From Paenibacillaceae bacterium (lineage in GTDB: Bacteria; Bacillota; Bacilli; Paenibacillales; CANHGK01): DNA of 64,000 nucleotides. Both the position numbers and the translations under genes were made by a program. The number at the start of each line of letters is the position of its first letter. Position 1 is the first letter of the stretch. Below are positions 1 to 64,000 of the stretch, piece after piece. Where the stretch lies: assembly GCA_947460235.1 (NCBI GenBank), contig CANHGK010000006.1:62001-126000 (forward strand), read 5' to 3'. The notes below the pieces were generated by a model, which did no database searches, was not told the DNA's origin, and saw only the letters and a list, made by a program, of their open reading frames with translations.

Positions 1-1910
1 ACTGGTGTCACGTGATGTCACATGAGTCATTTGAGGATGAGGTCGTGGCGGGATTTTTAAATAAACATTTTGTATCCATAAAGGTGGACCGTGAAGAACG
101 GCCGGACATTGATCATGTGTATATGACGGTTTGCCAGTTTATGAATGGGAAGGGCGGATGGCCATTAACCATTTTACTTACACCGGATAAAGAACCGTTT
201 TTTGCGGGAATGTATTTTCCGAAAACGCGAAAACATGGGCGACCTGGGATCATGGACATATTGACGAATATTTTCGCGAAATGGCGAGAGGACCAGGGCC
301 GAGTGATAGAAACTGCATCTCAAATTTTGACGCAGCTGAAAGAACAGGCTCAATTGCCATCGGCGGATGAGTTACCGATGGATGCACTTGAATTTGCAAT
401 GGATGATTTTCGTGGTCGTTATGATGCGGAGTATGGTGGATTTGCGAAGGCGCCAAAGTTTCCGTCTGCACATCAATTACTATTCTTGATGCGGGAGCAT
501 GTACGGTCTGGTCAATCGGAACCACTTGAGATGGTGGAAAAGACGCTACATATGATGTATCGCGGCGGTATGTTCGATCATGTTGGCGGAGGTTTTGCGA
601 GGTATTCAACGGATGAACAGTGGCTTGTGCCGCATTTTGAGAAGATGCTTTATGATAATGCATTATTGGTGATGGCATATAGTGAAGCGTTTCAATTGAC
701 TAGAAATGCACTGTATCGTGATGTGGTGGAACGTACGGTGTTTTATGTTGATCGTGATTTGGGAAGTGCGGAAGGGTTATGGTTTGCTGCTGAAGACGCG
801 GATTCAGAAGGTAAAGAAGGCATGTTCTATGTTTGGTCTCTGGAAGAAGTAATTAACGTGCTTGGCGAGGAACTTGGACGTTTGGTTTGTAAGCAATATG
901 GTGTGAATGACGCGGGAAATTTTGAAGGGAAATCAATATTAAATTTGCTCAACTGGGATGAAACTGAGTTTGCAGTGCAACATGACTTGGATATCGATGC
1001 TTGGAAACGAACGTTAGCGTATGCACGTGAGCAGTTGCTGGCTGCTCGAGTGAAGCGGGTGAGACCACATCGTGATGAAAAAATGTTAACAGCATGGAAT
1101 GCACTTTGGATTACTTCGCTAGCAAAGGCAGGCGGTGCATTTGGCCGTAAGGATTGGCTTTTGCGAGCAAATACCGCATATGACAAGTTGCAGAAGTTGC
1201 TTCGACGGGATGACGGCCGGTGGATGGTGCGGCGTTGTGAGGGTCAAACCGAAGGGCTGGCCTTTCTGAATGATTATGCATATTTGCTATGGGCTACGAT
1301 TGAACGATATCAAGCGGTTGGAGACGTTCAATTACTTTTGAATGCTAAACAATTAGCGGAAGATATGCACCGGTTATTCTGGGACGAAGTAGATGGTGCA
1401 TATCGATTTAGTGGTGCGGATGGAGAAGCATTGGTGTTGCAATTGAAAGAACATTATGATGGTGCACTACCTTCGGGAAATGGAGTTGCTGCGTGGCAAC
1501 TCGTTCGTTTGGGAAGGTTATTGAATGAACCCAAATGGGAAGATGTTTCTGCGAGGATATTACGATGTTTCGCAACGACCCTGACGAAATCCCCCTCGGG
1601 ACATGTTATGTATTTGATGGCGATGGATTTAATGACCGGATTTCCGCAACAATTGGTCGTTGCAGGATGGCAAGATGATCACGTATTTCAAACGTGGATT
1701 GAAACATTACGCAAACAATTTACACCTTTTATGGGGTTCATTATTGCTGATGAAAAACAGCGAAAAGTAATTGATGAGCATGTTCATCTTGCCAAAGGCA
1801 AAATTGCAATGGATAATCGACCGACTGCATATTTGTGTGAAGATGGAATTTGTTTGTCTCCATATACCGATTTCAAGTCATTATTGCGCAGATTGAATGG
1901 AAATGCTTAA
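1..1910 (+). CDS. yyaL: YyaL-type DUF255 thioredoxin-domain protein, 5' truncated
   Basis: The reading frame is open to the left edge; the first complete codon is at base 3 and reads WCHVMSHESF. This is the end of the CHWCHVM motif of the N-terminal thioredoxin-like domain (DUF255, spermatogenesis-associated protein 20 / YyaL family), so the true start lies before the window and the GTG/ATG at 12-17 are internal codons. The rest matches the family: KVDREERPDID and GGWPL motifs follow directly, then an alpha-helical (six-hairpin glycosidase-like) region with HFEKMLYDNA, FYVWS and DEKMLTAWNAL. About 635 residues are visible of a usual 650-700. The molecular function of the family is not settled. 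A strong hairpin follows the stop codon. Confidence 0.93.
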   Translation, partial: WCHVMSHESFEDEVVAGFLNKHFVSIKVDREERPDIDHVYMTVCQFMNGKGGWPLTILLTPDKEPFFAGMYFPKTRKHGRPGIMDILTNIFAKWREDQGRVIETASQILTQLKEQAQLPSADELPMDALEFAMDDFRGRYDAEYGGFAKAPKFPSAHQLLFLMREHVRSGQSEPLEMVEKTLHMMYRGGMFDHVGGGFARYSTDEQWLVPHFEKMLYDNALLVMAYSEAFQLTRNALYRDVVERTVFYVDRDLGSAEGLWFAAEDADSEGKEGMFYVWSLEEVINVLGEELGRLVCKQYGVNDAGNFEGKSILNLLNWDETEFAVQHDLDIDAWKRTLAYAREQLLAARVKRVRPHRDEKMLTAWNALWITSLAKAGGAFGRKDWLLRANTAYDKLQKLLRRDDGRWMVRRCEGQTEGLAFLNDYAYLLWATIERYQAVGDVQLLLNAKQLAEDMHRLFWDEVDGAYRFSGADGEALVLQLKEHYDGALPSGNGVAAWQLVRLGRLLNEPKWEDVSARILRCFATTLTKSPSGHVMYLMAMDLMTGFPQQLVVAGWQDDHVFQTWIETLRKQFTPFMGFIIADEKQRKVIDEHVHLAKGKIAMDNRPTAYLCEDGICLSPYTDFKSLLRRLNGNA

Positions 1911-1942
1911 TAATAACTTCAATCTTTTTTAGAATGTGGTTT

Positions 1943-1988
1943 AACGTCATTTGTGAGCGACCTGCTCATAAATGACGTTTTTATTTTT
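1943..1988 (+). terminator. rho-independent terminator after yyaL
   Basis: Arms at 1943-1958 and 1964-1979 form a 16-bp stem with one G-U pair and a 5-base loop, followed by a T-rich run to 1988. It separates yyaL from the rhodopsin-ger operon. The rhodopsin ribosome binding site starts only about 20 bases further on, so the operon promoter must overlap the hairpin, lie upstream of it, or fall in the remaining 30 bases. I could not recognise a sigma-G or sigma-A promoter there. Confidence 0.85.
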
Positions 1989-2022
1989 GTTTAATATTGG
2001 GGATTTAGGGGAAGGATAACTT

Positions 2023-2739
2023 GTGAATGAGTGGATGCGGAGGGCGATTGAAATGCAAATTACGATTACGGAAGCCATTTGGATGTATGTAATCTCTACG
2101 TTTTTGGCGGTGATTTTTGATGTAATGATGATTAAATTTTCGACGGGTGACGCGAGGACCATTGGATTGATTTTACTTGTAAAATCGCTCTCATTACTCA
2201 CCGTTGTCAGCTTGTTTTTTACGAATCCGCTTCGTTTGCTATATACAGATTGGATCATCACGACGCCGCTCACGCTATTGACATTGGCATTGTATGCCAT
2301 GATGCGGAAATCAAAACACAAAATGTTGATTTTTGGATTGGTCGTGACTGATCTGATAATGATTACTTTAGGATGGATCTCCGCATACGCTCCGCCAGCT
2401 ACGAAGTGGTGGTGGTTTGGAATGGCCATTTTGCCGATGTTCGTTATTTTATATTTGCTTTATAAGCCGTTAAGTCGTATTGCAAAACAACAACCTGCAG
2501 AAATCAATAATCGTTATCGGTTTTTAATTTCGTTTACCGCGCTTACTTGGGGCGTCTTTCCTTTAATTTGGGTGCTGGGTCACTTTGAGAACGGTGGACT
2601 TTCCATGGAATCGTTACTGACCATTTTTAATGTGATGAATGCGTTGACGAAAACAACCTATATTTATTGGATTTTCCGCAGTCTCAAAGGGATAAGCTGG
2701 AATCGGGAAGTCGGAGGTGATTCTCCTGAGCTGGTTTAG
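2023..2739 (+). CDS. Microbial (type 1) rhodopsin heading a germination operon
   Basis: A 238-residue protein with seven hydrophobic segments (roughly 13-34, 44-68, 73-93, 101-121, 127-148, 163-187, 196-219). Helix C reads YTDWIITTPL, matching bacteriorhodopsin Y83-L92: D76 = D85 (primary acceptor), W77 = W86, T80 = T89, P82 = P91. D110 = D115. Helix F holds W176, F179, P180, W183 (= W182, Y185, P186, W189). Helix G FNVMNALTK aligns with proteorhodopsin YNLADFVNK and puts the retinal Schiff-base lysine at K210. Departures: D96 = T87, R82 = L73, D212 = N206. Family knowledge: such proteins bind retinal and act as light-driven pumps or sensors; the missing donor and altered counterions favour a sensor or slow photocycle (inference). 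GTG 2023 has AGGGGAAGG seven bases upstream; ATG 2053 (GGAGGG eight bases upstream) is an alternative that removes ten residues. The 3' end overlaps the next gene. Confidence 0.9.
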   Translation: MNEWMRRAIEMQITITEAIWMYVISTFLAVIFDVMMIKFSTGDARTIGLILLVKSLSLLTVVSLFFTNPLRLLYTDWIITTPLTLLTLALYAMMRKSKHKMLIFGLVVTDLIMITLGWISAYAPPATKWWWFGMAILPMFVILYLLYKPLSRIAKQQPAEINNRYRFLISFTALTWGVFPLIWVLGHFENGGLSMESLLTIFNVMNALTKTTYIYWIFRSLKGISWNREVGGDSPELV

Positions 2740-4264
2740 ACGACTGATCGGCGGTGCAGAAATTCCCAAAGAAGATGCGCAATTCAGTCATGATATTGAT
2801 AAAAACATGGATGCGCTGCGCGAACTTTTCGTTGACACCGATGATTTTCGAATTCGAGAATTTCAAATTAATTCTACGAAACCGACGCGGGCTTGTGTGA
2901 TTTATTTAAATACAATCGCAGATGAGAAAATAATTCGTGAAGAAATCATGCGCACGTTGATGCAAAAATTGCCACAATCCGTGCAAGAACTTCGTTCTTT
3001 GCAAATTTCTTTGCTCCAACACTCGGTTTTATCTTCAAGTGATATGGTTCAATCCACATCCGTCCGAGAAGCAGTACGAAATATGATGATTGGTTCAACA
3101 CTATTGTTCATTGAGAAATCGGATCAATGTTTAATTATTATGACACCATGGAGCAATAAGCGTGCAATTTCGGAACCAGAAACAGAATCAGTTAGTCGTG
3201 GTCCACATGATGGGTTTACGGAACTAATTTCTGATAATATCGGAATGGTTCGCAGGAGAATCAAAGATCCAAGTCTCAAAATTGTATCGTATACACTCGG
3301 TGCAAAAACACAAACAAAGGTTTCAATGATGTATTTAAAAGATTTGGCATTACCTGAATTGGTAAATGATGTGTCCGAGCGATTAAAAGAAATCCATACG
3401 GACAGCATTTTGGAAAGCGGAGATATTGAGGAGTTTTTGGAGGACGATGCACTGACACCGTTCCCGCAAGTTGAAGTGACTGAGCGTCCGGATAAATCAG
3501 CAGCGGCCATGTTAGAAGGACGAATCATTATCCTTGTCGATGGCACACCAGGTACTTTGGTTGTTCCGACTACTTTTTTTCAATTGGCTCAAACACCTGA
3601 AGATCATTATCAACGGGCAATTTTTAGCTCATTTAAACGAATATATCGATTACTCGGTTTTATTTTGGCGACTAGTTTGTCTTCGTTTTATTTAGCATTG
3701 GTCAATTATAGTACGCATTTGATTCCCGTAAAATTGGTTCCGGTATTAATGACGAAACGTGCAGAAGTTCCATTTCCTCCTTTGTTAGAGTTAATTATTA
3801 TGCAAGTACTTATTGATATGATTTTAGAGGGGAATTTGCGGATGCCTGCAAAATTAGGACAAACACTTGGCGTAGCTGGTGCGATTGTCATCGGTCAAGC
3901 TGCAATTACCGCAAATTTGATCACGCCTGCGGTGGTCATTGTCGTGTCCGTAACAACGATTACCGCCTATTTGCAACCAAGATTATCGAACTCGTATTCA
4001 ATCATTTGGATCCGGTACTTTAACATGCTGATCGCGTCAATGTTTGGATTTTTTGGTATTGTTGTTGCTTGGATGTTTTGGGTGATCCATTTATGTTCTT
4101 TGCAATCGTTTCGGACTGCATATTTTGCACCGATCGCGCCATTCAAGTGGAGTGATTGGAAGGATGCCATAATTCGTGTTCCCAAATGGGCCATGACCAA
4201 ACAGCCTTCTACGCCAGGAACATTACAACCGAACAAAATCCCGAAGGGAGAAATGAAACATTGA
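2717..4264 (+). CDS. Spore germination receptor A subunit (GerA family), first copy
   Basis: About 515 residues of the GerA/GerKA/YfkQ family, the A subunit of inner-membrane nutrient germinant receptors. A soluble N-terminal domain (to about residue 290) ends with the conserved TERPD stretch (255-259), followed by PEDHYQRA and four to five hydrophobic segments including LIPVKLVP and KLGQTLGVAGAIVIGQAAI, all family hallmarks. The gene overlaps the rhodopsin by up to 23 bases. Its start is unclear: GTG 2717 lies inside a near-perfect Shine-Dalgarno (GGAGGTGA, 2713-2720), which is better placed for CTG 2726 (protein then begins MSWFRRLIGG). Either way translation is probably coupled to the rhodopsin. 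The downstream B gene starts on TTG at its stop codon. Confidence 0.93.
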   Translation: MILLSWFRRLIGGAEIPKEDAQFSHDIDKNMDALRELFVDTDDFRIREFQINSTKPTRACVIYLNTIADEKIIREEIMRTLMQKLPQSVQELRSLQISLLQHSVLSSSDMVQSTSVREAVRNMMIGSTLLFIEKSDQCLIIMTPWSNKRAISEPETESVSRGPHDGFTELISDNIGMVRRRIKDPSLKIVSYTLGAKTQTKVSMMYLKDLALPELVNDVSERLKEIHTDSILESGDIEEFLEDDALTPFPQVEVTERPDKSAAAMLEGRIIILVDGTPGTLVVPTTFFQLAQTPEDHYQRAIFSSFKRIYRLLGFILATSLSSFYLALVNYSTHLIPVKLVPVLMTKRAEVPFPPLLELIIMQVLIDMILEGNLRMPAKLGQTLGVAGAIVIGQAAITANLITPAVVIVVSVTTITAYLQPRLSNSYSIIWIRYFNMLIASMFGFFGIVVAWMFWVIHLCSLQSFRTAYFAPIAPFKWSDWKDAIIRVPKWAMTKQPSTPGTLQPNKIPKGEMKH

Positions 4265-5355
4265 ATCGTCCACCTCATTCGATGAGTCTCCATGCCAGCC
4301 AATTTGCGATGATGTTAATTGGGTGTACTGTTGGAATCGGCCCATTGTTTATTGCTCGCATCGCAACAGTTGCAAGTGGTCGTGATGCTTGGATCGTATT
4401 TTTGATCTATTTAGCAATCATCTTATGTAACAGTTTGATCATGGTACAACTTGCAAAACGTTTTCCCAAACAGACGTTTGTTCAATATGTTCCTGAACTC
4501 GTTGGCACATGGATTGGCAAATGTATCGGGTTCATCCTCATTGTTTTAGGTATTCTAACAATAGCAGTAACGATGAAGATTCTTTCGTACATTATCGCGA
4601 CATACGTGTTATTAAAAACACCAATGGACATGTTCAACGTAATCATCCTGATGCTTTTAATCTATCTTGTCATGTTTGATTTGCGGGTCATGGGCAGACT
4701 GGCAACTGGGTTATTTTTCGTTTCTTTCTTATTTTCGTATTTTTATATTCCACCCGTTAATGATTATGGAAATGTACTGCTACTGATGCCGTTTTTTGAA
4801 AATGGTTGGCAGGGGATATGGAAAGGGTTGGGTGCAATATTGTTTTCACTCTCTGGATTGGAACTGTTCCTGACTTATTATCCTTATGTTGATGACAAAC
4901 GAAACATGCGTAAATATTTTATTTGGTCGATCTTATTTGTAGGGTTATTATTTGAAATTTCCCTGTTCACGCAACAACTTGTGTATCCACTAAAATATCT
5001 TGCGCATTTATGGGCGCCGTCAATTCATTACATATCGATTGTTGAATTTCCAGTATTTGAACGAACTGATGCGATTTTTACTATTTTTTGGTTTACCGTA
5101 CTTTTTAAGACGGCTGCAGTCTATATGTACCATTCGGTCATCTCGATTCAGCAAGTGTTTCAGGTTCATCAAAAGCGGATTATTGTTTTTTTGGTCGCTG
5201 TGCTTGGATTTGCGGTGACCAAGATGATCGGAAATGCTGCTGATATTGAAAAATGGATGATCTATGTATTGACTGCGAACGTAGGTCTTTCATTAATCTT
5301 ACCAAGCCTATTGCTCATGATTGCTAAGTTTCGCAGGAAGGGATTGGCTGGATGA
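4261..5355 (+). CDS. Spore germination receptor B subunit (GerB family), first copy
   Basis: A 364-residue membrane protein of the spore permease family (APC superfamily), the B subunit of Ger receptors, thought to contact the germinant. About ten hydrophobic helices; the N-terminal MSLHASQFAMMLIGCTVGIGPL and the later YPYVDD segment are typical. I start it at TTG 4261, which overlaps the A-gene stop (TTGA) and has AAGGGAG ten bases upstream; a start at 4156 would run 35 codons back into gerA without a suitable site. That gives the normal family length. It ends in a 4-base ATGA overlap with the C gene. Confidence 0.93.
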   Translation: MNRPPHSMSLHASQFAMMLIGCTVGIGPLFIARIATVASGRDAWIVFLIYLAIILCNSLIMVQLAKRFPKQTFVQYVPELVGTWIGKCIGFILIVLGILTIAVTMKILSYIIATYVLLKTPMDMFNVIILMLLIYLVMFDLRVMGRLATGLFFVSFLFSYFYIPPVNDYGNVLLLMPFFENGWQGIWKGLGAILFSLSGLELFLTYYPYVDDKRNMRKYFIWSILFVGLLFEISLFTQQLVYPLKYLAHLWAPSIHYISIVEFPVFERTDAIFTIFWFTVLFKTAAVYMYHSVISIQQVFQVHQKRIIVFLVAVLGFAVTKMIGNAADIEKWMIYVLTANVGLSLILPSLLLMIAKFRRKGLAG

Positions 5356-6452
5356 AACGGATATTGCTCGGATGCTTCATCGGGTTGTTGGTGATCACCT
5401 TGACTGGTTGTTGGGATTATCGGCCGTTGGATGAAGATTTCATGATCACTGGCCTTGGAATTGATCATAGTCTCGGTGACGAATCAAAGCTTGAAGTGAC
5501 TGTGTTTGGCGTTGCTTATACAGAACAAGATCATACGCTAAGTGGTCAAGGCTCCTCAATCTCTGAAGCAATTAGTGAAATACAAGATAAGACGGAGAAA
5601 TTCCTGTCATTTAGTCACATTCAGATTTTATTGATTTCAAAAAGTGTCGCGAAGAAAGGGATTTCTTCGATCATTGATGTCATGCTTAGGGATTCACAAG
5701 TACGTAATTTTATTAATGTCGCATTGGTTGACGGACGTGTCAGCGATTTTCTTCAAAAAGGCAAGGAATATCCTGTCACGGGAAGTACATTCGAAGCACT
5801 TTTGAAATCGGCAGATTTAGGGTTCCCTAACCAACTCTTGCATTTGGAAACGCTGGCGATGAATCTATATTCCGGCGCGTCAGGGTTTATTTTACCGATC
5901 TTAAAAATCGATAAAGTAAGCCGAATCATCTCATTAAAGGGATTTGGTGTATTCAAAAGAGATCGATTCTTGGAAGAAATCGATCGAAAGCAAATGATCG
6001 GCTTTTTACTATTGATGCAACGATTAGAATATGCCAATCTCACGATTGGAACGATCAATTTAGACAACCCCGATCAACGCGTGTATTCCGTGAAAATTAA
6101 AGCGGCGAGTACTCATGTGCGCGTTGTCATTGACAAAGATCAACCAACGTTCATCTATGATCTCGGATTTTCAGGTGCATTGTTGGAAAAAAATCCAGTA
6201 CCGCTCGGTGGCATTTCGGCGGATGAAATCAAACGTATCGAAAGTGAATTAACGGAAGAACTTAAGAAATCGATGCTTAACGTTTTGCGTAAAATTCAAA
6301 AGGATCAGATTGAACCGTTTGGTCTTGGCGAGTATGCACGGGTATATTGGCCAAAAGGATACAAAGAAGCTCAATGGGAAGAGCAATTTTCAAAAGCTAA
6401 GATTGAAACGAATATTCAGGTGAACTTGGTCTTTTATGGACAAACATTATAA
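5352..6452 (+). CDS. Spore germination receptor C lipoprotein (GerC family), first copy
   Basis: A 366-residue lipoprotein of the Spore_GerAC family. The signal peptide ends in a lipobox LTGC with C20 as the predicted acylated residue, followed by the family's WDYRPL (usually WDxxEL) and GLGID. GerC subunits sit on the outer face of the spore inner membrane with the A and B subunits. The start overlaps the gerB stop by ATGA. The body keeps typical GerC features (SxSEAISEIQ, HIQILLIS, YWPKGYKEAQWEE near the C terminus). It closes the first A-B-C set. Confidence 0.94.
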   Translation: MKRILLGCFIGLLVITLTGCWDYRPLDEDFMITGLGIDHSLGDESKLEVTVFGVAYTEQDHTLSGQGSSISEAISEIQDKTEKFLSFSHIQILLISKSVAKKGISSIIDVMLRDSQVRNFINVALVDGRVSDFLQKGKEYPVTGSTFEALLKSADLGFPNQLLHLETLAMNLYSGASGFILPILKIDKVSRIISLKGFGVFKRDRFLEEIDRKQMIGFLLLMQRLEYANLTIGTINLDNPDQRVYSVKIKAASTHVRVVIDKDQPTFIYDLGFSGALLEKNPVPLGGISADEIKRIESELTEELKKSMLNVLRKIQKDQIEPFGLGEYARVYWPKGYKEAQWEEQFSKAKIETNIQVNLVFYGQTL

Positions 6453-6483
6453 ACATGGAATCTTATCAGAGTAGGTGAACGTG

Positions 6484-7929
6484 ATGGGGTGGTGGAATTG
6501 GTTACAGGAAATCGATGCTCCTTCTTCACAAACGTGTGTAACGAAATCTGTGAACAAAATTCATGAAACATTTATCAATCGTGCAGATTGGAAAAAAAAC
6601 GAACTGCTTATCGGGAACTCGAAGGCTAAGGCAATTCTCATATACCTTGATTACACGGTTGATCAAAATACATTGCGAAAAGATGTTGTGGAACCATTAT
6701 TACATTTTTCTAAGACAACAAAATTACCACAAGAATGGACCTTAAGTGAATCGATTTCTTGTGGTGATCTTTTACTCGTTCAACAACGGTTACTTGAAGG
6801 TTCTGTGGCTGTTTTTATTTCAGGGTCTACAAAATGCTTCATAATTCGTGCACCACGTGCGGTTGTGCGTGCGGTCGAGTCGCCCGAAATGGAATTTACA
6901 ACAAGGGGACCAAAAGAAGGCTTTATCGAAGACGCATCACAAAATATTGAAATGATTCAGAAACGATTACGTACGGACAAACTTGAGTTACGTTCTTTTC
7001 GATTAGGAAAAATTACGCAGACGAATACATGGTTATTATCCCTGAAAGGAATTACTTCACCTGAGTTAATCGAACGAGTCACATCTAAATTGAATCAAAT
7101 CACGGCAGATCAAATGATTGATAGTTGTGAGGTGGAAGAGTATTTGGAGGATTCAGCGTGGACTCCCTTTTCTGTAATTAATACGACGGAGCGCCCGGAT
7201 CGGTGTGTAGGAGCGTTAATGGAGGGGGGGATTGTCTTGCTTGTTGATGGCAGCCCAAATGCACTGATCGGTCCATATACTTACTTTCAGCAATTTCATA
7301 CACCAGATGATTATTACCAACGTGCAATGTATGCAACGATTAAACGTTGGATACGGGTAACCGGATTTTTTTTATCAACGAATTTAGTTGCTTTATATAT
7401 GGCGTTGATTGGGTTTCATTCTCATTTGATTCCAGTCAAACTAGTTACTATTTTGTCATTGAAACGTGAATCGGTTCCTTTTCCGCCAATGATCGAAATT
7501 ATGATTATTCAATTGATGATCGATCTGGTATTGGAAGGAATCTTACGATTGCCACCAAAATTAGGTCAAATTATTGGTGTATCTGGAGCGATTATTATTG
7601 GGCAAGCAACAATTTCAGCGGATTTAATCTCACCTATGGTCATTATTATCGTTTCGGTATCAACCATTTGTGGCTACGCACAAGCTCGGTTGTCATCAAC
7701 GTTTACGGTACAAGTGATTCGTTATGTGAATTTACTATGTGCTGGAATATTAGGGGCCTTTGGACTTACTGTGATATGGATTTTTTGGTTGATTCATGTT
7801 TGTAGTTTACATTCACTAGGAAAAGCATATTTGAATCCAATTAGTCCTTTTTCGATGGTAGCCTTAAAAGATACGATCTTGAGAATTTCTAAACGTGCGA
7901 TGGGTAATAAGTCACCAAACGTGATGTAA
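6484..7929 (+). CDS. Spore germination receptor A subunit (GerA family), second copy
   Basis: A 481-residue second GerA-family A subunit, clearly paralogous to the gene at 2717 (shared TERPD at about 235-239, YYQRA, LIPVKLV, PPKLGQIIGVSGAIIIGQA, LIHVCSL). ATG 6484 is preceded by AGGTGA with a 5-base gap; GTG 6481 is possible, and GTG 6475 lies inside the ribosome binding site. The gap to the first gerC is only about 30 bases without a terminator, so one transcript is likely. It differs from the first copy throughout its N-terminal domain, which suggests a receptor of different specificity rather than a recent duplication. Confidence 0.93.
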   Translation: MGWWNWLQEIDAPSSQTCVTKSVNKIHETFINRADWKKNELLIGNSKAKAILIYLDYTVDQNTLRKDVVEPLLHFSKTTKLPQEWTLSESISCGDLLLVQQRLLEGSVAVFISGSTKCFIIRAPRAVVRAVESPEMEFTTRGPKEGFIEDASQNIEMIQKRLRTDKLELRSFRLGKITQTNTWLLSLKGITSPELIERVTSKLNQITADQMIDSCEVEEYLEDSAWTPFSVINTTERPDRCVGALMEGGIVLLVDGSPNALIGPYTYFQQFHTPDDYYQRAMYATIKRWIRVTGFFLSTNLVALYMALIGFHSHLIPVKLVTILSLKRESVPFPPMIEIMIIQLMIDLVLEGILRLPPKLGQIIGVSGAIIIGQATISADLISPMVIIIVSVSTICGYAQARLSSTFTVQVIRYVNLLCAGILGAFGLTVIWIFWLIHVCSLHSLGKAYLNPISPFSMVALKDTILRISKRAMGNKSPNVM

Positions 7930-7946
7930 GGAAGTGAACTGATTAA

Positions 7947-9035
7947 ATGAACAGAGATCAACCCGTAAATACATTAAATGGATTACAATTGTCTTCAATT
8001 ATTTTGGGTGCGATGCTAGGTTTAGGTCCGTTGATGAATGTACGATTTGCAACATTAGAAGCAGGGCGAGATGCATGGATATCGATAATCCTTGCAGCAA
8101 TACTCATTCTAATCAATTTATGGATCATGACTCGTGTGGTTATGATTTATCCAAATAAAACCATTGCACAAATCATTTCGGGATTAATGGGTACATGGCT
8201 AGGTAAAATAGGAAATGCAGTGAACCTTGTACTTTCTTTAATGATCTGTGCGATTACACTTTGGTACACAGGTCATATTTTTAATGTATATATATTATTG
8301 TTCACTCCGAGTATCGTTCTATCTTCATGTTTGTTGTTCGTGAGTGTATACACGACTTGGTTTGATGTGCGAATTATTGGCCGAGTTGTTGTCGTTCTGT
8401 TTTTTGTTTCGTTTTTATTTGCTATTTTCTTTGTGCCGCCCGTATTGCAATATGGTCAAATCGAGCGCATACTTCCCATCGGGAAAACTGGATTTTCAGG
8501 GATTTGGCATGGAATGTTGATGGTGATGTATAGTTTTGCTGGATATGAACGTTTTTTAGTGTTTGCTCCGTTCTTAGATAAGTTCCAAGGGATGACACGA
8601 TCCGTTTTGTTGTCTGTATTTTATGTGAGCTTGATGTTTATCGTGGGCGCGATTTGTGAGCAATTGGTATATCCAATCTTGTTTTTGCAAAAACTTTGGA
8701 CGCCAGGAATAGAGTATGTTTCGTTAGTGAATATATCAATTCTAGAACGAACAGATTTAATCTTTATTTTGTTTTGGTTTGGCGTTTTATTTAAGACGCA
8801 TGTTTCTTATTTTTATAGTGCAGTGCTTGAAATGAAAGAATTGATGAATGCCAAATCAAAAACGCCTGCAATTGTGGTTTCAACTATTATCATCTTTGCG
8901 ACGTCATTCATTAAAGTGAACAATGTGGAAATGGAAAATTGGATGTTTTGGACACTGTCTATTACGGTTGGAATTTCTTTTATCATTCCCATCAGCATCA
9001 TCACCATGGGCTGGTTAAAACGAAAGGTGCAATAA
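7947..9035 (+). CDS. Spore germination receptor B subunit (GerB family), second copy
   Basis: A 362-residue spore permease family protein with about ten membrane helices. It begins MNRDQPVNTLNGLQLSSIILG and contains the GxGPL element near residue 25, as in the first copy. The ATG at 7947 follows GGAAGTGA about nine bases upstream and comes 17 bases after the A-gene stop. Its length and helix pattern match the first GerB, but many loop residues differ. It is presumed to form the receptor with the flanking A and C genes. Confidence 0.93.
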   Translation: MNRDQPVNTLNGLQLSSIILGAMLGLGPLMNVRFATLEAGRDAWISIILAAILILINLWIMTRVVMIYPNKTIAQIISGLMGTWLGKIGNAVNLVLSLMICAITLWYTGHIFNVYILLFTPSIVLSSCLLFVSVYTTWFDVRIIGRVVVVLFFVSFLFAIFFVPPVLQYGQIERILPIGKTGFSGIWHGMLMVMYSFAGYERFLVFAPFLDKFQGMTRSVLLSVFYVSLMFIVGAICEQLVYPILFLQKLWTPGIEYVSLVNISILERTDLIFILFWFGVLFKTHVSYFYSAVLEMKELMNAKSKTPAIVVSTIIIFATSFIKVNNVEMENWMFWTLSITVGISFIIPISIITMGWLKRKVQ

Positions 9036-9036
9036 G

Positions 9037-10143
9037 ATGAAACGAATGAGGATCATTTTTTGTATTTTATTGCTCTGTTGTTTGCTGAGCGGATGCTGGG
9101 ATTATGCTCCTTTGGAAGACAAGTATATTGTAACAGGAATAGGAATTGATATCAGCGAACAAGATCCAATGAATATGGATATATCAGTCCTCGGAATTTC
9201 AAACATCCAAGCGAATGCTACGATGCATGGAGAAGGACGAACGGTCAGTGATGCACTTCGATCCATTCAAAATAGGATCGATAAAGCAGTGCTCATTAGT
9301 CATTTAAAAATCGTTTTAATTTCGGATCGAATTGCGAAAAAAGGGATTCAAACGTATTTGGATATTTTGAGTCGTAATTCACAAATTCGTAGCGACACAC
9401 AAATTGCCTTGGTTCATGGGCGAGCGGCCGATTATTTTGTGCAGAAAAATTTTTCAATTCCGATTGATGCGAGTTACTATTCAGATACGTTTCAATTAAG
9501 TGAAACGATCGTAGATCCTCATGAATTTTTTCTGAATTCGATATTGTTTCGGCTTTCAGAAGATGGCAAAGGGTTTGCGATTCCTTATTTAAGATGGGAT
9601 CCAAAACAAAAATTACTCGTTTGGTCAGGGATTGGTCTTTTTAATAATGGTTTTTTCAAAGATACGTTGGATGAACGAGAAACGGTTGCTTATTATTTAA
9701 TAAAAGGAAGTTTGTCGCGAGCGATGATTACGATTGGAAGAAGCAGTCCGCAACTACCAAAAGCACAAGCAGTCTCTATTCGAATCTTTTCACCAAGTCG
9801 AAAATTATCATGGTCTGATCAAAATGGAGTGAAAACAATTAATTTGTCAATTCAATTAAAAGATGAAATCATTGAAGCATCACCGCTCAACAATCGTCCG
9901 ATTACGAGTCAAGAACTCGAGCATCTTCAAAATGACGTAAATCATGACCTGACGCATCTACTGCATTCGGTAATGGACAAAATCCAAAAAACCGATCGGA
10001 TGGATCCGTTCGGTTTTCAGGAAAAAGCGCGTGTACAGTGGCCTAATTGGTATCAAGGTGACCATTGGAATGAGCAATTCTCGGCGGTTAAATGGAAATT
10101 TGATGTGCAGATATTGATTGAACGATTCGGGAAGTTCATATAA
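9037..10143 (+). CDS. Spore germination receptor C lipoprotein (GerC family), second copy
   Basis: A 368-residue GerC-type lipoprotein. The lipobox is LSGC with predicted acylated C20, followed by WDYAPLED and TGIGID. The ATG is one base after the gerB stop, and AAAGGTG lies inside the end of gerB, so translation is probably coupled. It is the last gene of the run of seven. The stop at 10143 is only three bases from the stop of the convergent GH18 gene, and no clear terminator fits between them. Confidence 0.94.
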   Translation: MKRMRIIFCILLLCCLLSGCWDYAPLEDKYIVTGIGIDISEQDPMNMDISVLGISNIQANATMHGEGRTVSDALRSIQNRIDKAVLISHLKIVLISDRIAKKGIQTYLDILSRNSQIRSDTQIALVHGRAADYFVQKNFSIPIDASYYSDTFQLSETIVDPHEFFLNSILFRLSEDGKGFAIPYLRWDPKQKLLVWSGIGLFNNGFFKDTLDERETVAYYLIKGSLSRAMITIGRSSPQLPKAQAVSIRIFSPSRKLSWSDQNGVKTINLSIQLKDEIIEASPLNNRPITSQELEHLQNDVNHDLTHLLHSVMDKIQKTDRMDPFGFQEKARVQWPNWYQGDHWNEQFSAVKWKFDVQILIERFGKFI

Positions 10144-10146
10144 CAG

Positions 10147-12087
10147 TTACTTCCATCGTGGCAGTTGTTCCCACAAATCTGCTGGTTCGAATCCGAGACG
10201 CCATGCAGCGACGCCGTGTAGGTCGTACTCTTTGGCAATTTGAAAACGTTGTTGCATCGTAGTGGCATCTTCTTGCCATACAGAGTACTTTTCGTCTTCA
10301 ACGGTCAAATTATAACGTAGTGTCCCAGCTTGTTGATCTGATTGCGAACTCGTTGGATTGCCGGTAATCCAGGTTGGTAAATCACGCATCCACACGGTAC
10401 GGTTGGAGGTTTTACCTTTTGAATCCACGATGGGCATTCCGTCGTTATTTACTTTCCACATGCGCGTATAAAAAGGTACGCCAAGTAGAAGTTGGTCGCG
10501 GCGGATGCCATCATTTAAGAAAAGTTCAACGCCTTCTTTGACCCATTGCAGTGATGCGACAGATCCAGCGGTTTTGCTGCCACGATAGTGTTCGTCGTAG
10601 GTCATAATCGCAATGTAATCAAATGATGGTGCAATTTCTTTGCGATCGAATGCAGTTTTATCATCCCATTTGGAGTCTCCGCGGTTCAAATCGATCGACA
10701 CGGTAAGCCCTGCATTCTTTACATAAATCGCGAAGCGCTTGGCAAATGCAGTGAATAATACACGATCTTTACCGCTGACGCCTTCAAAATCTAAATTTAA
10801 CCCGTCCAGATGCAATGTTTTGGCTCGTGCTACAAGCGCATTGATCCATTTTAATTGTGCTTTTTTTGAGCTTAAAAAACGATGTGTGATCTCATCGTCG
10901 AATTGATTATGAATGAGTGGATGCACTTCAATTCCGCGTTCGTGCAGCCAGTTTACGAGATTCGAATCGCTTTTGTCTGTCAACCCGCCTTTGCTGTCTT
11001 TGAGAATAAACCATGTTGGTAAACTGACATCAAGCCCGGATGCTTGCTCAACTTGAGTACGCAATTCTTCAGCCGAAACATCACCGTTCCATGCCCACAT
11101 CTGAAGTGCACGTTTCGCTTGCCATATGATATTTCCGTCATCCCCAACGACAACCGCATCTCCGTTCTCTTCTGCAAGGGTTCGAGCTTGCTGTAGCGAC
11201 CATACTTGAGCAATCAAGGGAGCATCCCATTCATCGCGCACCATGATTTTATAGGTGGGAATCTGTTGCCATATTGTTTGACCGTTCCATTCGATCGATG
11301 TGTTTGGATTTTCGCTTGCGAGTTGAATTGCTTTTGTGATCGACATCAAATTTTCTCTGGTGCCACTCACGGAATCGACGATCGTATATGGCAGTTTGTT
11401 GCGGTACACTATTTTTTTTGTGCTTAAATCGATGATCTTTGCATTTTCGATGCCGAGCGCAGTTTTAATTGCTTGAATGATTGATTTGTTGGTCGTGATC
11501 TTTGTTCCTGTACTTTCGGAAGTAATTTCGTAACCACTTTTTGATGATTTCGGTAATAACCACGTTTGTTGAAGTGTTGATTTCGTTAGGTTGATTAGCC
11601 AACCTGAACGTTTTTTCTTTTTTAATCGAATGATCTCGGCATCTGCATCGGACTTCTTCGTAAACGAATGCGGTGATTCTGCTTTATCTAATGAATAGAC
11701 AAGCCAGCGTGGATACGTATCCGAGATCCAGCCAGGATGTTCCAAATCACGGACTGCAGCGCGTTGAAATTTTAATGCGGCACGTTGAGCGCTTACTTTA
11801 TCAGAATATACGAGAGATGGATTATTTCTGCCTTCAATTTCTACGCTAAATTTCGGGACGTTTGAGTATACCCATTCACGGGATGGAATGCTTTCGACAT
11901 AACGATACATTGCATTCGAAGCATAACGAATTGCATCTTCGCGATTCGTAAATTCTTTCAAAATGTGATCTCGTTCATAGACGCGGTAATGAGACATTAT
12001 GGTTGCATTGGCTTGTCCAGTAGGGAAATAGATAAATACGAAAATGAAGCTGAAAAATAACGGTAGTAATCTGGTTGCGTTGGTCAT
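10147..12087 (-). CDS. Secreted GH18 glycosidase with six N-terminal repeats
   Basis: A 646-residue protein from ATG 12087, preceded by AAGGAG about nine bases upstream; a longer frame to 12177 has no ribosome binding site. Residues 1-28 form a signal peptide (MTNATRLLP then a hydrophobic core, PTGQANA). Residues about 31-325 hold six degenerate units of 44-49 residues, each with Y-x-V near the start, an F/S-x3-A helix and a closing W-x-x-x-P. Residues about 335-646 form a GH18 barrel with DGLNLDFE (428-435; E435 is the expected acid) and IAIMTYDEHY. Spore GH18 proteins such as SleL/YaaH act on cortex fragments, but those carry LysM domains, not this repeat. It converges on the ger operon with a 3-base gap; a link to germination is inference. 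Confidence 0.85.
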   Translation of the reverse strand: MTNATRLLPLFFSFIFVFIYFPTGQANATIMSHYRVYERDHILKEFTNREDAIRYASNAMYRYVESIPSREWVYSNVPKFSVEIEGRNNPSLVYSDKVSAQRAALKFQRAAVRDLEHPGWISDTYPRWLVYSLDKAESPHSFTKKSDADAEIIRLKKKKRSGWLINLTKSTLQQTWLLPKSSKSGYEITSESTGTKITTNKSIIQAIKTALGIENAKIIDLSTKKIVYRNKLPYTIVDSVSGTRENLMSITKAIQLASENPNTSIEWNGQTIWQQIPTYKIMVRDEWDAPLIAQVWSLQQARTLAEENGDAVVVGDDGNIIWQAKRALQMWAWNGDVSAEELRTQVEQASGLDVSLPTWFILKDSKGGLTDKSDSNLVNWLHERGIEVHPLIHNQFDDEITHRFLSSKKAQLKWINALVARAKTLHLDGLNLDFEGVSGKDRVLFTAFAKRFAIYVKNAGLTVSIDLNRGDSKWDDKTAFDRKEIAPSFDYIAIMTYDEHYRGSKTAGSVASLQWVKEGVELFLNDGIRRDQLLLGVPFYTRMWKVNNDGMPIVDSKGKTSNRTVWMRDLPTWITGNPTSSQSDQQAGTLRYNLTVEDEKYSVWQEDATTMQQRFQIAKEYDLHGVAAWRLGFEPADLWEQLPRWK

Positions 12088-12205
12088 AATCGTCCACTCC
12101 TTTTCTTCGGTTAATATACGAAAGAAAGTAGCGTTTGGTTGCGCATCGCGGTAATATGAAATTAATCTGTACTTCAACAGTTACCGTAATCTTGGAGGTG
12201 TAGAA

Positions 12206-12787
12206 ATGAGTTCCACAACAAATTTACCAAAAGCATGGATCGCATATGTTTCTGCTTATCAGGTGGAGCGGGATTATTTCGAGTGTCACGAAATTCTTGA
12301 AGAATATTGGAAAGAATGTGCGGAGTCGCGACGACCACAACCCGGTTGGGTAGGTTGGATCCAACTTGCAGTCGCGCAGTATCATGAACGCCGAGGAAAT
12401 GTTGGCGGTGCAATCAAAATGTTAACGTCCGCTCTCGATATTTTGCGAACATTCGAAAATTGGGTAGATGACTTAGGCATTAATTCTGGCGTGTTGCTCA
12501 AGGCGATAGAGATGCGCTTGCAACTACTAGAATCTCGAAAAGTAAAATCAATTGATGAACTGCGTACGCTATTTAATGATTTAGATTTACCCTTAAATGA
12601 TTTGTTTTTAAAATATGCAGCACTCGAGTTTTATCAGAAACATTACGGCTCAGAAGGGAAATGGGGAATACCGAGTCGTGATGTCGATGTATTTATTTTG
12701 AATAAACATACGCTCCGTGATCGTTCCGAAGTTATTGAAGCCCGCGAGCGAGCTGTAAAGATCAAAAAAAACACGCGGGAACAATAA
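12206..12787 (+). CDS. DUF309 family protein
   Basis: A 193-residue cytosolic protein with the DUF309 signature near the N terminus: DYFECHEILEEYWKE, then GWIQLAVAQYHERRGN and GAIKMLTSAL. This all-helical family is common in Bacilli and has no established function. ATG 12206 follows GGAGGTG at a good distance. It is divergent from the GH18 gene with about 120 bases between. The last codons of the gene form the 5' arm of a terminator that works for the opposite strand. Confidence 0.88.
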   Translation: MSSTTNLPKAWIAYVSAYQVERDYFECHEILEEYWKECAESRRPQPGWVGWIQLAVAQYHERRGNVGGAIKMLTSALDILRTFENWVDDLGINSGVLLKAIEMRLQLLESRKVKSIDELRTLFNDLDLPLNDLFLKYAALEFYQKHYGSEGKWGIPSRDVDVFILNKHTLRDRSEVIEARERAVKIKKNTREQ

Positions 12788-12803
12788 GTTCCCTGCGTGT
12801 GTT
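12764..12803 (-). terminator. Terminator for the HesB-like/carbonic anhydrase operon
   Basis: On the minus strand, arms at 12803-12788 and 12782-12771 (loop 12787-12783) form a GC-rich stem followed by a run of eight Ts (12770-12763). It therefore terminates transcripts from the minus-strand genes ending at 12802. The same bases encode the last residues (KKNTREQ) of the plus-strand DUF309 gene; on the plus strand no T-run follows. Confidence 0.8.
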
Positions 12804-13170
12804 ATGAGCAAAAAATTTGTCCGTCACTGGTTAGTCTGAAGCGCTGCGTATCCGGTAAATAATCGAGATGCAAACGAGGGTCAAGTACCCATTCGCTCCG
12901 CGGTTCGTAATACACCGGCACCGTATTCGTTATCGGCAATCCATTCAAAGAATCGATAATTTCCATTGTAATTAATCGATCAAAATCGGGCAATGTATGT
13001 TTGTTGTCCATCCATTGAACAACAACGACGCCGTTCACGGAGCAACCACAATCTTTGTTATCATAACCAACCCAAAGGGCAGCGAGTTCTAAATTGGACG
13101 CATTGGCCATTTTTACGCGAAGCCATTGTAACATTGCTGGTTTGAAATCAATTTGAATGTTCGTCGACAT
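12802..13170 (-). CDS. HesB/YqkB-like Fe-S biogenesis family protein
   Basis: A 122-residue protein resembling the small HesB/YqkB branch of the Fe-S biosynthesis (A-type carrier-like) fold: N-terminal beta strands, then a DCGCSVNG segment like the GCGC-N-G of YqkB, then WVLDPRLHLDYLPDTQRFRL. Only the CGC cysteines are visible as possible ligands, so cluster binding is uncertain. Its 5' end overlaps the carbonic anhydrase 3' end by 23 bases, and AGAGGTG lies upstream of the ATG, so the two genes are probably cotranslated. A functional link between them is not known to me. Confidence 0.6.
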   Translation of the reverse strand: MSTNIQIDFKPAMLQWLRVKMANASNLELAALWVGYDNKDCGCSVNGVVVVQWMDNKHTLPDFDRLITMEIIDSLNGLPITNTVPVYYEPRSEWVLDPRLHLDYLPDTQRFRLTSDGQIFCS

Positions 13171-13768
13171 GTTGCTGCACCTCTGGATAACCGTTATGAA
13201 TCCAGTTTAATTCGCCGGTATGTGGATGAATAATTAAGCCGTGAACAGCAATTTGTTTAGGTAATAATGGGTGTTGGCGCACCATTTTGACGGAGGACAG
13301 TACACTTTCTTCCACACTATCAAAACCAGAAAGCCATTTATGTAGGTCGATGCCACATGTTTTCATGAGTTCGATCGTTTTCGGATCTATGCCTTGTTTG
13401 ATCGCTTTTTCGATTAGTAATGAAGGATTCATACTTGCCATCCCGCATTCGTAATGCCCGACAATGGCAATCTCTGTCGCCTGTAATTCAAAAATCGCAA
13501 CGAGGATGCTGCGCATAATACTACCGAACGGATGAGAAACAATTGCGCCAGCACTTTTGATAATTTTTACATCGCCATTCTTCAAATTCATGGCACGCGG
13601 TAATAGTTCAACGAGACGCGTATCCATGCACGTAAGCACGACCATACGCTTGTCCGGGAATTTGGAAGTAATAAACGGGGCATATTGCTCGGTGTCTACG
13701 AATTCCTTGTTATAATCCATGATTTCTTCCATTAGGTGATCAGTTATAAAATCTTCCTTTGAAGTCAT
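13148..13768 (-). CDS. Beta-class carbonic anhydrase
   Basis: A 206-residue beta-carbonic anhydrase (YtiB-like), which interconverts CO2 and bicarbonate in the cytoplasm. Zinc ligands and the catalytic dyad are all present: C47-x-D49-x-R51 (LTCMDTR) and H105-x2-C108 (GHYECG). The start is ATG 13768, with GGGAGGG six bases upstream; a frame extension to 13801 lacks a site. It is the first gene of a two-gene minus-strand unit with the HesB-like gene and is divergent from the carboxypeptidase. Confidence 0.93.
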   Translation of the reverse strand: MTSKEDFITDHLMEEIMDYNKEFVDTEQYAPFITSKFPDKRMVVLTCMDTRLVELLPRAMNLKNGDVKIIKSAGAIVSHPFGSIMRSILVAIFELQATEIAIVGHYECGMASMNPSLLIEKAIKQGIDPKTIELMKTCGIDLHKWLSGFDSVEESVLSSVKMVRQHPLLPKQIAVHGLIIHPHTGELNWIHNGYPEVQQHVDEHSN

Positions 13769-13829
13769 CGCTATCCCTCCCAATCTTTCTCTATGCGACA
13801 TTATAACATAATGAACAGAGGCGACAATA

Positions 13830-15362
13830 ATGAGTGTATATCCAATCGATGAAATGATTCAAAAATTCCGTACATTAACGAAACAATTAAGTTATTACGG
13901 TGAAGCAATCGAACTGATGGCATGGGATCTGCGTACCGGCGCACCTCGCGCTGCTGCACCTGCTCGTGCAGAAACGATCGGCGGATTATCTGAAATTTCA
14001 TTTCGTCTTGGAAACAGCGAAGAAATGGAACAATGCGTGCAGGCGATCTTGACTGCACCAGAAGATCAAGTCGATGCCGTTACACGCCGGATGGCTGTCC
14101 AAGCCGATCGTTCGATTCGGAGGAGCAAACAAATCCCGCCCGATCAATATAAAGAATATGTGATCCTCACATCAGAAGCTGAATCGGTGTGGGAGGAAGC
14201 AAAGGCGAAGAAAGATTTTACATTGCTTGCGCCGTATCTTGAGAAAATTATTGATACGCTACGCCGCTTTATTCCCATTTGGGATATTGATGGTCTCGCG
14301 GCATCTCATCCATATAATGTATTACTTGATGCATTCGAACCAGGGTTTACGGTTGAAGAATTGGATCGATTTTTTGCGTTGTTGCAGGAACGTCTTGTAC
14401 CGCTCGTCAAAACCATCGCATCAAAATCGTTACCGGAACAGCCGTGGATGGGCCTTGTCGTACCGAAAGACGCTCAAAAAACGCTTAATCGAACCGTACT
14501 TCAGGCAGTTGGATTTGATTTTGAGCGTGGGCGCTTGGATGAAAGCGAGCATCCTTTTGCCTGTGGTTTGCATAATACTGACGTTCGGATTACGACGAAA
14601 TATGTAGAAACAGATTTTTTGAATGCACTTTATAGTACACTTCACGAGTGCGGCCATGCGATGTACGAGCAACAAATTGACGACCAATACATGAAAACGA
14701 ATTTAGGTACTGGAACATCGATGGGCGTGCACGAGTCACAGTCGCGATTTTGGGAAAATGCGATCGGACGTAGCCGTTCGTTTTGGGATTGGTTTTTTCC
14801 AATCATGTCCAAGCAGTTACCAGATGCACTTGGTGGTCAAGGATTTGAGGATTTTTACCGAGCGTTGCACCGCGTAGAGCCTTCGCTCATTCGAATTGAA
14901 TCAGATGAGTTAACGTATAGTTTGCATATTTTGATCCGCTACCGATTAGAGAAGGCGCTGTTCGATGGTTCACTTGCGGTTCGAGATTTGCCAAAAGCTT
15001 GGAATGATGCGTATACCGAAATTCTAGGTGTTACGCCCGCACACGATGGCGAAGGTGTACTCCAAGACGTGCATTGGTCTGGTGGTGCTTTCGGTTATTT
15101 CCCTTCGTATGCGATCGGAAATGTGTATGCAGCTCAACTCCTCGAGACGATGGGGGGTCAAATTCCAGACTGGAGGGAGCAAGTATCCAACGGTGATTTT
15201 TCCGCGATTCGTGTGTGGTTAAAGGAACATATTCATACGCACGGAAGTGCAATTGATCCCAAACCATTGATGGAGCGCGTAACCGGTTCGGCGTTTAACC
15301 CTGAGGGATACATTCAACAATTGACCGATAAATATTCGGTGATTTTTGACTTGAATCGATAA
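13830..15362 (+). CDS. M32 family metallocarboxypeptidase
   Basis: A 510-residue thermostable carboxypeptidase 1 (Taq-type, M32). The zinc motif HECGH is at 272-276 (H272, E273, H276), and the family's DVRITTKY, GTSMGVHESQSRFWEN and DDLGVxP-like ILGVTPAHDGEGVLQDVHW blocks are in order. These enzymes remove C-terminal residues from peptides in the cytoplasm. Length is normal for the family. The start is ATG with GAGGCG upstream. It is followed 18 bases later by the ArAE exporter gene, probably on the same transcript. Confidence 0.95.
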   Translation: MSVYPIDEMIQKFRTLTKQLSYYGEAIELMAWDLRTGAPRAAAPARAETIGGLSEISFRLGNSEEMEQCVQAILTAPEDQVDAVTRRMAVQADRSIRRSKQIPPDQYKEYVILTSEAESVWEEAKAKKDFTLLAPYLEKIIDTLRRFIPIWDIDGLAASHPYNVLLDAFEPGFTVEELDRFFALLQERLVPLVKTIASKSLPEQPWMGLVVPKDAQKTLNRTVLQAVGFDFERGRLDESEHPFACGLHNTDVRITTKYVETDFLNALYSTLHECGHAMYEQQIDDQYMKTNLGTGTSMGVHESQSRFWENAIGRSRSFWDWFFPIMSKQLPDALGGQGFEDFYRALHRVEPSLIRIESDELTYSLHILIRYRLEKALFDGSLAVRDLPKAWNDAYTEILGVTPAHDGEGVLQDVHWSGGAFGYFPSYAIGNVYAAQLLETMGGQIPDWREQVSNGDFSAIRVWLKEHIHTHGSAIDPKPLMERVTGSAFNPEGYIQQLTDKYSVIFDLNR

Positions 15363-15380
15363 CGAGAGGGGGAAGTACCA

Positions 15381-16400
15381 ATGTTTTGGTGGGGAAGTCG
15401 TGTGATCAAAACTGCGGTAGCCGTCACGTTAGCTGTGATGTTGGCACATATATTAAAATTGGATCAAGAGTTGTCAGCAGGTATTTTGGCAATTCTCGGC
15501 ATGGATGTGACGATTCGCCGCAGTTGGCGCAGTGCAACTGCGCGTTTATTTGCTTCACTAATCTCGCTTATGGTTGCGGCGGGTATTTTCCTGATCGCTG
15601 GATTTGGTCCTTGGAGTCTCGGGTTATTCGTACTCGTTTGTTATCCACTACTTGTTCGCTATGGCCTTCGTGACGGGATCGTGACGGCATCCGTCATTGT
15701 GTTTCACTTGTACGCCAATAAAACGGTGACATTATCTTTGTTAGTAAATGAGACATTACTACTTATCGTCGGCTTAGGTATTGCTACGATAATTAATATG
15801 GTGTATGTGCCCAATGCCGAAGAAGAACTCGTCAAATTTCGAAATGAATTTGAACGACAACTTTCGGAGTTGTTTCAATTGTTGTCTTTTCATCTGCGTC
15901 AATATCAAGCGGAAGTGGATCGACCAAAATCGGATTTGAATCAATTTGTGGATCCGATCAACGAGGTGCTTGAGCAAGGGTTAAACCGTGCACAGCAGTT
16001 GATCGAAAATACATGGTGGAAAGACGAGTTGGGTTGGCAGCAATATTTTCAAATGCGTCTCCAGCAGATGGTTCATGTTCAGGAAATGATTGATTTGGTT
16101 GTAACGATTCCGCAATTCGTTCCGCAAGCAACGTTGTTCGCGGATGTGTTAGAGCAACTTGCAGATGATGTGCAACGTGAATATTATGTCGGTGAAACGG
16201 CTAAGCACTTACATGAACTCGAATTATTGTTTCGCAAAATGGCATTACCCGAAACGCGTGCGGAATTTGAAGCCCGTGCTGCATTGTTTGAACTTCGTAG
16301 GGAATTAAGTGCATTTCTTTTAGTTGCAGAGCGCTCAAAGAAACGCCGCTCCTCGGGAAAACCGGTACGTGCAGAATCAAAACAAAATTCAAGTGTGTAA
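15381..16400 (+). CDS. Aromatic acid exporter family (DUF939/ArAE_1) membrane protein
   Basis: A 339-residue protein of the YqjA/ArAE_1 type. It starts GSRVIKTAVAVTLAVMLAHIL, and five to six membrane helices lie in residues 8-145. The rest is a cytoplasmic helical domain with coiled-coil character (about 150-325), as in the family. The proposed role, export of aromatic carboxylates, is inherited from distant FUSC/AaeB relatives and unproven for this branch. GAGAGGGGGAAG serves as ribosome binding site. It ends just before the YdeI-like pseudogene. Confidence 0.88.
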   Translation: MFWWGSRVIKTAVAVTLAVMLAHILKLDQELSAGILAILGMDVTIRRSWRSATARLFASLISLMVAAGIFLIAGFGPWSLGLFVLVCYPLLVRYGLRDGIVTASVIVFHLYANKTVTLSLLVNETLLLIVGLGIATIINMVYVPNAEEELVKFRNEFERQLSELFQLLSFHLRQYQAEVDRPKSDLNQFVDPINEVLEQGLNRAQQLIENTWWKDELGWQQYFQMRLQQMVHVQEMIDLVVTIPQFVPQATLFADVLEQLADDVQREYYVGETAKHLHELELLFRKMALPETRAEFEARAALFELRRELSAFLLVAERSKKRRSSGKPVRAESKQNSSV

Positions 16401-16420
16401 TTAAAGTGAGGTCGATCGAT

Positions 16421-16893
16421 GTGACTCGTCCGCAGGTTGAAACGTTGTGGCAAGATGGGTTTGATGTTGTTGATCTTGATTCAATTGCTGCGTGGTCACA
16501 ATGACTTGAATTGAATGGTTCAAGAACACGCGGCGTTTGGCTTTTATTTTATAAAAAATCAAGCGGGATTTCGTCTTTTAGTTACGATGAAGCCGTAGTT
16601 GTCGCGCTGTGTTGGGGCTGGATTGATAGTAAAATCAATAAACGGGTTGATCAAAGTTGGGTGCAATATTTTGCGCCGCGAAATCCGAAAAGCAATTGGA
16701 GTAAAGTGAATAAAGCAAAAGTGGAACGGCTCATTGCCGAAGGTCGAATGAAATCTACTGGAATTGCCATGGTGGAACTGCGAAATCGAAAGGAACTTGG
16801 AATGCGTTAGATGACGTCGAATCGATGATCATACCAGATGACTTGGCAGAGGCATTTCGGGAAAATGAATTTGCGTGCAAATCATCCCGTTGA
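16421..16893 (+). pseudogene. Decayed YdeI/OmpD-associated family gene
   Basis: GTG 16421 opens a frame of 27 codons ending in AAWSQ and an in-frame TGA (16502-16504); the same frame continues LELNGSRTRGVWLLFYKKSSG, FSYDEAVVVALCWGWID, WVQYFAPRNPKSNWSKVNKAKVERLIAEGRM. This is the core of the YdeI family, where the stop sits at a position normally held by tryptophan in W-L-E, so TGG to TGA is likely. A frameshift between about 16765 and 16776 then moves the rest (GTAKSKGTW, IIPDDLAEAF) into another frame ending at 16893. The family's C-terminal part after DDLAEAF is mostly missing. Three defects make a non-functional gene likely. Confidence 0.82.
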
Positions 16894-16923
16894 TAAAAAG
16901 AAATAAAATTATATTTTAGCGAT

Positions 16924-16961
16924 CTCCAAAAGACTTTTCGTCTTTTGGAGGTTTTTTTTTT
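16924..16961 (+). terminator. Rho-independent terminator upstream of cotE
   Basis: Perfect 11-bp stem (16924-16934 with 16940-16950), loop TTTTC, then nine Ts. It closes the carboxypeptidase/exporter/pseudogene unit. Confidence 0.9.
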
Positions 16962-16968
16962 CAAAATG

Positions 16969-16996
16969 GTCATTTTCGCCGTGACGTGCATAGGAT
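16969..16996 (+). promoter_or_regulatory. Candidate sigma-E promoter of cotE
   Basis: GTCATTTT (16969-16976) and CATAGGAT (16989-16996) resemble the sigma-E consensus KMATATT / CATACANT, although the 12-base gap is a little short. B. subtilis cotE is transcribed by sigma-E in the mother cell, which makes the assignment plausible. The call rests on visual matching only. Confidence 0.4.
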
Positions 16997-17025
16997 GGGG
17001 TAAGAGCAGGAGGGAGGAACGTTCA

Positions 17026-17544
17026 ATGGGCAATCATTTACAATCAAACTGCCGGGAAATTTATTGCCGTGCGGTCGTCGGTTCCGGGCATGCACATTAT
17101 AAGAGCACGCATGAGGTGTTTCCGTCGGAGCGAATCAGTCATATTCTCGGATGCTGGGTGATCAATCATCAAGTTGAAGCGGAGAAACATGGGAACAAAG
17201 TAAGACTTAGCGGATCGTATGATATTAATGTATGGTATGCGTATGATGAGAATCAACGCACGGAAGTTGCAAAACATACGGTTCGTTTTCAAGAAACAGT
17301 GAATGTTCACGCACAAGATGGTGGAGCAAAATCGTCATCATGGGAAATCCGAGTGCGTACGAAGCAAGTGCCAACGTGTTTGAAGGCGCAACTTTGTGAT
17401 GATGGCAAATCAGTGGAAGTAAAAGTAGAGAGTGAATATTATGTTGAAGTGATCGCTGAAGCGAGATTAATTGTGAGAGTGTGTAAAAATGATGACGATG
17501 ACGATTTTGAGGGAAATGGCGAGGATGATGGTGATTGTGAATAA
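17026..17544 (+). CDS. cotE: Outer spore coat morphogenetic protein CotE
   Basis: A 172-residue homologue of B. subtilis CotE, which sits at the inner/outer coat boundary and organises outer coat assembly. Matching blocks are REIYCRAVVGSG, ILGCWVINHQVEAEK, GSYDINVWYAYDENQRTEVAKHTV and CLKAQLCDDGKSVEVKVE. The acidic tail (DDDDDFEGNGEDDGD) is also typical. ATG 17026 has a strong GGAGGGAGGAA about eight bases upstream; the frame runs back to 16945 through the terminator, which cannot be coding. Position just before mutS is the usual Bacillales order. Confidence 0.95.
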   Translation: MGNHLQSNCREIYCRAVVGSGHAHYKSTHEVFPSERISHILGCWVINHQVEAEKHGNKVRLSGSYDINVWYAYDENQRTEVAKHTVRFQETVNVHAQDGGAKSSSWEIRVRTKQVPTCLKAQLCDDGKSVEVKVESEYYVEVIAEARLIVRVCKNDDDDDFEGNGEDDGDCE

Positions 17545-17625
17545 ACAAGTTGGTGTGATATATTCAAATGGATTGGAACCGCAACCAACGTAAGGTGCGT
17601 ACATACGAAAGAAGGGTCACCATCC

Positions 17626-20223
17626 ATGGCCAAATATACTCCGATGATGGAACAATACTTAGCGTTGAAGGCCACTGTGCCGGATGCGCTATTGTTTTTC
17701 AGGCTTGGAGATTTTTATGAATTGTTTTTTGAGGATGCTGCTAATGCATCCCGTTTACTAGAAATTACCTTGACCGGACGAGAAGCGGGTCAAGCGGACC
17801 GTGTGCCAATGTGCGGTGTTCCGTATCACGCGGCCGAAGGATATATATCCCGTTTAATAGATCTAGGTTGTAAAGTGGCAATTGCTGAACAAATGGAAAA
17901 CCCAAGTGACGCGAAAGGGGTGGTCAAGCGCGATATCGTGCGTATGATCACCCCTGGTACCGTTTTGGAAGCAAGATCCTTGACGGATACGCGCAACAAT
18001 TTTATTGCTGCGATCGTTAAAGAGAGTGACGGGACTTCGAGTGCGGTAGTTGCAGATTGGTCTACTGGGGAATTACATATTATTGATGAACGGAATTGGA
18101 TTGGGTGTAAGGACGCAATCATGATTTATCGACCTCGTGAAGTGATCGCAGATGTTGAGTTATTAGATCTGCTATGTGATGAGACTGCACTTGGAACGAA
18201 TGGTTGGACACCAACGGTGTGGACAACAGAGCAAGCATGGGAATCGGAACCGCTTGCGTCTATGTTACTTGGTATGTCTGTAGCTGTGAAGCGTTCAGCA
18301 GCAAGATTGCAAGCGTATTTTTGGCATACACAGAAGCAACCTGCGACACATATGCAACGTGTTCATGTACATGTGCCTGGTGGACGGTTGATGTTGGACC
18401 CGTTGACGCGTAGAAGTTTGGAATTAACGGAAACGGTAAGGGAAAAAGAGAAAAAAGGTTCTTTGCTTTGGTTAATGGATGAGACGCGAACATCCATGGG
18501 TGCTAGGTTAATGCGCCAATGGTTGGAACAACCGCTCTGCGATTTACCTGCCATTGAGCTGCGGCAAGAAGCAGTGGAACAATTAACAGATGCATGGATG
18601 GTACGCGAGACCATTCGGGAATCTCTTAAGGAGATTTATGATTTAGAACGACTTTTGGCCCGTGTGTCCGTCGGTTCTGCCAATGGTCGTGATTTGATCG
18701 CATTGCAAAAATCATTGGAACAAATTCCGGGGCTTTGTGAAGCTGCGATTTCTTCCGGTTCGCGAACGTTAACCGACTCGGTGAAACCACTTGATCGGTG
18801 TCAAGATGTTTGTCAAGATATTAAGGCGACGCTTGTGGAAGATCCGCCAATTTCGTTGCGAGACGGCGGTTTCATTCGTGACGGTGTGGATGAACAATTG
18901 GATTTGTGGCGTGCGGCAAGCCGTGGCGGCAAACAATGGATGGCTGAACTCGAGCAAAGCGAACGTGAACGGACAGGCATTAAGTCACTTAAAGTAGGAT
19001 ACAATAAAGTGTTTGGTTATTATATCGAAGTCACCAAATCGAATATCGGCGCCATTCCGGAAGGATTGTACGAACGTAAGCAGACTCTTTCAACCGGTGA
19101 ACGTTATGTAACGCCGAAATTGAAAGAACAAGAAGCATTAATTCTTCAGGCCGAAGAAAAATTAAGCGGACGCGAATTCGAGTTGTTTCAGTCGCTTCGT
19201 TTACGAGTTGCAGCACAATTGACTCGCCTGCATCACGTCGCATATTGGGTCGCAACGCTTGATGTGTTTCAAGGACTATCAACGGTTGCGGTCACGAACC
19301 GCTGGGTCAAACCGGATTTTCATCAAAATTTTGAACTATCCATCACTCATGGTAGGCATCCGGTCGTTGAGTCGGTGCTTAACGATCAAACGTTTATTAC
19401 GAATGATGCAAATTTAGAATCTGATCATCCGATGATGCTCATTACTGGTCCAAATATGGCGGGGAAAAGTACGTATATGCGTCAAATTGCCCTCATATGT
19501 ATTCTAGGTCAAATGGGATCATTCGTGCCCGCTACATCGGCTAAATTGCCATTAATCGACCGGATTTTTACACGGATTGGTGCTGCAGATGATTTGGTAG
19601 CAGGTCAGAGTACGTTTATGACGGAAATGATGGACATCCGTGTGATGACCGAAAAAGCAACAAAACGCAGTTTGGTCATCATTGATGAATTAGGCCGAGG
19701 AACATCGACGAACGAAGGAATGGCAATTGCACAAGCGGTTATTGAGCATATCCATGATACGATCGGTTGCAAAACACTTGTGTCCACGCATTTTCATGAG
19801 TTAGCTGAACTGGAGGCAACTCTTTCTGGTTTACTTAATTATGCGATGGCCGTTCAAGAGCGAGATCAGCAGGTGACATTTTTACGCAAGTTATCCCGCG
19901 GTGCTGCTACATCCAGTTATGGGGTGTATTGCGCGAAATTGGCTGGATTACCGGAACGAATTATTGGTCGTGCCGAGCAATTGCTTGAACATACAGAGTC
20001 GGTCCTCCACGCTGCAGGAACTCCTTTTGCACCGATTGCATTTGGAACTGCACCTGCACCGGAACCGATTGACGTGATGGTCCGTGATCCCAAGTTAGAA
20101 GCTTTGATGAAGGAAATTGCAGAACTGAACATACTCCATTTAACACCGGTTCAAGCATTAACATGGATCGATAAATGGCAACGAGACTTAAAACAATCCG
20201 AACTCCTTCAGAAAGAAGCGTGA
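17626..20223 (+). CDS. mutS: DNA mismatch repair protein MutS
   Basis: An 865-residue mismatch-recognition ATPase. Near the N terminus FFRLGDFYELFFEDA carries the Phe-x-Glu-like wedge region of MutS, followed by connector, lever and clamp domains. The ATPase domain has Walker A GPNMAGKST (608-616), FTRIGAADDLVAGQSTFM, and Walker B LVIIDELGRGTST, with STHFHEL after it. Length is normal. It binds mismatches as a dimer and recruits MutL, encoded two genes downstream. Confidence 0.98.
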   Translation: MAKYTPMMEQYLALKATVPDALLFFRLGDFYELFFEDAANASRLLEITLTGREAGQADRVPMCGVPYHAAEGYISRLIDLGCKVAIAEQMENPSDAKGVVKRDIVRMITPGTVLEARSLTDTRNNFIAAIVKESDGTSSAVVADWSTGELHIIDERNWIGCKDAIMIYRPREVIADVELLDLLCDETALGTNGWTPTVWTTEQAWESEPLASMLLGMSVAVKRSAARLQAYFWHTQKQPATHMQRVHVHVPGGRLMLDPLTRRSLELTETVREKEKKGSLLWLMDETRTSMGARLMRQWLEQPLCDLPAIELRQEAVEQLTDAWMVRETIRESLKEIYDLERLLARVSVGSANGRDLIALQKSLEQIPGLCEAAISSGSRTLTDSVKPLDRCQDVCQDIKATLVEDPPISLRDGGFIRDGVDEQLDLWRAASRGGKQWMAELEQSERERTGIKSLKVGYNKVFGYYIEVTKSNIGAIPEGLYERKQTLSTGERYVTPKLKEQEALILQAEEKLSGREFELFQSLRLRVAAQLTRLHHVAYWVATLDVFQGLSTVAVTNRWVKPDFHQNFELSITHGRHPVVESVLNDQTFITNDANLESDHPMMLITGPNMAGKSTYMRQIALICILGQMGSFVPATSAKLPLIDRIFTRIGAADDLVAGQSTFMTEMMDIRVMTEKATKRSLVIIDELGRGTSTNEGMAIAQAVIEHIHDTIGCKTLVSTHFHELAELEATLSGLLNYAMAVQERDQQVTFLRKLSRGAATSSYGVYCAKLAGLPERIIGRAEQLLEHTESVLHAAGTPFAPIAFGTAPAPEPIDVMVRDPKLEALMKEIAELNILHLTPVQALTWIDKWQRDLKQSELLQKEA

Positions 20224-20229
20224 ATCCAA

Positions 20230-21657
20230 ATGATTCAAAAGCGCATGATTGCAGCAACACTTATTTTTTCGATGGTGATTGGATTAATGTCCACAGGAAT
20301 GACTGCTTTTGCAACTCAAGATACGGTTTTGTATGAATTATTAGATATCTTGTCAACGCAACACTTGTCTGGAACATCCAAGGACAAACTTGTGGATGCT
20401 GCCATTGCAGGTGCAGTTCAATCGTTAAATGATCCGTATACGGAGTATTTTACAGATGCTGAATGGAATGATTTTGAAGATCAATTGGAACAAAATTATG
20501 TCGGAATCGGCGTACGTTTGGAAGAGCGTAAAGGACAATTTCAAATTCTTGAGGTCTTCGATAATTCACCTGCGAAAAAAGCGGGAATTATGGTCAATGA
20601 TGTCATCGTCACAGTGAATGGTGCAAGTTTGGTTAAACTAACGATTGATCAACTAATGGATAAAATCAAAGGTGCTGAAAACACGTCGGTCAAAATTGGC
20701 GTGATGAGAGGCACTAAAAAATTTGTGTATGATATGAAACGTCAAAAAGTACAAAATCCCGTCGTTACGAATGCGAAATATGGGGATATCGGTTATCTTT
20801 CCGTATCTTCGTTTTCTACGGATGCCGGTGTACAGTTTGGTATGCAATTAAAAAAATTAGAGCAATCCAAAATCAAAGGTCTAGTTATTGATTTGCGTAA
20901 TAATGGGGGCGGGATTTTGGAAGTTGCCCGTCAAATTGCGAGCAATTTCATTTCAAAAGGTGTCCTCATTTACACGCGTGATCGCAACAATAAGAAAAGT
21001 CCGATGCCAATTGAGAACGGTACGACAAAAACGTATCCCGTAACAATTTTGGTAAATGAATGGAGTGCAAGTTGTTCTGAAGTGCTTTCCGGCGCATTAA
21101 AAGATTATAATATCGCCAAACTTGTGGGGAAGAAAACATTTGGTAAAGGTAGCGTTCAAGATGTCGTTCAATTGGATAATGGCGGGATATTGAAAGTGAC
21201 GGCGAACGAGTATTTAACGCCAAAACAACATAAAGTGAATAAAATTGGATTAACACCAGATTTGTTGCTAGAAGGAACTACTGCACAATTGGTTGGTGCA
21301 TTGCGATTAGCTGGCTCCAAAACGATAACGCTACATTTTGATAATCCAGAACAATTTACGGTAAATAACATTCAGCAAGTCGAAGTATTTGACCTGTATG
21401 ACACTGACCGACCGAATTTTGTTCAAGCGGAATTGCTTTCAGCGATGTCGGGTGTGAATTTGTCAGCAGATGCAACGAATAAACAATTGTACTATTCTTT
21501 GTTTGGCGGGCCGAAAGTTGCGTTGCCAAAATGGTCTGTTGAATATAAAAATAACAGTTGGTATGTAGATTGGTCATCGCTTGCGGGGAAATTTACGAAT
21601 TTGAAATGGCGCAAAACGAACGGTGCCTGGGAATTAACCTATCAAAAAGCGAGTTAA
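20230..21657 (+). CDS. S41 carboxy-terminal processing protease with PDZ domain
   Basis: A 475-residue secreted or membrane-anchored protease of the CtpA/CtpB family. A signal segment lies at 6-29, a PDZ domain at about 85-170 and the S41 domain to about 335. By alignment to CtpB, S281 (in SASCSE), K306 and Q310 (FGKGSVQ) form the catalytic serine-lysine set; a cysteine replaces the usual A/S between the serines. A C-terminal extension (about 370-475) ends WYVDWSSLAGKFTNLKWRKTNG, typical of copper amine oxidase-like domains. It lies between mutS and mutL with tight gaps, an insertion relative to the B. subtilis mutS-mutL pair. CtpB processes a sporulation checkpoint factor in B. subtilis; whether this one does is unknown. 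Confidence 0.88.
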   Translation: MIQKRMIAATLIFSMVIGLMSTGMTAFATQDTVLYELLDILSTQHLSGTSKDKLVDAAIAGAVQSLNDPYTEYFTDAEWNDFEDQLEQNYVGIGVRLEERKGQFQILEVFDNSPAKKAGIMVNDVIVTVNGASLVKLTIDQLMDKIKGAENTSVKIGVMRGTKKFVYDMKRQKVQNPVVTNAKYGDIGYLSVSSFSTDAGVQFGMQLKKLEQSKIKGLVIDLRNNGGGILEVARQIASNFISKGVLIYTRDRNNKKSPMPIENGTTKTYPVTILVNEWSASCSEVLSGALKDYNIAKLVGKKTFGKGSVQDVVQLDNGGILKVTANEYLTPKQHKVNKIGLTPDLLLEGTTAQLVGALRLAGSKTITLHFDNPEQFTVNNIQQVEVFDLYDTDRPNFVQAELLSAMSGVNLSADATNKQLYYSLFGGPKVALPKWSVEYKNNSWYVDWSSLAGKFTNLKWRKTNGAWELTYQKAS

Positions 21658-21676
21658 ATTAAGCAAAGCGGGTTGA

Positions 21677-23542
21677 ATGGTGATGCAAAGAATTCATGTG
21701 TTAGACGAGCAAATTGCCAACTTAATTGCTGCAGGTGAAGTCATTGAGCGCCCCGCGTCTGTTGTGAAAGAGTTGCTCGAAAATGCGCTTGATGCGGGCG
21801 GAACACACGTAGATATTCGGATCGAGCAAGGCGGATTGCAGCGAATTTCGATTAAGGACAATGGGGCGGGCATGCATCCAGATGATTGTGCGCTTGCATT
21901 TCAAAGGCATGCAACGAGCAAAATTCGCTCTGGACGAGATTTGTTTCGAATTTTGACACTCGGATTCCGCGGTGAAGCATTGCCATCCATTGCATCTGTT
22001 GCCAAAGTAGAGTGCATTAGTTGTGCCGATGATAGTGCGAAAGGCACCGTTGTGCGCATTCACGGTGGAACGATGCAGCCCGTAGATACCGTTGCTGCCC
22101 AGCGCGGAACGACATTGGATGTACGTGAACTTTTTTACAATACACCTGCACGATTAAAATATATGAAAACAGTCCAAACCGAATTTGGCCAAATTGCCGA
22201 TGTTGTGCAGCGGATTGCGCTTGCTCGGCCAGATGTAGCGATTACACTTTATCATGATGATCATTTGGTACTAAGGACAAGTGGTCGCAATGATGTACGC
22301 GAAGTAATCGCTGCGATTTATGGCAAAGACGTTGCCAAACAATTGCTTGCGTTATCCTTTGAACATGCGGATGTCAAAATCACTGGTTTTGTATCAAAGC
22401 CGGTGGTTACTCGATCCAATCGCCACGCGGTAACATGGATGGTAAATGGTAGATACATTCGCAGTACGTTACTGAATCAGGCATTGTTGGACGGATTCCA
22501 CACGTTGTTACCTTTGCATCGCTATCCGATTGCCGCTATTAATTTAGAAATGGACCCACAACTTGTAGACGTTAATGTTCATCCAGCCAAATGGGATGTT
22601 CGTTTTAGCAAGGAAGCGATGATTCGTGAAACCGTGTCAGAAGCAGTGAAACGCGCGCTCGGAAATTATGTATATATTCCTGATGTGGACATGCCTACAA
22701 GTAAACCTGTGTTTCATGAACCATCAAACGTTCCCTTCAATGCAGGAGTGACGAAAAGCACATTTTCAACGCCGTCGTATGCGCAGCCGGTCAAAACGAT
22801 TGATCCTGGGCAAGTGAGTATGACGCAATGGGGTAAAATACTTGGAGTAAACGCTACGGACAATTCTTCAACATTCGCATTTAAGGAACGTGCTGAATTA
22901 CTTGCAACTCCTGAAAATGTTGAACGAGTTGAACACGAAGCACAACAAACATCTGCAAAATTGCCATCTCTTCAACCGGTTGGACAGGCACATGGCACGT
23001 ATATCATTGCTCAAGATCAAGAGTCGATTTACTTGATTGATCAACATGCCGCACATGAACGAATCAACTACGAGAAGTTTTATCAAAAATTCACACGAAA
23101 TGATGTCTCGACTCAACCTCTGTTAGTGCCATATCCATTTGAACTTGCAGCTGATGAGAGTGCGTGGTTTCAAACGATTCTGCAACAACTGGACTCAATC
23201 GGATTACGAATTGAACCGTTCGGAATGAATAGTTTTGTCTTGCGAGAGCATCCAGAGTGGTTTCCTGTTGAGAAAATTGTAGAACTTGCGCGTGAACTGC
23301 TCGATTGGATCGTGCAACAACGTAAGACGTTTCATCTGGGGCGTTTTCGAGATGCAGCGGCAAAAATGTGTGCATGTAAAGCATCTGTCCGAGCAAATGA
23401 GCGGGTGAGTATTGCTGAAATGCAATCGTTGCTTCATCAATTGCAAGCGTGCGATCAACCCTATACGTGTCCGCACGGACGACCGATAATTGTTCGTTTT
23501 AGTTCCTATGATTTAGAAAAAATGTTTAAGCGGGTGATGTAG
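21677..23542 (+). CDS. mutL: DNA mismatch repair endonuclease MutL
   Basis: A 621-residue MutL. The GHKL ATPase domain shows ELLENALDAG, IKDNGAGM and LGFRGEALPSIASV. A variable linker (about 345-430) leads to the dimerisation/endonuclease domain with DQHAAHERINYE, which fits the DQHA(X)2E(X)4E metal site, plus ACKASVRANE and CPHGRPIIVRF. It is therefore an endonuclease-type MutL, as expected where MutH is absent. ATG 21677 and ATG 21683 are both possible starts. The next gene starts directly after its stop. Confidence 0.97.
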   Translation: MVMQRIHVLDEQIANLIAAGEVIERPASVVKELLENALDAGGTHVDIRIEQGGLQRISIKDNGAGMHPDDCALAFQRHATSKIRSGRDLFRILTLGFRGEALPSIASVAKVECISCADDSAKGTVVRIHGGTMQPVDTVAAQRGTTLDVRELFYNTPARLKYMKTVQTEFGQIADVVQRIALARPDVAITLYHDDHLVLRTSGRNDVREVIAAIYGKDVAKQLLALSFEHADVKITGFVSKPVVTRSNRHAVTWMVNGRYIRSTLLNQALLDGFHTLLPLHRYPIAAINLEMDPQLVDVNVHPAKWDVRFSKEAMIRETVSEAVKRALGNYVYIPDVDMPTSKPVFHEPSNVPFNAGVTKSTFSTPSYAQPVKTIDPGQVSMTQWGKILGVNATDNSSTFAFKERAELLATPENVERVEHEAQQTSAKLPSLQPVGQAHGTYIIAQDQESIYLIDQHAAHERINYEKFYQKFTRNDVSTQPLLVPYPFELAADESAWFQTILQQLDSIGLRIEPFGMNSFVLREHPEWFPVEKIVELARELLDWIVQQRKTFHLGRFRDAAAKMCACKASVRANERVSIAEMQSLLHQLQACDQPYTCPHGRPIIVRFSSYDLEKMFKRVM

Positions 23543-24349
23543 GTGATCGTAACGACATCCTATTCACCAACCGAAGCGCAAGTGCAACAAGCGATTTCGA
23601 TTGCGATGATGTTGAACATTCAATATCGAAAGCGCATGAATCCGCCGATTAAATATTCACTTGCACAACTCCGTAAACGAAATCAATGCGATGATGTGCT
23701 TGTTGTTGAAACAACGGGAATCAAACTATGTAAAGATCAAGAACCTCCATTGTTTTTTCACCCAAGTATGGGGATGATTCGTATGAAACGTCTTCGAGAT
23801 GGAGGCTACGATCCGCTTGTCGCGATTACAGGTGTTCAGCTTGGCGATCGGATTTTGGATGCAACATGCGGAATGGCAAGTGATTCTCTCGTGCTAAGTT
23901 ATGCTGCTGGGGAGTTCGGTCATGTGGACGCGTGTGAATCTTCATCGGTCATTGCTTTATTGATTAGTGATGGACTATCGAAATACACGCAAGCTGATGC
24001 AGATGTGATTGCAGCAATGCGACGAATTTCCGTCCAAGCAATGGGGAATTTGGAGTTTATGAAACGTCAGGCGGACAAGTCGTATGATATTGTTTATTTT
24101 GATCCAATGTTCGCACAAGCCATTCATGATTCGGCCTCAATAAAACCACTTCGTTCGTTTGCGGATTTACAGTCATTGACTCAAGAAGCATTGAACGAAG
24201 CTATGCGCATTACACGTCGTGTTGTGGTCATCAAAGATCATTACCGCAGTGAAGTATTTGATCACTTCGGATTCGAATCACCGATTCATCATGGTTCGGA
24301 GGTTAAATACGGGATCATTACCATGGATTCTGCAAAGGTGGATGTATGA
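23543..24349 (+). CDS. Class I SAM-dependent methyltransferase, RsmJ-like
   Basis: A 268-residue protein of the YhiQ/RsmJ-like methyltransferase group. HPSMGMIRMKRLRDGGYDPLV matches the family's substrate-side motif, and ILDATCGMASDSLVLSYAAG is the SAM-binding loop; YDIVYFDPMF is the catalytic-side motif IV. RsmJ methylates G1516 of 16S rRNA in E. coli, but Firmicute members may have other targets. GTG 23543 comes right after the mutL stop, and the 3' end overlaps miaA by four bases, so mutL-methyltransferase-miaA-hfq reads as an operon. Confidence 0.85.
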   Translation: MIVTTSYSPTEAQVQQAISIAMMLNIQYRKRMNPPIKYSLAQLRKRNQCDDVLVVETTGIKLCKDQEPPLFFHPSMGMIRMKRLRDGGYDPLVAITGVQLGDRILDATCGMASDSLVLSYAAGEFGHVDACESSSVIALLISDGLSKYTQADADVIAAMRRISVQAMGNLEFMKRQADKSYDIVYFDPMFAQAIHDSASIKPLRSFADLQSLTQEALNEAMRITRRVVVIKDHYRSEVFDHFGFESPIHHGSEVKYGIITMDSAKVDV

Positions 24350-25293
24350 CGAACGAGAAACAACCGTTAATTTTTATCGTAGGACCGACAGCGTCAGGAA
24401 AAACTGCACTAAGTTTGAACATCGCAGAGAAATACAATGGTGAAATCATTTCAGGTGATTCGATGCAAGTGTATCGTTACATGGACATTGGGACGGCAAA
24501 AGCGACAACAGCAGAACGTACGCGCATACGCCATCATTTGATCGATTGCGTCGAACCGAACGAACCTTATTCAGTGGCGCATTTTCAGGAACAAGCCAAG
24601 GCCATCATTGCAGATATTCGTTCTCGTGGAAAATTACCGATTATCGCAGGTGGAACTGGTTTGTATGCGGAGGCGCTGATGTATGATTATCCGTTCGATG
24701 CAGGAACTGGTGAAACGCAACTCCGGCATCGCGTGCGTGAACGGATCGTAGAAGTCGGACTTGCTGCGTTGCATGCGGAACTTTCAATAGCAGACCCGGA
24801 AGCGGCGAAACGAATTCATCCGAATGATGAGCGAAGAATTGTTCGAGCGATTGAATTGATGATGACTGGAGAAATGCCTTCAGCGAAACGCGAATTGACG
24901 GTTCGAGAAAGCCCATATGAATTATATGTGATCGGTCTTTCGATGGATCGAGCAAAATTGTATGCGAGGATCGATCAGCGAGTTGTTCAAATGTTTGAAG
25001 CGGGTTGGATACAAGAAGTTCGTTCACTTTTAGCAGCAGGATTTACAACGGAATTCCCTGCGATGCGAGGACTAGGTTATAAGGAATTAAACTATTTTTT
25101 ACGCGGACTGACGACTGAAGCCGAAACGATCCGGATCATTCAGCGGAATACGCGACGATTTGCGAAACGTCAATTATCTTGGTTTCGGCATATGCCAATC
25201 ATCGAATGGTTCGAATTAGCAGAATGTGTGTTAATTGACGAGCAATGGAGAAAAATATGTGCTACAATCGAAAGTAAGTTTCGCTTAAATTAG
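24346..25293 (+). CDS. miaA: tRNA dimethylallyltransferase MiaA
   Basis: A 315-residue enzyme that adds a dimethylallyl group to A37 of tRNAs reading UNN codons. The P-loop GPTASGKT (12-19), [37 protein letters not shown] and [12 protein letters not shown] blocks are all present. Length is normal. The start ATGA overlaps the upstream methyltransferase stop. hfq follows after 37 bases with its own AGGAGGAA, the usual miaA-hfq pairing. Confidence 0.97.
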
Positions 25294-25330
25294 AAATACG
25301 CCGAGCAGCGATTATGAGGAGGAACGGAAG

Positions 25331-25567
25331 ATGAACAAGCCGATCAACATCCAAGATTCATTTTTGAATCAAATCCGTAAGGAAAACATTCCGGTAACTG
25401 TCTATTTAACAAATGGCTTCCAAATTCGTGGACATGTCAAAGCGTTCGATAATTTTACGATTGTCGTAGACAGCGAAGGACGTCAACAATTGATTTACAA
25501 ACATGCAGTGTCCACCTTTTCACCATCGCGAGCAGTTAGTTTATTACCGGAACAACCACAAGGATGA
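25331..25567 (+). CDS. hfq: RNA chaperone Hfq
   Basis: A 78-residue Hfq with both Sm motifs: Sm1 ([25 protein letters not shown]) and the Sm2 signature YKHAVST. It forms a hexameric ring that binds small RNAs and A-rich mRNA. It begins [18 protein letters not shown], the usual proximal-face region. A palindromic hairpin follows. Confidence 0.97.
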
Positions 25568-25605
25568 TTTGCATAAGGACTCATTTTTAAACATAGGTTA
25601 CAATG

Positions 25606-25630
25606 AACAACCCGCATGCGGGTTGTTTAT
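25606..25630 (+). terminator. Palindromic hairpin after hfq
   Basis: Perfect 22-base palindrome (25606-25627) whose arms AACAACCC / GGGTTGTT close over GCATGC, followed by a T-rich stretch. It is likely the terminator of the miaA-hfq unit, although the T-run is broken by As and lies only 20 bases before the next start codon. Confidence 0.6.
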
Positions 25631-25651
25631 TTATTATGAATGGAGGTACGT

Positions 25652-27928
25652 ATGCCTGCAAAAAAGAAAGAGAACAAGTCCAAGTGGATGAAGATTGCAT
25701 TGATGTCCTGTGGATTTTTGATCTTTGCGCTATGCGTGATGTACATAGGTTTATTGATGAGCGGTGAATCTTTGTTGAAAAATAATATTCAAAAACTGGA
25801 TCTAGACCAAGCATCAATCGTTTTTGACGAAAAAGATGAGTCGATTACCGCATTGTTTCGTGAAAATCGGCAAGTGATTCGATATCAGGACATTCCGCCA
25901 TTGATTCGGAATGCATTTATTGCGGTTGAAGATAAACGGTTTTACGAACATACCGGCATCGATTATCGTTCGTTTATACGTGCAATTACAACAGATATCC
26001 TTCAAATGCGTAAAGCCGAAGGCGGAAGTACGATCACGCAACAGTTAGCAAAAAATATGTTTTTGAGCAATGAGAAAACGATCACGCGTAAGTTCAAAGA
26101 GCTTGGTATCGCAATGGCGCTCGAAAATCAATTGACGAAAGACGAAATTATTGAGAAATATTTGAACCGTATTTACTTTGGCGGTGGGGCATATGGCATC
26201 CAAGCAGCATCTGAGCATTATTTTCACCAAAAAGATCTAAATCAATTGAAAATATGGCAAGTTGCAACGTTAGCAGGTATAGCGAAATCACCGAAATATT
26301 ATTCGCCGGTGCTTTATCCGGATCGTTCGAAAGAACGTCGGGGTGTCGTATTGCAATTGATGCAAGATCAAGGATTAATTACAGCAGCAGATCGATCGGA
26401 AGCGGCAATTGTTGATTTTAAGCCTAACGAAAATGGTACAGATAATCCGTATTTGACCGTACTTGATTATGTGCTAGACGAAGCAGGGAATCTATATAAT
26501 ATTGACGATGATTCGCTATTACGCGGTGGTTTTAAAATTTATACCACGATAAATAAACGTGCTCAAACCCAAATGGAAACGGCATTCGCTGATGCAACGA
26601 ATTTTCCAAAAGACATGAACGGTGAAATTGCCCAAGCATGCATGGTTATTTTAGATCAACATGATGGTGGGATTAAAGCAATGGTTGGCGGCCGAAATGC
26701 GGTGGCGAGGGGGTTGAATCGTGTCCTCGTTCCAAGGCAACCAGGTTCTTCGATCAAACCAATTGCGGTGTACGGCGCTGCCATCGAACATGGTTGGAAT
26801 CCCTATGATCAAATCGTTGATGAAGCAGCGACTTATGGGGATTATTCTCCAACCAATCATGATAAAACATATCTTGGGAAAGTTAATATGATCGCGGCAA
26901 TCAAGACCTCACAAAATGCTGCGGCGGTTTGGTTGTTAAATCAAATCGGAGTAGATAAAGGGTATGAATTTGCAAATCGTCTCGGTTTAAATTTAAGCAA
27001 AGATGACCGGAATTTAAGTATGGCACTTGGCGGGTTGAGCAATGGGGTAACACCGATGCAAATGGTAAGTGCATACAGTGCATTTGCCAATAATGGGGTT
27101 CAAAATAAACCACATTTAATCAAAAAAATCGTTGATGCGGACGGGGTTGAAGTTGCTTCTTTTGTGCAAGAAACAAAAACAGTGATGTCATCTAGAACCG
27201 CTTATTTTGTGACGCGCTTGATGCAGGCAGTTGTCGAACCTGGAGGGACGGGAGCATCAGCATCTTTTAGACAACCGGTATCCGGAAAAACAGGCACGAC
27301 ACAAGTGGGGATTAAAGGAGTAACTGGTGGTAATCGGGATATTTGGTTTGTTGGTTATACACCGCAATGGACTGCCGCAGTTTGGATGGGGTTTGATCGT
27401 ACAGATGCAAAACATTATCTGCGCGCTGCCAGCAGCAAAACGGCACGATTATTCGGTAAAGTGATGAGCAAAGCATTATCCACGAACAAAATCGGTGCAT
27501 TTGTGAAACCGGCAGATGTTCCTGAATTAGCGCCGGAAAATCGTAATATTCAAGATTTGATTGCAACATACGATGAAGCTGGAAATAGTATCACACTGCA
27601 CTGGTCGGCTGTAGAAAACGCAAAAAGTTATAAAGTGTTCCGAAGTGTAAATAGTCAATCTCCAGAACAAATTGCAGAAACGGAACAAACCGAATTAACT
27701 GATTTTGCTGTTATTCTCGGTGAATCGTATACGTATACTGTGGAGCCAGTAGATGCATCCGGGAGTGAAGGTGCGCCTTCTAATGCGGCTACCGTTCAGG
27801 CAGTACAATCAGACACGAATGATGGAAACCAGGTTGTTGAACCATCACCGGATGCCAATTTGTTGGATCCTTCAGCAGACGAACCGACACCGGAACCGAC
27901 ACAAAATGTAGAAGAATTACTGCAGTAA
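25652..27928 (+). CDS. Class A penicillin-binding protein 1A with FN3 domain
   Basis: A 758-residue bifunctional peptidoglycan synthase. A short basic cytoplasmic segment and one membrane helix (about 14-36) precede a GT51 glycosyltransferase domain (VEDKRFYEHTGID, GGSTITQQLAKNMF, KDEIIEKYLNRIYFGGGAYG). The transpeptidase has S366-S-I-K369 (PGSSIKP), an SQN triad and K546-T-G (SGKTGTT). Residues about 625-720 form a fibronectin type III domain, then an acidic, proline-rich tail. ATG 25652 has GGAGGT five bases upstream. It polymerises and cross-links cell-wall strands outside the membrane. Confidence 0.95.
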   Translation: MPAKKKENKSKWMKIALMSCGFLIFALCVMYIGLLMSGESLLKNNIQKLDLDQASIVFDEKDESITALFRENRQVIRYQDIPPLIRNAFIAVEDKRFYEHTGIDYRSFIRAITTDILQMRKAEGGSTITQQLAKNMFLSNEKTITRKFKELGIAMALENQLTKDEIIEKYLNRIYFGGGAYGIQAASEHYFHQKDLNQLKIWQVATLAGIAKSPKYYSPVLYPDRSKERRGVVLQLMQDQGLITAADRSEAAIVDFKPNENGTDNPYLTVLDYVLDEAGNLYNIDDDSLLRGGFKIYTTINKRAQTQMETAFADATNFPKDMNGEIAQACMVILDQHDGGIKAMVGGRNAVARGLNRVLVPRQPGSSIKPIAVYGAAIEHGWNPYDQIVDEAATYGDYSPTNHDKTYLGKVNMIAAIKTSQNAAAVWLLNQIGVDKGYEFANRLGLNLSKDDRNLSMALGGLSNGVTPMQMVSAYSAFANNGVQNKPHLIKKIVDADGVEVASFVQETKTVMSSRTAYFVTRLMQAVVEPGGTGASASFRQPVSGKTGTTQVGIKGVTGGNRDIWFVGYTPQWTAAVWMGFDRTDAKHYLRAASSKTARLFGKVMSKALSTNKIGAFVKPADVPELAPENRNIQDLIATYDEAGNSITLHWSAVENAKSYKVFRSVNSQSPEQIAETEQTELTDFAVILGESYTYTVEPVDASGSEGAPSNAATVQAVQSDTNDGNQVVEPSPDANLLDPSADEPTPEPTQNVEELLQ

Positions 27929-27949
27929 GTTGGTAATTGTACACAATAT

Positions 27950-27993
27950 TTGGAGAAGGGGCGATTTCCTGCCTCTTCTCCAAAAATATTTTT
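27950..27993 (+). terminator. Terminator after the PBP gene
   Basis: Arms 27950-27962 and 27971-27983 (one G-U pair) form a 13-bp stem over GATTTCCT, followed by AAATATTTTT. Confidence 0.75.
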
Positions 27994-28012
27994 AAACGCA
28001 ACACAAATTGCA

Positions 28013-28041
28013 TTGAAGCGTTTTCTTTTTTTTGATATGAT
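28013..28041 (+). promoter_or_regulatory. Candidate sigma-A promoter of the amylase gene
   Basis: TTGAAG (28013-28018), 17-base spacer, TATGAT (28036-28041). The expected transcription start is near 28048, leaving a 5' leader of about 70 bases that contains the cre-like site. Confidence 0.5.
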
Positions 28042-28078
28042 GGTTCGTGAAAACGCTTTACCGCTCTGAATGCCGTAT

Positions 28079-28092
28079 TGCAACCGTTTTCA
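28079..28092 (+). promoter_or_regulatory. cre (CcpA) operator candidate
   Basis: TGCAACCGTTTTCA matches the cre consensus TGWAANCGNTNWCA at all but one position. It lies about 30 bases after the predicted start of amylase transcription, where CcpA can act as a roadblock. A weaker match (TGAAAACGCTTTAC) is at 28048-28061. Glucose repression of amylase through CcpA is classical in Bacilli. Confidence 0.55.
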
Positions 28093-28120
28093 TCGACTCT
28101 CAAAAAAGTAGGTGTCCGTA

Positions 28121-30409
28121 TTGAAATCGTTTCGTAAGTTTGTGATGATGTTCCTCGCTATACTGATGATCAGTACCATGGTCTCCCCAGCTTTTGCCGC
28201 ACGCACGTCCATTTGGTATGATTCAGGTCGCCAAATCACAATTTATTATCAAGGCGAGTTTAATCAAACTTTTGCCTATTTTAGTACGAATGGCGTTAGT
28301 TGGACAGCGAAACCTGGGATTATCATGCAGAACTTGGGAGACGAAGCGGGTACACAGCGTTTGACTGTCCGTATCGGCCAATCCAAAGGTTTGTATATCG
28401 CATTTACTGATGGTGCAGGGAACTGGGATTTTGACTCAGATACCAAAGGGAAATCACGTTATTATTATGTGCCAGCTTCGTTCAATGTTGTAACGATTGC
28501 GAATGGCACGGTTACAAAAGGGAAATTATTCGATGTAATTGCTAAGAATCCTAACCTTCCAAAGGTGAATTCGACAAAGCCGTATGTTCCCTTCAATCCA
28601 AAACCGAATATTCAACCGAGCACACCGGTTCCGACAGCTGTTCCTGTAAAAACGGATGAGCCGACAGTGGTTCAAACTAATGTTCCTGTCATTACGAAAG
28701 CACCTACAGCAGCCCCGACAGCAACTCCTAAGGCACAGGTTGCTACCAATAGTAAGTTTACGTGGGACAATGCGAGTGTGTATTTTGTATTAACGGATCG
28801 ATTTGTCAATGGCGATACATCGAATGACAATAGCTATGGTCGTGAAATCGGTACAGATGGGAAACCAATTAGCGGTTTTAACCAACGCATTGGAACGTTC
28901 CATGGCGGAGACTTAAAAGGATTGACGAAAAAATTAAATGATGGTTATTTCACAGACTTAGGTGTGAATGCAATTTGGGTTACATCTCCTGTTGAACAGA
29001 CGCACGGCTGGGTGACAAGCGATCATTTCCGTTCCTACGCGTATCATGGATACTGGGCAATGGACTTTAGTGAAATTGATAAAAACATGGGTACAAAAGC
29101 TGAGTTCCAAGAATTCGTTGATACTGCTCATAAAAAAGGAATTCGCGTTGTCTTGGACGTTGTCATGAACCACGCGGGTTACAATACGATTCAAGATATG
29201 ACGGATTATGAATTTGGTGAAGTAATTGGCGATTGGAAAAGCTATTATTACGATTGTGCGCCAGAACAAGCGATTTATGACAATATCAGCAAATACTATG
29301 CTTATAATGATGCGAATAAATGGGGCAAATGGTGGGGCGCTGATTGGGTGCGCGCTGGATTGCCAGGTTATGAACAAGGCGGAAGTAATGATATTACGAT
29401 GAACTTGGCATACTTACCAGACTTCAAAACAGAATCAAGAAAAGAAGTTGGACTTCCTCCATTTTTACTTAAAAAATGGGGCTCGCAAAAAGACGCAAAA
29501 CTTGCTGAGTTGGATGCATACTTCAAATCAACAGGTAAACCGCGTACGGTTCGCAATTATTTAATTAAATGGTTAACGGATTATGTTCGCGATTATGGCG
29601 TAGATGGATTCCGTGTCGATACAGCCAAACATGTTGAGCTTGACGCATGGAAAGATTTGAAAACGGAAGCTTCCAAAGCATTGAAAGAATGGAAATCAAA
29701 AAATCCAACGAAGAAATTGGATGACTTAGATTTCTGGATGACTGGTGAAGTGTTTGACCATGGCGTTGGTCGTGATGCTTACTTTGATAATGGATATGAT
29801 TCATTAATCAACTTCCAATTCCAATCGATTCCAGACCGTTTGAACAGTATTGAATCGGTCTATGCAAACTATGCATCACAAATTAATGGATCACATAATT
29901 TTAATGCGTTATCGTATGTTTCTTCCCATGATAAGGGATTATACAACCGGAATAACTTGTTGAACGCAGGGACGGCATTGCTGTTAGCACCAGGCGGAAT
30001 TCAAATTTATTACGGGGATGAAAGTGGTCGACCGCAAGTCAATGCACCTAGTGATGAGAAAGCGCGCGGCGATATGAACTGGAGCAGCATGGATAAAGAT
30101 TTGTTGGCACATTGGCAAAAAATTGGTCAATTCCGTAACCGTCACGTATCTGTAGGTGGTGGTTCACACAAGCAAATCGAAAGTAGTCCATACACATTTA
30201 GTCGTTCGTACGATCGAAATGGAATGAATGACCAAGTTGTTGTCGCAATTGGTGCAGGGACAAATTCTTCAATAAGTGTAGGCGGCGTATTCGCGGATGG
30301 CACGAAAGTACATGAAGCATATTCCGATCAAACCGTCGAAATTAGTAGTGGTCACGCTTCATTAAACGGAATTAAAAACGGGATCGTCTTGCTTGAACTC
30401 GCACAATAA
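28121..30409 (+). CDS. Secreted GH13 alpha-amylase, MalS-like
   Basis: A secreted alpha-amylase of about 762 residues. TTG 28121 is preferred because AGGTG sits seven bases upstream; GTG 28112 lies inside that site. A signal peptide ends near SPAFA, then an N-terminal beta domain (about 28-135) that may bind carbohydrate, and a threonine/proline linker (about 160-205). The GH13 barrel has DVVMNHAG, GFRVDTAKH with nucleophile D500, acid E543 in GEVFD, and D604 in SSHDKG. The region around GYWAMDFSEIDKNMGT resembles E. coli MalS. It hydrolyses alpha-1,4 glucans outside the cell. Confidence 0.93.
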   Translation: MKSFRKFVMMFLAILMISTMVSPAFAARTSIWYDSGRQITIYYQGEFNQTFAYFSTNGVSWTAKPGIIMQNLGDEAGTQRLTVRIGQSKGLYIAFTDGAGNWDFDSDTKGKSRYYYVPASFNVVTIANGTVTKGKLFDVIAKNPNLPKVNSTKPYVPFNPKPNIQPSTPVPTAVPVKTDEPTVVQTNVPVITKAPTAAPTATPKAQVATNSKFTWDNASVYFVLTDRFVNGDTSNDNSYGREIGTDGKPISGFNQRIGTFHGGDLKGLTKKLNDGYFTDLGVNAIWVTSPVEQTHGWVTSDHFRSYAYHGYWAMDFSEIDKNMGTKAEFQEFVDTAHKKGIRVVLDVVMNHAGYNTIQDMTDYEFGEVIGDWKSYYYDCAPEQAIYDNISKYYAYNDANKWGKWWGADWVRAGLPGYEQGGSNDITMNLAYLPDFKTESRKEVGLPPFLLKKWGSQKDAKLAELDAYFKSTGKPRTVRNYLIKWLTDYVRDYGVDGFRVDTAKHVELDAWKDLKTEASKALKEWKSKNPTKKLDDLDFWMTGEVFDHGVGRDAYFDNGYDSLINFQFQSIPDRLNSIESVYANYASQINGSHNFNALSYVSSHDKGLYNRNNLLNAGTALLLAPGGIQIYYGDESGRPQVNAPSDEKARGDMNWSSMDKDLLAHWQKIGQFRNRHVSVGGGSHKQIESSPYTFSRSYDRNGMNDQVVVAIGAGTNSSISVGGVFADGTKVHEAYSDQTVEISSGHASLNGIKNGIVLLELAQ

Positions 30410-30443
30410 TCCATACTATAAATGCCCGATCAATTAACGATCA

Positions 30444-30471
30444 GGGAGGTCTGAACTCAGATCTCCCTTTT
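30444..30471 (+). terminator. Terminator after the amylase gene
   Basis: Arms 30444-30454 and 30457-30467 form an 11-bp stem with a tight loop, then TTTT. The downstream gene's AGGAGGAA begins a few bases later. Confidence 0.65.
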
Positions 30472-30495
30472 CTCACGCTTAGGAGGAAATTAACA

Positions 30496-31317
30496 ATGGC
30501 CAACAGAAAATCAGGGGCTACAAAACAAACGAAGACCCCAACGTACAACAATCGCTTCAAATCGAACAAACCGAAAATCGCATGGTACACGAAACCGGCA
30601 TTTGTCGTATTGGCATTTGTTGTGGTCGCGATTTTGATTGTGACGATCACAATGAATAAAAAGGATAGTGCTGCAACAACTGCTTCACAATCTACGCAAA
30701 CACAAGCAGGGCAACAAACGCAATCGGATTCGACACAAGTGGAAACTGACACCGCATCCTCTCAAACGAAACAAAAAAACAATGGTTATAGCAAAACTCC
30801 TGCAATGTCGATTGACACTACGAAGAAATACATAGCGACAATTAATACGACATTCGGTGCGATCGAAATTGAATTATTACCAAAAGTCGCTCCTAAAACA
30901 GTGAATAATTTTGTTTTTCTTGCAAAAGATGGATACTATAACGATATCGTTTTCCATCGTGTAGTCAAAAATTTCATGATTCAAACAGGTGATCCACTCG
31001 GTAGCGGTACTGGTGGTCCAGGTTATGAGTTCGAAGATGAGTTGGGTTCTGGTATTTCGTATGATTCAGGTGTTGTTGCGATGGCAAACGCAGGTCCGAA
31101 CACGAACGGTAGTCAATTTTTCATCTGTTCAGGATCGGATTGCAAAAATCTAGATAACATGCCGAATTACTCTATTTTTGGGAAAGTAATTAAAGGGATG
31201 GACGTAGTTGAAAAAATTCAAAGTGTTGACGTAGAAGCTGGTTCGAGTGGTGAAATGAGTTCGCCAAAATCACCGATCTCGATGAAAACAATCACGATTC
31301 AAGAAAATGCGCAATAA
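30496..31317 (+). CDS. Membrane-anchored cyclophilin-type peptidyl-prolyl isomerase
   Basis: A 273-residue protein with a basic cytoplasmic N terminus, one membrane helix (about 33-53), a Gln/Thr/Ser-rich spacer (58-95) and an extracytoplasmic cyclophilin domain (about 110-270). Core motifs VNNFVFLAKDGYYNDIVFHRVVKNFMIQTGDP, MANAGPNTNGSQFFI and FGKVIKGMDVVEKI are all there, so the isomerase should be active. It probably assists folding of exported proteins. It lies between amylase and hflX, breaking the hfq-hflX order of B. subtilis. Confidence 0.93.
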   Translation: MANRKSGATKQTKTPTYNNRFKSNKPKIAWYTKPAFVVLAFVVVAILIVTITMNKKDSAATTASQSTQTQAGQQTQSDSTQVETDTASSQTKQKNNGYSKTPAMSIDTTKKYIATINTTFGAIEIELLPKVAPKTVNNFVFLAKDGYYNDIVFHRVVKNFMIQTGDPLGSGTGGPGYEFEDELGSGISYDSGVVAMANAGPNTNGSQFFICSGSDCKNLDNMPNYSIFGKVIKGMDVVEKIQSVDVEAGSSGEMSSPKSPISMKTITIQENAQ

Positions 31318-31347
31318 ACGAAGTGAAGTGAACGGAGTGAATGTCGT

Positions 31348-32655
31348 TTGAAAGTACAAACGCATGATTTGGCAGAAATTAATGAACTGGCGATTTTGGT
31401 AGGTTTTCGCACGAAAAATGAAAAATTGACACCTGCTCAATTGGAATATTCGATGGAGGAAATGGTCCGTCTTGCAGAGACGGCAGGTGTAAAAGTGGCA
31501 GATCAAATCACACAAACAAAAGATTCAATTGACGCAGCTCTTCTCATCGGTAAAGGAAAAGCAGAAGAAGTGAAAGTGCTCGTCGATACGCATCAAGCGA
31601 ATGTTGTCATATTTGATCATGAATTATCTGGTGCGCAGGTGCGAAATCTTGAGAAAATTTTAGATGCCAAAATCATTGATCGTACGCAGTTAATCCTCGA
31701 TATTTTTTCACAACGTGCGCGTACGAGTGAAGGGAATTTACAGGTTGAACTAGCGCAGTTGAATTATTTGTTACCACGATTAAGTGGACATGGCGTAAAT
31801 TTATCTCGTCTCGGCGGGGGAATTGGAACGCGTGGTCCTGGTGAAACAAAATTGGAAACAGATCGCCGGCACATTCGTGATCGTATCTCTGATTTGAAAC
31901 ATCAATTAGAAGACGTCGTGCGGCATCGTCATTTGCATCGTGAACGACGCAAAAAAAATGGTGCGGTTCAAGTTGCACTTGTTGGATATACGAATGCTGG
32001 TAAGTCAACCTTACTTCGTCAAATGACGAATGCAGACGTACTCGTCGAAAATCAGTTATTTGCTACGCTTGACCCAACGTCACGTCACCTTGAGTTACCG
32101 GGTGGTAAAGAAATCATTTTGACGGATACCGTTGGGTTTATCCAGCAATTGCCGCATTCACTGATTGCAGCATTTCGTGCGACGCTTGAAGAAGTGTGCG
32201 AAGCGGATCTGTTATTACATGTCGTTGACAGTACGTCACCAATGATGGCTGAGCAAATTGATGTTGTTAATAAAGTGCTTGAACAACTTGGTGCACATCA
32301 AAAGCCTCAATTATTATTGTTCAATAAAATTGATGAATGTCCCGCGACTCGTTTCGTCGAGTTAAATGGTTACGGTGATTCAATTCGTATGTGTGCGTAC
32401 AATGAAAATGATTTGAATCGTCTCATGCAAATTGTTGAGAAAAATTTAAAGTCTGAGCGGACCTGGTTCAAAATTCCGATGGCGAATGGTGCGTTGCATG
32501 CACTAGTTCACCGCGTTGGAGAAGTAAAAGAACAACGGTTGGATGAAGAATATATTTATTATTTGGTTGAAATTGATTCAAATGTGTATCCTATGCATCG
32601 TGCACAGTTAGAAAATGTAATCGTTGCAGAGGCACCAGAGTTGGATGGTGAGTAA
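31348..32655 (+). CDS. hflX: Ribosome-associated GTPase HflX
   Basis: A 435-residue HflX GTPase. The N-terminal nucleotide-binding domain carries ALLIGKGKAEE and VIFDHELSGAQVRNLEK; RLGGGIGTRGPGETKLETDRR is the family signature. The G domain has GYTNAGKST (P-loop), LTDTVGFIQQLPH and NKID. HflX splits or rescues stalled 70S ribosomes under stress. TTG 31348 is seven bases after GGAGTGA. The next gene starts around its stop, as in B. subtilis (ynbA-ynbB). Confidence 0.96.
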   Translation: MKVQTHDLAEINELAILVGFRTKNEKLTPAQLEYSMEEMVRLAETAGVKVADQITQTKDSIDAALLIGKGKAEEVKVLVDTHQANVVIFDHELSGAQVRNLEKILDAKIIDRTQLILDIFSQRARTSEGNLQVELAQLNYLLPRLSGHGVNLSRLGGGIGTRGPGETKLETDRRHIRDRISDLKHQLEDVVRHRHLHRERRKKNGAVQVALVGYTNAGKSTLLRQMTNADVLVENQLFATLDPTSRHLELPGGKEIILTDTVGFIQQLPHSLIAAFRATLEEVCEADLLLHVVDSTSPMMAEQIDVVNKVLEQLGAHQKPQLLLFNKIDECPATRFVELNGYGDSIRMCAYNENDLNRLMQIVEKNLKSERTWFKIPMANGALHALVHRVGEVKEQRLDEEYIYYLVEIDSNVYPMHRAQLENVIVAEAPELDGE

Positions 32656-32656
32656 C

Positions 32657-33901
32657 GTGGATGGACAGTTATATGTGTGGGATGAACGGATTTCGCGAGC
32701 TGAGGAAGCGGTTCAATCTGCGTTTGCACGAATTGATCGAATTTCAGAAACGAATCAGATCAAGGTGATTCAGGCGTTTCAAGCATTTAAAGTTAGTGAT
32801 TTTCATTTTTCTGGTTCGACAGGATATGGATATAATGATTCCGGTCGTGAAACACTAGAAAATGTATATTCTCATATTTTCAAAACGGAGGCGGCGCTCG
32901 TACGGCCGCACTTCGCTTCTGGAACTCACACAATCGCTTGCGCCTTGTTCGGGAACGTCCGACCTGGGGAGCGATTGTTGTTTATCGGCGGAGAACCGTA
33001 CGATACCTTACAGAAGGTGATTGGTAAGGGAAATAGTCATACAGGATCGCTTCGTGAATGGGGAATTATCGTTGATATTATACCGCTACTGGAAGATGGT
33101 CATTTGGATTGGCCAAAAATTGAAGCATATTTTGCCGAACATCACGTGAAAATGGTAGCGATCCAGCGGTCTCGGGGGTATTCACTACGTCCAAGTTTGA
33201 CAATTGAAGTAATTCGCGGGATTACTGCTCGTGTGAAGCAATTGCAATCGGATACGATTATTTTTTGTGATAATTGTTACGGCGAGTTTTGTGAAACGTT
33301 GGAACCGACACAAGTTGGTGTTGATTTGGTTGCAGGTTCATTGATTAAAAATCCGGGTGGAGGTTTGGCGCCAACGGGTGGGTATATCGCAGGTAAAGCA
33401 GAGTTGGTGGAACAATCGGCCTATCGATTAACTGCGCCTGGTATTGGCGGTGATGTTGGGGCAACCATGAACCAAATGCGTCTTTTTTTTCAGGGTTTGT
33501 TTTTGGCACCGGTACTTGTGGGACAGGCAATAAAAGGTTCAATACTTGCTTCTCGGGTATTTGCAGATCTCGGAATCTCCACTTCACCTGCATGGGATGA
33601 TGTTCGAACAGATTTAATTCAAGCAATTCACTTTGGAGATGAGCATAAATTAATTAAATTTGTGCAAAGTGTTCAATATTCTGCCCCAGTTGATTCACAT
33701 GTTCGACCTGAACCGTGGGCAATGCCGGGTTATGAACATCCTGTAATTATGGCGGCGGGAACTTTTATACAGGGTGGAAGCTTAGAAATGTCTGCAGATG
33801 CACCAATTCGTACACCTTATGTCGCTTTTATGCAAGGTGGTCTGACATATTCTCACGTGAAATGGGCGATCAGCAAGGCGTTGATTACAATTACTGGATG
33901 A
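32657..33901 (+). CDS. ynbB: YnbB, PLP-dependent methionine gamma-lyase-like protein
   Basis: A 414-residue PLP-fold protein of the Met_gamma_lyase (aluminium resistance) family. RPHFASGTHTIACALFG, GGEPYDTL, CDNCYGEF and the lysine segment GSLIKNPGGGLAPTGGYI are the family blocks. The substrate is not established. GTG 32657 follows GGTGA by five bases and lies just after the hflX stop; longer starts at 32645/32648 would overlap hflX. It sits before glnR-glnA as in B. subtilis. Confidence 0.92.
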   Translation: MDGQLYVWDERISRAEEAVQSAFARIDRISETNQIKVIQAFQAFKVSDFHFSGSTGYGYNDSGRETLENVYSHIFKTEAALVRPHFASGTHTIACALFGNVRPGERLLFIGGEPYDTLQKVIGKGNSHTGSLREWGIIVDIIPLLEDGHLDWPKIEAYFAEHHVKMVAIQRSRGYSLRPSLTIEVIRGITARVKQLQSDTIIFCDNCYGEFCETLEPTQVGVDLVAGSLIKNPGGGLAPTGGYIAGKAELVEQSAYRLTAPGIGGDVGATMNQMRLFFQGLFLAPVLVGQAIKGSILASRVFADLGISTSPAWDDVRTDLIQAIHFGDEHKLIKFVQSVQYSAPVDSHVRPEPWAMPGYEHPVIMAAGTFIQGGSLEMSADAPIRTPYVAFMQGGLTYSHVKWAISKALITITG

Positions 33902-33924
33902 AATGATTAAAAACCTAACATTTG

Positions 33925-33953
33925 TTGACACTTCTACGAAAGATCGATACACT
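33925..33953 (+). promoter_or_regulatory. Candidate sigma-A promoter of glnR-glnA
   Basis: TTGACA (33925-33930), 17-base spacer, TACACT (33948-33953). It fits a promoter for glnRA. I see no convincing TGTNAN7TNACA GlnR box beside it. Confidence 0.6.
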
Positions 33954-34007
33954 TAATATGATCTTATACTTACACAAAAGAGACAAATGTGGGAAGGGTG
34001 ATGTTGG

Positions 34008-34427
34008 ATGTCAGACGACATTCGACGTAACATGGCGTTATTTCCAATTGGCATTGTGATGAAATTGACTGATCTTACAGCACGCCAAATCCGATATTAT
34101 GAACAGCACGGTTTAATTGAACCAACGCGTACCTCTGGTAATCAACGTTTGTATTCTTTTAATGACGTCGAACGTTTATTAGAAGTAAAAGCATTGATTG
34201 AAAAGGGTGTTAACATTGCGGGAATTAGACAAGTGCTCGCAAATGGTGGAGAAGGCAACACGGAGGCCGCGGTGTTAAGTACTACAACAGAGCGGAAAAG
34301 CCGTGAAATGACGGATACGCAATTACACCAAATGTTGAAACAGCAACTTCGCGCCGGTCGTCGTCCAGGGCAAGTATCACTAATTCAAGGTGAATTATCA
34401 CGATTTTTCCCGAAGAGGGGACTATAA
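34008..34427 (+). CDS. glnR: MerR-family repressor GlnR
   Basis: A 139-residue MerR-type regulator: winged-helix DNA-binding domain with GIVMKLTDLTARQIRYYEQHGLI and RLYSFNDVERLLEVKALIEKGVNI, then a C-terminal tail (GELSRFF) that in B. subtilis senses feedback-inhibited glutamine synthetase. Position immediately before glnA confirms the identity over TnrA. GGAAGGGTGATG provides the ribosome binding site. It represses glnRA when nitrogen is plentiful. Confidence 0.95.
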   Translation: MSDDIRRNMALFPIGIVMKLTDLTARQIRYYEQHGLIEPTRTSGNQRLYSFNDVERLLEVKALIEKGVNIAGIRQVLANGGEGNTEAAVLSTTTERKSREMTDTQLHQMLKQQLRAGRRPGQVSLIQGELSRFFPKRGL

Positions 34428-34439
34428 GGAGGATCCTTT

Positions 34440-35771
34440 GTGCCTGTATTAACAAGAGAAGATATTTTGCTTAGTGCAAAAGAAAATAAAGTTCGTTTCG
34501 TACGGTTACAATTCACCGATTTACTTGGTGCAATTAAAAATGTAGAAATTCCGGTTTCTCAATTAGAAAAAGCACTAGATAATAAGATGATGTTCGACGG
34601 TTCTTCGATTGAAGGTTACGTACGAATTGAAGAATCAGATATGTATTTGTATCCGGATATTAACACATGGGTGATTTTCCCTTGGGAAACGAAGGAGAAA
34701 GTTGCACGGCTCATTTGCGATATTCATTTGCCTGATGGATCACCATTTCCAGGAGATCCAAGAAATATTTTGAAACGTGCATTGCGTGACGCAGAACAAA
34801 TGGGTTTTACGGCATATAACGTTGGTCCTGAACCAGAGTTTTTCTTGTTCAAAACAGATGCTCAAGGCAACCCAACGCTTGAACTGAATGATCAAGGTGG
34901 ATATTTTGATTTTGCGCCGATGGATATGGGTGAAAACTGCCGCCGAGAAATCGTGGTAACGCTTGAAGAAATGGGTTTCGAAATTGAAGCTTCCCATCAC
35001 GAAGTAGCGCCAGGTCAACATGAGATTGATTTCAAATATGCGAACGCACTAAAAGCGGCAGATCGCATTCAAACGTTCAAACTCGTTGTCAAAACGATCG
35101 CTCGTGATCATGGATTGCATGCAACATTTATGCCTAAACCGTTGTTCGGTGTGAATGGTTCAGGAATGCACTGCCATCAATCATTATCAAAAGATAAACA
35201 AAATGCATTTTATGATGAAAATGATCGCCTAGGGTTGAGTCAAACCGCGAAATATTTCATGGCTGGTTTACTTCGTCATGCGCGTGGGTTTGCAGCGATT
35301 ACGAACCCTACGGTTAACTCATATAAACGTTTGGTACCTGGTTACGAAGCACCTTGTTATGTTGCATGGTCGGCAAGTAACCGCAGTCCGATGATCCGTG
35401 TCCCAGCTGCACGCGGATCAGGCACGCGAATTGAAGTTCGTAATCCAGATCCGTCGGCAAATCCGTATTTAGCATTAGCAGTCATGTTAAAAAGTGGCCT
35501 TGACGGTATTCGTAATAAAGAGCCATTGCCTATTCCAGTTGACCGTAACATCTATGTAATGTCCGAAGAAGAACGTGAAGAAAATGGTATACCTAGTTTG
35601 CCGTCATCTTTGAAAGAAGCGTTAGACGAATTAATTCGAGATGAAGTTGTTTGTGAAGCGCTCGGTGAACACGCATTAACTCATTTCTACGAATTAAAAG
35701 AAATCGAATGGGATATGTTCCGTACGCAAATTCATCCTTGGGAACGCGAACAATACATGACTTTATATTAA
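34440..35771 (+). CDS. glnA: Glutamine synthetase type I
   Basis: A 443-residue GSI-alpha type glutamine synthetase. It has [77 protein letters not shown] and [17 protein letters not shown]. The adenylylation site of the beta subclass is absent, as expected for Bacilli, where feedback control works with GlnR/TnrA. GTG 34440 follows AAGGAGG. It makes glutamine from glutamate, ammonia and ATP. Confidence 0.98.
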
Positions 35772-35778
35772 AAAAATC

Positions 35779-35815
35779 TCGCACGCTGGCGATTCATTCG
35801 TCAGCGTGCGACTTT
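35779..35815 (+). terminator. Hairpin after glnA
   Basis: Arms 35779-35791 and 35799-35811 make a 13-bp GC-rich stem (one G-U pair) over ATTCATT. The downstream T-run is weak (CTTTG), while seven As precede it. Confidence 0.7.
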
Positions 35816-35838
35816 GTATCTATAGGAGTGTAACAATA

Positions 35839-36522
35839 ATGGAAGAACTTTTATATCAACATTCGCCTAAGCGGGTTTTGATTATTACTGCGGTCGAGCG
35901 TGAACGTGATTCGGTCATCCATGGTATTGATCGTGGTAGGTCAGGTTCAGGCTGTGAATTTACAATTATTTCAGGCGGTGTCGGTCCGGTTGCAGCATCA
36001 GCATCAACCATGAAGGCAATTATGGAACACGGACATTTCGATATAATCATCAATATGGGAATCGCTGGCGGTTTTGGTGTGCAGAACGGTTCTGTAGTAT
36101 TTGCTGATCGGATCATATTTGCCGATCTGGGCGTTGAAGACAAACAAGGATTTGTACCAATGCCAACACTTGGATTCGGGAAAAATACCTTGAAAACAGC
36201 AAGTTATTGGCATGATTTGATCGTAGCTCGTCTATCAAAATTAGATGTTGTTATTCACGAAGGTACCGTATTGACGGTTTCCACGGTAACCGGAACTGAA
36301 GAATCGGCAAACAAATTAAAATCGTTATATCCATTAGCGATTGCCGAGGAGATGGAAGGATTCGGTGTGGCCTTTGCTGCAGACTTAATGGGCATTCCTA
36401 TGCTCGGCATTCGTTCAATTTCAAATCAAGTCGGTCCGCGTGATCGGGATTCATGGGAAATTGATTTGGCGATGAGTTGTTTAACCGTAGTAGGCCAATC
36501 GATCGCGGAGGTTATGCGATGA
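35839..36522 (+). CDS. mqnB: Futalosine hydrolase MqnB
   Basis: A 227-residue nucleoside-phosphorylase-fold enzyme. VLIITAVERERDSV, SGGVGPVAASAST, NMGIAGGFG, DLGVED and AEEMEGFGVAFAA match futalosine hydrolase, which releases hypoxanthine from futalosine to give dehypoxanthine futalosine in the alternative menaquinone route. ATG 35839 has AGGAG ten bases upstream; the frame extends to 35806 through the glnA hairpin. It overlaps mqnD by ATGA, which strengthens both calls. Confidence 0.93.
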   Translation: MEELLYQHSPKRVLIITAVERERDSVIHGIDRGRSGSGCEFTIISGGVGPVAASASTMKAIMEHGHFDIIINMGIAGGFGVQNGSVVFADRIIFADLGVEDKQGFVPMPTLGFGKNTLKTASYWHDLIVARLSKLDVVIHEGTVLTVSTVTGTEESANKLKSLYPLAIAEEMEGFGVAFAADLMGIPMLGIRSISNQVGPRDRDSWEIDLAMSCLTVVGQSIAEVMR

Positions 36523-37355
36523 AAATTGCAATTTCACCATGTCCGAATGATACATTTATTTACCATGCGTTAATTCATGGACTCGTTGAAGGGACGCCGC
36601 AAATTAACGTTGAATTTGCAGATATTGATCGGACAAACGAGTGGGCGAAGTCCATCAATGGACCTGATTTAATTAAAGTTTCATTTGGTGCTTTGCCATT
36701 TGTACATGGAGATTATCAATTTATTCCTTGCGGCGGTGCGTTAGGAAAAGGTTGTGGTCCGCTAGTCGTTACGAGAGATGGCAGTGAGCATGTATCATTC
36801 ATCGGAAAAACCGTTGCCGTTCCAAGTTTGAAATCGACGGCATATTTACTGTTTCGGCTATGGGTAAAGCAAAATCATTTCGAAGATGAATTAAAAATCG
36901 TTGTCATGCCATTTCATGAAATTATGCCTGCAGTTGCTCGAGGTACGATTGATGCGGGTTTGGTTATCCATGAGGCGAGGTTCACATATCAAGACTATGG
37001 TCTTAAACAAGTGGTAGACTTAGGAGATTGGTGGGAACGAGACACCGGGAATCCAATACCGCTAGGTGCCATATTGGTTAAAAAATCATGGGATCCCTTA
37101 CGAGTTACCGAGTGGATTCAAGCTTCACTTCGTTATGCTTGGGATCATCCGGATGCATCCAAAGATTTTGTAATCCAAAATGCCCAAGAAATGAGTCCAG
37201 ATGTCGTCAAATCGCATATTCAGTTGTATGTGAATGAGTACTCCTATGATCTTGGAAAGACTGGATTCGAAGCGATACGAATCTTATTGAAACGTGCGCT
37301 AGATGCCGGTGTATTCGAACAATCAAATTCGTTATTAACTTCGTTTCTCGACTAA
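36519..37355 (+). CDS. mqnD: 1,4-dihydroxy-6-naphthoate synthase MqnD
   Basis: A 278-residue MqnD of the periplasmic-binding-protein-like fold. The N-terminal MKIAISPCPNDTFIYHALIHG and GGALGKGCGPLVV, plus ARGTIDAGLVIHEARFTY, are diagnostic. It converts cyclic de-hypoxanthine futalosine to 1,4-dihydroxy-6-naphthoate. ATG 36519 overlaps the mqnB stop by four bases. mqnA, mqnC and mqnE are not in the window and should lie elsewhere. Confidence 0.95.
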   Translation: MKIAISPCPNDTFIYHALIHGLVEGTPQINVEFADIDRTNEWAKSINGPDLIKVSFGALPFVHGDYQFIPCGGALGKGCGPLVVTRDGSEHVSFIGKTVAVPSLKSTAYLLFRLWVKQNHFEDELKIVVMPFHEIMPAVARGTIDAGLVIHEARFTYQDYGLKQVVDLGDWWERDTGNPIPLGAILVKKSWDPLRVTEWIQASLRYAWDHPDASKDFVIQNAQEMSPDVVKSHIQLYVNEYSYDLGKTGFEAIRILLKRALDAGVFEQSNSLLTSFLD

Positions 37356-37370
37356 CTAATTTGGAATCAA

Positions 37371-37436
37371 AAAAATCTCAATGTTCTTCGAACAATTGCC
37401 TTGATGGCAAGTGCTCGTTAAACATTGAGATTTTTA
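37371..37436. terminator. Bidirectional terminator between mqnD and lexA
   Basis: AAAAATCTC...GAGATTTTT arms (about 37372-37385 and 37421-37435, one bulge) enclose an inner hairpin TTGCC/GGCAA. A- and T-runs on both outer sides allow termination of the convergent mqnD and lexA transcripts. Confidence 0.75.
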
Positions 37437-37445
37437 TAATAGTTG

Positions 37446-38075
37446 CTACATTTCGCGAAACAATCCAATTACTTTGCCTAAAATCGTGACTGCGGACAAC
37501 CGAATAGGGCTAAGTGCTTTATTTTCCGGTTGTAATCGAAAATGGTCTTTCTCTTTATAATATGTCTTAACGGTTGCTTCATTCTCATCGGTCATCGCCA
37601 CAACAATTTCACCGTTAGATGCAGTTTGTTGTTGGCGAACGATAATTAAATCACCGTCGTGAATGCCCACTTCAATCATACTATCACCAGAAACCGTTAA
37701 CATATAGCAATTCTCACTCGTACCAACCATGCGAGTTGGCAACGGAATATATTCTTCAATATATTCAACGGCCGTGATCGGGACACCAGCGGTTACTTTC
37801 CCTAATAAGGGGACGTTAACAAATGAAGATTGAAAATTAGGCTTCGAAAACGAAACATCATCATCATCTAAAATCTCAATCGCGCGAGGTTTCGTTGGGT
37901 CGCGGCGGATCATACCCTTCTTCTCGAGACGATCCAAATGTCCATGTACCGTAGAACTGGATGCCAACCCGACGGCTTCACCAATTTCGCGAACAGATGG
38001 TGGATAGCCCTTCTGACGAACTTCATGTTTAATGAATTCTAAAATCGCTTGTTGACGATTCGAAATCTTGCCCAT
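37446..38075 (-). CDS. lexA: SOS repressor LexA
   Basis: A 209-residue LexA. The N-terminal winged helix ([47 protein letters not shown]) is followed by the self-cleavage domain with the A96-G97 bond (VTAGVP), S132 (SGDSM) and K170 (EATVK). ATG 38075 has GGGGTGA five bases upstream; the frame extends to 38168 over its own promoter and operator. It represses DNA-damage genes until RecA* triggers cleavage. A LexA box overlaps its -35 element. Confidence 0.97.
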
Positions 38076-38113
38076 TACGGTCACCCCGTGCATTCGTTTT
38101 AATTGTTGTAAAG

Positions 38114-38153
38114 AGTATAACATAGAATCCGTGTTCGTACAAACATTAGTTCG
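38114..38153 (-). promoter_or_regulatory. lexA promoter with overlapping LexA box
   Basis: On the minus strand TTGTAC (38142-38137), 17-base spacer and TATACT (38119-38114) form a sigma-A promoter. CGAACTAATGTTTG (38153-38140) matches the Gram-positive SOS box CGAAC-N4-GTTCG at nine of ten fixed positions and covers the -35 element. This predicts LexA autoregulation; the box also lies just upstream of ynzC on the other strand. Confidence 0.75.
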
Positions 38154-38212
38154 TATTGAACTTGACATTTTTACGCTGTACGATAAAGTTATTAGAGAAA
38201 TGGGGTGACGTT

Positions 38213-38392
38213 ATGGACCATGTGATTCAACGTATCAATGAACTATATCGTAAGTCCAAAGCGGTCGGATTAACGAACGAAGAGAAAAACGAGCAAGATG
38301 AGTTACGACGCCAATATATCGATGCATTTAAGAATAACTTACGCGGCCAGTTGGATTCGATTCGGTATGTTGAAGATGAAGAGAATCAGTAA
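38213..38392 (+). CDS. ynzC: DUF896 family protein YnzC
   Basis: A 59-residue two-helix protein: INELYRKSKAVGLTNEEKNEQDELRRQYIDAFKNNLRGQLD is the DUF896 core. ATG 38213 follows GGGGTGA; frames starting at 38156 run across the promoter region. In B. subtilis ynzC belongs to the LexA-controlled yneA-yneB-ynzC operon; here it stands alone, directly divergent from lexA and next to its SOS box, with no yneA or yneB. A weak TTGACA-N16-TAAAGT promoter starts at 38162. Confidence 0.9.
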   Translation: MDHVIQRINELYRKSKAVGLTNEEKNEQDELRRQYIDAFKNNLRGQLDSIRYVEDEENQ

Positions 38393-38432
38393 TTTGAACG
38401 TTTGATATTTTGATGAAGGAGCGTTTATTGAG

Positions 38433-39221
38433 ATGATTAAAGCGGTATTTTTTGATTTGGATGATACATTATTGTGGGATGATCGCAGTGTTGAAGAAGC
38501 GTTTGCAGCGACTTGTCAGCATGCATCTGATCGCACTGGTGTGAATGCAAATGAATTGGAACATTCAGTTCGAACAGAAGCACGCGCGTTATATAGCACC
38601 TACGAGACATTCCCATTTACTCAAATGATTGGGATTAATCCGTTTGAAGGACTTTGGGCGCATTTTAGTGGTGGTCAATTAGAATCATTCCGTAAATTAC
38701 AAGCGCTTGCTCCTGGATATCGCCGCGAAGCATGGACACGCGGATTGTCGAAATTGGGAGTAGATGATTCAGAACTAGGTTTCGAATTGGCAGAGCAATT
38801 TGGACGTGAACGCCGTTCCCGTCCAATCGTATATGAAGAGACTTTCCGTGTATTAGATGAATTAAAGAAAAATTATCGCTTATTGTTACTAACGAATGGT
38901 ACACCGGATTTGCAATGGGAGAAAATTAATGGCGTTAGTGGATTGGAAGCATACTTTGATAAGATTGTCATTTCTGGTGAATTCGGTCGAGGTAAACCAG
39001 ATGTTTCGATTTTCGAACATTCGCTGCAAACGATGGAAGTATCTGCAAACGAAGTTGTTATGGTTGGGGACAAGTTAACGACAGATATTCTTGGTTCAAA
39101 TCGTACAGGGATCGCTTCGGTGTGGATTAACCGGAATGGTGTTTTGCGAAACGACGAGATCGTTCCCAAGCATGAGATCGCATCGTTGGATGAGTTACTT
39201 GAACTGCTTATTACGTTATGA
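38433..39221 (+). CDS. HAD family hydrolase (subfamily IA)
   Basis: A 262-residue HAD phosphatase. Motif I VFFDLDDTLLW has D8 and D10, motif II LLTNGT, motif III lysine in GRGKPD, and motif IV VVMVGDKLTTDILG. The large helical cap between motifs I and II (about 20-115) makes it a type C1 member, close to YfnB/pyrimidine 5'-nucleotidase-like enzymes. The substrate cannot be told from sequence. It follows ynzC by 40 bases and may share its transcript. Confidence 0.85.
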   Translation: MIKAVFFDLDDTLLWDDRSVEEAFAATCQHASDRTGVNANELEHSVRTEARALYSTYETFPFTQMIGINPFEGLWAHFSGGQLESFRKLQALAPGYRREAWTRGLSKLGVDDSELGFELAEQFGRERRSRPIVYEETFRVLDELKKNYRLLLLTNGTPDLQWEKINGVSGLEAYFDKIVISGEFGRGKPDVSIFEHSLQTMEVSANEVVMVGDKLTTDILGSNRTGIASVWINRNGVLRNDEIVPKHEIASLDELLELLITL

Positions 39222-39749
39222 TGCTTTTGGTAAAATAGATCTTTAAATTACAGATCAATGGCGGAGGCTTCAGTATAGCCCTGTAAAACATGGTTTCCTC
39301 CGCTCTTTATAATTCTAATTTGAATTGGCGTCCATGAAGCGTATTGCTTCTGGTCGCTATTTTTGAATTGATTTAGCTTAATTTATGCAGATTACTGTGG
39401 TTCCCCTTGGTATGGTGAAGGGGGGCGAGACGTTCGTCTTCATTCACAATCGAATTGCGACAACCTGTTTGAATTTCATTAAAGTAAATAAGTGAGTACG
39501 ATTTTCAGGCGCGGTAACGATATCACATCTAGTTAATTCATAATTAAAGTTACTGGTATTAATACCTTTATTTAAACAACGGTTTGGTTACATGTATTCA
39601 CTCGAACTTCCTCTTTGATGTATTGTTGGATTCGAAAAGTATAATAACGTCCCAAACAAACTTGAGAGATTTCGTTAATTTTCATTAAAGATATCGCGTT
39701 TTAATTAAATGTTTTCAATATCGTCATACAACTAAATTATAAAAAACTA
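39222..39749. other. Non-coding stretch with several hairpins
   Basis: No frame here has coding character on either strand. Visible structures: GCGGAGG (39261-39267) pairing with CCTCCGC (39297-39303) followed by TCTTTATAATT, a likely terminator of the HAD gene; GAAGC/GCTTC at 39336-39350 inside a GCG/CGC outer stem and followed by TATTTTT (39358-39364); CCCCTT/AAGGGG at 39404-39424; AGAC/GTCT at 39428-39439. The remainder to 39749 is AT-rich and featureless to me. A small RNA between 39261 and 39364 is possible but unsupported. Confidence 0.5.
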
Positions 39750-39779
39750 TTTACAAATTGCTCAATTATCATGTAAAAT
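39750..39779 (+). promoter_or_regulatory. Candidate promoter of a structured leader
   Basis: TTTACA (39750-39755), 18-base spacer, TAAAAT (39774-39779). Transcription would start near 39786, right at the direct repeat, and would run into the leader ahead of the 68-residue ORF. Confidence 0.5.
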
Positions 39780-39785
39780 CAGACT

Positions 39786-39819
39786 TGTTAAAACGTTTTA
39801 CCAACTGTTCAAACGTTTT
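39786..39819 (+). promoter_or_regulatory. Two direct repeats 20 bp apart, operator-like
   Basis: TGTTAAAACGTTTT (39786-39799) and TGTTCAAACGTTTT (39806-39819) differ at one of 14 positions and are spaced exactly 20 bp, about two helical turns. Each centre AAACGTTT is palindromic. The second copy with its flank (TTCAAACGTTTTCA) matches 12 of 14 cre positions. They overlap the predicted transcription start, so they look like operator sites for CcpA or another LacI-type repressor. Confidence 0.55.
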
Positions 39820-39928
39820 CAGAGAATTCTACGAAGTAGGAATTTTTGAGTTTGGCATATTGGACGTTTTTGGACATATATATTTAGAGAGACAGAGAAC
39901 AGAATGATTTTTAGAGAGAGATAAAGTT

Positions 39929-39961
39929 AACAAACAAAAAACAAACAAAAAACAAAGAAAA
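39929..39961 (+). repeat. 11-bp tandem repeat, three copies, A-rich
   Basis: The unit AACAAACAAAA occurs twice and a third time with one change (AACAAAGAAAA). It lies in the middle of the transcribed leader, where it would be single-stranded A-rich RNA of the kind bound by the distal face of Hfq (inference). Confidence 0.7.
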
Positions 39962-39988
39962 AGTCGGAAATACCGACAATGAGTGAAA

Positions 39989-40100
39989 AGTGGAGTAGAG
40001 AGAACGCAGCTGATCGGATACGTTTCAGAGAGAACAATTTCATATGTTTAATTTGTCGCGAACCGTGCAAACGAGCCGCGTTCCCTACTCCGCTTTTTTT
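39989..40100 (+). terminator. Long leader hairpin ending in a terminator
   Basis: Arm 39989-40011 (begins AGTGGAGTAG, contains GAACGC) pairs imperfectly with 40073-40094 (contains GCGTTC and CTACTCCGC), and seven Ts follow (40094-40100). The 61-base apical region is large and AU-rich. The T-run lies only 13 bases before the purine-rich site of the next ORF. It may be the 3' end of a non-coding RNA or a conditional terminator in a leader. A small hairpin GTCGG/CCGAC lies before it at 39963-39977. Confidence 0.6.
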
Positions 40101-40127
40101 GGGGAGAGAAAAAGGGGGAATGCACAC

Positions 40128-40334
40128 ATGAAAACTGGGGTACAGTTTATGTGGGGGGCCATGCCGGTCGGAAGTTCACTTTCTAATGCATATGCAGAAT
40201 ATCGTATGCTGATGAGCAAAGGTTGTTTTAGTGAACACGCATCGAATCAATTTGAATTGATTGAGGCAACCGATTGGTATGAGGCGCCGGTAATCCGATT
40301 AAACGATCGGAAAAACGTTCGCACACGACATTAA
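40128..40334 (+). CDS. Small hypothetical protein, 68 residues
   Basis: I do not recognise this protein. ATG 40128 has AAAGGGGGA nine bases upstream. The product begins MKTGVQFMWGAMPVGSS, contains EYRMLMSKG and FELIEATDWYEAP, and ends basic (DRKNVRTRH); no membrane helix or signal peptide is evident. It is flanked by the leader terminator upstream and a strong terminator just after its stop, so it is monocistronic. A three-codon ORF ATG-CAC-ACA-TGA (40120-40131) overlaps its start codon. Confidence 0.65.
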   Translation: MKTGVQFMWGAMPVGSSLSNAYAEYRMLMSKGCFSEHASNQFELIEATDWYEAPVIRLNDRKNVRTRH

Positions 40335-40340
40335 ACGATG

Positions 40341-40375
40341 AACCACGCCCCTTTTGGGTCGTGGTTCTTTTTTTG
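40341..40375 (+). terminator. Terminator after the 68-residue ORF
   Basis: AACCACG arms (40341-40347 with 40360-40366, extended by CCC/GGG) around TTTT, then seven Ts after a C. Confidence 0.88.
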
Positions 40376-40388
40376 TTCGGGTAATTTT

Positions 40389-40414
40389 GATACACTCAGT
40401 GTATCGGTTTTTTT
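40389..40414 (+). terminator. Short hairpin with T-run just upstream of metH
   Basis: GATACAC (40389-40395), loop TCA, GTGTATC (40399-40405), then GG and seven Ts. It lies 28 bases before the metH start and only 15 bases after the previous terminator. It may be a second terminator for upstream transcription, or an attenuator or operator for metH. No known riboswitch core is visible here. Confidence 0.5.
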
Positions 40415-40441
40415 AGGAATGAATCAGGAGGAACGTATCAA

Positions 40442-43400
40442 ATGTCCAAAATTGATTTGCGACTGCGCTTACAACAGAAAATTTTAATCCTCGACGGCGC
40501 AATGGGGACCATGATTCAACAAGAGAATTTAACGGAGGCTGATTTCGGGAGTGAGGCTCTCGATGGATGTAATGAGATTTTGGTCGTTACACGTCCAGAT
40601 GTCATTCGTGAAATTCATGAGAAATACTTAGCAGCCGGTTCAGATATTATTGAAACGAATACATTTGGTAGTTCATCTGTCGTGCTCGCAGAGTACGATC
40701 TTCAAGAACGTGCATATGAAATTACTTACAAGGCGGCCCGTCTTGCGGTTGAAGCCGCTGAGAAGTTTTCGACGCCAACTTGGCCAAGATATGTTGCAGG
40801 TGCGCTTGGTCCAACGACGAAGACGTTGTCGGTGACAGGCGGGATTACATTTGATGAATTAGTGGAATCATTTGAAGAACAAACTCGAGCACTAATTGAT
40901 GCAGGTGTTGATGCTTTATTAATTGAAACGTGTCAGGACACGCTGAACGTGAAGGCGGGTAGTATCGGTGTTCAACGTGCGATGGAAAAATTTGGCAAAC
41001 AGTTGCCGATTATGATTTCTGGTACGATTGAACCGATGGGTACGACTCTTGCGGGGCAGGCGATCGATGCGTTTTATGTATCGCTGAAACATTTGAATCC
41101 TGTATCCATTGGGCTGAACTGTGCGACGGGTCCAGAGTTTATGCGGGACCATATCCGATCTTTGTCAGAAATGGCTGGAACGGCAGTTAGTTGTTATCCG
41201 AACGCAGGTTTGCCGGATGAAAATGGTCATTATCACGAGTCACCGGAATCACTTGCCAAGAAATTACGAGGGTTTGCAGAAAAAGGCTGGATTAATATTG
41301 CTGGAGGCTGTTGCGGCACGACACCTGCGCATATTCAGGCCATTGCGGATGCGATGTCAGATATTATTCCTCGTCCTCAGACTGGGATTCATCCACCGGC
41401 GGTATCGGGGATTGAAGCGGTCTATATTGAAGATGCGAATCGACCATATATGGTTGGAGAGCGCACGAACGTTCTTGGTTCTCGTAAGTTTAAACGTTTA
41501 ATTGCAGAAGGGAAATATGAAGAAGCTTCAGAGATCGCCCGTGCACAGGTAAAAGGCGGCGCGCATGTCATAGACGTTTGTTTACAAGACCCGGATCGCG
41601 ATGAAGCATCTGATATGGAAAAGTTTTTGCAACATGTTGTTAAAAAAGTGAAAGTACCACTCGTTATTGATACGACGGACGTAAGCGTACTTGAACTTTC
41701 ATTGAAATATTCCCAAGGGAAAGCAATCATCAACTCCATCAACTTAGAAGATGGCGAAGAAAAATTCGAACATGTTTGCCCGCTCGTGCACCGCTATGGA
41801 GCTGCTGTCGTAGTCGGTACGATTGACGAACGTGGACAGGCGATTTCGCGTGAAGATAAATTAGAAGTTGCTCGTCGTTCCCATGATTTGCTCGTTCACA
41901 AATATGGATTACAAGCATCAGATTTGATTTTTGATCCACTCGTGTTCCCAGTAGGTACTGGCGATGAGCAATACATTGGTTCAGCTGCGGAGACGATTGA
42001 AGGGATTCGGTTAATTAAACAAGCATTGCCCCAAACGCACACGATTTTGGGGATTTCAAATGTATCGTTCGGACTGCCGGAAGCAGGCCGTGAAATTTTG
42101 AATTCGGTATTTTTGTACCATTGTACGAAAGCTGGTTTGGATTATGCGATCGTGAATACCGAAAAACTGGAACGGTATGCTTCGATTTCTGAAGAGGAAC
42201 GAAGACTTGCAGAAGAGCTAATCTTTAATACAAATGATGCAACATTAGCGGCATTTGTTGCTTTTTTCCGTGTGAAAAAAGTTGATAAAGTGAAAGTTGA
42301 ATCCAATCTAACATTAGAAGAACGACTCGCTTCTTATATTGTAGAAGGTACAAAAGAAGGATTAATTCCTGATTTGCAGTTAGCGCATCAAACTTATGCT
42401 CCATTAGACATCATTAACGGTCCGCTCATGAAGGGGATGGAGGAAGTTGGGCGATTGTTCAATAATAATGAATTAATCGTTGCAGAAGTGCTACAGAGTG
42501 CGGAAGTGATGAAAGCGTCGGTTTCGTATCTTGAACAGTTTATGGAAAAAGCCGATTCCGCTGTGAAGGGGAAAATTTTACTTGCGACGGTCAAAGGCGA
42601 TGTGCACGATATTGGAAAAAATTTAGTTGAAATCATCTTGTCCAATAACGGCTATCGCGTCGTCAATCTTGGAATTAAAGTACCACCGGAGCAATTGATT
42701 GAAGCGCAGCGCCGCGAGAATGCTGATGCCATCGGGTTATCCGGGTTGCTGGTGAAATCAGCGCAACAAATGGTGCTAACCGCACAAGATTTAAAAGCTT
42801 CTGGCATCAATGTGCCGATTATGGTTGGCGGTGCCGCATTAACCCGTAAATTCACGAAAACGAGAATCTCACCGGAATATGACGGGTTGGTATTATATGC
42901 AAAAGATGCAATGAACGGCTTAGATTTGGCAAATCAATTGATGAATAAAGAGCAACGAGTTGTATTGGAGCAGGAACATCGACAAATGCTTGCGGATTTG
43001 GCAGCAGGTGGTACCGGTGAAAAAGAAGAAGCACAACCAGTTTCAGTACGTGTACGTCGCTCGGAGATTTCTCAAGATGCCCCGTTATTCTTGCCTCCGG
43101 ATTTGGATCGTCATGTCATACGGAACTATCCGGTTGGACATATTTTGCCGTATTTGAATTGGCAAATGTTGCTCGGACATCATCTTGGAGTCAAAGGGAA
43201 AATTGATCAATTGCTTGCTGAAGAAGATGAACGAGTGGTAACGCTAAAGGAAACGGTCGATGATTTAATTCGTATGCATTCAGCGGATGGTATATTGCAG
43301 GTTCAGGCGATGTATCGCTTTTTTCCTGCCCAAGGTGAAGGTAATGATATTTTGATTTATGATCAAACAGATCTTGAAAATAAAAAGGTAATCCAACGTT

Positions 43401-43891
43401 TTGAGTTTCCGCGCCAGTCTGTTGAACCTCATTTGTGTTTAAGTGATTTTTTACGATCGGTCGAAAGCAAAACGATGGATCATTGCGGATTTTTAGTGGT
43501 AACTGCAGGTAACGGAATTCGTGACCAAGCAGAAATTTATAAACAAAATGGTGATTATTTACGATCACACGCGCTACAGGCATTGGCACTTGAACTTGCG
43601 GAAGCTACGGCTGAGCGTATTCACCATATGATGCGCGATGTATGGGGGTTCCCGGATTCTGCGGATATGACGATGGCACAGCGATTTGGAGCTCGTTATC
43701 AGGGCATTCGAGTATCATTCGGTTATCCTGCATGTCCGCGTTTGGACGATCAAGAACCGTTATTCCAATTAATGAATCCGGAAGATATCGGTATTCAATT
43801 AACCGAAGGATTTATGATGGAGCCGGAAGCGTCGGTATCAGCGATGGTGTTTGCGCATCCTGAGGCACAATATTTTAACGTAGAAAAATAA
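40442..43891 (+). CDS. metH: Cobalamin-dependent methionine synthase MetH
   Basis: An 1149-residue four-module enzyme. The homocysteine domain has LDGAMGTM, GLNCATGPE and GGCCGT (zinc cysteines); the pterin domain has NVLGSRKFKRLI and IDTTDVSVLE; the cap and B12 domain has DVHDIGKN with cobalt ligand H722 and GLSGLLVKSAQQM; the C-terminal activation domain ends RYQGIRVSFGYPACP for SAM-dependent reactivation. It methylates homocysteine using methyltetrahydrofolate. ATG 40442 follows AGGAGGAA. Domain set and length are complete, so B12 uptake or synthesis is expected elsewhere. Confidence 0.97.
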   Translation: MSKIDLRLRLQQKILILDGAMGTMIQQENLTEADFGSEALDGCNEILVVTRPDVIREIHEKYLAAGSDIIETNTFGSSSVVLAEYDLQERAYEITYKAARLAVEAAEKFSTPTWPRYVAGALGPTTKTLSVTGGITFDELVESFEEQTRALIDAGVDALLIETCQDTLNVKAGSIGVQRAMEKFGKQLPIMISGTIEPMGTTLAGQAIDAFYVSLKHLNPVSIGLNCATGPEFMRDHIRSLSEMAGTAVSCYPNAGLPDENGHYHESPESLAKKLRGFAEKGWINIAGGCCGTTPAHIQAIADAMSDIIPRPQTGIHPPAVSGIEAVYIEDANRPYMVGERTNVLGSRKFKRLIAEGKYEEASEIARAQVKGGAHVIDVCLQDPDRDEASDMEKFLQHVVKKVKVPLVIDTTDVSVLELSLKYSQGKAIINSINLEDGEEKFEHVCPLVHRYGAAVVVGTIDERGQAISREDKLEVARRSHDLLVHKYGLQASDLIFDPLVFPVGTGDEQYIGSAAETIEGIRLIKQALPQTHTILGISNVSFGLPEAGREILNSVFLYHCTKAGLDYAIVNTEKLERYASISEEERRLAEELIFNTNDATLAAFVAFFRVKKVDKVKVESNLTLEERLASYIVEGTKEGLIPDLQLAHQTYAPLDIINGPLMKGMEEVGRLFNNNELIVAEVLQSAEVMKASVSYLEQFMEKADSAVKGKILLATVKGDVHDIGKNLVEIILSNNGYRVVNLGIKVPPEQLIEAQRRENADAIGLSGLLVKSAQQMVLTAQDLKASGINVPIMVGGAALTRKFTKTRISPEYDGLVLYAKDAMNGLDLANQLMNKEQRVVLEQEHRQMLADLAAGGTGEKEEAQPVSVRVRRSEISQDAPLFLPPDLDRHVIRNYPVGHILPYLNWQMLLGHHLGVKGKIDQLLAEEDERVVTLKETVDDLIRMHSADGILQVQAMYRFFPAQGEGNDILIYDQTDLENKKVIQRFEFPRQSVEPHLCLSDFLRSVESKTMDHCGFLVVTAGNGIRDQAEIYKQNGDYLRSHALQALALELAEATAERIHHMMRDVWGFPDSADMTMAQRFGARYQGIRVSFGYPACPRLDDQEPLFQLMNPEDIGIQLTEGFMMEPEASVSAMVFAHPEAQYFNVEK

Positions 43892-43906
43892 GACGGGTGA
43901 ACTGCA

Positions 43907-44860
43907 GTGGAATTATATTTTCTCGGAACCGGCGCAGGCTCGCCGTCAAAACCACGTAATGTGTCTTCCATCGCTTTAAACTTATGCGATGAACGGGCAA
44001 TGTGGTGGATGTTTGATTGCGGTGAAGCGACGCAACATCAAATTTTATATGCACCGCTCAAGTTAAGTAAGTTAGAATTTGTCTTTATTACTCATGTACA
44101 CGGGGATCATATATTTGGTCTCCCTGGCATGCTTTCGAGTCGGTCATTTCAGGGCGGGGACTCGTTGCTGACGATTTTTGGACCGACTGGGGTTCGGCAA
44201 TTTGTACATGCAGCGCTTGAAGCAAGTCAGTCACATGTCAAATATCCAATTCAATACATTACCGTCGAACCAGGCGTCATTTACGAAGACGAACAATTTG
44301 TCGTGTCCGCGGCAAAACTTGATCATGGCGTACCAAGTTTCGGCTATCGAATTCAAGAAAAAGATAAAGTTGGTGCGCTACAAGTTGAAAAAGCTGTTGC
44401 GCTTGGAATCCCGCCGGGACCAGCATACGGAAAATTAAAGGCCGGGATTTCGGTCAAAAATGACGAAGGTAGATTTGTCGAACCTCATGAAGTCATCGGA
44501 ACACCGATTGTTGGACGTGCAGTGACGATCTTGGGTGACACCCGCAAATGCCAAAACGCAGTTGACCTTGCAATTGGTTCAGATGTACTTGTGCACGAGG
44601 CAACTTTTGCTGCTGAGGACAAAGAACTCGCACATTCCTTTCAACATGCAACAACGATTGAAGCGGCGGAAACCGCAAAAGAAGCTGGTGTGAAACGTTT
44701 GTTGTTGACCCATATTAGCGCAAGATATCAGGGCGAGGGTGAACATCAACTTGTGCGCGAGGCGAAAACGGTGTTTTCAAATGTGGCAATTGCGCATGAC
44801 CATGAACGATTCGAAATTGCTAGACGTGAAACGATGACATTTAATGAACCATTAAATTAA
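43907..44860 (+). CDS. rnz: Ribonuclease Z
   Basis: A 317-residue tRNA 3'-processing endonuclease of the metallo-beta-lactamase fold. FLGTGAGSPSKPRNVSS is the N-terminal family block; the zinc motif H63-V-H65-G-D67-H68 follows; ILGDTRKC and HEATF are further metal/flexible-arm landmarks. GTG 43907 has GGGTGA upstream. It cuts tRNA precursors lacking encoded CCA after the discriminator base. It converges with the ABC-2-type gene through a shared terminator. Confidence 0.96.
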   Translation: MELYFLGTGAGSPSKPRNVSSIALNLCDERAMWWMFDCGEATQHQILYAPLKLSKLEFVFITHVHGDHIFGLPGMLSSRSFQGGDSLLTIFGPTGVRQFVHAALEASQSHVKYPIQYITVEPGVIYEDEQFVVSAAKLDHGVPSFGYRIQEKDKVGALQVEKAVALGIPPGPAYGKLKAGISVKNDEGRFVEPHEVIGTPIVGRAVTILGDTRKCQNAVDLAIGSDVLVHEATFAAEDKELAHSFQHATTIEAAETAKEAGVKRLLLTHISARYQGEGEHQLVREAKTVFSNVAIAHDHERFEIARRETMTFNEPLN

Positions 44861-44871
44861 ATACAAAATAA

Positions 44872-44916
44872 AAAAAGGCCAATCCATTCACTGTTGAATG
44901 GATTGCCTTTTTTTTA
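44872..44916. terminator. Bidirectional terminator between rnz and the ABC-2-type gene
   Basis: Arms 44877-44890 and 44895-44907 (one bulged C) with an A-run before and a T-run after, serving the two convergent genes. Confidence 0.88.
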
Positions 44917-46086
44917 TTATGCGTTGCTTTTTTGAATTGCGGATTGTTGTGCTTCTATCGCGATTTTTTTACCGCGCGGAATTGCGACAACTACGATCGT
45001 TAGCACGATTAACGTACCAGTAATCGCCAACAACATCGTTGAAGCTTCGCTGATTGAAGGACCGCCATATAACACATTCATTAATCCTTGGACTGCATAA
45101 GTCGCAGGCATTACGTTGCTAATATTATGATATGCGGTGTTGATCAATTCACGAGGGATAATCGCGCCAGATGTTACTAATTGAACGGATAATGCAATGA
45201 TGTTAAATAACATGCCTGCATTGCCAAATGCAATTAGGAACCATTGAGCCATTAACATGAATACCCACATAAAGAATGCTTCGAACAGCCAGAAGGTTAA
45301 GAATCCTTGGGTGAACGCGCCGTCCATTGCCATAACTGTCGCTGCCCCAATCAATGTGATGATTAGCGCACTTACGATATTCAAAATGCTTCGATTGATT
45401 AATAGCGTCCATTTGGACGTACCTTGTGCTTGAAGCGTGTTTACTGAAATTTGAATGTTCATGCCCATAATCATTGCGCCGACATAAGAGGCCAGAACCA
45501 TCATCATTGGAATCATTTGATTGGATACGTCTTTCACTGGGTGGATGCTTGTCTCATCTGCAGCGACGCGTTGCGCCATACCTACAGCGATCGGATCAAT
45601 TTGTTCTTTTGGCATTTTTAATTGAGTTAAAATACTTTGAGCACTCATTAAAGTCGCTTGGGCATTTATCATCGTTGTGATTGTATTTGCGGCATTTTTC
45701 ATGATTGTGCGTATCATGCTTGGATTCGATTCGTTATATACGAATTGTAATCCTGCAGGATGTTGGCCAGAACGAAGTTGTTCCGTAAAATCCATTGGGA
45801 TAATCACAAGCATATGCAGTGCTCGAGTATCGAGTTTTGTTCTTGCGTCAGTTTCATCAGGAATTAATTCGGTTTTGAAGGGAAGATTTTTTTGAAGTTG
45901 TTCAGCGATGGTAGGACCGGAATTTTGGTCCAAAGCAACGATACCAACATTCAATTGGTTAAATCGATCGCTAACTCCGCTGTATCCGCTCATCCAAACG
46001 AGCCCGAAAACCAGTTGGAAAACGATAGCGATTACAATGCCAGTAATAGTGGTCGGTTTTTTCAAAAACGTTAAAAATGAATTCAT
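44917..46086 (-). CDS. ABC-2-type / YhgE-Pip-like membrane protein
   Basis: A 389-residue membrane protein. An N-terminal helix (about 14-35) is followed by a long extracytoplasmic region (about 40-190) with VGIVALDQNSGPTIAEQLQKN, as in YhgE/Pip and DUF3533 proteins, then five to six helices (about 190-375) with the ABC-2-type pattern. AGGAGG lies well placed before ATG 46086. No ATPase gene is next to it, so a stand-alone role or a remote partner is likely. The substrate is unknown. Confidence 0.75.
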   Translation of the reverse strand: MNSFLTFLKKPTTITGIVIAIVFQLVFGLVWMSGYSGVSDRFNQLNVGIVALDQNSGPTIAEQLQKNLPFKTELIPDETDARTKLDTRALHMLVIIPMDFTEQLRSGQHPAGLQFVYNESNPSMIRTIMKNAANTITTMINAQATLMSAQSILTQLKMPKEQIDPIAVGMAQRVAADETSIHPVKDVSNQMIPMMMVLASYVGAMIMGMNIQISVNTLQAQGTSKWTLLINRSILNIVSALIITLIGAATVMAMDGAFTQGFLTFWLFEAFFMWVFMLMAQWFLIAFGNAGMLFNIIALSVQLVTSGAIIPRELINTAYHNISNVMPATYAVQGLMNVLYGGPSISEASTMLLAITGTLIVLTIVVVAIPRGKKIAIEAQQSAIQKSNA

Positions 46087-46121
46087 TGATTAAACCTCCT
46101 GAGTTTTTGGTTTTTATGAAA

Positions 46122-46907
46122 TCAATCTCCGTCGATCATATTGCCGATCGAGCCGAGTACACTGCCTTCTTCTTTGCGTGAACCTGTTGAAATACTAGAA
46201 GCAGAAATGATCCGATCCGCCAAACGACTAAATGGCAAGGATTGAAGCCAGATCTTGCCTGGTCCTTTCAGCGTCGCGTGGAACAATCCTTCGCCGCCAA
46301 ACATCATGGATTTTACGCCTTTAACAAATTGAATATCATAGGAAACATCTTGCGTCATCGCAACGATACATCCAGTATCGACACGAATGACTTCTCCAGG
46401 TTGAAGTTCCCGTTCATAAATACTTCCGCATGCATGCATGAAGGCCAATCCATCACCTTCAATTTTTTGCATGATAAATCCTTCGCCTCCAAAAAAACCG
46501 ACGCCGATTTTACGTTGAAATTCAATCCCAATGTTTACACCTTTAGCTGCACATAAAAATGAATCCTTTTGTGCAATCAGTTTATTCCCGACATCTTTCA
46601 AATCTACTGCAATAATTTTCCCTGGATAAGGAGCAGCAAATGATACATCTTGTCGGCCTTGACCTTCATTTGTGAATACGGTCATAAATAAACTTTCACC
46701 GGTTACTAGACGCTTTCCTGCACTGACTAATTTCCCAAAAAAACCTTGCTCACTTCCGTCGCCAAACACAGTACTCATGTGAATCCCTTGATCCATCATC
46801 ATAAATGCGCCTGCTTCTGCAACTACGCTTTCAGTTGGGTCTAATGTGATGGAGACAAATTGCATTTCATTGCCATGGATAAAATAGTCGATTTCATGTG
46901 ATCTCAT
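46122..46907 (-). CDS. AIM24 / TIGR00266 family protein
   Basis: A 261-residue all-beta protein. FIHGNEMQFVSITLDPTESVVAEAGAFMMMDQGI is the family start, then glycine-rich turns (GGEGFIMQKIEGDGLAFMHACGSI, PGEVIRVDTGCIVAM). The family is widespread and has no firmly known biochemical role. It lies 35 bases upstream of the ABC-2-type gene on the same strand and is probably cotranscribed. It diverges from dpaA. Confidence 0.9.
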   Translation of the reverse strand: MRSHEIDYFIHGNEMQFVSITLDPTESVVAEAGAFMMMDQGIHMSTVFGDGSEQGFFGKLVSAGKRLVTGESLFMTVFTNEGQGRQDVSFAAPYPGKIIAVDLKDVGNKLIAQKDSFLCAAKGVNIGIEFQRKIGVGFFGGEGFIMQKIEGDGLAFMHACGSIYERELQPGEVIRVDTGCIVAMTQDVSYDIQFVKGVKSMMFGGEGLFHATLKGPGKIWLQSLPFSRLADRIISASSISTGSRKEEGSVLGSIGNMIDGD

Positions 46908-46974
46908 TATGTAATTTCCCCTTCGTTTTTCAAAATGAATCCGTTTCCATTATAACCTTCCCATAGTCAATTGA

Positions 46975-47003
46975 CACGACTTTTTTGTTTGATGCATACG
47001 ATG
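46975..47003 (+). promoter_or_regulatory. Candidate sigma-K promoter of dpaAB
   Basis: CAC (46975-46977), 17-base spacer, CATACGATG (46995-47003) resembles the sigma-K pattern mACm / CATAnnnTA with one mismatch. In B. subtilis spoVFAB is expressed in the mother cell under sigma-K, which makes this a reasonable candidate. Confidence 0.4.
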
Positions 47004-47033
47004 TTGGAAATGAACTAGGGGAGTGGTAATGCA

Positions 47034-47942
47034 ATGTTTCAAGATGTTCGAATTGTTGTCATTGGCGGTGATTTAAGGCAAGTAGAAGTTGTGCGCGAAT
47101 TATTAAAGGAAGGTGCACAGGTTAATGTGTTTGGAATGGAAAAGGCATTGGGTTTATTGCCTGCTGAGGTACTAAAAACGTGGTCTTCCTCAGATATGAA
47201 TGAAGTCATGTCTAATTGTGATGTATTACTTTTACCTGCACTTAGTTGCGATGAATACGACCGCATTTCGGGCGGATTAACAGATCATTATTTTGAACTT
47301 GATGATCATTTTATGGATGCAATTTTAGAGAAGACGCTAATCTTTACTGGGGTTGCACATGAACGTTTTCGATCGCGATGTACAGCACGAGGATTGCACT
47401 TGATAGAGCTTTTTGATCGAGATGATGTGGCCATCTATAATTCCATTCCAACAGCGGAAGGTGCGGTAATGATGGCAATAAAGGAAACGGATCGGACGAT
47501 ACACCAATCGAATTGTATGGTGCTTGGGATGGGTAGAACGGGAACAACGCTTGCACGATTGTTAAAAGCGATGGGGGCAAATGTATCGATCGGAGTACAT
47601 CGTCCAGAACAAATGGCACGCGCGTATGAAATGGGTTTTGATGCCTTTAATACAGCGGATTTGGAGGAAAAAATGGAAGGGATTCACTTGCTTTTTAATA
47701 CGATTCCATCTATGATAGTCACAGCGCAAGTAATCGTTCGGATGTCTTTAGATACGGTTTTGATAGATCTCGCTTCCAAGCCGGGCGGGATTGACTTTCG
47801 TTATGCAGAGAAACACGGTGTTAAGGCAATTTTGGCACCAGGTTTACCAGGTCTCGTAGCTCCTAGAACTGCCGGAGAAATCATTGCCGGATGCGTGAAA
47901 CAATTTCTTGTTTCACACATGAAAGGTTCGGTGACGGCATGA
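47034..47942 (+). CDS. dpaA: Dipicolinate synthase subunit A
   Basis: A 302-residue DpaA/SpoVFA. DVRIVVIGGDLRQVEVVRELLKEGAQVNVFG is the N-terminal nucleotide-binding region, and MVLGMGRTGTTLARLLKAMGANVSIGVHR is a second Rossmann motif, as in the family; LIDLASKPGGIDF and LAPGLPGLVAP follow. With DpaB it oxidises (dihydro)dipicolinate precursors to dipicolinic acid in the mother cell, giving spores heat resistance. Its stop overlaps dpaB by ATGA. Confidence 0.96.
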   Translation: MFQDVRIVVIGGDLRQVEVVRELLKEGAQVNVFGMEKALGLLPAEVLKTWSSSDMNEVMSNCDVLLLPALSCDEYDRISGGLTDHYFELDDHFMDAILEKTLIFTGVAHERFRSRCTARGLHLIELFDRDDVAIYNSIPTAEGAVMMAIKETDRTIHQSNCMVLGMGRTGTTLARLLKAMGANVSIGVHRPEQMARAYEMGFDAFNTADLEEKMEGIHLLFNTIPSMIVTAQVIVRMSLDTVLIDLASKPGGIDFRYAEKHGVKAILAPGLPGLVAPRTAGEIIAGCVKQFLVSHMKGSVTA

Positions 47943-48529
47943 GAGATTGGTCTGGAATAACGGTCGGTTTTGCATTGACGGGTTCGCATTGCACCTACGC
48001 AGAGGTGCTTCCTCAAATGGCAAGGTTTATCGATCATGGGGCCGAGGTGGTACCCATCATTTCTCATACCTTACAGACGACGGATACCCGGTTTGGCGCG
48101 GGTTCCATTTGGATTGAGCGGATCTCACAACTAACGAAACAGAACGTGATTTCAACGATTGTCGAAGCGGAACCGTTAGGACCATCGAAACGATTGGACG
48201 TTATGGTAATTGCACCGTGTACAGGTGCGTCGATGAGTAAGTTAGCCAATGCGATTACGGATAGTCCCGTATTAATGGCCGCGAAAGCTCAAATGCGTAA
48301 CTTACGTCCATTAGTAATTGCGATGTCTACAAATGACGGACTTGGTCTGAATGCAGCCAATTGGTCTAAATTGATTAATGCAAAGAATATTTATTTTGTA
48401 CCATTTGGTCAGGATGCACCGGAGTTGAAGCCAAATTCCTTGGTTGCCCAAATGGATTTGATAATGGAAACATGTGCTGCAGCTTTAGATGGAAAACAGA
48501 TGCAGCCTGTACTTATTGATCGGCGATAA
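47939..48529 (+). CDS. dpaB: Dipicolinate synthase subunit B (flavoprotein)
   Basis: A 196-residue flavoprotein of the SpoVFB/UbiX-like fold: GFALTGSHCTYAEVLPQM, VVPIISHTLQTTDTRFG, DVMVIAPCTGASMSKLANAITDSPVLMAAKAQMRN and PLVIAMSTNDGLG. ATG 47939 overlaps the dpaA stop; an upstream in-frame extension to 47891 lies within dpaA and has no site. It forms dipicolinate synthase with DpaA. asd and dapA downstream supply the dihydrodipicolinate branch. Confidence 0.96.
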   Translation: MRDWSGITVGFALTGSHCTYAEVLPQMARFIDHGAEVVPIISHTLQTTDTRFGAGSIWIERISQLTKQNVISTIVEAEPLGPSKRLDVMVIAPCTGASMSKLANAITDSPVLMAAKAQMRNLRPLVIAMSTNDGLGLNAANWSKLINAKNIYFVPFGQDAPELKPNSLVAQMDLIMETCAAALDGKQMQPVLIDRR

Positions 48530-48556
48530 AAATCATGTTGCAGGGAGAATGGACAA

Positions 48557-49597
48557 ATGAGTCAAAAACGTTGGAACGTTGCAGTTGTCGGAGCGACAGG
48601 AGCAGTTGGTGAACAAATTTTACGTTTGCTTGCAGAACGTGAATTTCCGATTGCTCAATTAAAAGTGTTGTCATCCGCGCGTTCGGCTGGTAAAACATTG
48701 CAGTTCAACAACGAGACGGTCACGGTAGAAGAAGCGCAACCAGAATCGTTCCATGGTGTAGACATTGCTTTGTTCAGTGCAGGTGGAGATGTGAGTCGTG
48801 AGTTAATTCCTCACGCGATTCAAGCTGGTACACTTTGTATTGATAATACGAATGCATTTCGTATGGACCCCAACACACCACTTGTTGTTCCTGAAGTAAA
48901 TGGTCAAGAAATTTTCAATCACAAAGGTTGTATTGCAAACCCTAACTGTTCAACGATCCAAATGGTTGTTGCGTTGAAGCCATTATATGATCGTTTTGGG
49001 ATTTCCAAAATTATTGTATCCACTTATCAAGCGGTATCTGGTGCAGGTGCACGTGCGATTGAAGAATTAAACCGCCAAACTGCTGGCATTATTGCTGGAG
49101 ATTTGGTAACACCAGATATTTTGCCGAGCGCTGGTTTACCGGTGAAACACCAAATCGCGTTTAATGTCATTCCACAAATCGACAAGTTCCAAGATAACGG
49201 ATTTACGCTTGAAGAATTGAAAATGATCAAAGAAACACAAAAAATTATGGGCGATCCAAGCATCAAGGTTACCTCAACTTGCGTGCGTGTCCCTGTAGTA
49301 TATGGTCATTCCGAGTCTATTTATGTGGAATTGAAATCTGATTTCGAAATGGAAGATGTTCGCGAATTGCTTGCAAATGCCCCTGGTGTCGTGTTAGTTG
49401 ATGATCCCGCGACTCAACAATATCCAATGCCCGTTCACGCAACTGGCAAAAACGATACGTTTGTTGGCCGTGTCCGTCGTGATTTATATGAGCCACGTGG
49501 TTTAAATATGTGGGTTGTATCAGATAACTTGCTTAAAGGTGCTGCTTGGAACGCGGTTCAAATCGCGGAACAATGGATTGCAAAACAGGAGGGTTAA
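48557..49597 (+). CDS. asd: Aspartate-semialdehyde dehydrogenase
   Basis: A 346-residue Asd. NADP-binding VAVVGATGAVGEQILRLLAEREFP, ALFSAGGDVSRELIP, and the active-site cysteine segment NPNCSTIQMV are visible, with TYQAVSGAGA and TSTCVRVPVVYGHSE further on. It reduces aspartyl phosphate to the semialdehyde for lysine, DAP, methionine and threonine. GGGAGAATGG serves as ribosome binding site. It lies between dpaB and dapA, as in B. subtilis except that dapG is absent. Confidence 0.97.
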   Translation: MSQKRWNVAVVGATGAVGEQILRLLAEREFPIAQLKVLSSARSAGKTLQFNNETVTVEEAQPESFHGVDIALFSAGGDVSRELIPHAIQAGTLCIDNTNAFRMDPNTPLVVPEVNGQEIFNHKGCIANPNCSTIQMVVALKPLYDRFGISKIIVSTYQAVSGAGARAIEELNRQTAGIIAGDLVTPDILPSAGLPVKHQIAFNVIPQIDKFQDNGFTLEELKMIKETQKIMGDPSIKVTSTCVRVPVVYGHSESIYVELKSDFEMEDVRELLANAPGVVLVDDPATQQYPMPVHATGKNDTFVGRVRRDLYEPRGLNMWVVSDNLLKGAAWNAVQIAEQWIAKQEG

Positions 49598-49601
49598 GCT
49601 A

Positions 49602-50510
49602 GTGGATTTCGGACGTCTAGTCACTGCAATGGTGACACCATTTAACCAATCTTTGCAAATCGATTGGGAGCAAACGGCAAAATTAATCGATTGGTTAATC
49701 GAAGAACAAAAATCGGATAGTATCGTCGTTTGCGGTACAACCGGTGAATCACCGACGCTCAGCGAAAAGGAAAAAGAGGAATTATTCCATTTTGCAGTTC
49801 GTCACGTGAACGGCCGTGCGAAAGTCATTGCAGGTACCGGTAGTTACGACACAGCACATACGATTCATCTTACGCATCTCGCAGAGAATGCTGGCGTGGA
49901 TGGAGTACTCTTAGTTGCGCCATACTATAACCGACCGTCGGCTGAAGGATTGTATCAGCATTTTGCAACAATTGCTGCATCAACTCGATTGCCGATTATG
50001 CTCTACAATATACCTTCACGTACTGGAATCAATATTTCAGTTGAAGTTACTGAACGGTTGTCATTGATTCCAAACATCGTTGCGATTAAAGAATCGAGCG
50101 GTGAATTGGATCATATGTCGAATATTCTCACTAGGGTTTCACCAAATTTCAAATTATACAGCGGTGACGATTCAATCATTTTACCTGTCATGTCAATTGG
50201 TGGATATGGTGTCGTTAGCGTTGCAAGCCATGTGATTGGAAAACCAATCCGTGAAATGATGGATGCTTATTTATCTGGTCAAGTAGCTAAAGCATCTGAA
50301 ATGCATATTAAATATACCCCTGTATTTAAAGGGTTATTTAAATGCCCACATCGTGTGCCAAACCCAGTTCCAGTGAAGTATGCACTTGGAGTATGTGGAA
50401 TTCCAGTTGGTGATGTGCGGTTGCCACTTGTAAAATTAACAGCAGATGAAGCAAACTTCGTCCAAAGTTTAATGGAGCAGTTCCAATTAGTTGATGGCAC
50501 GAAGCATTAA
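49602..50510 (+). CDS. dapA: 4-hydroxy-tetrahydrodipicolinate synthase
   Basis: A 302-residue class I aldolase. VTAMVTPFNQSLQID, GTTGESPTLSEKEKEEL, LVAPYYNRPSAEGLYQHF, LYNIPSRTGINIS and the Schiff-base lysine in AIKESSG are standard DapA motifs. GTG 49602 is nine bases after AGGAGGG and only four bases after the asd stop. It condenses pyruvate with aspartate semialdehyde, feeding both lysine/DAP and spore dipicolinate. Confidence 0.97.
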   Translation: MDFGRLVTAMVTPFNQSLQIDWEQTAKLIDWLIEEQKSDSIVVCGTTGESPTLSEKEKEELFHFAVRHVNGRAKVIAGTGSYDTAHTIHLTHLAENAGVDGVLLVAPYYNRPSAEGLYQHFATIAASTRLPIMLYNIPSRTGINISVEVTERLSLIPNIVAIKESSGELDHMSNILTRVSPNFKLYSGDDSIILPVMSIGGYGVVSVASHVIGKPIREMMDAYLSGQVAKASEMHIKYTPVFKGLFKCPHRVPNPVPVKYALGVCGIPVGDVRLPLVKLTADEANFVQSLMEQFQLVDGTKH

Positions 50511-50540
50511 TTAACATTTTTTATGAAGTAAAAACACAAT

Positions 50541-50568
50541 GCGCTCATGTTGAAGGTGGGCGCTTGTT
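50541..50568 (+). terminator. Weak hairpin after dapA
   Basis: GCGCTCA (about 50541-50547) pairs with TGGGCGC (about 50557-50563, one G-U) but is followed only by TTGTTG. It could be a poor terminator; the 150 bases between dapA and rnjB otherwise show no clear signal. Confidence 0.35.
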
Positions 50569-50663
50569 GTACAATACAATCAAGTGTTTTCAAGTCGGTT
50601 GATCGGTCGGTTATGCCGGTTGTTCATTCTGGTCACGGGTGCATCTGATGAGGAGGGGCAAAA

Positions 50664-52334
50664 ATGTCCAAAACAGCATCGGATAAACTAATGATTTTCT
50701 CACTCGGCGGTGTCGGGGAGATTGGAAAGAACATGTATTGCGTGCAGTACGGTAATGATATTGTCGTGATTGATGCAGGTTTGAAATTCCCGGATGAGGA
50801 TATGCTCGGTATTGATATTGTCATCCCGGATATTGCTTACTTAATCGAGAATCGCGACAAAGTCCGCGGAATTGTTTTGACCCACGGCCATGAGGATCAT
50901 ATTGGAGGGCTGCCTTATATTTTGAAGCAGTTAAATCTTCCGTTATATGGTACTCGTTTGACGTTAGGATTGGTCGAAAGCAAATTGCGCGAGGCTGGGA
51001 TACTAGGTACCACGGAGCGCTTTGTGATTACGCCTGACTCTGAGCTTTCCTTAGGGAATTTTAATCTCACTTTTTTCAGGACGAATCACAGTATTCCGGA
51101 TTCAGTCGGTGTTTGTGTTCAAACACCGGAAGGTTACGTTGTATCCACCGGCGATTTTAAGTTTGACCATACGCCGGTTAATGATCAATATGCGGACTTG
51201 CACAAAATGGCGGAAATCGGGAAGCGGGGCGTGCTTGCCCTGTTGTCTGACAGTACGAATGCGGAAAAACCAGGTTTTACCCCATCAGAGCGGAATGTCG
51301 GAAATGAAATTCTTAAAGTGTTCAAATCAGCGAAACAACGTGTCATCATTGCTACGTTTGCTTCTAACGTTCATCGTGTCCAACAGGTTATTGATGCAGC
51401 CGAAGCATCAAACCGTAAATTGGCTGTGGTCGGACGTAGTATGGTGAACGTTGTATCCATTGCGAAGGAACTTGGTTACTTGAATATTCCGGAAGGCATG
51501 TTGATTGAAATCGACGATATAAACGCATATCCAGCGGAACGTATCGCGATTTTGTCAACCGGAAGTCAAGGAGAGCCAATGTCAGCGCTTACGAGAATGG
51601 CGCGAGCTACCCATCGTAAAGTGGAAGTATATCCTGGTGATACGGTCATCATTGCCGCAACCCCTATTCCCGGTAATGAAAAATATGTTGGACGAACCAT
51701 TGATGAATTATTGCGCATCGGCGCACATGTCATCTATGGATCACAATCTGGCGTACACGTTTCCGGACATGGTAGCCAAGAAGAGTTGAAATTAATGCTT
51801 AACTTGATGAAACCGAAATATTTTATTCCGGTTCATGGTGAATATCGGATGTTGCGTAATCACGCGATGTTAGCTGAACAAGTTGGAATGAGCACGAGCG
51901 ACATTTTTATTCCTGAATTAGGGGAAATTATTGAAATTCATAATGGCCAAGCCCGCAAAGCGGGAAAAGTGAATGCCGGTTATGTGATGATTGATGGTCT
52001 TGGCGTTGGTGATGTAGGTAATATCGTTTTGAGGGATCGCAAAGTGTTGTCCCAAGACGGAATCCTCGTCGTTGTCGTTACGCTTAGCAAACAAGATGGA
52101 GTGATCTTATCCGGACCGGATATTATCTCTAGAGGCTTCGTCTATGTTCGCGAATCGGAAGGTTTGCTTGATGAAGCGAATCGGATTGTCACGAATACAC
52201 TGAGACGGTTAATGAACGAAAATGTAAACGAGTGGGCATCACTCAAAGTACAAGTGAAGGATGCACTTGGCCGATATTTATATGAACAAACCCGCAGACG
52301 ACCGATGATTTTGCCTATAATCATGGAAGCGTAA
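50664..52334 (+). CDS. rnjB: Ribonuclease J
   Basis: A 556-residue RNase J of the beta-CASP metallo-beta-lactamase group. SLGGVGEIGKNMYCVQYG opens the protein; the metal motif H74-G-H76-E-D78-H79 follows; then TGDFKFDHTPV, SDSTNAEKPGFTPSE, ATFASNVHRVQQV, STGSQGEPMSAL and HVSGHGSQEELK. The position after dapA corresponds to rnjB in B. subtilis, so I use that symbol, though J1 and J2 are hard to separate by eye. It combines 5'-3' exonuclease and endonuclease activity in mRNA decay. Confidence 0.93.
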   Translation: MSKTASDKLMIFSLGGVGEIGKNMYCVQYGNDIVVIDAGLKFPDEDMLGIDIVIPDIAYLIENRDKVRGIVLTHGHEDHIGGLPYILKQLNLPLYGTRLTLGLVESKLREAGILGTTERFVITPDSELSLGNFNLTFFRTNHSIPDSVGVCVQTPEGYVVSTGDFKFDHTPVNDQYADLHKMAEIGKRGVLALLSDSTNAEKPGFTPSERNVGNEILKVFKSAKQRVIIATFASNVHRVQQVIDAAEASNRKLAVVGRSMVNVVSIAKELGYLNIPEGMLIEIDDINAYPAERIAILSTGSQGEPMSALTRMARATHRKVEVYPGDTVIIAATPIPGNEKYVGRTIDELLRIGAHVIYGSQSGVHVSGHGSQEELKLMLNLMKPKYFIPVHGEYRMLRNHAMLAEQVGMSTSDIFIPELGEIIEIHNGQARKAGKVNAGYVMIDGLGVGDVGNIVLRDRKVLSQDGILVVVVTLSKQDGVILSGPDIISRGFVYVRESEGLLDEANRIVTNTLRRLMNENVNEWASLKVQVKDALGRYLYEQTRRRPMILPIIMEA

Positions 52335-52371
52335 AATTTACTGTTTTTAGAACTGAATTTGATTCAAATCA

Positions 52372-52416
52372 AGCGTCTCTTTTTCGTATAATAGAAAAAG
52401 GGACGCTGTTTTTTTA
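52372..52416 (+). terminator. Terminator after rnjB
   Basis: Arms 52372-52385 and 52394-52407 (14 bp, one G-U pair), loop GTATAATA, then G and seven or more Ts. Confidence 0.88.
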
Positions 52417-52439
52417 TTGATATGAAAGGGTGTGAGGTC

Positions 52440-53879
52440 ATGGGAACAGGGTTAGGTGGTAAAAACGTCATTGTCCGTATGGAACTGGCATTGGATCTAA
52501 TTAGCTTTGGCCGCATTGCCGTATTAATTTCTGAGGAAAGTGGCGACGTGATTGCGATGGACGTGATTTCCACGTCCAAACAAAAGAGTACGCGTGATGT
52601 TACAATCGCCGTTTCGACGGATGAGCAACTTCAAAGGATCCTTGAGCGACTTCGTGGTTGCCAAGGATTAACAGTAATTAACGTGTCAGATCGCACGTTT
52701 TTAATGCATCTAGGCGGTAAAATTGAAGTGCGGCCCAAATTACCAATCAGCAATCGAGATGACCTCTCACGTGTATATACGCCAGATGTTGCTCGAATAT
52801 GTCAAGCAATTTACGAATCACCACAAAAAGCGTTTAATTTGACAATCAAGAAGAATACGGTTGCAGTCGTATCGGATGGTAGTGCAGTACTTGGATTAGG
52901 CAATTTGGGAGCACTTCCGGCAATGCCAGTCATGGAAGGGAAAGCAATGTTGTTTAAGCAATTTGGTGATGTCGACGCATTTCCGATTTGCTTAAATACT
53001 CAGGATCCAGAAGAAATCATTCGAACCGTGATATTAATTGCACCTGCATTTGGTGGAATCAATCTTGAAGATATTGCTTCACCGCACTGCTTTGAAATTG
53101 AACGACGATTACAAGAACAATTGGACATTCCAGTGTTTCATGATGATCAGCATGGAACAGCTGTTGTTTTGCTTGCCGGATTAATGAATGCACTGAAAAT
53201 TACTGGTAAGAAAATGAATGAAATCCGTGTTGTCATTAACGGCGTTGGAGCCGCAGGTACTGCGTGTGCAGAAATGCTCCGTCATGCTGGGGTGACCGAT
53301 TTAATCGGTGTCGACCGCAAAGGTATCGTTCAAAAAAATAGTTCATTTAAAAATGCAATGTGGAGTAAACTTTCCTCTTGGACGAACCCCCGAAATATAG
53401 AAGGGGGACTTTCGGAAGCGGTTCGTGGTGCAGATGTATTGATCGGCGTTTCATCGGCCAATGTATTTACGCGTGAAATGATTATGACAATGAACCAAGA
53501 TGCAATCGTGTTTGCAATGGCGAATCCACTTCCCGAAATTTTACCGGATCAAATTGAAGATATCGTTGCTGTCGTTGCTACTGGGCGTTCAGATTATCCG
53601 AACCAAATTAATAATGTACTTTGTTTTCCTGGCATTTTCCGAGCGGCCCTTGATTGTAGGGCGAGTACGATCAATGAAGCGATGAAAATGGCAGCTGCAG
53701 AGGCAATAGCCTCTGTAATCCCTGAACGCGAATTGAATTCCTCATATATTATTCCGAGTGTATTTAATCCGAAAGTAGTACCAGCCATTCGCGATCGGGT
53801 GGTTCGAGCGGCAATTCAAAGCGGCATCGCAAGAAAGAAAAAAATGCCAGATAGCAATGAACTAGAACAGGAGTCACAT
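52440..53879 (+). CDS. NAD-dependent malic enzyme with N-terminal ACT-like domain
   Basis: A malic enzyme of about 481 residues from ATG 52440 (the frame reaches the stop codon at 53883-53885), with AAAGGG nine bases upstream; ATG 52422 lacks a site. Residues about 1-85 look like an ACT domain (VRMELALDLISFGRIAVLISEESGDVIAMDVIST). Then come the malic enzyme blocks YTPDVARICQAI, VAVVSDGSAVLGLGNLG, PVMEGKAMLFKQFG, FHDDQHGTAVV, the Rossmann INGVGAAGTACAEML and FAMANPLPEI. It decarboxylates malate to pyruvate. The 3' end overlaps the MATE gene by eight bases. The bulk of evidence supports a regulated cytosolic enzyme. Confidence 0.93.
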
Positions 53880-55245
53880 GAATAACGTTGCAAAAATGAG
53901 TTTATGGAAATTAACGTGGCCGATTGCACTGGAAATTTCTTCGGTTATGTTTATGTATAGTATTGATGTGTGGTTTTTAAGTTCATTATCTGACCATGTC
54001 GTGGCCGGTGTCGGTGTGGCTGAACAATTTATATTTTTAATGGTTTTATTGTTTAATGTATTTGCAAACGGCTCGTCGATGATTGTTGCACAATATTTAG
54101 GCGCAGGTGATCGGCAGGCGGGGATGGATATTGGGCGAATGGGGCTTGTGATTAATTTTGTCGTCGGAATTTGTTTTAGTGCGCTCGCAGGACTCGTTGC
54201 GCCGTATTATTTGGATTTTATGAACGTAAGCAATCAAGTGTATCCACATGCTTTGATGTTTTTAATGATTTGCGGAACAACGATATGGGTACAGGCATTA
54301 TCGTTTACACTTTCAGCGTTGCTGAGAGTGAATGGATTCACGCGTGATTCAATGTGGATAACAATCGGCACCTATGGGTTCCATTTGTTTTGTAGTTCGG
54401 CAGTCATTTTTGGATTGTATGGGATTCCAAAACTTGGTGTGGTGGGTGCGGCAAGTTCGATTGTGTTTAGTCAGTTATGTAGTGTGATTGCAGCTGGAAT
54501 CATATTATATCGTCGGACGGGACTTCGATCATGGAATTTATTCGGGATATCGTGGAATCGCCAACGATTAAAAGCAATGCTGACAATTGGTTTGCCATCT
54601 GCTGGGGAAGAGGCGACATGGCAAATAAGTCAGATGTTATTGACATTTATTATTGCAAAGCTCGGAACGGATGCACTTGCGACAAGAGTATATACATTTA
54701 ATATTATGCTGCTTATGATGCAGGCGACGATTGCATTAAGTATGGGAACGTCTATATTGGTGGGCCATGAAATTGGTGCTGGAAATACGGATCGCGCATA
54801 TCGAGTTGTACACCGAAGTTTTAAGTTGAGTTTAATTTTTACCGGATGTCTTTGTTTACTTGCAACGGTATGTAGTCATCCGTTATTGCAATTGTTTACG
54901 AACAATGAAGTGATCGTGCAGACTGGTGTTGCGATGTTGTTTTTTTGCTGGATTTTGGAACCAGGCCGTAATTTGAATTTGATTTATATTAAAGCGCTGA
55001 ACGCTTCGGGTGACGCGAAATACCCTATGTTATGGGCTGTTATTTCGATGCTCGGAATCAATGTGCCACTAGCATATTTACTGGCAATTCCGCTGAAATT
55101 GGGATTGATTGGTGTTTGGGGAGCACTGATCGTGGATGAATGGTTACGAGGCATTTTAATGTGGCGACGTTGGCGTTCTAAGCGTTGGCAAGTCATTCAT
55201 TTAATCGATGATGCTGTTCGGTCACAACCCGCGTTGGTGAAATAA
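53878..55245 (+). CDS. MATE family efflux transporter
   Basis: A 455-residue membrane protein with twelve predicted helices in two halves (repeats start at WPIALEISSVMFMYSIDVWFLS and GLPSAGEEATWQISQMLL). The family's GNGSSMIVAQYLGAGD-like and GTSILVGHEIGAGN segments are present. MATE proteins export cationic drugs or metabolites using Na+ or H+. ATG 53878 lies inside the malic enzyme 3' end (eight-base overlap), with GGAG upstream, so both genes are cotranscribed. Substrate unknown. Confidence 0.92.
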   Translation: MNNVAKMSLWKLTWPIALEISSVMFMYSIDVWFLSSLSDHVVAGVGVAEQFIFLMVLLFNVFANGSSMIVAQYLGAGDRQAGMDIGRMGLVINFVVGICFSALAGLVAPYYLDFMNVSNQVYPHALMFLMICGTTIWVQALSFTLSALLRVNGFTRDSMWITIGTYGFHLFCSSAVIFGLYGIPKLGVVGAASSIVFSQLCSVIAAGIILYRRTGLRSWNLFGISWNRQRLKAMLTIGLPSAGEEATWQISQMLLTFIIAKLGTDALATRVYTFNIMLLMMQATIALSMGTSILVGHEIGAGNTDRAYRVVHRSFKLSLIFTGCLCLLATVCSHPLLQLFTNNEVIVQTGVAMLFFCWILEPGRNLNLIYIKALNASGDAKYPMLWAVISMLGINVPLAYLLAIPLKLGLIGVWGALIVDEWLRGILMWRRWRSKRWQVIHLIDDAVRSQPALVK

Positions 55246-55246
55246 A

Positions 55247-55293
55247 AAAAGCATGATTTCCTAAGTGTTAAACACTTGGAAGATCATGCTTTT
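55247..55293. terminator. Bidirectional terminator after the MATE gene
   Basis: AAAAGCATGAT and AAGTGT arms (55247-55268) pair with ACACTT and ATCATGCTTTT (55272-55293), with small internal mismatches. It separates the convergent MATE and carbohydrate-binding-like genes. Confidence 0.85.
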
Positions 55294-55298
55294 GTATG

Positions 55299-56051
55299 TT
55301 ATTCGTTTGGAATGCTGTCGCTGTACGTTTTTCCGTTTACTTGGTACATTGCTTTTACTTTCGTAATCACGGAACCGTTTGTTAATTGTATGGTGTACTC
55401 GAATTTTTGAAGCGTATTTTTTGAAGCACTAACTGCAGTGTTGCGTTTCGCCTGAATCACGATTGGTTTGTTGGAATTGTTTGTGTAAACCAATACGGTA
55501 ACGCTCGGACGGAAACCAGCCTTCTTTACGATTACTGTGCCAGTAAGTGTATTCATTGCATCTAATTTCGGTTGAAGTAGCAATACATTCGACTGAACGA
55601 GTAACACATTTGAAGATTTACCACCGATGGTGAAGTATCCGCCTTTGTTGTTCAACCATTCCGTATTTTCGTTGGATGTACGTTTGAATTCAAAGATAAC
55701 ACCATTTGTATCTACATCAAATTTGGATGGTAAATTTACCGTTAAGTTCCAAAGCAACAAACCGCTTGGTGTTTGCTCAGGTGATAATGAAGTTTCGTTC
55801 CACTTTGATCCACCATCAATTGACCAAACTGCAGTCACTTCGTCTGAAGGTAATCCGTTAAGATCTGAAAGTGTTGAAACTAATTTATAATAATGATGTT
55901 CGTCAATCAATTGAGCTGACTGCACGCTCCATTTGGAAGGGGTGGCAGCTTCCGCTGTAATGGATAAAGCCATGCATCCGATTACGCAAAATGCGATTAC
56001 GATGATTAAGCTCTTCCAGTTTAGGCGTTTCTCTACTTTGATTGTCATCAT
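55299..56051 (-). CDS. Secreted protein with carbohydrate-binding-like domain
   Basis: A 250-residue exported protein from ATG 56051 (AAGGGAAG about eight bases upstream). The signal peptide ends near ITAEAA. Residues about 45-150 resemble starch-binding CBM21/CBM53-type folds: AVWSIDGGSKWNETSL, GLLLWNLTVNLP, VIFEFKR and EWLNNKGGYFTIGG, the last like the WDNN-GxNY motif. The C-terminal 100 residues form a second beta-rich domain without a clear match. No catalytic domain is present. A link with the secreted amylase at 28121 is a guess. Confidence 0.5.
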   Translation of the reverse strand: MMTIKVEKRLNWKSLIIVIAFCVIGCMALSITAEAATPSKWSVQSAQLIDEHHYYKLVSTLSDLNGLPSDEVTAVWSIDGGSKWNETSLSPEQTPSGLLLWNLTVNLPSKFDVDTNGVIFEFKRTSNENTEWLNNKGGYFTIGGKSSNVLLVQSNVLLLQPKLDAMNTLTGTVIVKKAGFRPSVTVLVYTNNSNKPIVIQAKRNTAVSASKNTLQKFEYTIQLTNGSVITKVKAMYQVNGKTYSDSIPNE

Positions 56052-56148
56052 GTTCACGCTTCCCTTCGATTCAATAATCAAAGGATAACACGATGAAAAC
56101 AACTGTGAAAGACAAAAAATGGAATGAAAACTCTTTCAATTTGAACAA

Positions 56149-57084
56149 TTATTGACGTTCTTGAATTGTGCCATTATTATCGACAAAATTCCGCATAATA
56201 GAAATTTCGACGCGTCGATTTTTTGCACGGCCTTCATTGGTTTTGTTTTCTGAGATTGGATGGTACTCCGCAAAACCGGTTGCGCTATACATTGCAGGAT
56301 CAATTGTCTTATTGATAAGTAATGCTTGTAAAAAATTAATTGCTCGTTTCGAACTTAAATCCCAGTTTGATGCAAATCCTTTAGAGTTAATCGGTTGATT
56401 ATCAGTATGGCCACCAATCCTAATTTGGAACGATTGGTGCGTTGCAAGCATCGCTGAAATTTGTTTTGCAAGTTCGACTGACTGTGGTTTCAAATCTGCA
56501 CTTCCTGCGCCGAACAATGCTTGATCTCGAATAGTAATTAACAATTGCTGTTTATTCAAACTTGTTTGAAGTTGTGCGTTTAATTTTTGATCTTTAATAA
56601 ACTTATCGATCTCTTTTTTCATGTCTTCTAATTGTTTCTGTTCTTCTTTGAATTTTTTATCTTTGTCGCCTTCTTGTCCACCACTAGAAGGTGCTGGAGT
56701 TCCTTCAGGATTCACAGTTGGTACTGGTGTAGAAGATTCTTTATTGTCTTCTTTTTTCTCATCTTTATTTTGTTTTGTTTCTTCTTTTACGGTAGGCGCA
56801 GGACTTTTAACAATGACGGTTAACGTTTCATTGGAGTTTCGATTTTTTGTTTTTTGTTCTTTTGAAGCCGTAACAGGAGAGGTATACTTGAATACACTTT
56901 CGCCGCCAGAGATAATCGCTTGGAATACTTTTTGAATTTGTTCAACTTTTTTCATGTCCAAGTTTTTTGCGGTAGCAAATAACACAATAAACAAGGCAAG
57001 TAATAATGTTAATAAGTCAGCGTAAGGAATAAGCCATGATTCATCCATATGTTCTTCATGGTCATGCTTCTTATGTTTACTCAT
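56149..57084 (-). CDS. motB: Flagellar motor stator protein MotB
   Basis: A 311-residue stator subunit. One membrane helix follows the His-rich N terminus, with the ion-carrying aspartate D23 in SWLIPYADLLTLLLALFIVLF. A long charged Lys/Glu/Pro/Thr spacer (about 75-150) leads to an OmpA-like peptidoglycan-binding domain (IRIGGHTDNQPINSKGFASNWDLSSKRAINFL). ATG 57084 overlaps the motA stop by eight bases. H+ or Na+ dependence cannot be told by eye. No other flagellar gene is nearby. Confidence 0.95.
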   Translation of the reverse strand: MSKHKKHDHEEHMDESWLIPYADLLTLLLALFIVLFATAKNLDMKKVEQIQKVFQAIISGGESVFKYTSPVTASKEQKTKNRNSNETLTVIVKSPAPTVKEETKQNKDEKKEDNKESSTPVPTVNPEGTPAPSSGGQEGDKDKKFKEEQKQLEDMKKEIDKFIKDQKLNAQLQTSLNKQQLLITIRDQALFGAGSADLKPQSVELAKQISAMLATHQSFQIRIGGHTDNQPINSKGFASNWDLSSKRAINFLQALLINKTIDPAMYSATGFAEYHPISENKTNEGRAKNRRVEISIMRNFVDNNGTIQERQ

Positions 57085-57877
57085 CCTTACCACCGCCGCT
57101 ATTTTTCGACTCTTCTAGCTTTTTCTTTTCGGTCGGAGATAAGAAAACGGATAATTTTTGTTCAATCGCGATGGTTGAAATGCCGGCTTGAATCGCCATT
57201 AATCCTTCGACAACGATCATTTTCGTTTCAATTTCACGTTTGGAGAGTCGTTTACATTTGTTTGCCATCGGATGCCATAATACGTATCCAGAGAAAATCC
57301 CGAGCAATGTTGCAATAAATGCTGCCGCGATGGCATGTCCTAATTTTTCAATGTCTGCAAGGTTACCAAGTGCGGCAATTAGCCCTACCACGGCACCAAG
57401 TACGCCAAGTGTTGGAGCATATGTACCTGCTTGTGCGAAAATGAGCGCACCAATTTTGTGGCGGTCTTCCATTTGAGTTACTTCTTCGAGTAGTACATCA
57501 TGAACGAATTCTTGTTCATTGCCATCAATGATCATTTTCATTCCATTTTTTAAGAAGTCGTCTTCGATCTCCTCGACCTTACTTTCAAGTGCAAGTAATC
57601 CTTCTCGACGAGCAACGGATGCCCATTCTACGAACATTTTGATCAAATGTTCTTTATTATGGTCTGGTGGGGCGGAGAAAATCATTTTCATTAATTTTGG
57701 GAAAATAGCAATTTCATCTGTTGGAAATGCTACGAATAAAGATGCTGCGGTACCGACGAAAATAATCAAATATGCGGCGGGAACCAAAAGTGCAGTCAAT
57801 GGAACCCCTTTCATAACCATTCCGCCAAAAACTCCAACACAAGCAAGAATCATTCCGATGAGACTTGAGTTTTTCAT
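57077..57877 (-). CDS. motA: Flagellar motor stator protein MotA
   Basis: A 266-residue stator subunit with four helices (about 5-25, 30-50, 150-172, 180-200). The cytoplasmic loop holds RREGLLALESKVEEIEDDFLKNGMKMIIDG, and TYAPTLGVLGAVVGLIAALGNLAD contains the conserved prolines near the helix 3 start. With MotB it conducts ions and drives flagellar rotation. GAGGTGTC provides the ribosome binding site. It overlaps motB. Confidence 0.96.
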   Translation of the reverse strand: MKNSSLIGMILACVGVFGGMVMKGVPLTALLVPAAYLIIFVGTAASLFVAFPTDEIAIFPKLMKMIFSAPPDHNKEHLIKMFVEWASVARREGLLALESKVEEIEDDFLKNGMKMIIDGNEQEFVHDVLLEEVTQMEDRHKIGALIFAQAGTYAPTLGVLGAVVGLIAALGNLADIEKLGHAIAAAFIATLLGIFSGYVLWHPMANKCKRLSKREIETKMIVVEGLMAIQAGISTIAIEQKLSVFLSPTEKKKLEESKNSGGGKDE

Positions 57878-57977
57878 AGAGACACCTCTTTATTGAAATT
57901 AGTAATCGCTTGTTCCAAAACCGTTCCTCTATTATCATATAAAAAGAAGTTCTTGAGGGAAAGAGGAGGTTTTGGTG

Positions 57978-58196
57978 ATGTTGTGGGTTTTGCGCGGAAT
58001 TGTTTTGTTTTATAGGCGCTACATCTCACCACTTAAACCGCCAGTGTGCCGATTTTATCCGACATGCTCAGCGTACGCGGATGAAGCTCTCCGTGTGCAT
58101 GGTGCGTTGTATGGTTCATATCTCAGCGTGAAGCGGATTTGTAAGTGTCATCCATTTCATCCTGGTGGAATTGATATCGTGCCGCCGAAGAATTAG
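57978..58196 (+). CDS. yidD: Membrane protein insertion efficiency factor YidD
   Basis: A 72-residue Yid[29 protein letters not shown] and [16 protein letters not shown] are the complete family signature with its conserved cysteines. ATG 57978 is seven bases after AGGAGGT; the in-frame TTG and GTG just before are too close to that site. YidD assists YidC-dependent insertion at the inner face of the membrane. Here it is separate from rnpA/yidC, as is common in Bacillales. Confidence 0.95.
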
Positions 58197-58203
58197 GCAT
58201 TCC

Positions 58204-58232
58204 TTGAATTTATCGGTTATTCTGTATCTAAT
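58204..58232 (+). promoter_or_regulatory. Candidate promoter of metG
   Basis: TTGAAT (58204-58209), 17-base spacer, TCTAAT (58227-58232). The leader would be under 30 bases, which leaves no room for a T-box. Confidence 0.45.
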
Positions 58233-58251
58233 AATAATAGAAATTGCCTAG

Positions 58252-60240
<1,989 letters not shown>

Positions 60241-60253
60241 GGATGGGAATCCC

Positions 60254-60967
60254 TTGGATCAATTAAATGTTGGTGTCGCATTTGTTGCGGGCATCGTTTC
60301 GTTTTTATCGCCTTGTTGTTTGCCGCTGTATCCGTCGTATCTTTCATTTATTAGCGGAGTAAAGTATCAGGATCTTGTAGACGGTGAATCAAAAGCAAAT
60401 CGGAATCGCGTGATGTGGAACAGTCTTGGATTTATCCTTGGATTGTCGATGATTTTCTTTACACTTGGGTATGGTGCGGGAGCGGTAAGCGACTGGTTTG
60501 CCATGCAACGTGACTTGATTCGTCAGATCGCAGCGCTGATTATGGTGTTTATGGGACTTGTGTTGTTCGGTTTGATTCGTATACCGGGACTCATGCAGGA
60601 ACGTAAATGGTCCTGGACGAAGCGTCCTGTGGGTTGGTTTGGAAGCGTATTGATCGGGATGGGTTTTGCCGCGGGTTGGTCGCCTTGCGTTGGGCCAATA
60701 TTAAGTGCAATTCTTGCGTTGTCTACAATTGAACCGGGAACTTGGTTTTTATACGTGAGTGCATATACGCTAGGGTTTTCGTTGCCATTTTTGGCGCTTG
60801 CATGGTGGATTGGTCGTTTGAAGGGAATGAATCGTTGGTCTGGTTATGTGATGAAAGGTGGGGCATTGTTGCTTATTTTTAGCGGCGTACTCTTGTACAC
60901 AGATCAACTGACGAAGTGGACGATCTGGTTCGCTCGGGTTGCTCCGGATTGGATGCGCTGGGGTTAA
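60254..60967 (+). CDS. ccdA: Cytochrome c biogenesis protein CcdA
   Basis: A 237-residue membrane protein with six helices. The two redox cysteine segments are SFLSPCCLPLYPSYLSFISG near the N terminus and GWSPCVGPIL in the second half. CcdA passes electrons from thioredoxin across the membrane for cytochrome c maturation and, in Bacillus, spore cortex formation via StoA. TTG 60254 is preceded by GGATGGGA. It follows metG by 13 bases. Confidence 0.93.
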   Translation: MDQLNVGVAFVAGIVSFLSPCCLPLYPSYLSFISGVKYQDLVDGESKANRNRVMWNSLGFILGLSMIFFTLGYGAGAVSDWFAMQRDLIRQIAALIMVFMGLVLFGLIRIPGLMQERKWSWTKRPVGWFGSVLIGMGFAAGWSPCVGPILSAILALSTIEPGTWFLYVSAYTLGFSLPFLALAWWIGRLKGMNRWSGYVMKGGALLLIFSGVLLYTDQLTKWTIWFARVAPDWMRWG

Positions 60968-61018
60968 TGTATTAGGGAAGTGTATTTGCGAAAATATGGG
61001 TAATTCTTGGTTCCACTT

Positions 61019-61057
61019 CCAAAAAAAAAAGCCTTCCGAGGAAATCTCGAGCAGGCT
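61019..61057 (-). terminator. Terminator for the CDF transporter gene
   Basis: On the minus strand AGCCTGCTCGAG (61057-61046) pairs imperfectly with the stretch 61040-61030, followed by about ten Ts (61030-61020). It serves the minus-strand CDF/mntH unit. Confidence 0.75.
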
Positions 61058-61073
61058 AATCATACGTTGCATA

Positions 61074-62042
61074 TTATGAACCGTGGAGCACAGCATGCTG
61101 CACGGTTTTTGTTTCGACTTGAATCGTACAATGGTGGATGCCGAAATGTTCTTCGGCAATGTGAATGGCTTTCTGTAAGATATGCTGGGTGTCAGCGTCG
61201 TCGACAACGATAATGTGAGCGGTTAGCGCTAAGTAGTCAGATGTAAGCGACCATACGTGCAAGTCATGTACATCATCGACACCATGAATTTTTGAAAATT
61301 GGGTTTCGATATCTGCTAGCTGAATGTGCGGAGGAACGGCTTCCATGAGCACATACAACGCTTCTTTCAACACATAATATCCACTTCTACTAATGATGAC
61401 CGCGATCAGTAGACTAACCAGAGGATCAACGATCGTAATATGCCAAAACATAATGGAAAGTGCGGCAATGATTGTACCCACTGAACCTAGCGCATCAGCA
61501 AGGACATGTAAATATGCACTTTTTAAATTTAATTCATGTTCGACATCACCATTACGGTGCAAAATCCAGGCGCTGAGAAGGTTTCCGAGTAACCCAACGA
61601 TTGCGATTGGTAGTAACCAATATGGATCAACTTGTTGCGGGATGAAAATACGCTGAATGGCTTCATAAATAATAATGATTCCAATCACAATCAAAGAACC
61701 ACCATTTACCCCCGCAGCCAAAATTTCGAAGCGATGCCATCCGAAGCTAATCTTTTGGTTTCGAGGACGTAAACTGACCCAACCAGCAAATACGCTTAGT
61801 AAAAGCGCTAATAAATCACTGACCAAATGACCAGCATCTGAAATTAAGGCAAGACTATTAGTATAGTAAAATCCAATCAGTTCGAGAATAAGCATCATAA
61901 ATGTAATGCAGCACGCGATTAGTAGTCCTCGTCTCGATCCGTCTCGGGCATGTGCGTGATGGTGGTGATGACTGTTATTGTGATCATGGTGATGTCCATG
62001 TCCATGTTCATGTTCATGCGTATGTTTTGGTTCGCTTCCCAT
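61074..62042 (-). CDS. CDF family metal cation efflux protein
   Basis: A 322-residue cation diffusion facilitator of the CzcD/ZnT type. A His-rich N terminus (HTHEHEHGHGHHHDH and HHHHHAHA) precedes six helices with the HxxxD metal sites (SDAGHLVSDLLA and HVLADALGSVG) and a cytoplasmic ferredoxin-like domain (VHDLHVWSL). The pattern fits Zn/Co/Cd export; Mn cannot be excluded. ATG 62042 is ten bases after AGGAGTG. It lies 25 bases downstream of mntH on the same strand, so it is probably under MntR-linked control. Confidence 0.93.
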   Translation of the reverse strand: MGSEPKHTHEHEHGHGHHHDHNNSHHHHHAHARDGSRRGLLIACCITFMMLILELIGFYYTNSLALISDAGHLVSDLLALLLSVFAGWVSLRPRNQKISFGWHRFEILAAGVNGGSLIVIGIIIIYEAIQRIFIPQQVDPYWLLPIAIVGLLGNLLSAWILHRNGDVEHELNLKSAYLHVLADALGSVGTIIAALSIMFWHITIVDPLVSLLIAVIISRSGYYVLKEALYVLMEAVPPHIQLADIETQFSKIHGVDDVHDLHVWSLTSDYLALTAHIIVVDDADTQHILQKAIHIAEEHFGIHHCTIQVETKTVQHAVLHGS

Positions 62043-62066
62043 GTGTGCCACACTCCTGTGAAGAGC

Positions 62067-63392
62067 TTATAACGTCCATTGTACCAACAGATATAGATTT
62101 AATCCAACTAAAATCACACAACAAACAATTGATACGATGCGAATTAGTGTCGAATTGGCATGGACTCCCATTAATTTGCGATTACTTGTAAAATGAACTA
62201 GTGGCAACACGGCAAACGGCAATTGCAATGATAAAATGACTTGGCTAAATACAAGTAATTCGGAGGTACCACTTGCTCCGTATAATACGGTAATGATCAC
62301 GACAGGGATGATTGCAATCGACCGAGTCAAGAGGCGAGTTACCCAAGGCTTTAATTTTAAGTTTAGGAAACCTTCCATCACAACTTGCCCAGCGATCGTG
62401 CCGGTTAACGTTGCATTTTGTCCTGCTGCGAGCAAAGCGACTCCAAAAAGTAAACTTGCAAAAGTTGTGCCAAGCACATGAGTTAACAGGGTGTAGGCAT
62501 CCTGAATTTCTGCGACATTTTGGTTGCCATTTAAGTGAAATGCAGCGGAAGCAAGAATGAGAATTGCAGAGTTGATCAGCAAAGCTAAAAATAAAGCAAT
62601 GCACGAGTCCCACGTCATCATGCGGATTAAAGAAGCTTTACCTGGAATGTTTTTACCGTTTACCCGTGTTTTAATAATCGAAGAATGTAAATACAAATTA
62701 TGTGGCATTACGGTTGCTCCGATAATACCAATCGCTAAATAAAGCATTCCAGGATCATGAAAAATCGATGTGGTTGGAAGATAGCCGCCAAATACATCTG
62801 CTACATTCGGCTTTGCCAGCCATAACTCCAAGATAAAACAAACGCCTATCGTTGCAATTAGGACGATTACGAAAGCTTCAATATAACGCAATCCTTTTTT
62901 TTGTAATGCCAAAATCATCAATACATCAGCAACTGTTATGAGAATGCCCATTAAAAGTGGAATGCCGAATAATAATTGTAACGCGATTGCAGCACCGATA
63001 ATTTCAGCAAGTTCACATGCGATAATCGCCACTTCGGCAGCTGTCCAAAGCAAAAGGTTCGTTGTTTTGGAAAAATGTGAACGACATGCTTGTGCCAAAT
63101 CCATCCCAGTTACAATGCCTAATTTGCCAGCGAGAAATTGCAATAACATCGCCATTAAATTCGCGATAAGCACAACGCTTAATAATGAATACCCATACTT
63201 GGATCCCGCTGCTAAGTCAGTAGCCCAGTTGCCTGGGTCCATATAACCGACAGCGACAAGGTATCCCGGGCCTGCGAATGACAAAAACCGTTTGAACATT
63301 TTCCACTTTGGTCGGGACATTCGTTTGGAGTCGCCATTGTTCAAAGAGGTCGATGCCTCTGATTGTGCAAGTTGAATCATTTGTTCAGACAT
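62067..63392 (-). CDS. mntH: Nramp-type manganese transporter MntH
   Basis: A 441-residue Nramp transporter with eleven helices. The metal-binding DPGN is at 52-55 (GYMDPGNWATD), and the helix 6 motif is MPHNLYLHSS. ATG 63392 follows AAGGAGG; a start at 63425 would add 11 codons without a site. It imports Mn2+ with protons. Divergent mntR and an inverted repeat in the 197-base gap indicate repression by MntR when manganese is sufficient. Confidence 0.95.
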   Translation of the reverse strand: MSEQMIQLAQSEASTSLNNGDSKRMSRPKWKMFKRFLSFAGPGYLVAVGYMDPGNWATDLAAGSKYGYSLLSVVLIANLMAMLLQFLAGKLGIVTGMDLAQACRSHFSKTTNLLLWTAAEVAIIACELAEIIGAAIALQLLFGIPLLMGILITVADVLMILALQKKGLRYIEAFVIVLIATIGVCFILELWLAKPNVADVFGGYLPTTSIFHDPGMLYLAIGIIGATVMPHNLYLHSSIIKTRVNGKNIPGKASLIRMMTWDSCIALFLALLINSAILILASAAFHLNGNQNVAEIQDAYTLLTHVLGTTFASLLFGVALLAAGQNATLTGTIAGQVVMEGFLNLKLKPWVTRLLTRSIAIIPVVIITVLYGASGTSELLVFSQVILSLQLPFAVLPLVHFTSNRKLMGVHANSTLIRIVSIVCCVILVGLNLYLLVQWTL

Positions 63393-63488
63393 CTTAATTC
63401 CTCCTTGAGAATTCTGTAAATGCACAGATTTTTCTAACTAAAACGTATCACAGAAGATGGTCGTATACAAGAGTATTCCGTTAGTCTA

Positions 63489-63514
63489 AAAATGTTTCCT
63501 TTGAGCAACATTTT
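63489..63514. promoter_or_regulatory. MntR operator candidate
   Basis: AAAATGTT (63489-63496), ten-base centre, AACATTTT (63507-63514): a perfect 8-bp inverted repeat. Read on the minus strand, the core GTTGCTCAAAGGAAAC (63510-63495) matches 12 of 16 positions of the B. subtilis-type box TTTGCCTTAAGGAAAC as I recall it. It lies between mntH and mntR. Confidence 0.7.
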
Positions 63515-63589
63515 ATCTGTTGCGTTGGACAAGGTTGCATTGTATGATGATAAAGCATTTTTCAGCAATGTTTTAAGGGGGGTGTCCAC

Positions 63590-64000
63590 ATGCCAACGCC
63601 GAGTATGGAAGATTACTTGGAACGGATCTATAAATTAATCGACGAGAAAGGGTATGCGCGTGTTGCGGACATCGCAGAAGGGCTCGAAGTGCACCCGTCA
63701 TCGGTTACAAAAATGATTCAGAAACTTGATAAAGATAACTATTTAATTTATGAGAAATATCGTGGATTGGTGCTAACGCCCAAAGGGAAACGCATTGGTA
63801 AACGCTTGGTAGACAGACATGAAGTTTTAGAGAAGTTTTTATCGATGATTGGCGTGCAAAGTGGGAATATTTACCGTGACGTGGAAGGGATCGAACATCA
63901 TTTAAGTCAAGATTCGATGGAGTGTATTGAAGTTTTTATCGAATGGATGAGTCGACATCCAGAGCGCGTCGAAGAATTAAAGGCGTTTAAACAACAATTG
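63590..64000 (+). CDS. mntR: Manganese-dependent repressor MntR, 3' truncated
   Basis: The first 137 codons of a DtxR-family regulator; the frame is still open at the window end, and only a few residues should be missing compared with the 142-residue B. subtilis protein. [17 protein letters not shown] opens it, then a winged helix ([21 protein letters not shown]). The six Mn ligands known from B. subtilis fall at identical positions: D8, E11, H77, E99, E102, H103. ATG 63590 follows GGGGGGTG. It is divergent from mntH. Confidence 0.96.

Follow-up and report, generated by a model that had tools for sequence, protein, structure and literature searches.

A microbial rhodopsin gene leads every gerABC operon detected in two spore-forming lineages and suggests that light helps decide when their spores germinate

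Introduction

Endospores are woken by nutrients and other chemicals as well as by physical triggers such as pressure. We know of no Ger operon that includes a rhodopsin, and a literature search, beyond whose reach most subscription papers lay, did not turn up any description of a rhodopsin associated with Ger receptors. The receptors themselves are nutrient-gated ion channels, some of which possess an extra, modulating D subunit (PMC13170314, PMC11841064). For a connection between light and a bacterial resting cell, the nearest precedent is the light-triggered germination of Rhodospirillum centenum cysts, which sense light through their photosynthetic apparatus and need no photoreceptor (PMC8092318). 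Among the microbial rhodopsins, the xenorhodopsins are the closest solved relatives of the protein described here; they are defined by a proline at the position of D212 in bacteriorhodopsin (BR) (PMC3198991).

Here we report on a 64,000-nucleotide stretch of DNA from a Paenibacillaceae bacterium (contig CANHGK010000006.1, positions 62,001 to 126,000), hereafter termed the window, in which a rhodopsin gene precedes two sets of germinant-receptor genes.

Results and discussion

Architecture of the operon

An earlier note, made from the sequence alone, had described seven genes on one strand at 2023–10143 of the window, namely a type 1 rhodopsin followed by two complete GerA-GerB-GerC sets, and had proposed a photosensory input to germination. 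Re-reading of the sequence and matching of Pfam families confirmed the order, strand and coordinates of all seven genes, so that A, B and C subunit genes indeed stand together twice, as in a GerA-type receptor operon. The features are as follows (window coordinates).

1943–1979, + strand: intrinsic terminator of the upstream YyaL/DsbH-like gene, predicted left border of the operon (17-pair stem, 3-nt loop, T-rich tail)
2023–2739, + strand: type 1 microbial rhodopsin, 238 aa, Schiff-base lysine K210, counterion D76 (PF01036, E 5.7e-25; PDB rhodopsins down to E 6.6e-18)
2717–4264, + strand: GerA1, A subunit of the first receptor (PF03323, E 1.4e-160)
4261–5355, + strand: GerB1 (Spore_permease), B subunit of the first receptor, start TTG 4261 or ATG 4282 (PF03845, E 4.8e-51)
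5352–6452, + strand: GerC1 lipoprotein, C subunit of the first receptor (PF25198, E 1e-27; PF05504, E 6.6e-24)
6475–7929, + strand: GerA2, A subunit of the second receptor, possible ATG start at 6484 (PF03323, E 1.5e-133)
7947–9035, + strand: GerB2, B subunit of the second receptor (PF03845, E 6.6e-41)
9037–10143, + strand: GerC2 lipoprotein, C subunit of the second receptor and last gene of the operon (PF25198, E 1.2e-29; PF05504, E 1e-19)

The tight spacing that had been noted holds throughout: neighbouring genes overlap or lie no more than about 31 nt apart. GerA1 and GerB1 overlap by 4 nt (TTG 4261) or are separated by 17 nt (ATG 4282), GerB1 and GerC1 overlap by 4 nt, and the remaining junctions are gaps of 22–31 nt (GerC1/GerA2), 17 nt (GerA2/GerB2) and 1 nt (GerB2/GerC2). 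Both GerC products match the N and C domains of the family, and the translation of GerC1 carries the lipobox LTGCWD. Translation of the rhodopsin may begin at GTG 2023 or at ATG 2053; a plausible ribosome-binding site exists for either, with a good Shine-Dalgarno sequence at ATG 2053. At its other end the rhodopsin gene overlaps gerA1 by 23 nt at most, and both the gerA1 Shine-Dalgarno sequence GGAGGTG (2713–2719) and the gerA1 start lie inside the 3′ part of the rhodopsin gene (GGAGGTGATTC at 2713–2723). Judging from this arrangement, the two genes are therefore very likely translationally coupled.

The claim that no terminators interrupt the operon also stood up. The one strong terminator, at 1943–1979, lies just upstream (MFE –23.3 kcal/mol, z –6.9 against shuffles), and the weaker terminator-like matches inside the operon are about as many as chance would give (7 for the region as a whole vs 6.7 expected). 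We thus regard the seven genes as a putative cotranscribed unit with predicted borders. A search for a sigma-G promoter upstream of the operon gave nothing convincing. Convergent with the operon, on the – strand, lies a large gene for a GH18 (chitinase-fold) protein (10147–12177). Spore cortex-lytic enzymes occur among GH18 proteins, and this may be a germination gene too.

Conservation of the rhodopsin–ger pair

The earlier note had suggested scanning related genomes for the same pair. Among 399 genomes of the order, the rhodopsin profile exceeded its cut-off in four, the source genome and three others. The pair is indeed kept in a MAG of a different family within the order (genome G002), where the rhodopsin gene directly precedes gerA. 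This locus, L031 (also L004), is situated on contig CANHCR010000025.1 of the Bacillales MAG and comprises four overlapping genes.

8241–8915: rhodopsin, overlapping GerA
8912–10339: GerA, overlapping the rhodopsin and GerB (GerA profile)
10336–11439: GerB, overlapping GerA and GerC (GerB profile)
11412–12539: GerC, overlapping GerB (assigned by gene order and sequence)

The fixed pair is known from these two lineages, which belong to different families. In the genomes G019 and G248, the gerA genes are located on other contigs than the rhodopsin gene or far away from it. A search of genome contigs with a two-row rhodopsin alignment returned only L031; viral contigs yielded no further members, plasmids only ordinary rhodopsins, and class- and phylum-level genome samples only other rhodopsins. 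We also considered that the linkage might be a one-off or an assembly artefact, which is ruled out by the same pair in a separate MAG of another family.

Phylogenetic trees supported a common history of the linked genes. GerA1, GerA2 and the L031 GerA form one clade in the GerA tree of 22 rows (100/100), and the same three-member, rhodopsin-linked clade is found in the GerB tree (100/99). Independent acquisition of rhodopsins beside unrelated Ger genes is therefore unlikely. The rhodopsin tree joined the window and L031 proteins at moderate support (78/89), as expected from such long branches. Within the GerA clade the L031 protein groups with GerA2 (100/98), which suggests that two receptor sets already stood behind the rhodopsin in the ancestor and that one of them disappeared from G002. 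Between the lineages, GerA identity is about 43% and overall rhodopsin identity about 21–28% depending on the method; judged from this divergence, the association is therefore old.

Rhodopsins in general spread by horizontal transfer, and the gene might thus be a genomic neighbour only, coexpressed with the operon by accident and acting alone in the growing cell. Such transfer is documented for xenorhodopsins (PMC3198991), and the operon borders were drawn from sequence. However, adjacency, order and gene overlap are the same in two families despite the low rhodopsin identity, whereas a given slot among ~2,500 genes would be hit by chance with a probability of about 4e-4 (arithmetic), and no Ger gene occurs in the ~1.5 kb flanks of 27 other bacterial rhodopsin loci (0/27). 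We consider accidental neighbourhood very improbable.

Receptor repertoire of the two genomes

The source genome and G002 are both about 99% complete. The former has three GerA-family genes and the latter two. In each genome, one of them occupies the SpoVAF position between sigF and lysA, and the remaining ones belong to the rhodopsin operon (two in the source genome, one in G002). In the 22-row tree, the GerA-like genes from the sigF–lysA position (L050, L043) fall into a SpoVAF-like clade (100/100), with the rhodopsin-linked GerAs outside. No GerB was detected outside the rhodopsin operons in either genome, GerB1 and GerB2 being the only ones in the source genome. Given the completeness of both assemblies, every gerABC receptor that can be found is thus rhodopsin-linked. 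In these two sporulating lineages, members of different families, the rhodopsin consistently comes first in the only operon of the gerABC type that was found.

At the sigF loci (L062, 6649–11108; L063, 6492–10906) the SpoVAF-like gene directly follows sigF and is itself followed by lysA, with no spoVAA–spoVAE between. B. subtilis differs, with spoVAA–spoVAE genes at that position. The window further contains a gene for dipicolinate synthase subunit A (spoVFA-like, 47034–47942) followed by a flavoprotein (spoVFB-like) gene, the pair spanning 47034–48529; the dipicolinate synthase gene is consistent with a real spore former.

Identity of the rhodopsin and its retinal site

The product of 2023–2739 matched Bac_rhodopsin (PF01036; E 5.7e-25, 88.5 bits, cut-off 24.6) over the seven-helix domain (residues 18–213 to profile positions 6–213 of 224). 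In a phmmer search against the PDB the best matches were the xenorhodopsin BcXeR (E 6.6e-18), DTG rhodopsin, archaerhodopsin and ASR; NCBIfam held no family for the protein. Together with the Pfam matches of the Ger subunits, these results bear out the family calls of the earlier note. Its residue assignments agree as well with an alignment to BR: D76, W77, T80, P82, W176, P180, W183 and K210 correspond to BR D85, W86, T89, P91, W182, P186, W189 and K216, and K210 thus occupies the position of the retinal lysine. This placement rests on the alignment because the AF2 models of the two Ger-linked rhodopsins are weak (pLDDT 60.7 and 74.5, four-row alignment). For each of these low-confidence models, the best 50 Foldseek matches listed consisted entirely of microbial rhodopsins and designs derived from these (probability 1.0).

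Schiff-base lysine and helix C aspartate counterion are present in both lineages (K210/D76 in the window, K207/D69 in L031). In BR numbering, the two proteins have D85, W86, T89, T90, P91, M118, G122, W182, P186, W189 and K216 in common, and T at 93 and F at 185 are unique to them among the rhodopsins in the table. The residues associated with outward proton pumping of the BR type are absent: R82, D96, E194, E204 and D212 are replaced by L, T, F, L and N in the window protein and by F, I, F, M and Q in that of L031. Y57 is apparently lost in both, in a helix B where the alignment is less certain. The asparagine and glutamine of helix G (N206 and Q203, respectively) also take the place of the proline that defines xenorhodopsins. 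Ordinary xenorhodopsin-like genes with this proline were seen in other Bacillota (L002, L027, L077).

The two Ger-linked rhodopsins agree at 15 of 19 retinal-pocket positions vs 29 of 190 elsewhere (Fisher 1.7e-8), which argues that retinal binding is under selection. The retinal site thus appears to have been maintained during drift of the remaining protein and loss of the usual proton path. Such a combination would suit a photosensor or photoswitch more readily than outward pumping, while some inward transport of the xenorhodopsin kind is possible. As a light-driven ion transporter, the predicted rhodopsin would move protons, possibly inward. The inner membrane would thereby change its electrochemical state, and ion release through GerA would be primed or opposed by electrical coupling and not by contact. 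Its nearest solved relatives, BcXeR, are inward proton pumps, and the first step of germination is ion release (PMC11841064). Xenorhodopsins likewise keep D85, lack D96 and have D212 replaced, although by proline (PMC3198991) and not by the N/Q found here. R82 is missing from both Ger-linked rhodopsins, although each of the 11 other bacterial rhodopsins in the alignment retains it, and pumping by itself leaves the rhodopsin–gerA overlap of both lineages unexplained. We therefore regard a transporter role as unlikely.

Source of the chromophore

The earlier note had seen no retinal-synthesis gene in the window, and this observation extends to the whole source genome, in which no phytoene synthase (about 99% completeness, while 7 of 14 control genomes match), no Blh and no carotenoid oxygenase were found. 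Blh, for which a plasmid positive control gave a match, and carotenoid oxygenase were also not found in G002. This genome does contain one gene of the phytoene/squalene synthase family beside several desaturase-like genes (CrtI/CrtN-type by inspection; L064, 425–12687), a group that, by inspection only, looks like a C30 (staphyloxanthin-type) carotenoid cluster. Hidden chromophore synthesis elsewhere in the genome was considered as well, but none was found, the phytoene synthase family gene of G002 sitting in the C30-like cluster. With no retinal-making gene found in either genome, retinal, if used, must come from outside.

The missing genes also speak for a receptor subunit with no light function, which might assist the receptor structurally or as a chaperone, or might be a chemosensor for which retinal (or a related aldehyde) is a germinant or co-germinant. 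Extra membrane (D) subunits are known from Ger operons (PMC13170314). The lysine, the counterion and the Trp/Pro pocket have, however, been kept despite heavy drift elsewhere. Moreover, neither Blh nor carotenoid oxygenase was found in any of four other rhodopsin-bearing Bacillota genomes tested (4/4, including G433, tentatively Exiguobacterium-like). The same holds for G248 and G719, the two genomes tested among those with ordinary xenorhodopsin-like genes. Lack of these genes is thus common and a weak argument against a working pigment, and a subunit indifferent to light seems to us about as improbable as a transporter, if not marginally more so.

A model for light input to germination

The suggestion of the earlier note that the rhodopsin modulates or gates the receptors with light fared differently in its two parts. 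The anatomy was upheld and extended by the pair in another family, the single clade of linked receptor genes and the lack of other gerABC sets; the photosensory half gained indirect support from the conserved pocket and the loss of several pumping residues. We consider a photosensory input to the germinant receptor the most likely reading (probability roughly 0.6), in which the predicted rhodopsin would act on GerA, the ion channel of the spore membrane, as a modulator. We would put at slightly better than even a stronger version, in which the receptor channel contains the rhodopsin as an integral, light-sensing subunit and endospores of genomes in which no other gerABC sets were found combine nutrients and light to germinate.

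In such a photosensory system, the seven proteins would be produced jointly in the forespore and delivered to the inner membrane of the spore. There, as their families indicate, GerA would act as a cation channel, GerB would bind the germinant and GerC would sit on the outer face. The rhodopsin, loaded with retinal taken from outside, would lie against the GerA/GerB subunits in the manner of an additional (D-type) membrane subunit. Its helices could then move on photoisomerisation and raise or lower the chance of GerA opening, so that light would serve as a co-signal integrated with nutrients at the receptor and not as an energy source. We infer the steps from retinal binding to channel modulation; the sign of the light effect (promoting or blocking germination) is not predictable from sequence.

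If this model is true, light at the receptor would be a new sensory modality for endospores, the Ger channel would accept a second gate of a non-chemical kind, and germination would become open to optogenetic control. No receptor operon without a leading rhodopsin was found in either lineage, and light may therefore be a general requirement for waking. This would suit spores that have to tell surface water from sediment, a habitat we presume. Taken together, the findings suggest that light helps decide when these spores germinate.

Comparison with known systems

The operon shares the A-B-C order and the Pfam families of GerA-type operons such as gerA, gerB and gerK of B. subtilis and gerI of B. 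cereus, the last with a D subunit; extra small membrane subunits are thus known there too. It differs in that a rhodopsin is the first gene and overlaps gerA, an arrangement seen only in the two lineages described here. Xenorhodopsins (BcXeR of Bacillus coahuilensis, ASR) provide the nearest solved sequences and, for the low-confidence models, the nearest folds, and likewise keep D85, lack D96 and have D212 replaced, whereas the Ger-linked rhodopsins have N/Q in helix G instead of the defining proline, have lost R82 and are set in a ger operon.

As in the sensory rhodopsin–transducer pairs of the SRII–HtrII type, the rhodopsin gene adjoins the gene of the membrane protein whose activity the rhodopsin would control, and SRII–HtrII structures were among the best Foldseek matches of the low-confidence AF2 model of the L031 rhodopsin. 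The partner there is a chemotaxis transducer, here a germinant-gated ion channel. R. centenum likewise uses light as a germination signal for a bacterial resting cell, but its cysts are not endospores and their sensor is the photosynthetic apparatus. Bestrhodopsins, in which a rhodopsin is fused to a bestrophin channel, are multimeric ion channels gated by light. They work in the way proposed here for rhodopsin and receptor, with the difference that the rhodopsin of the ger operon is encoded by a separate gene, is not fused to its partner and would act on a spore receptor channel.
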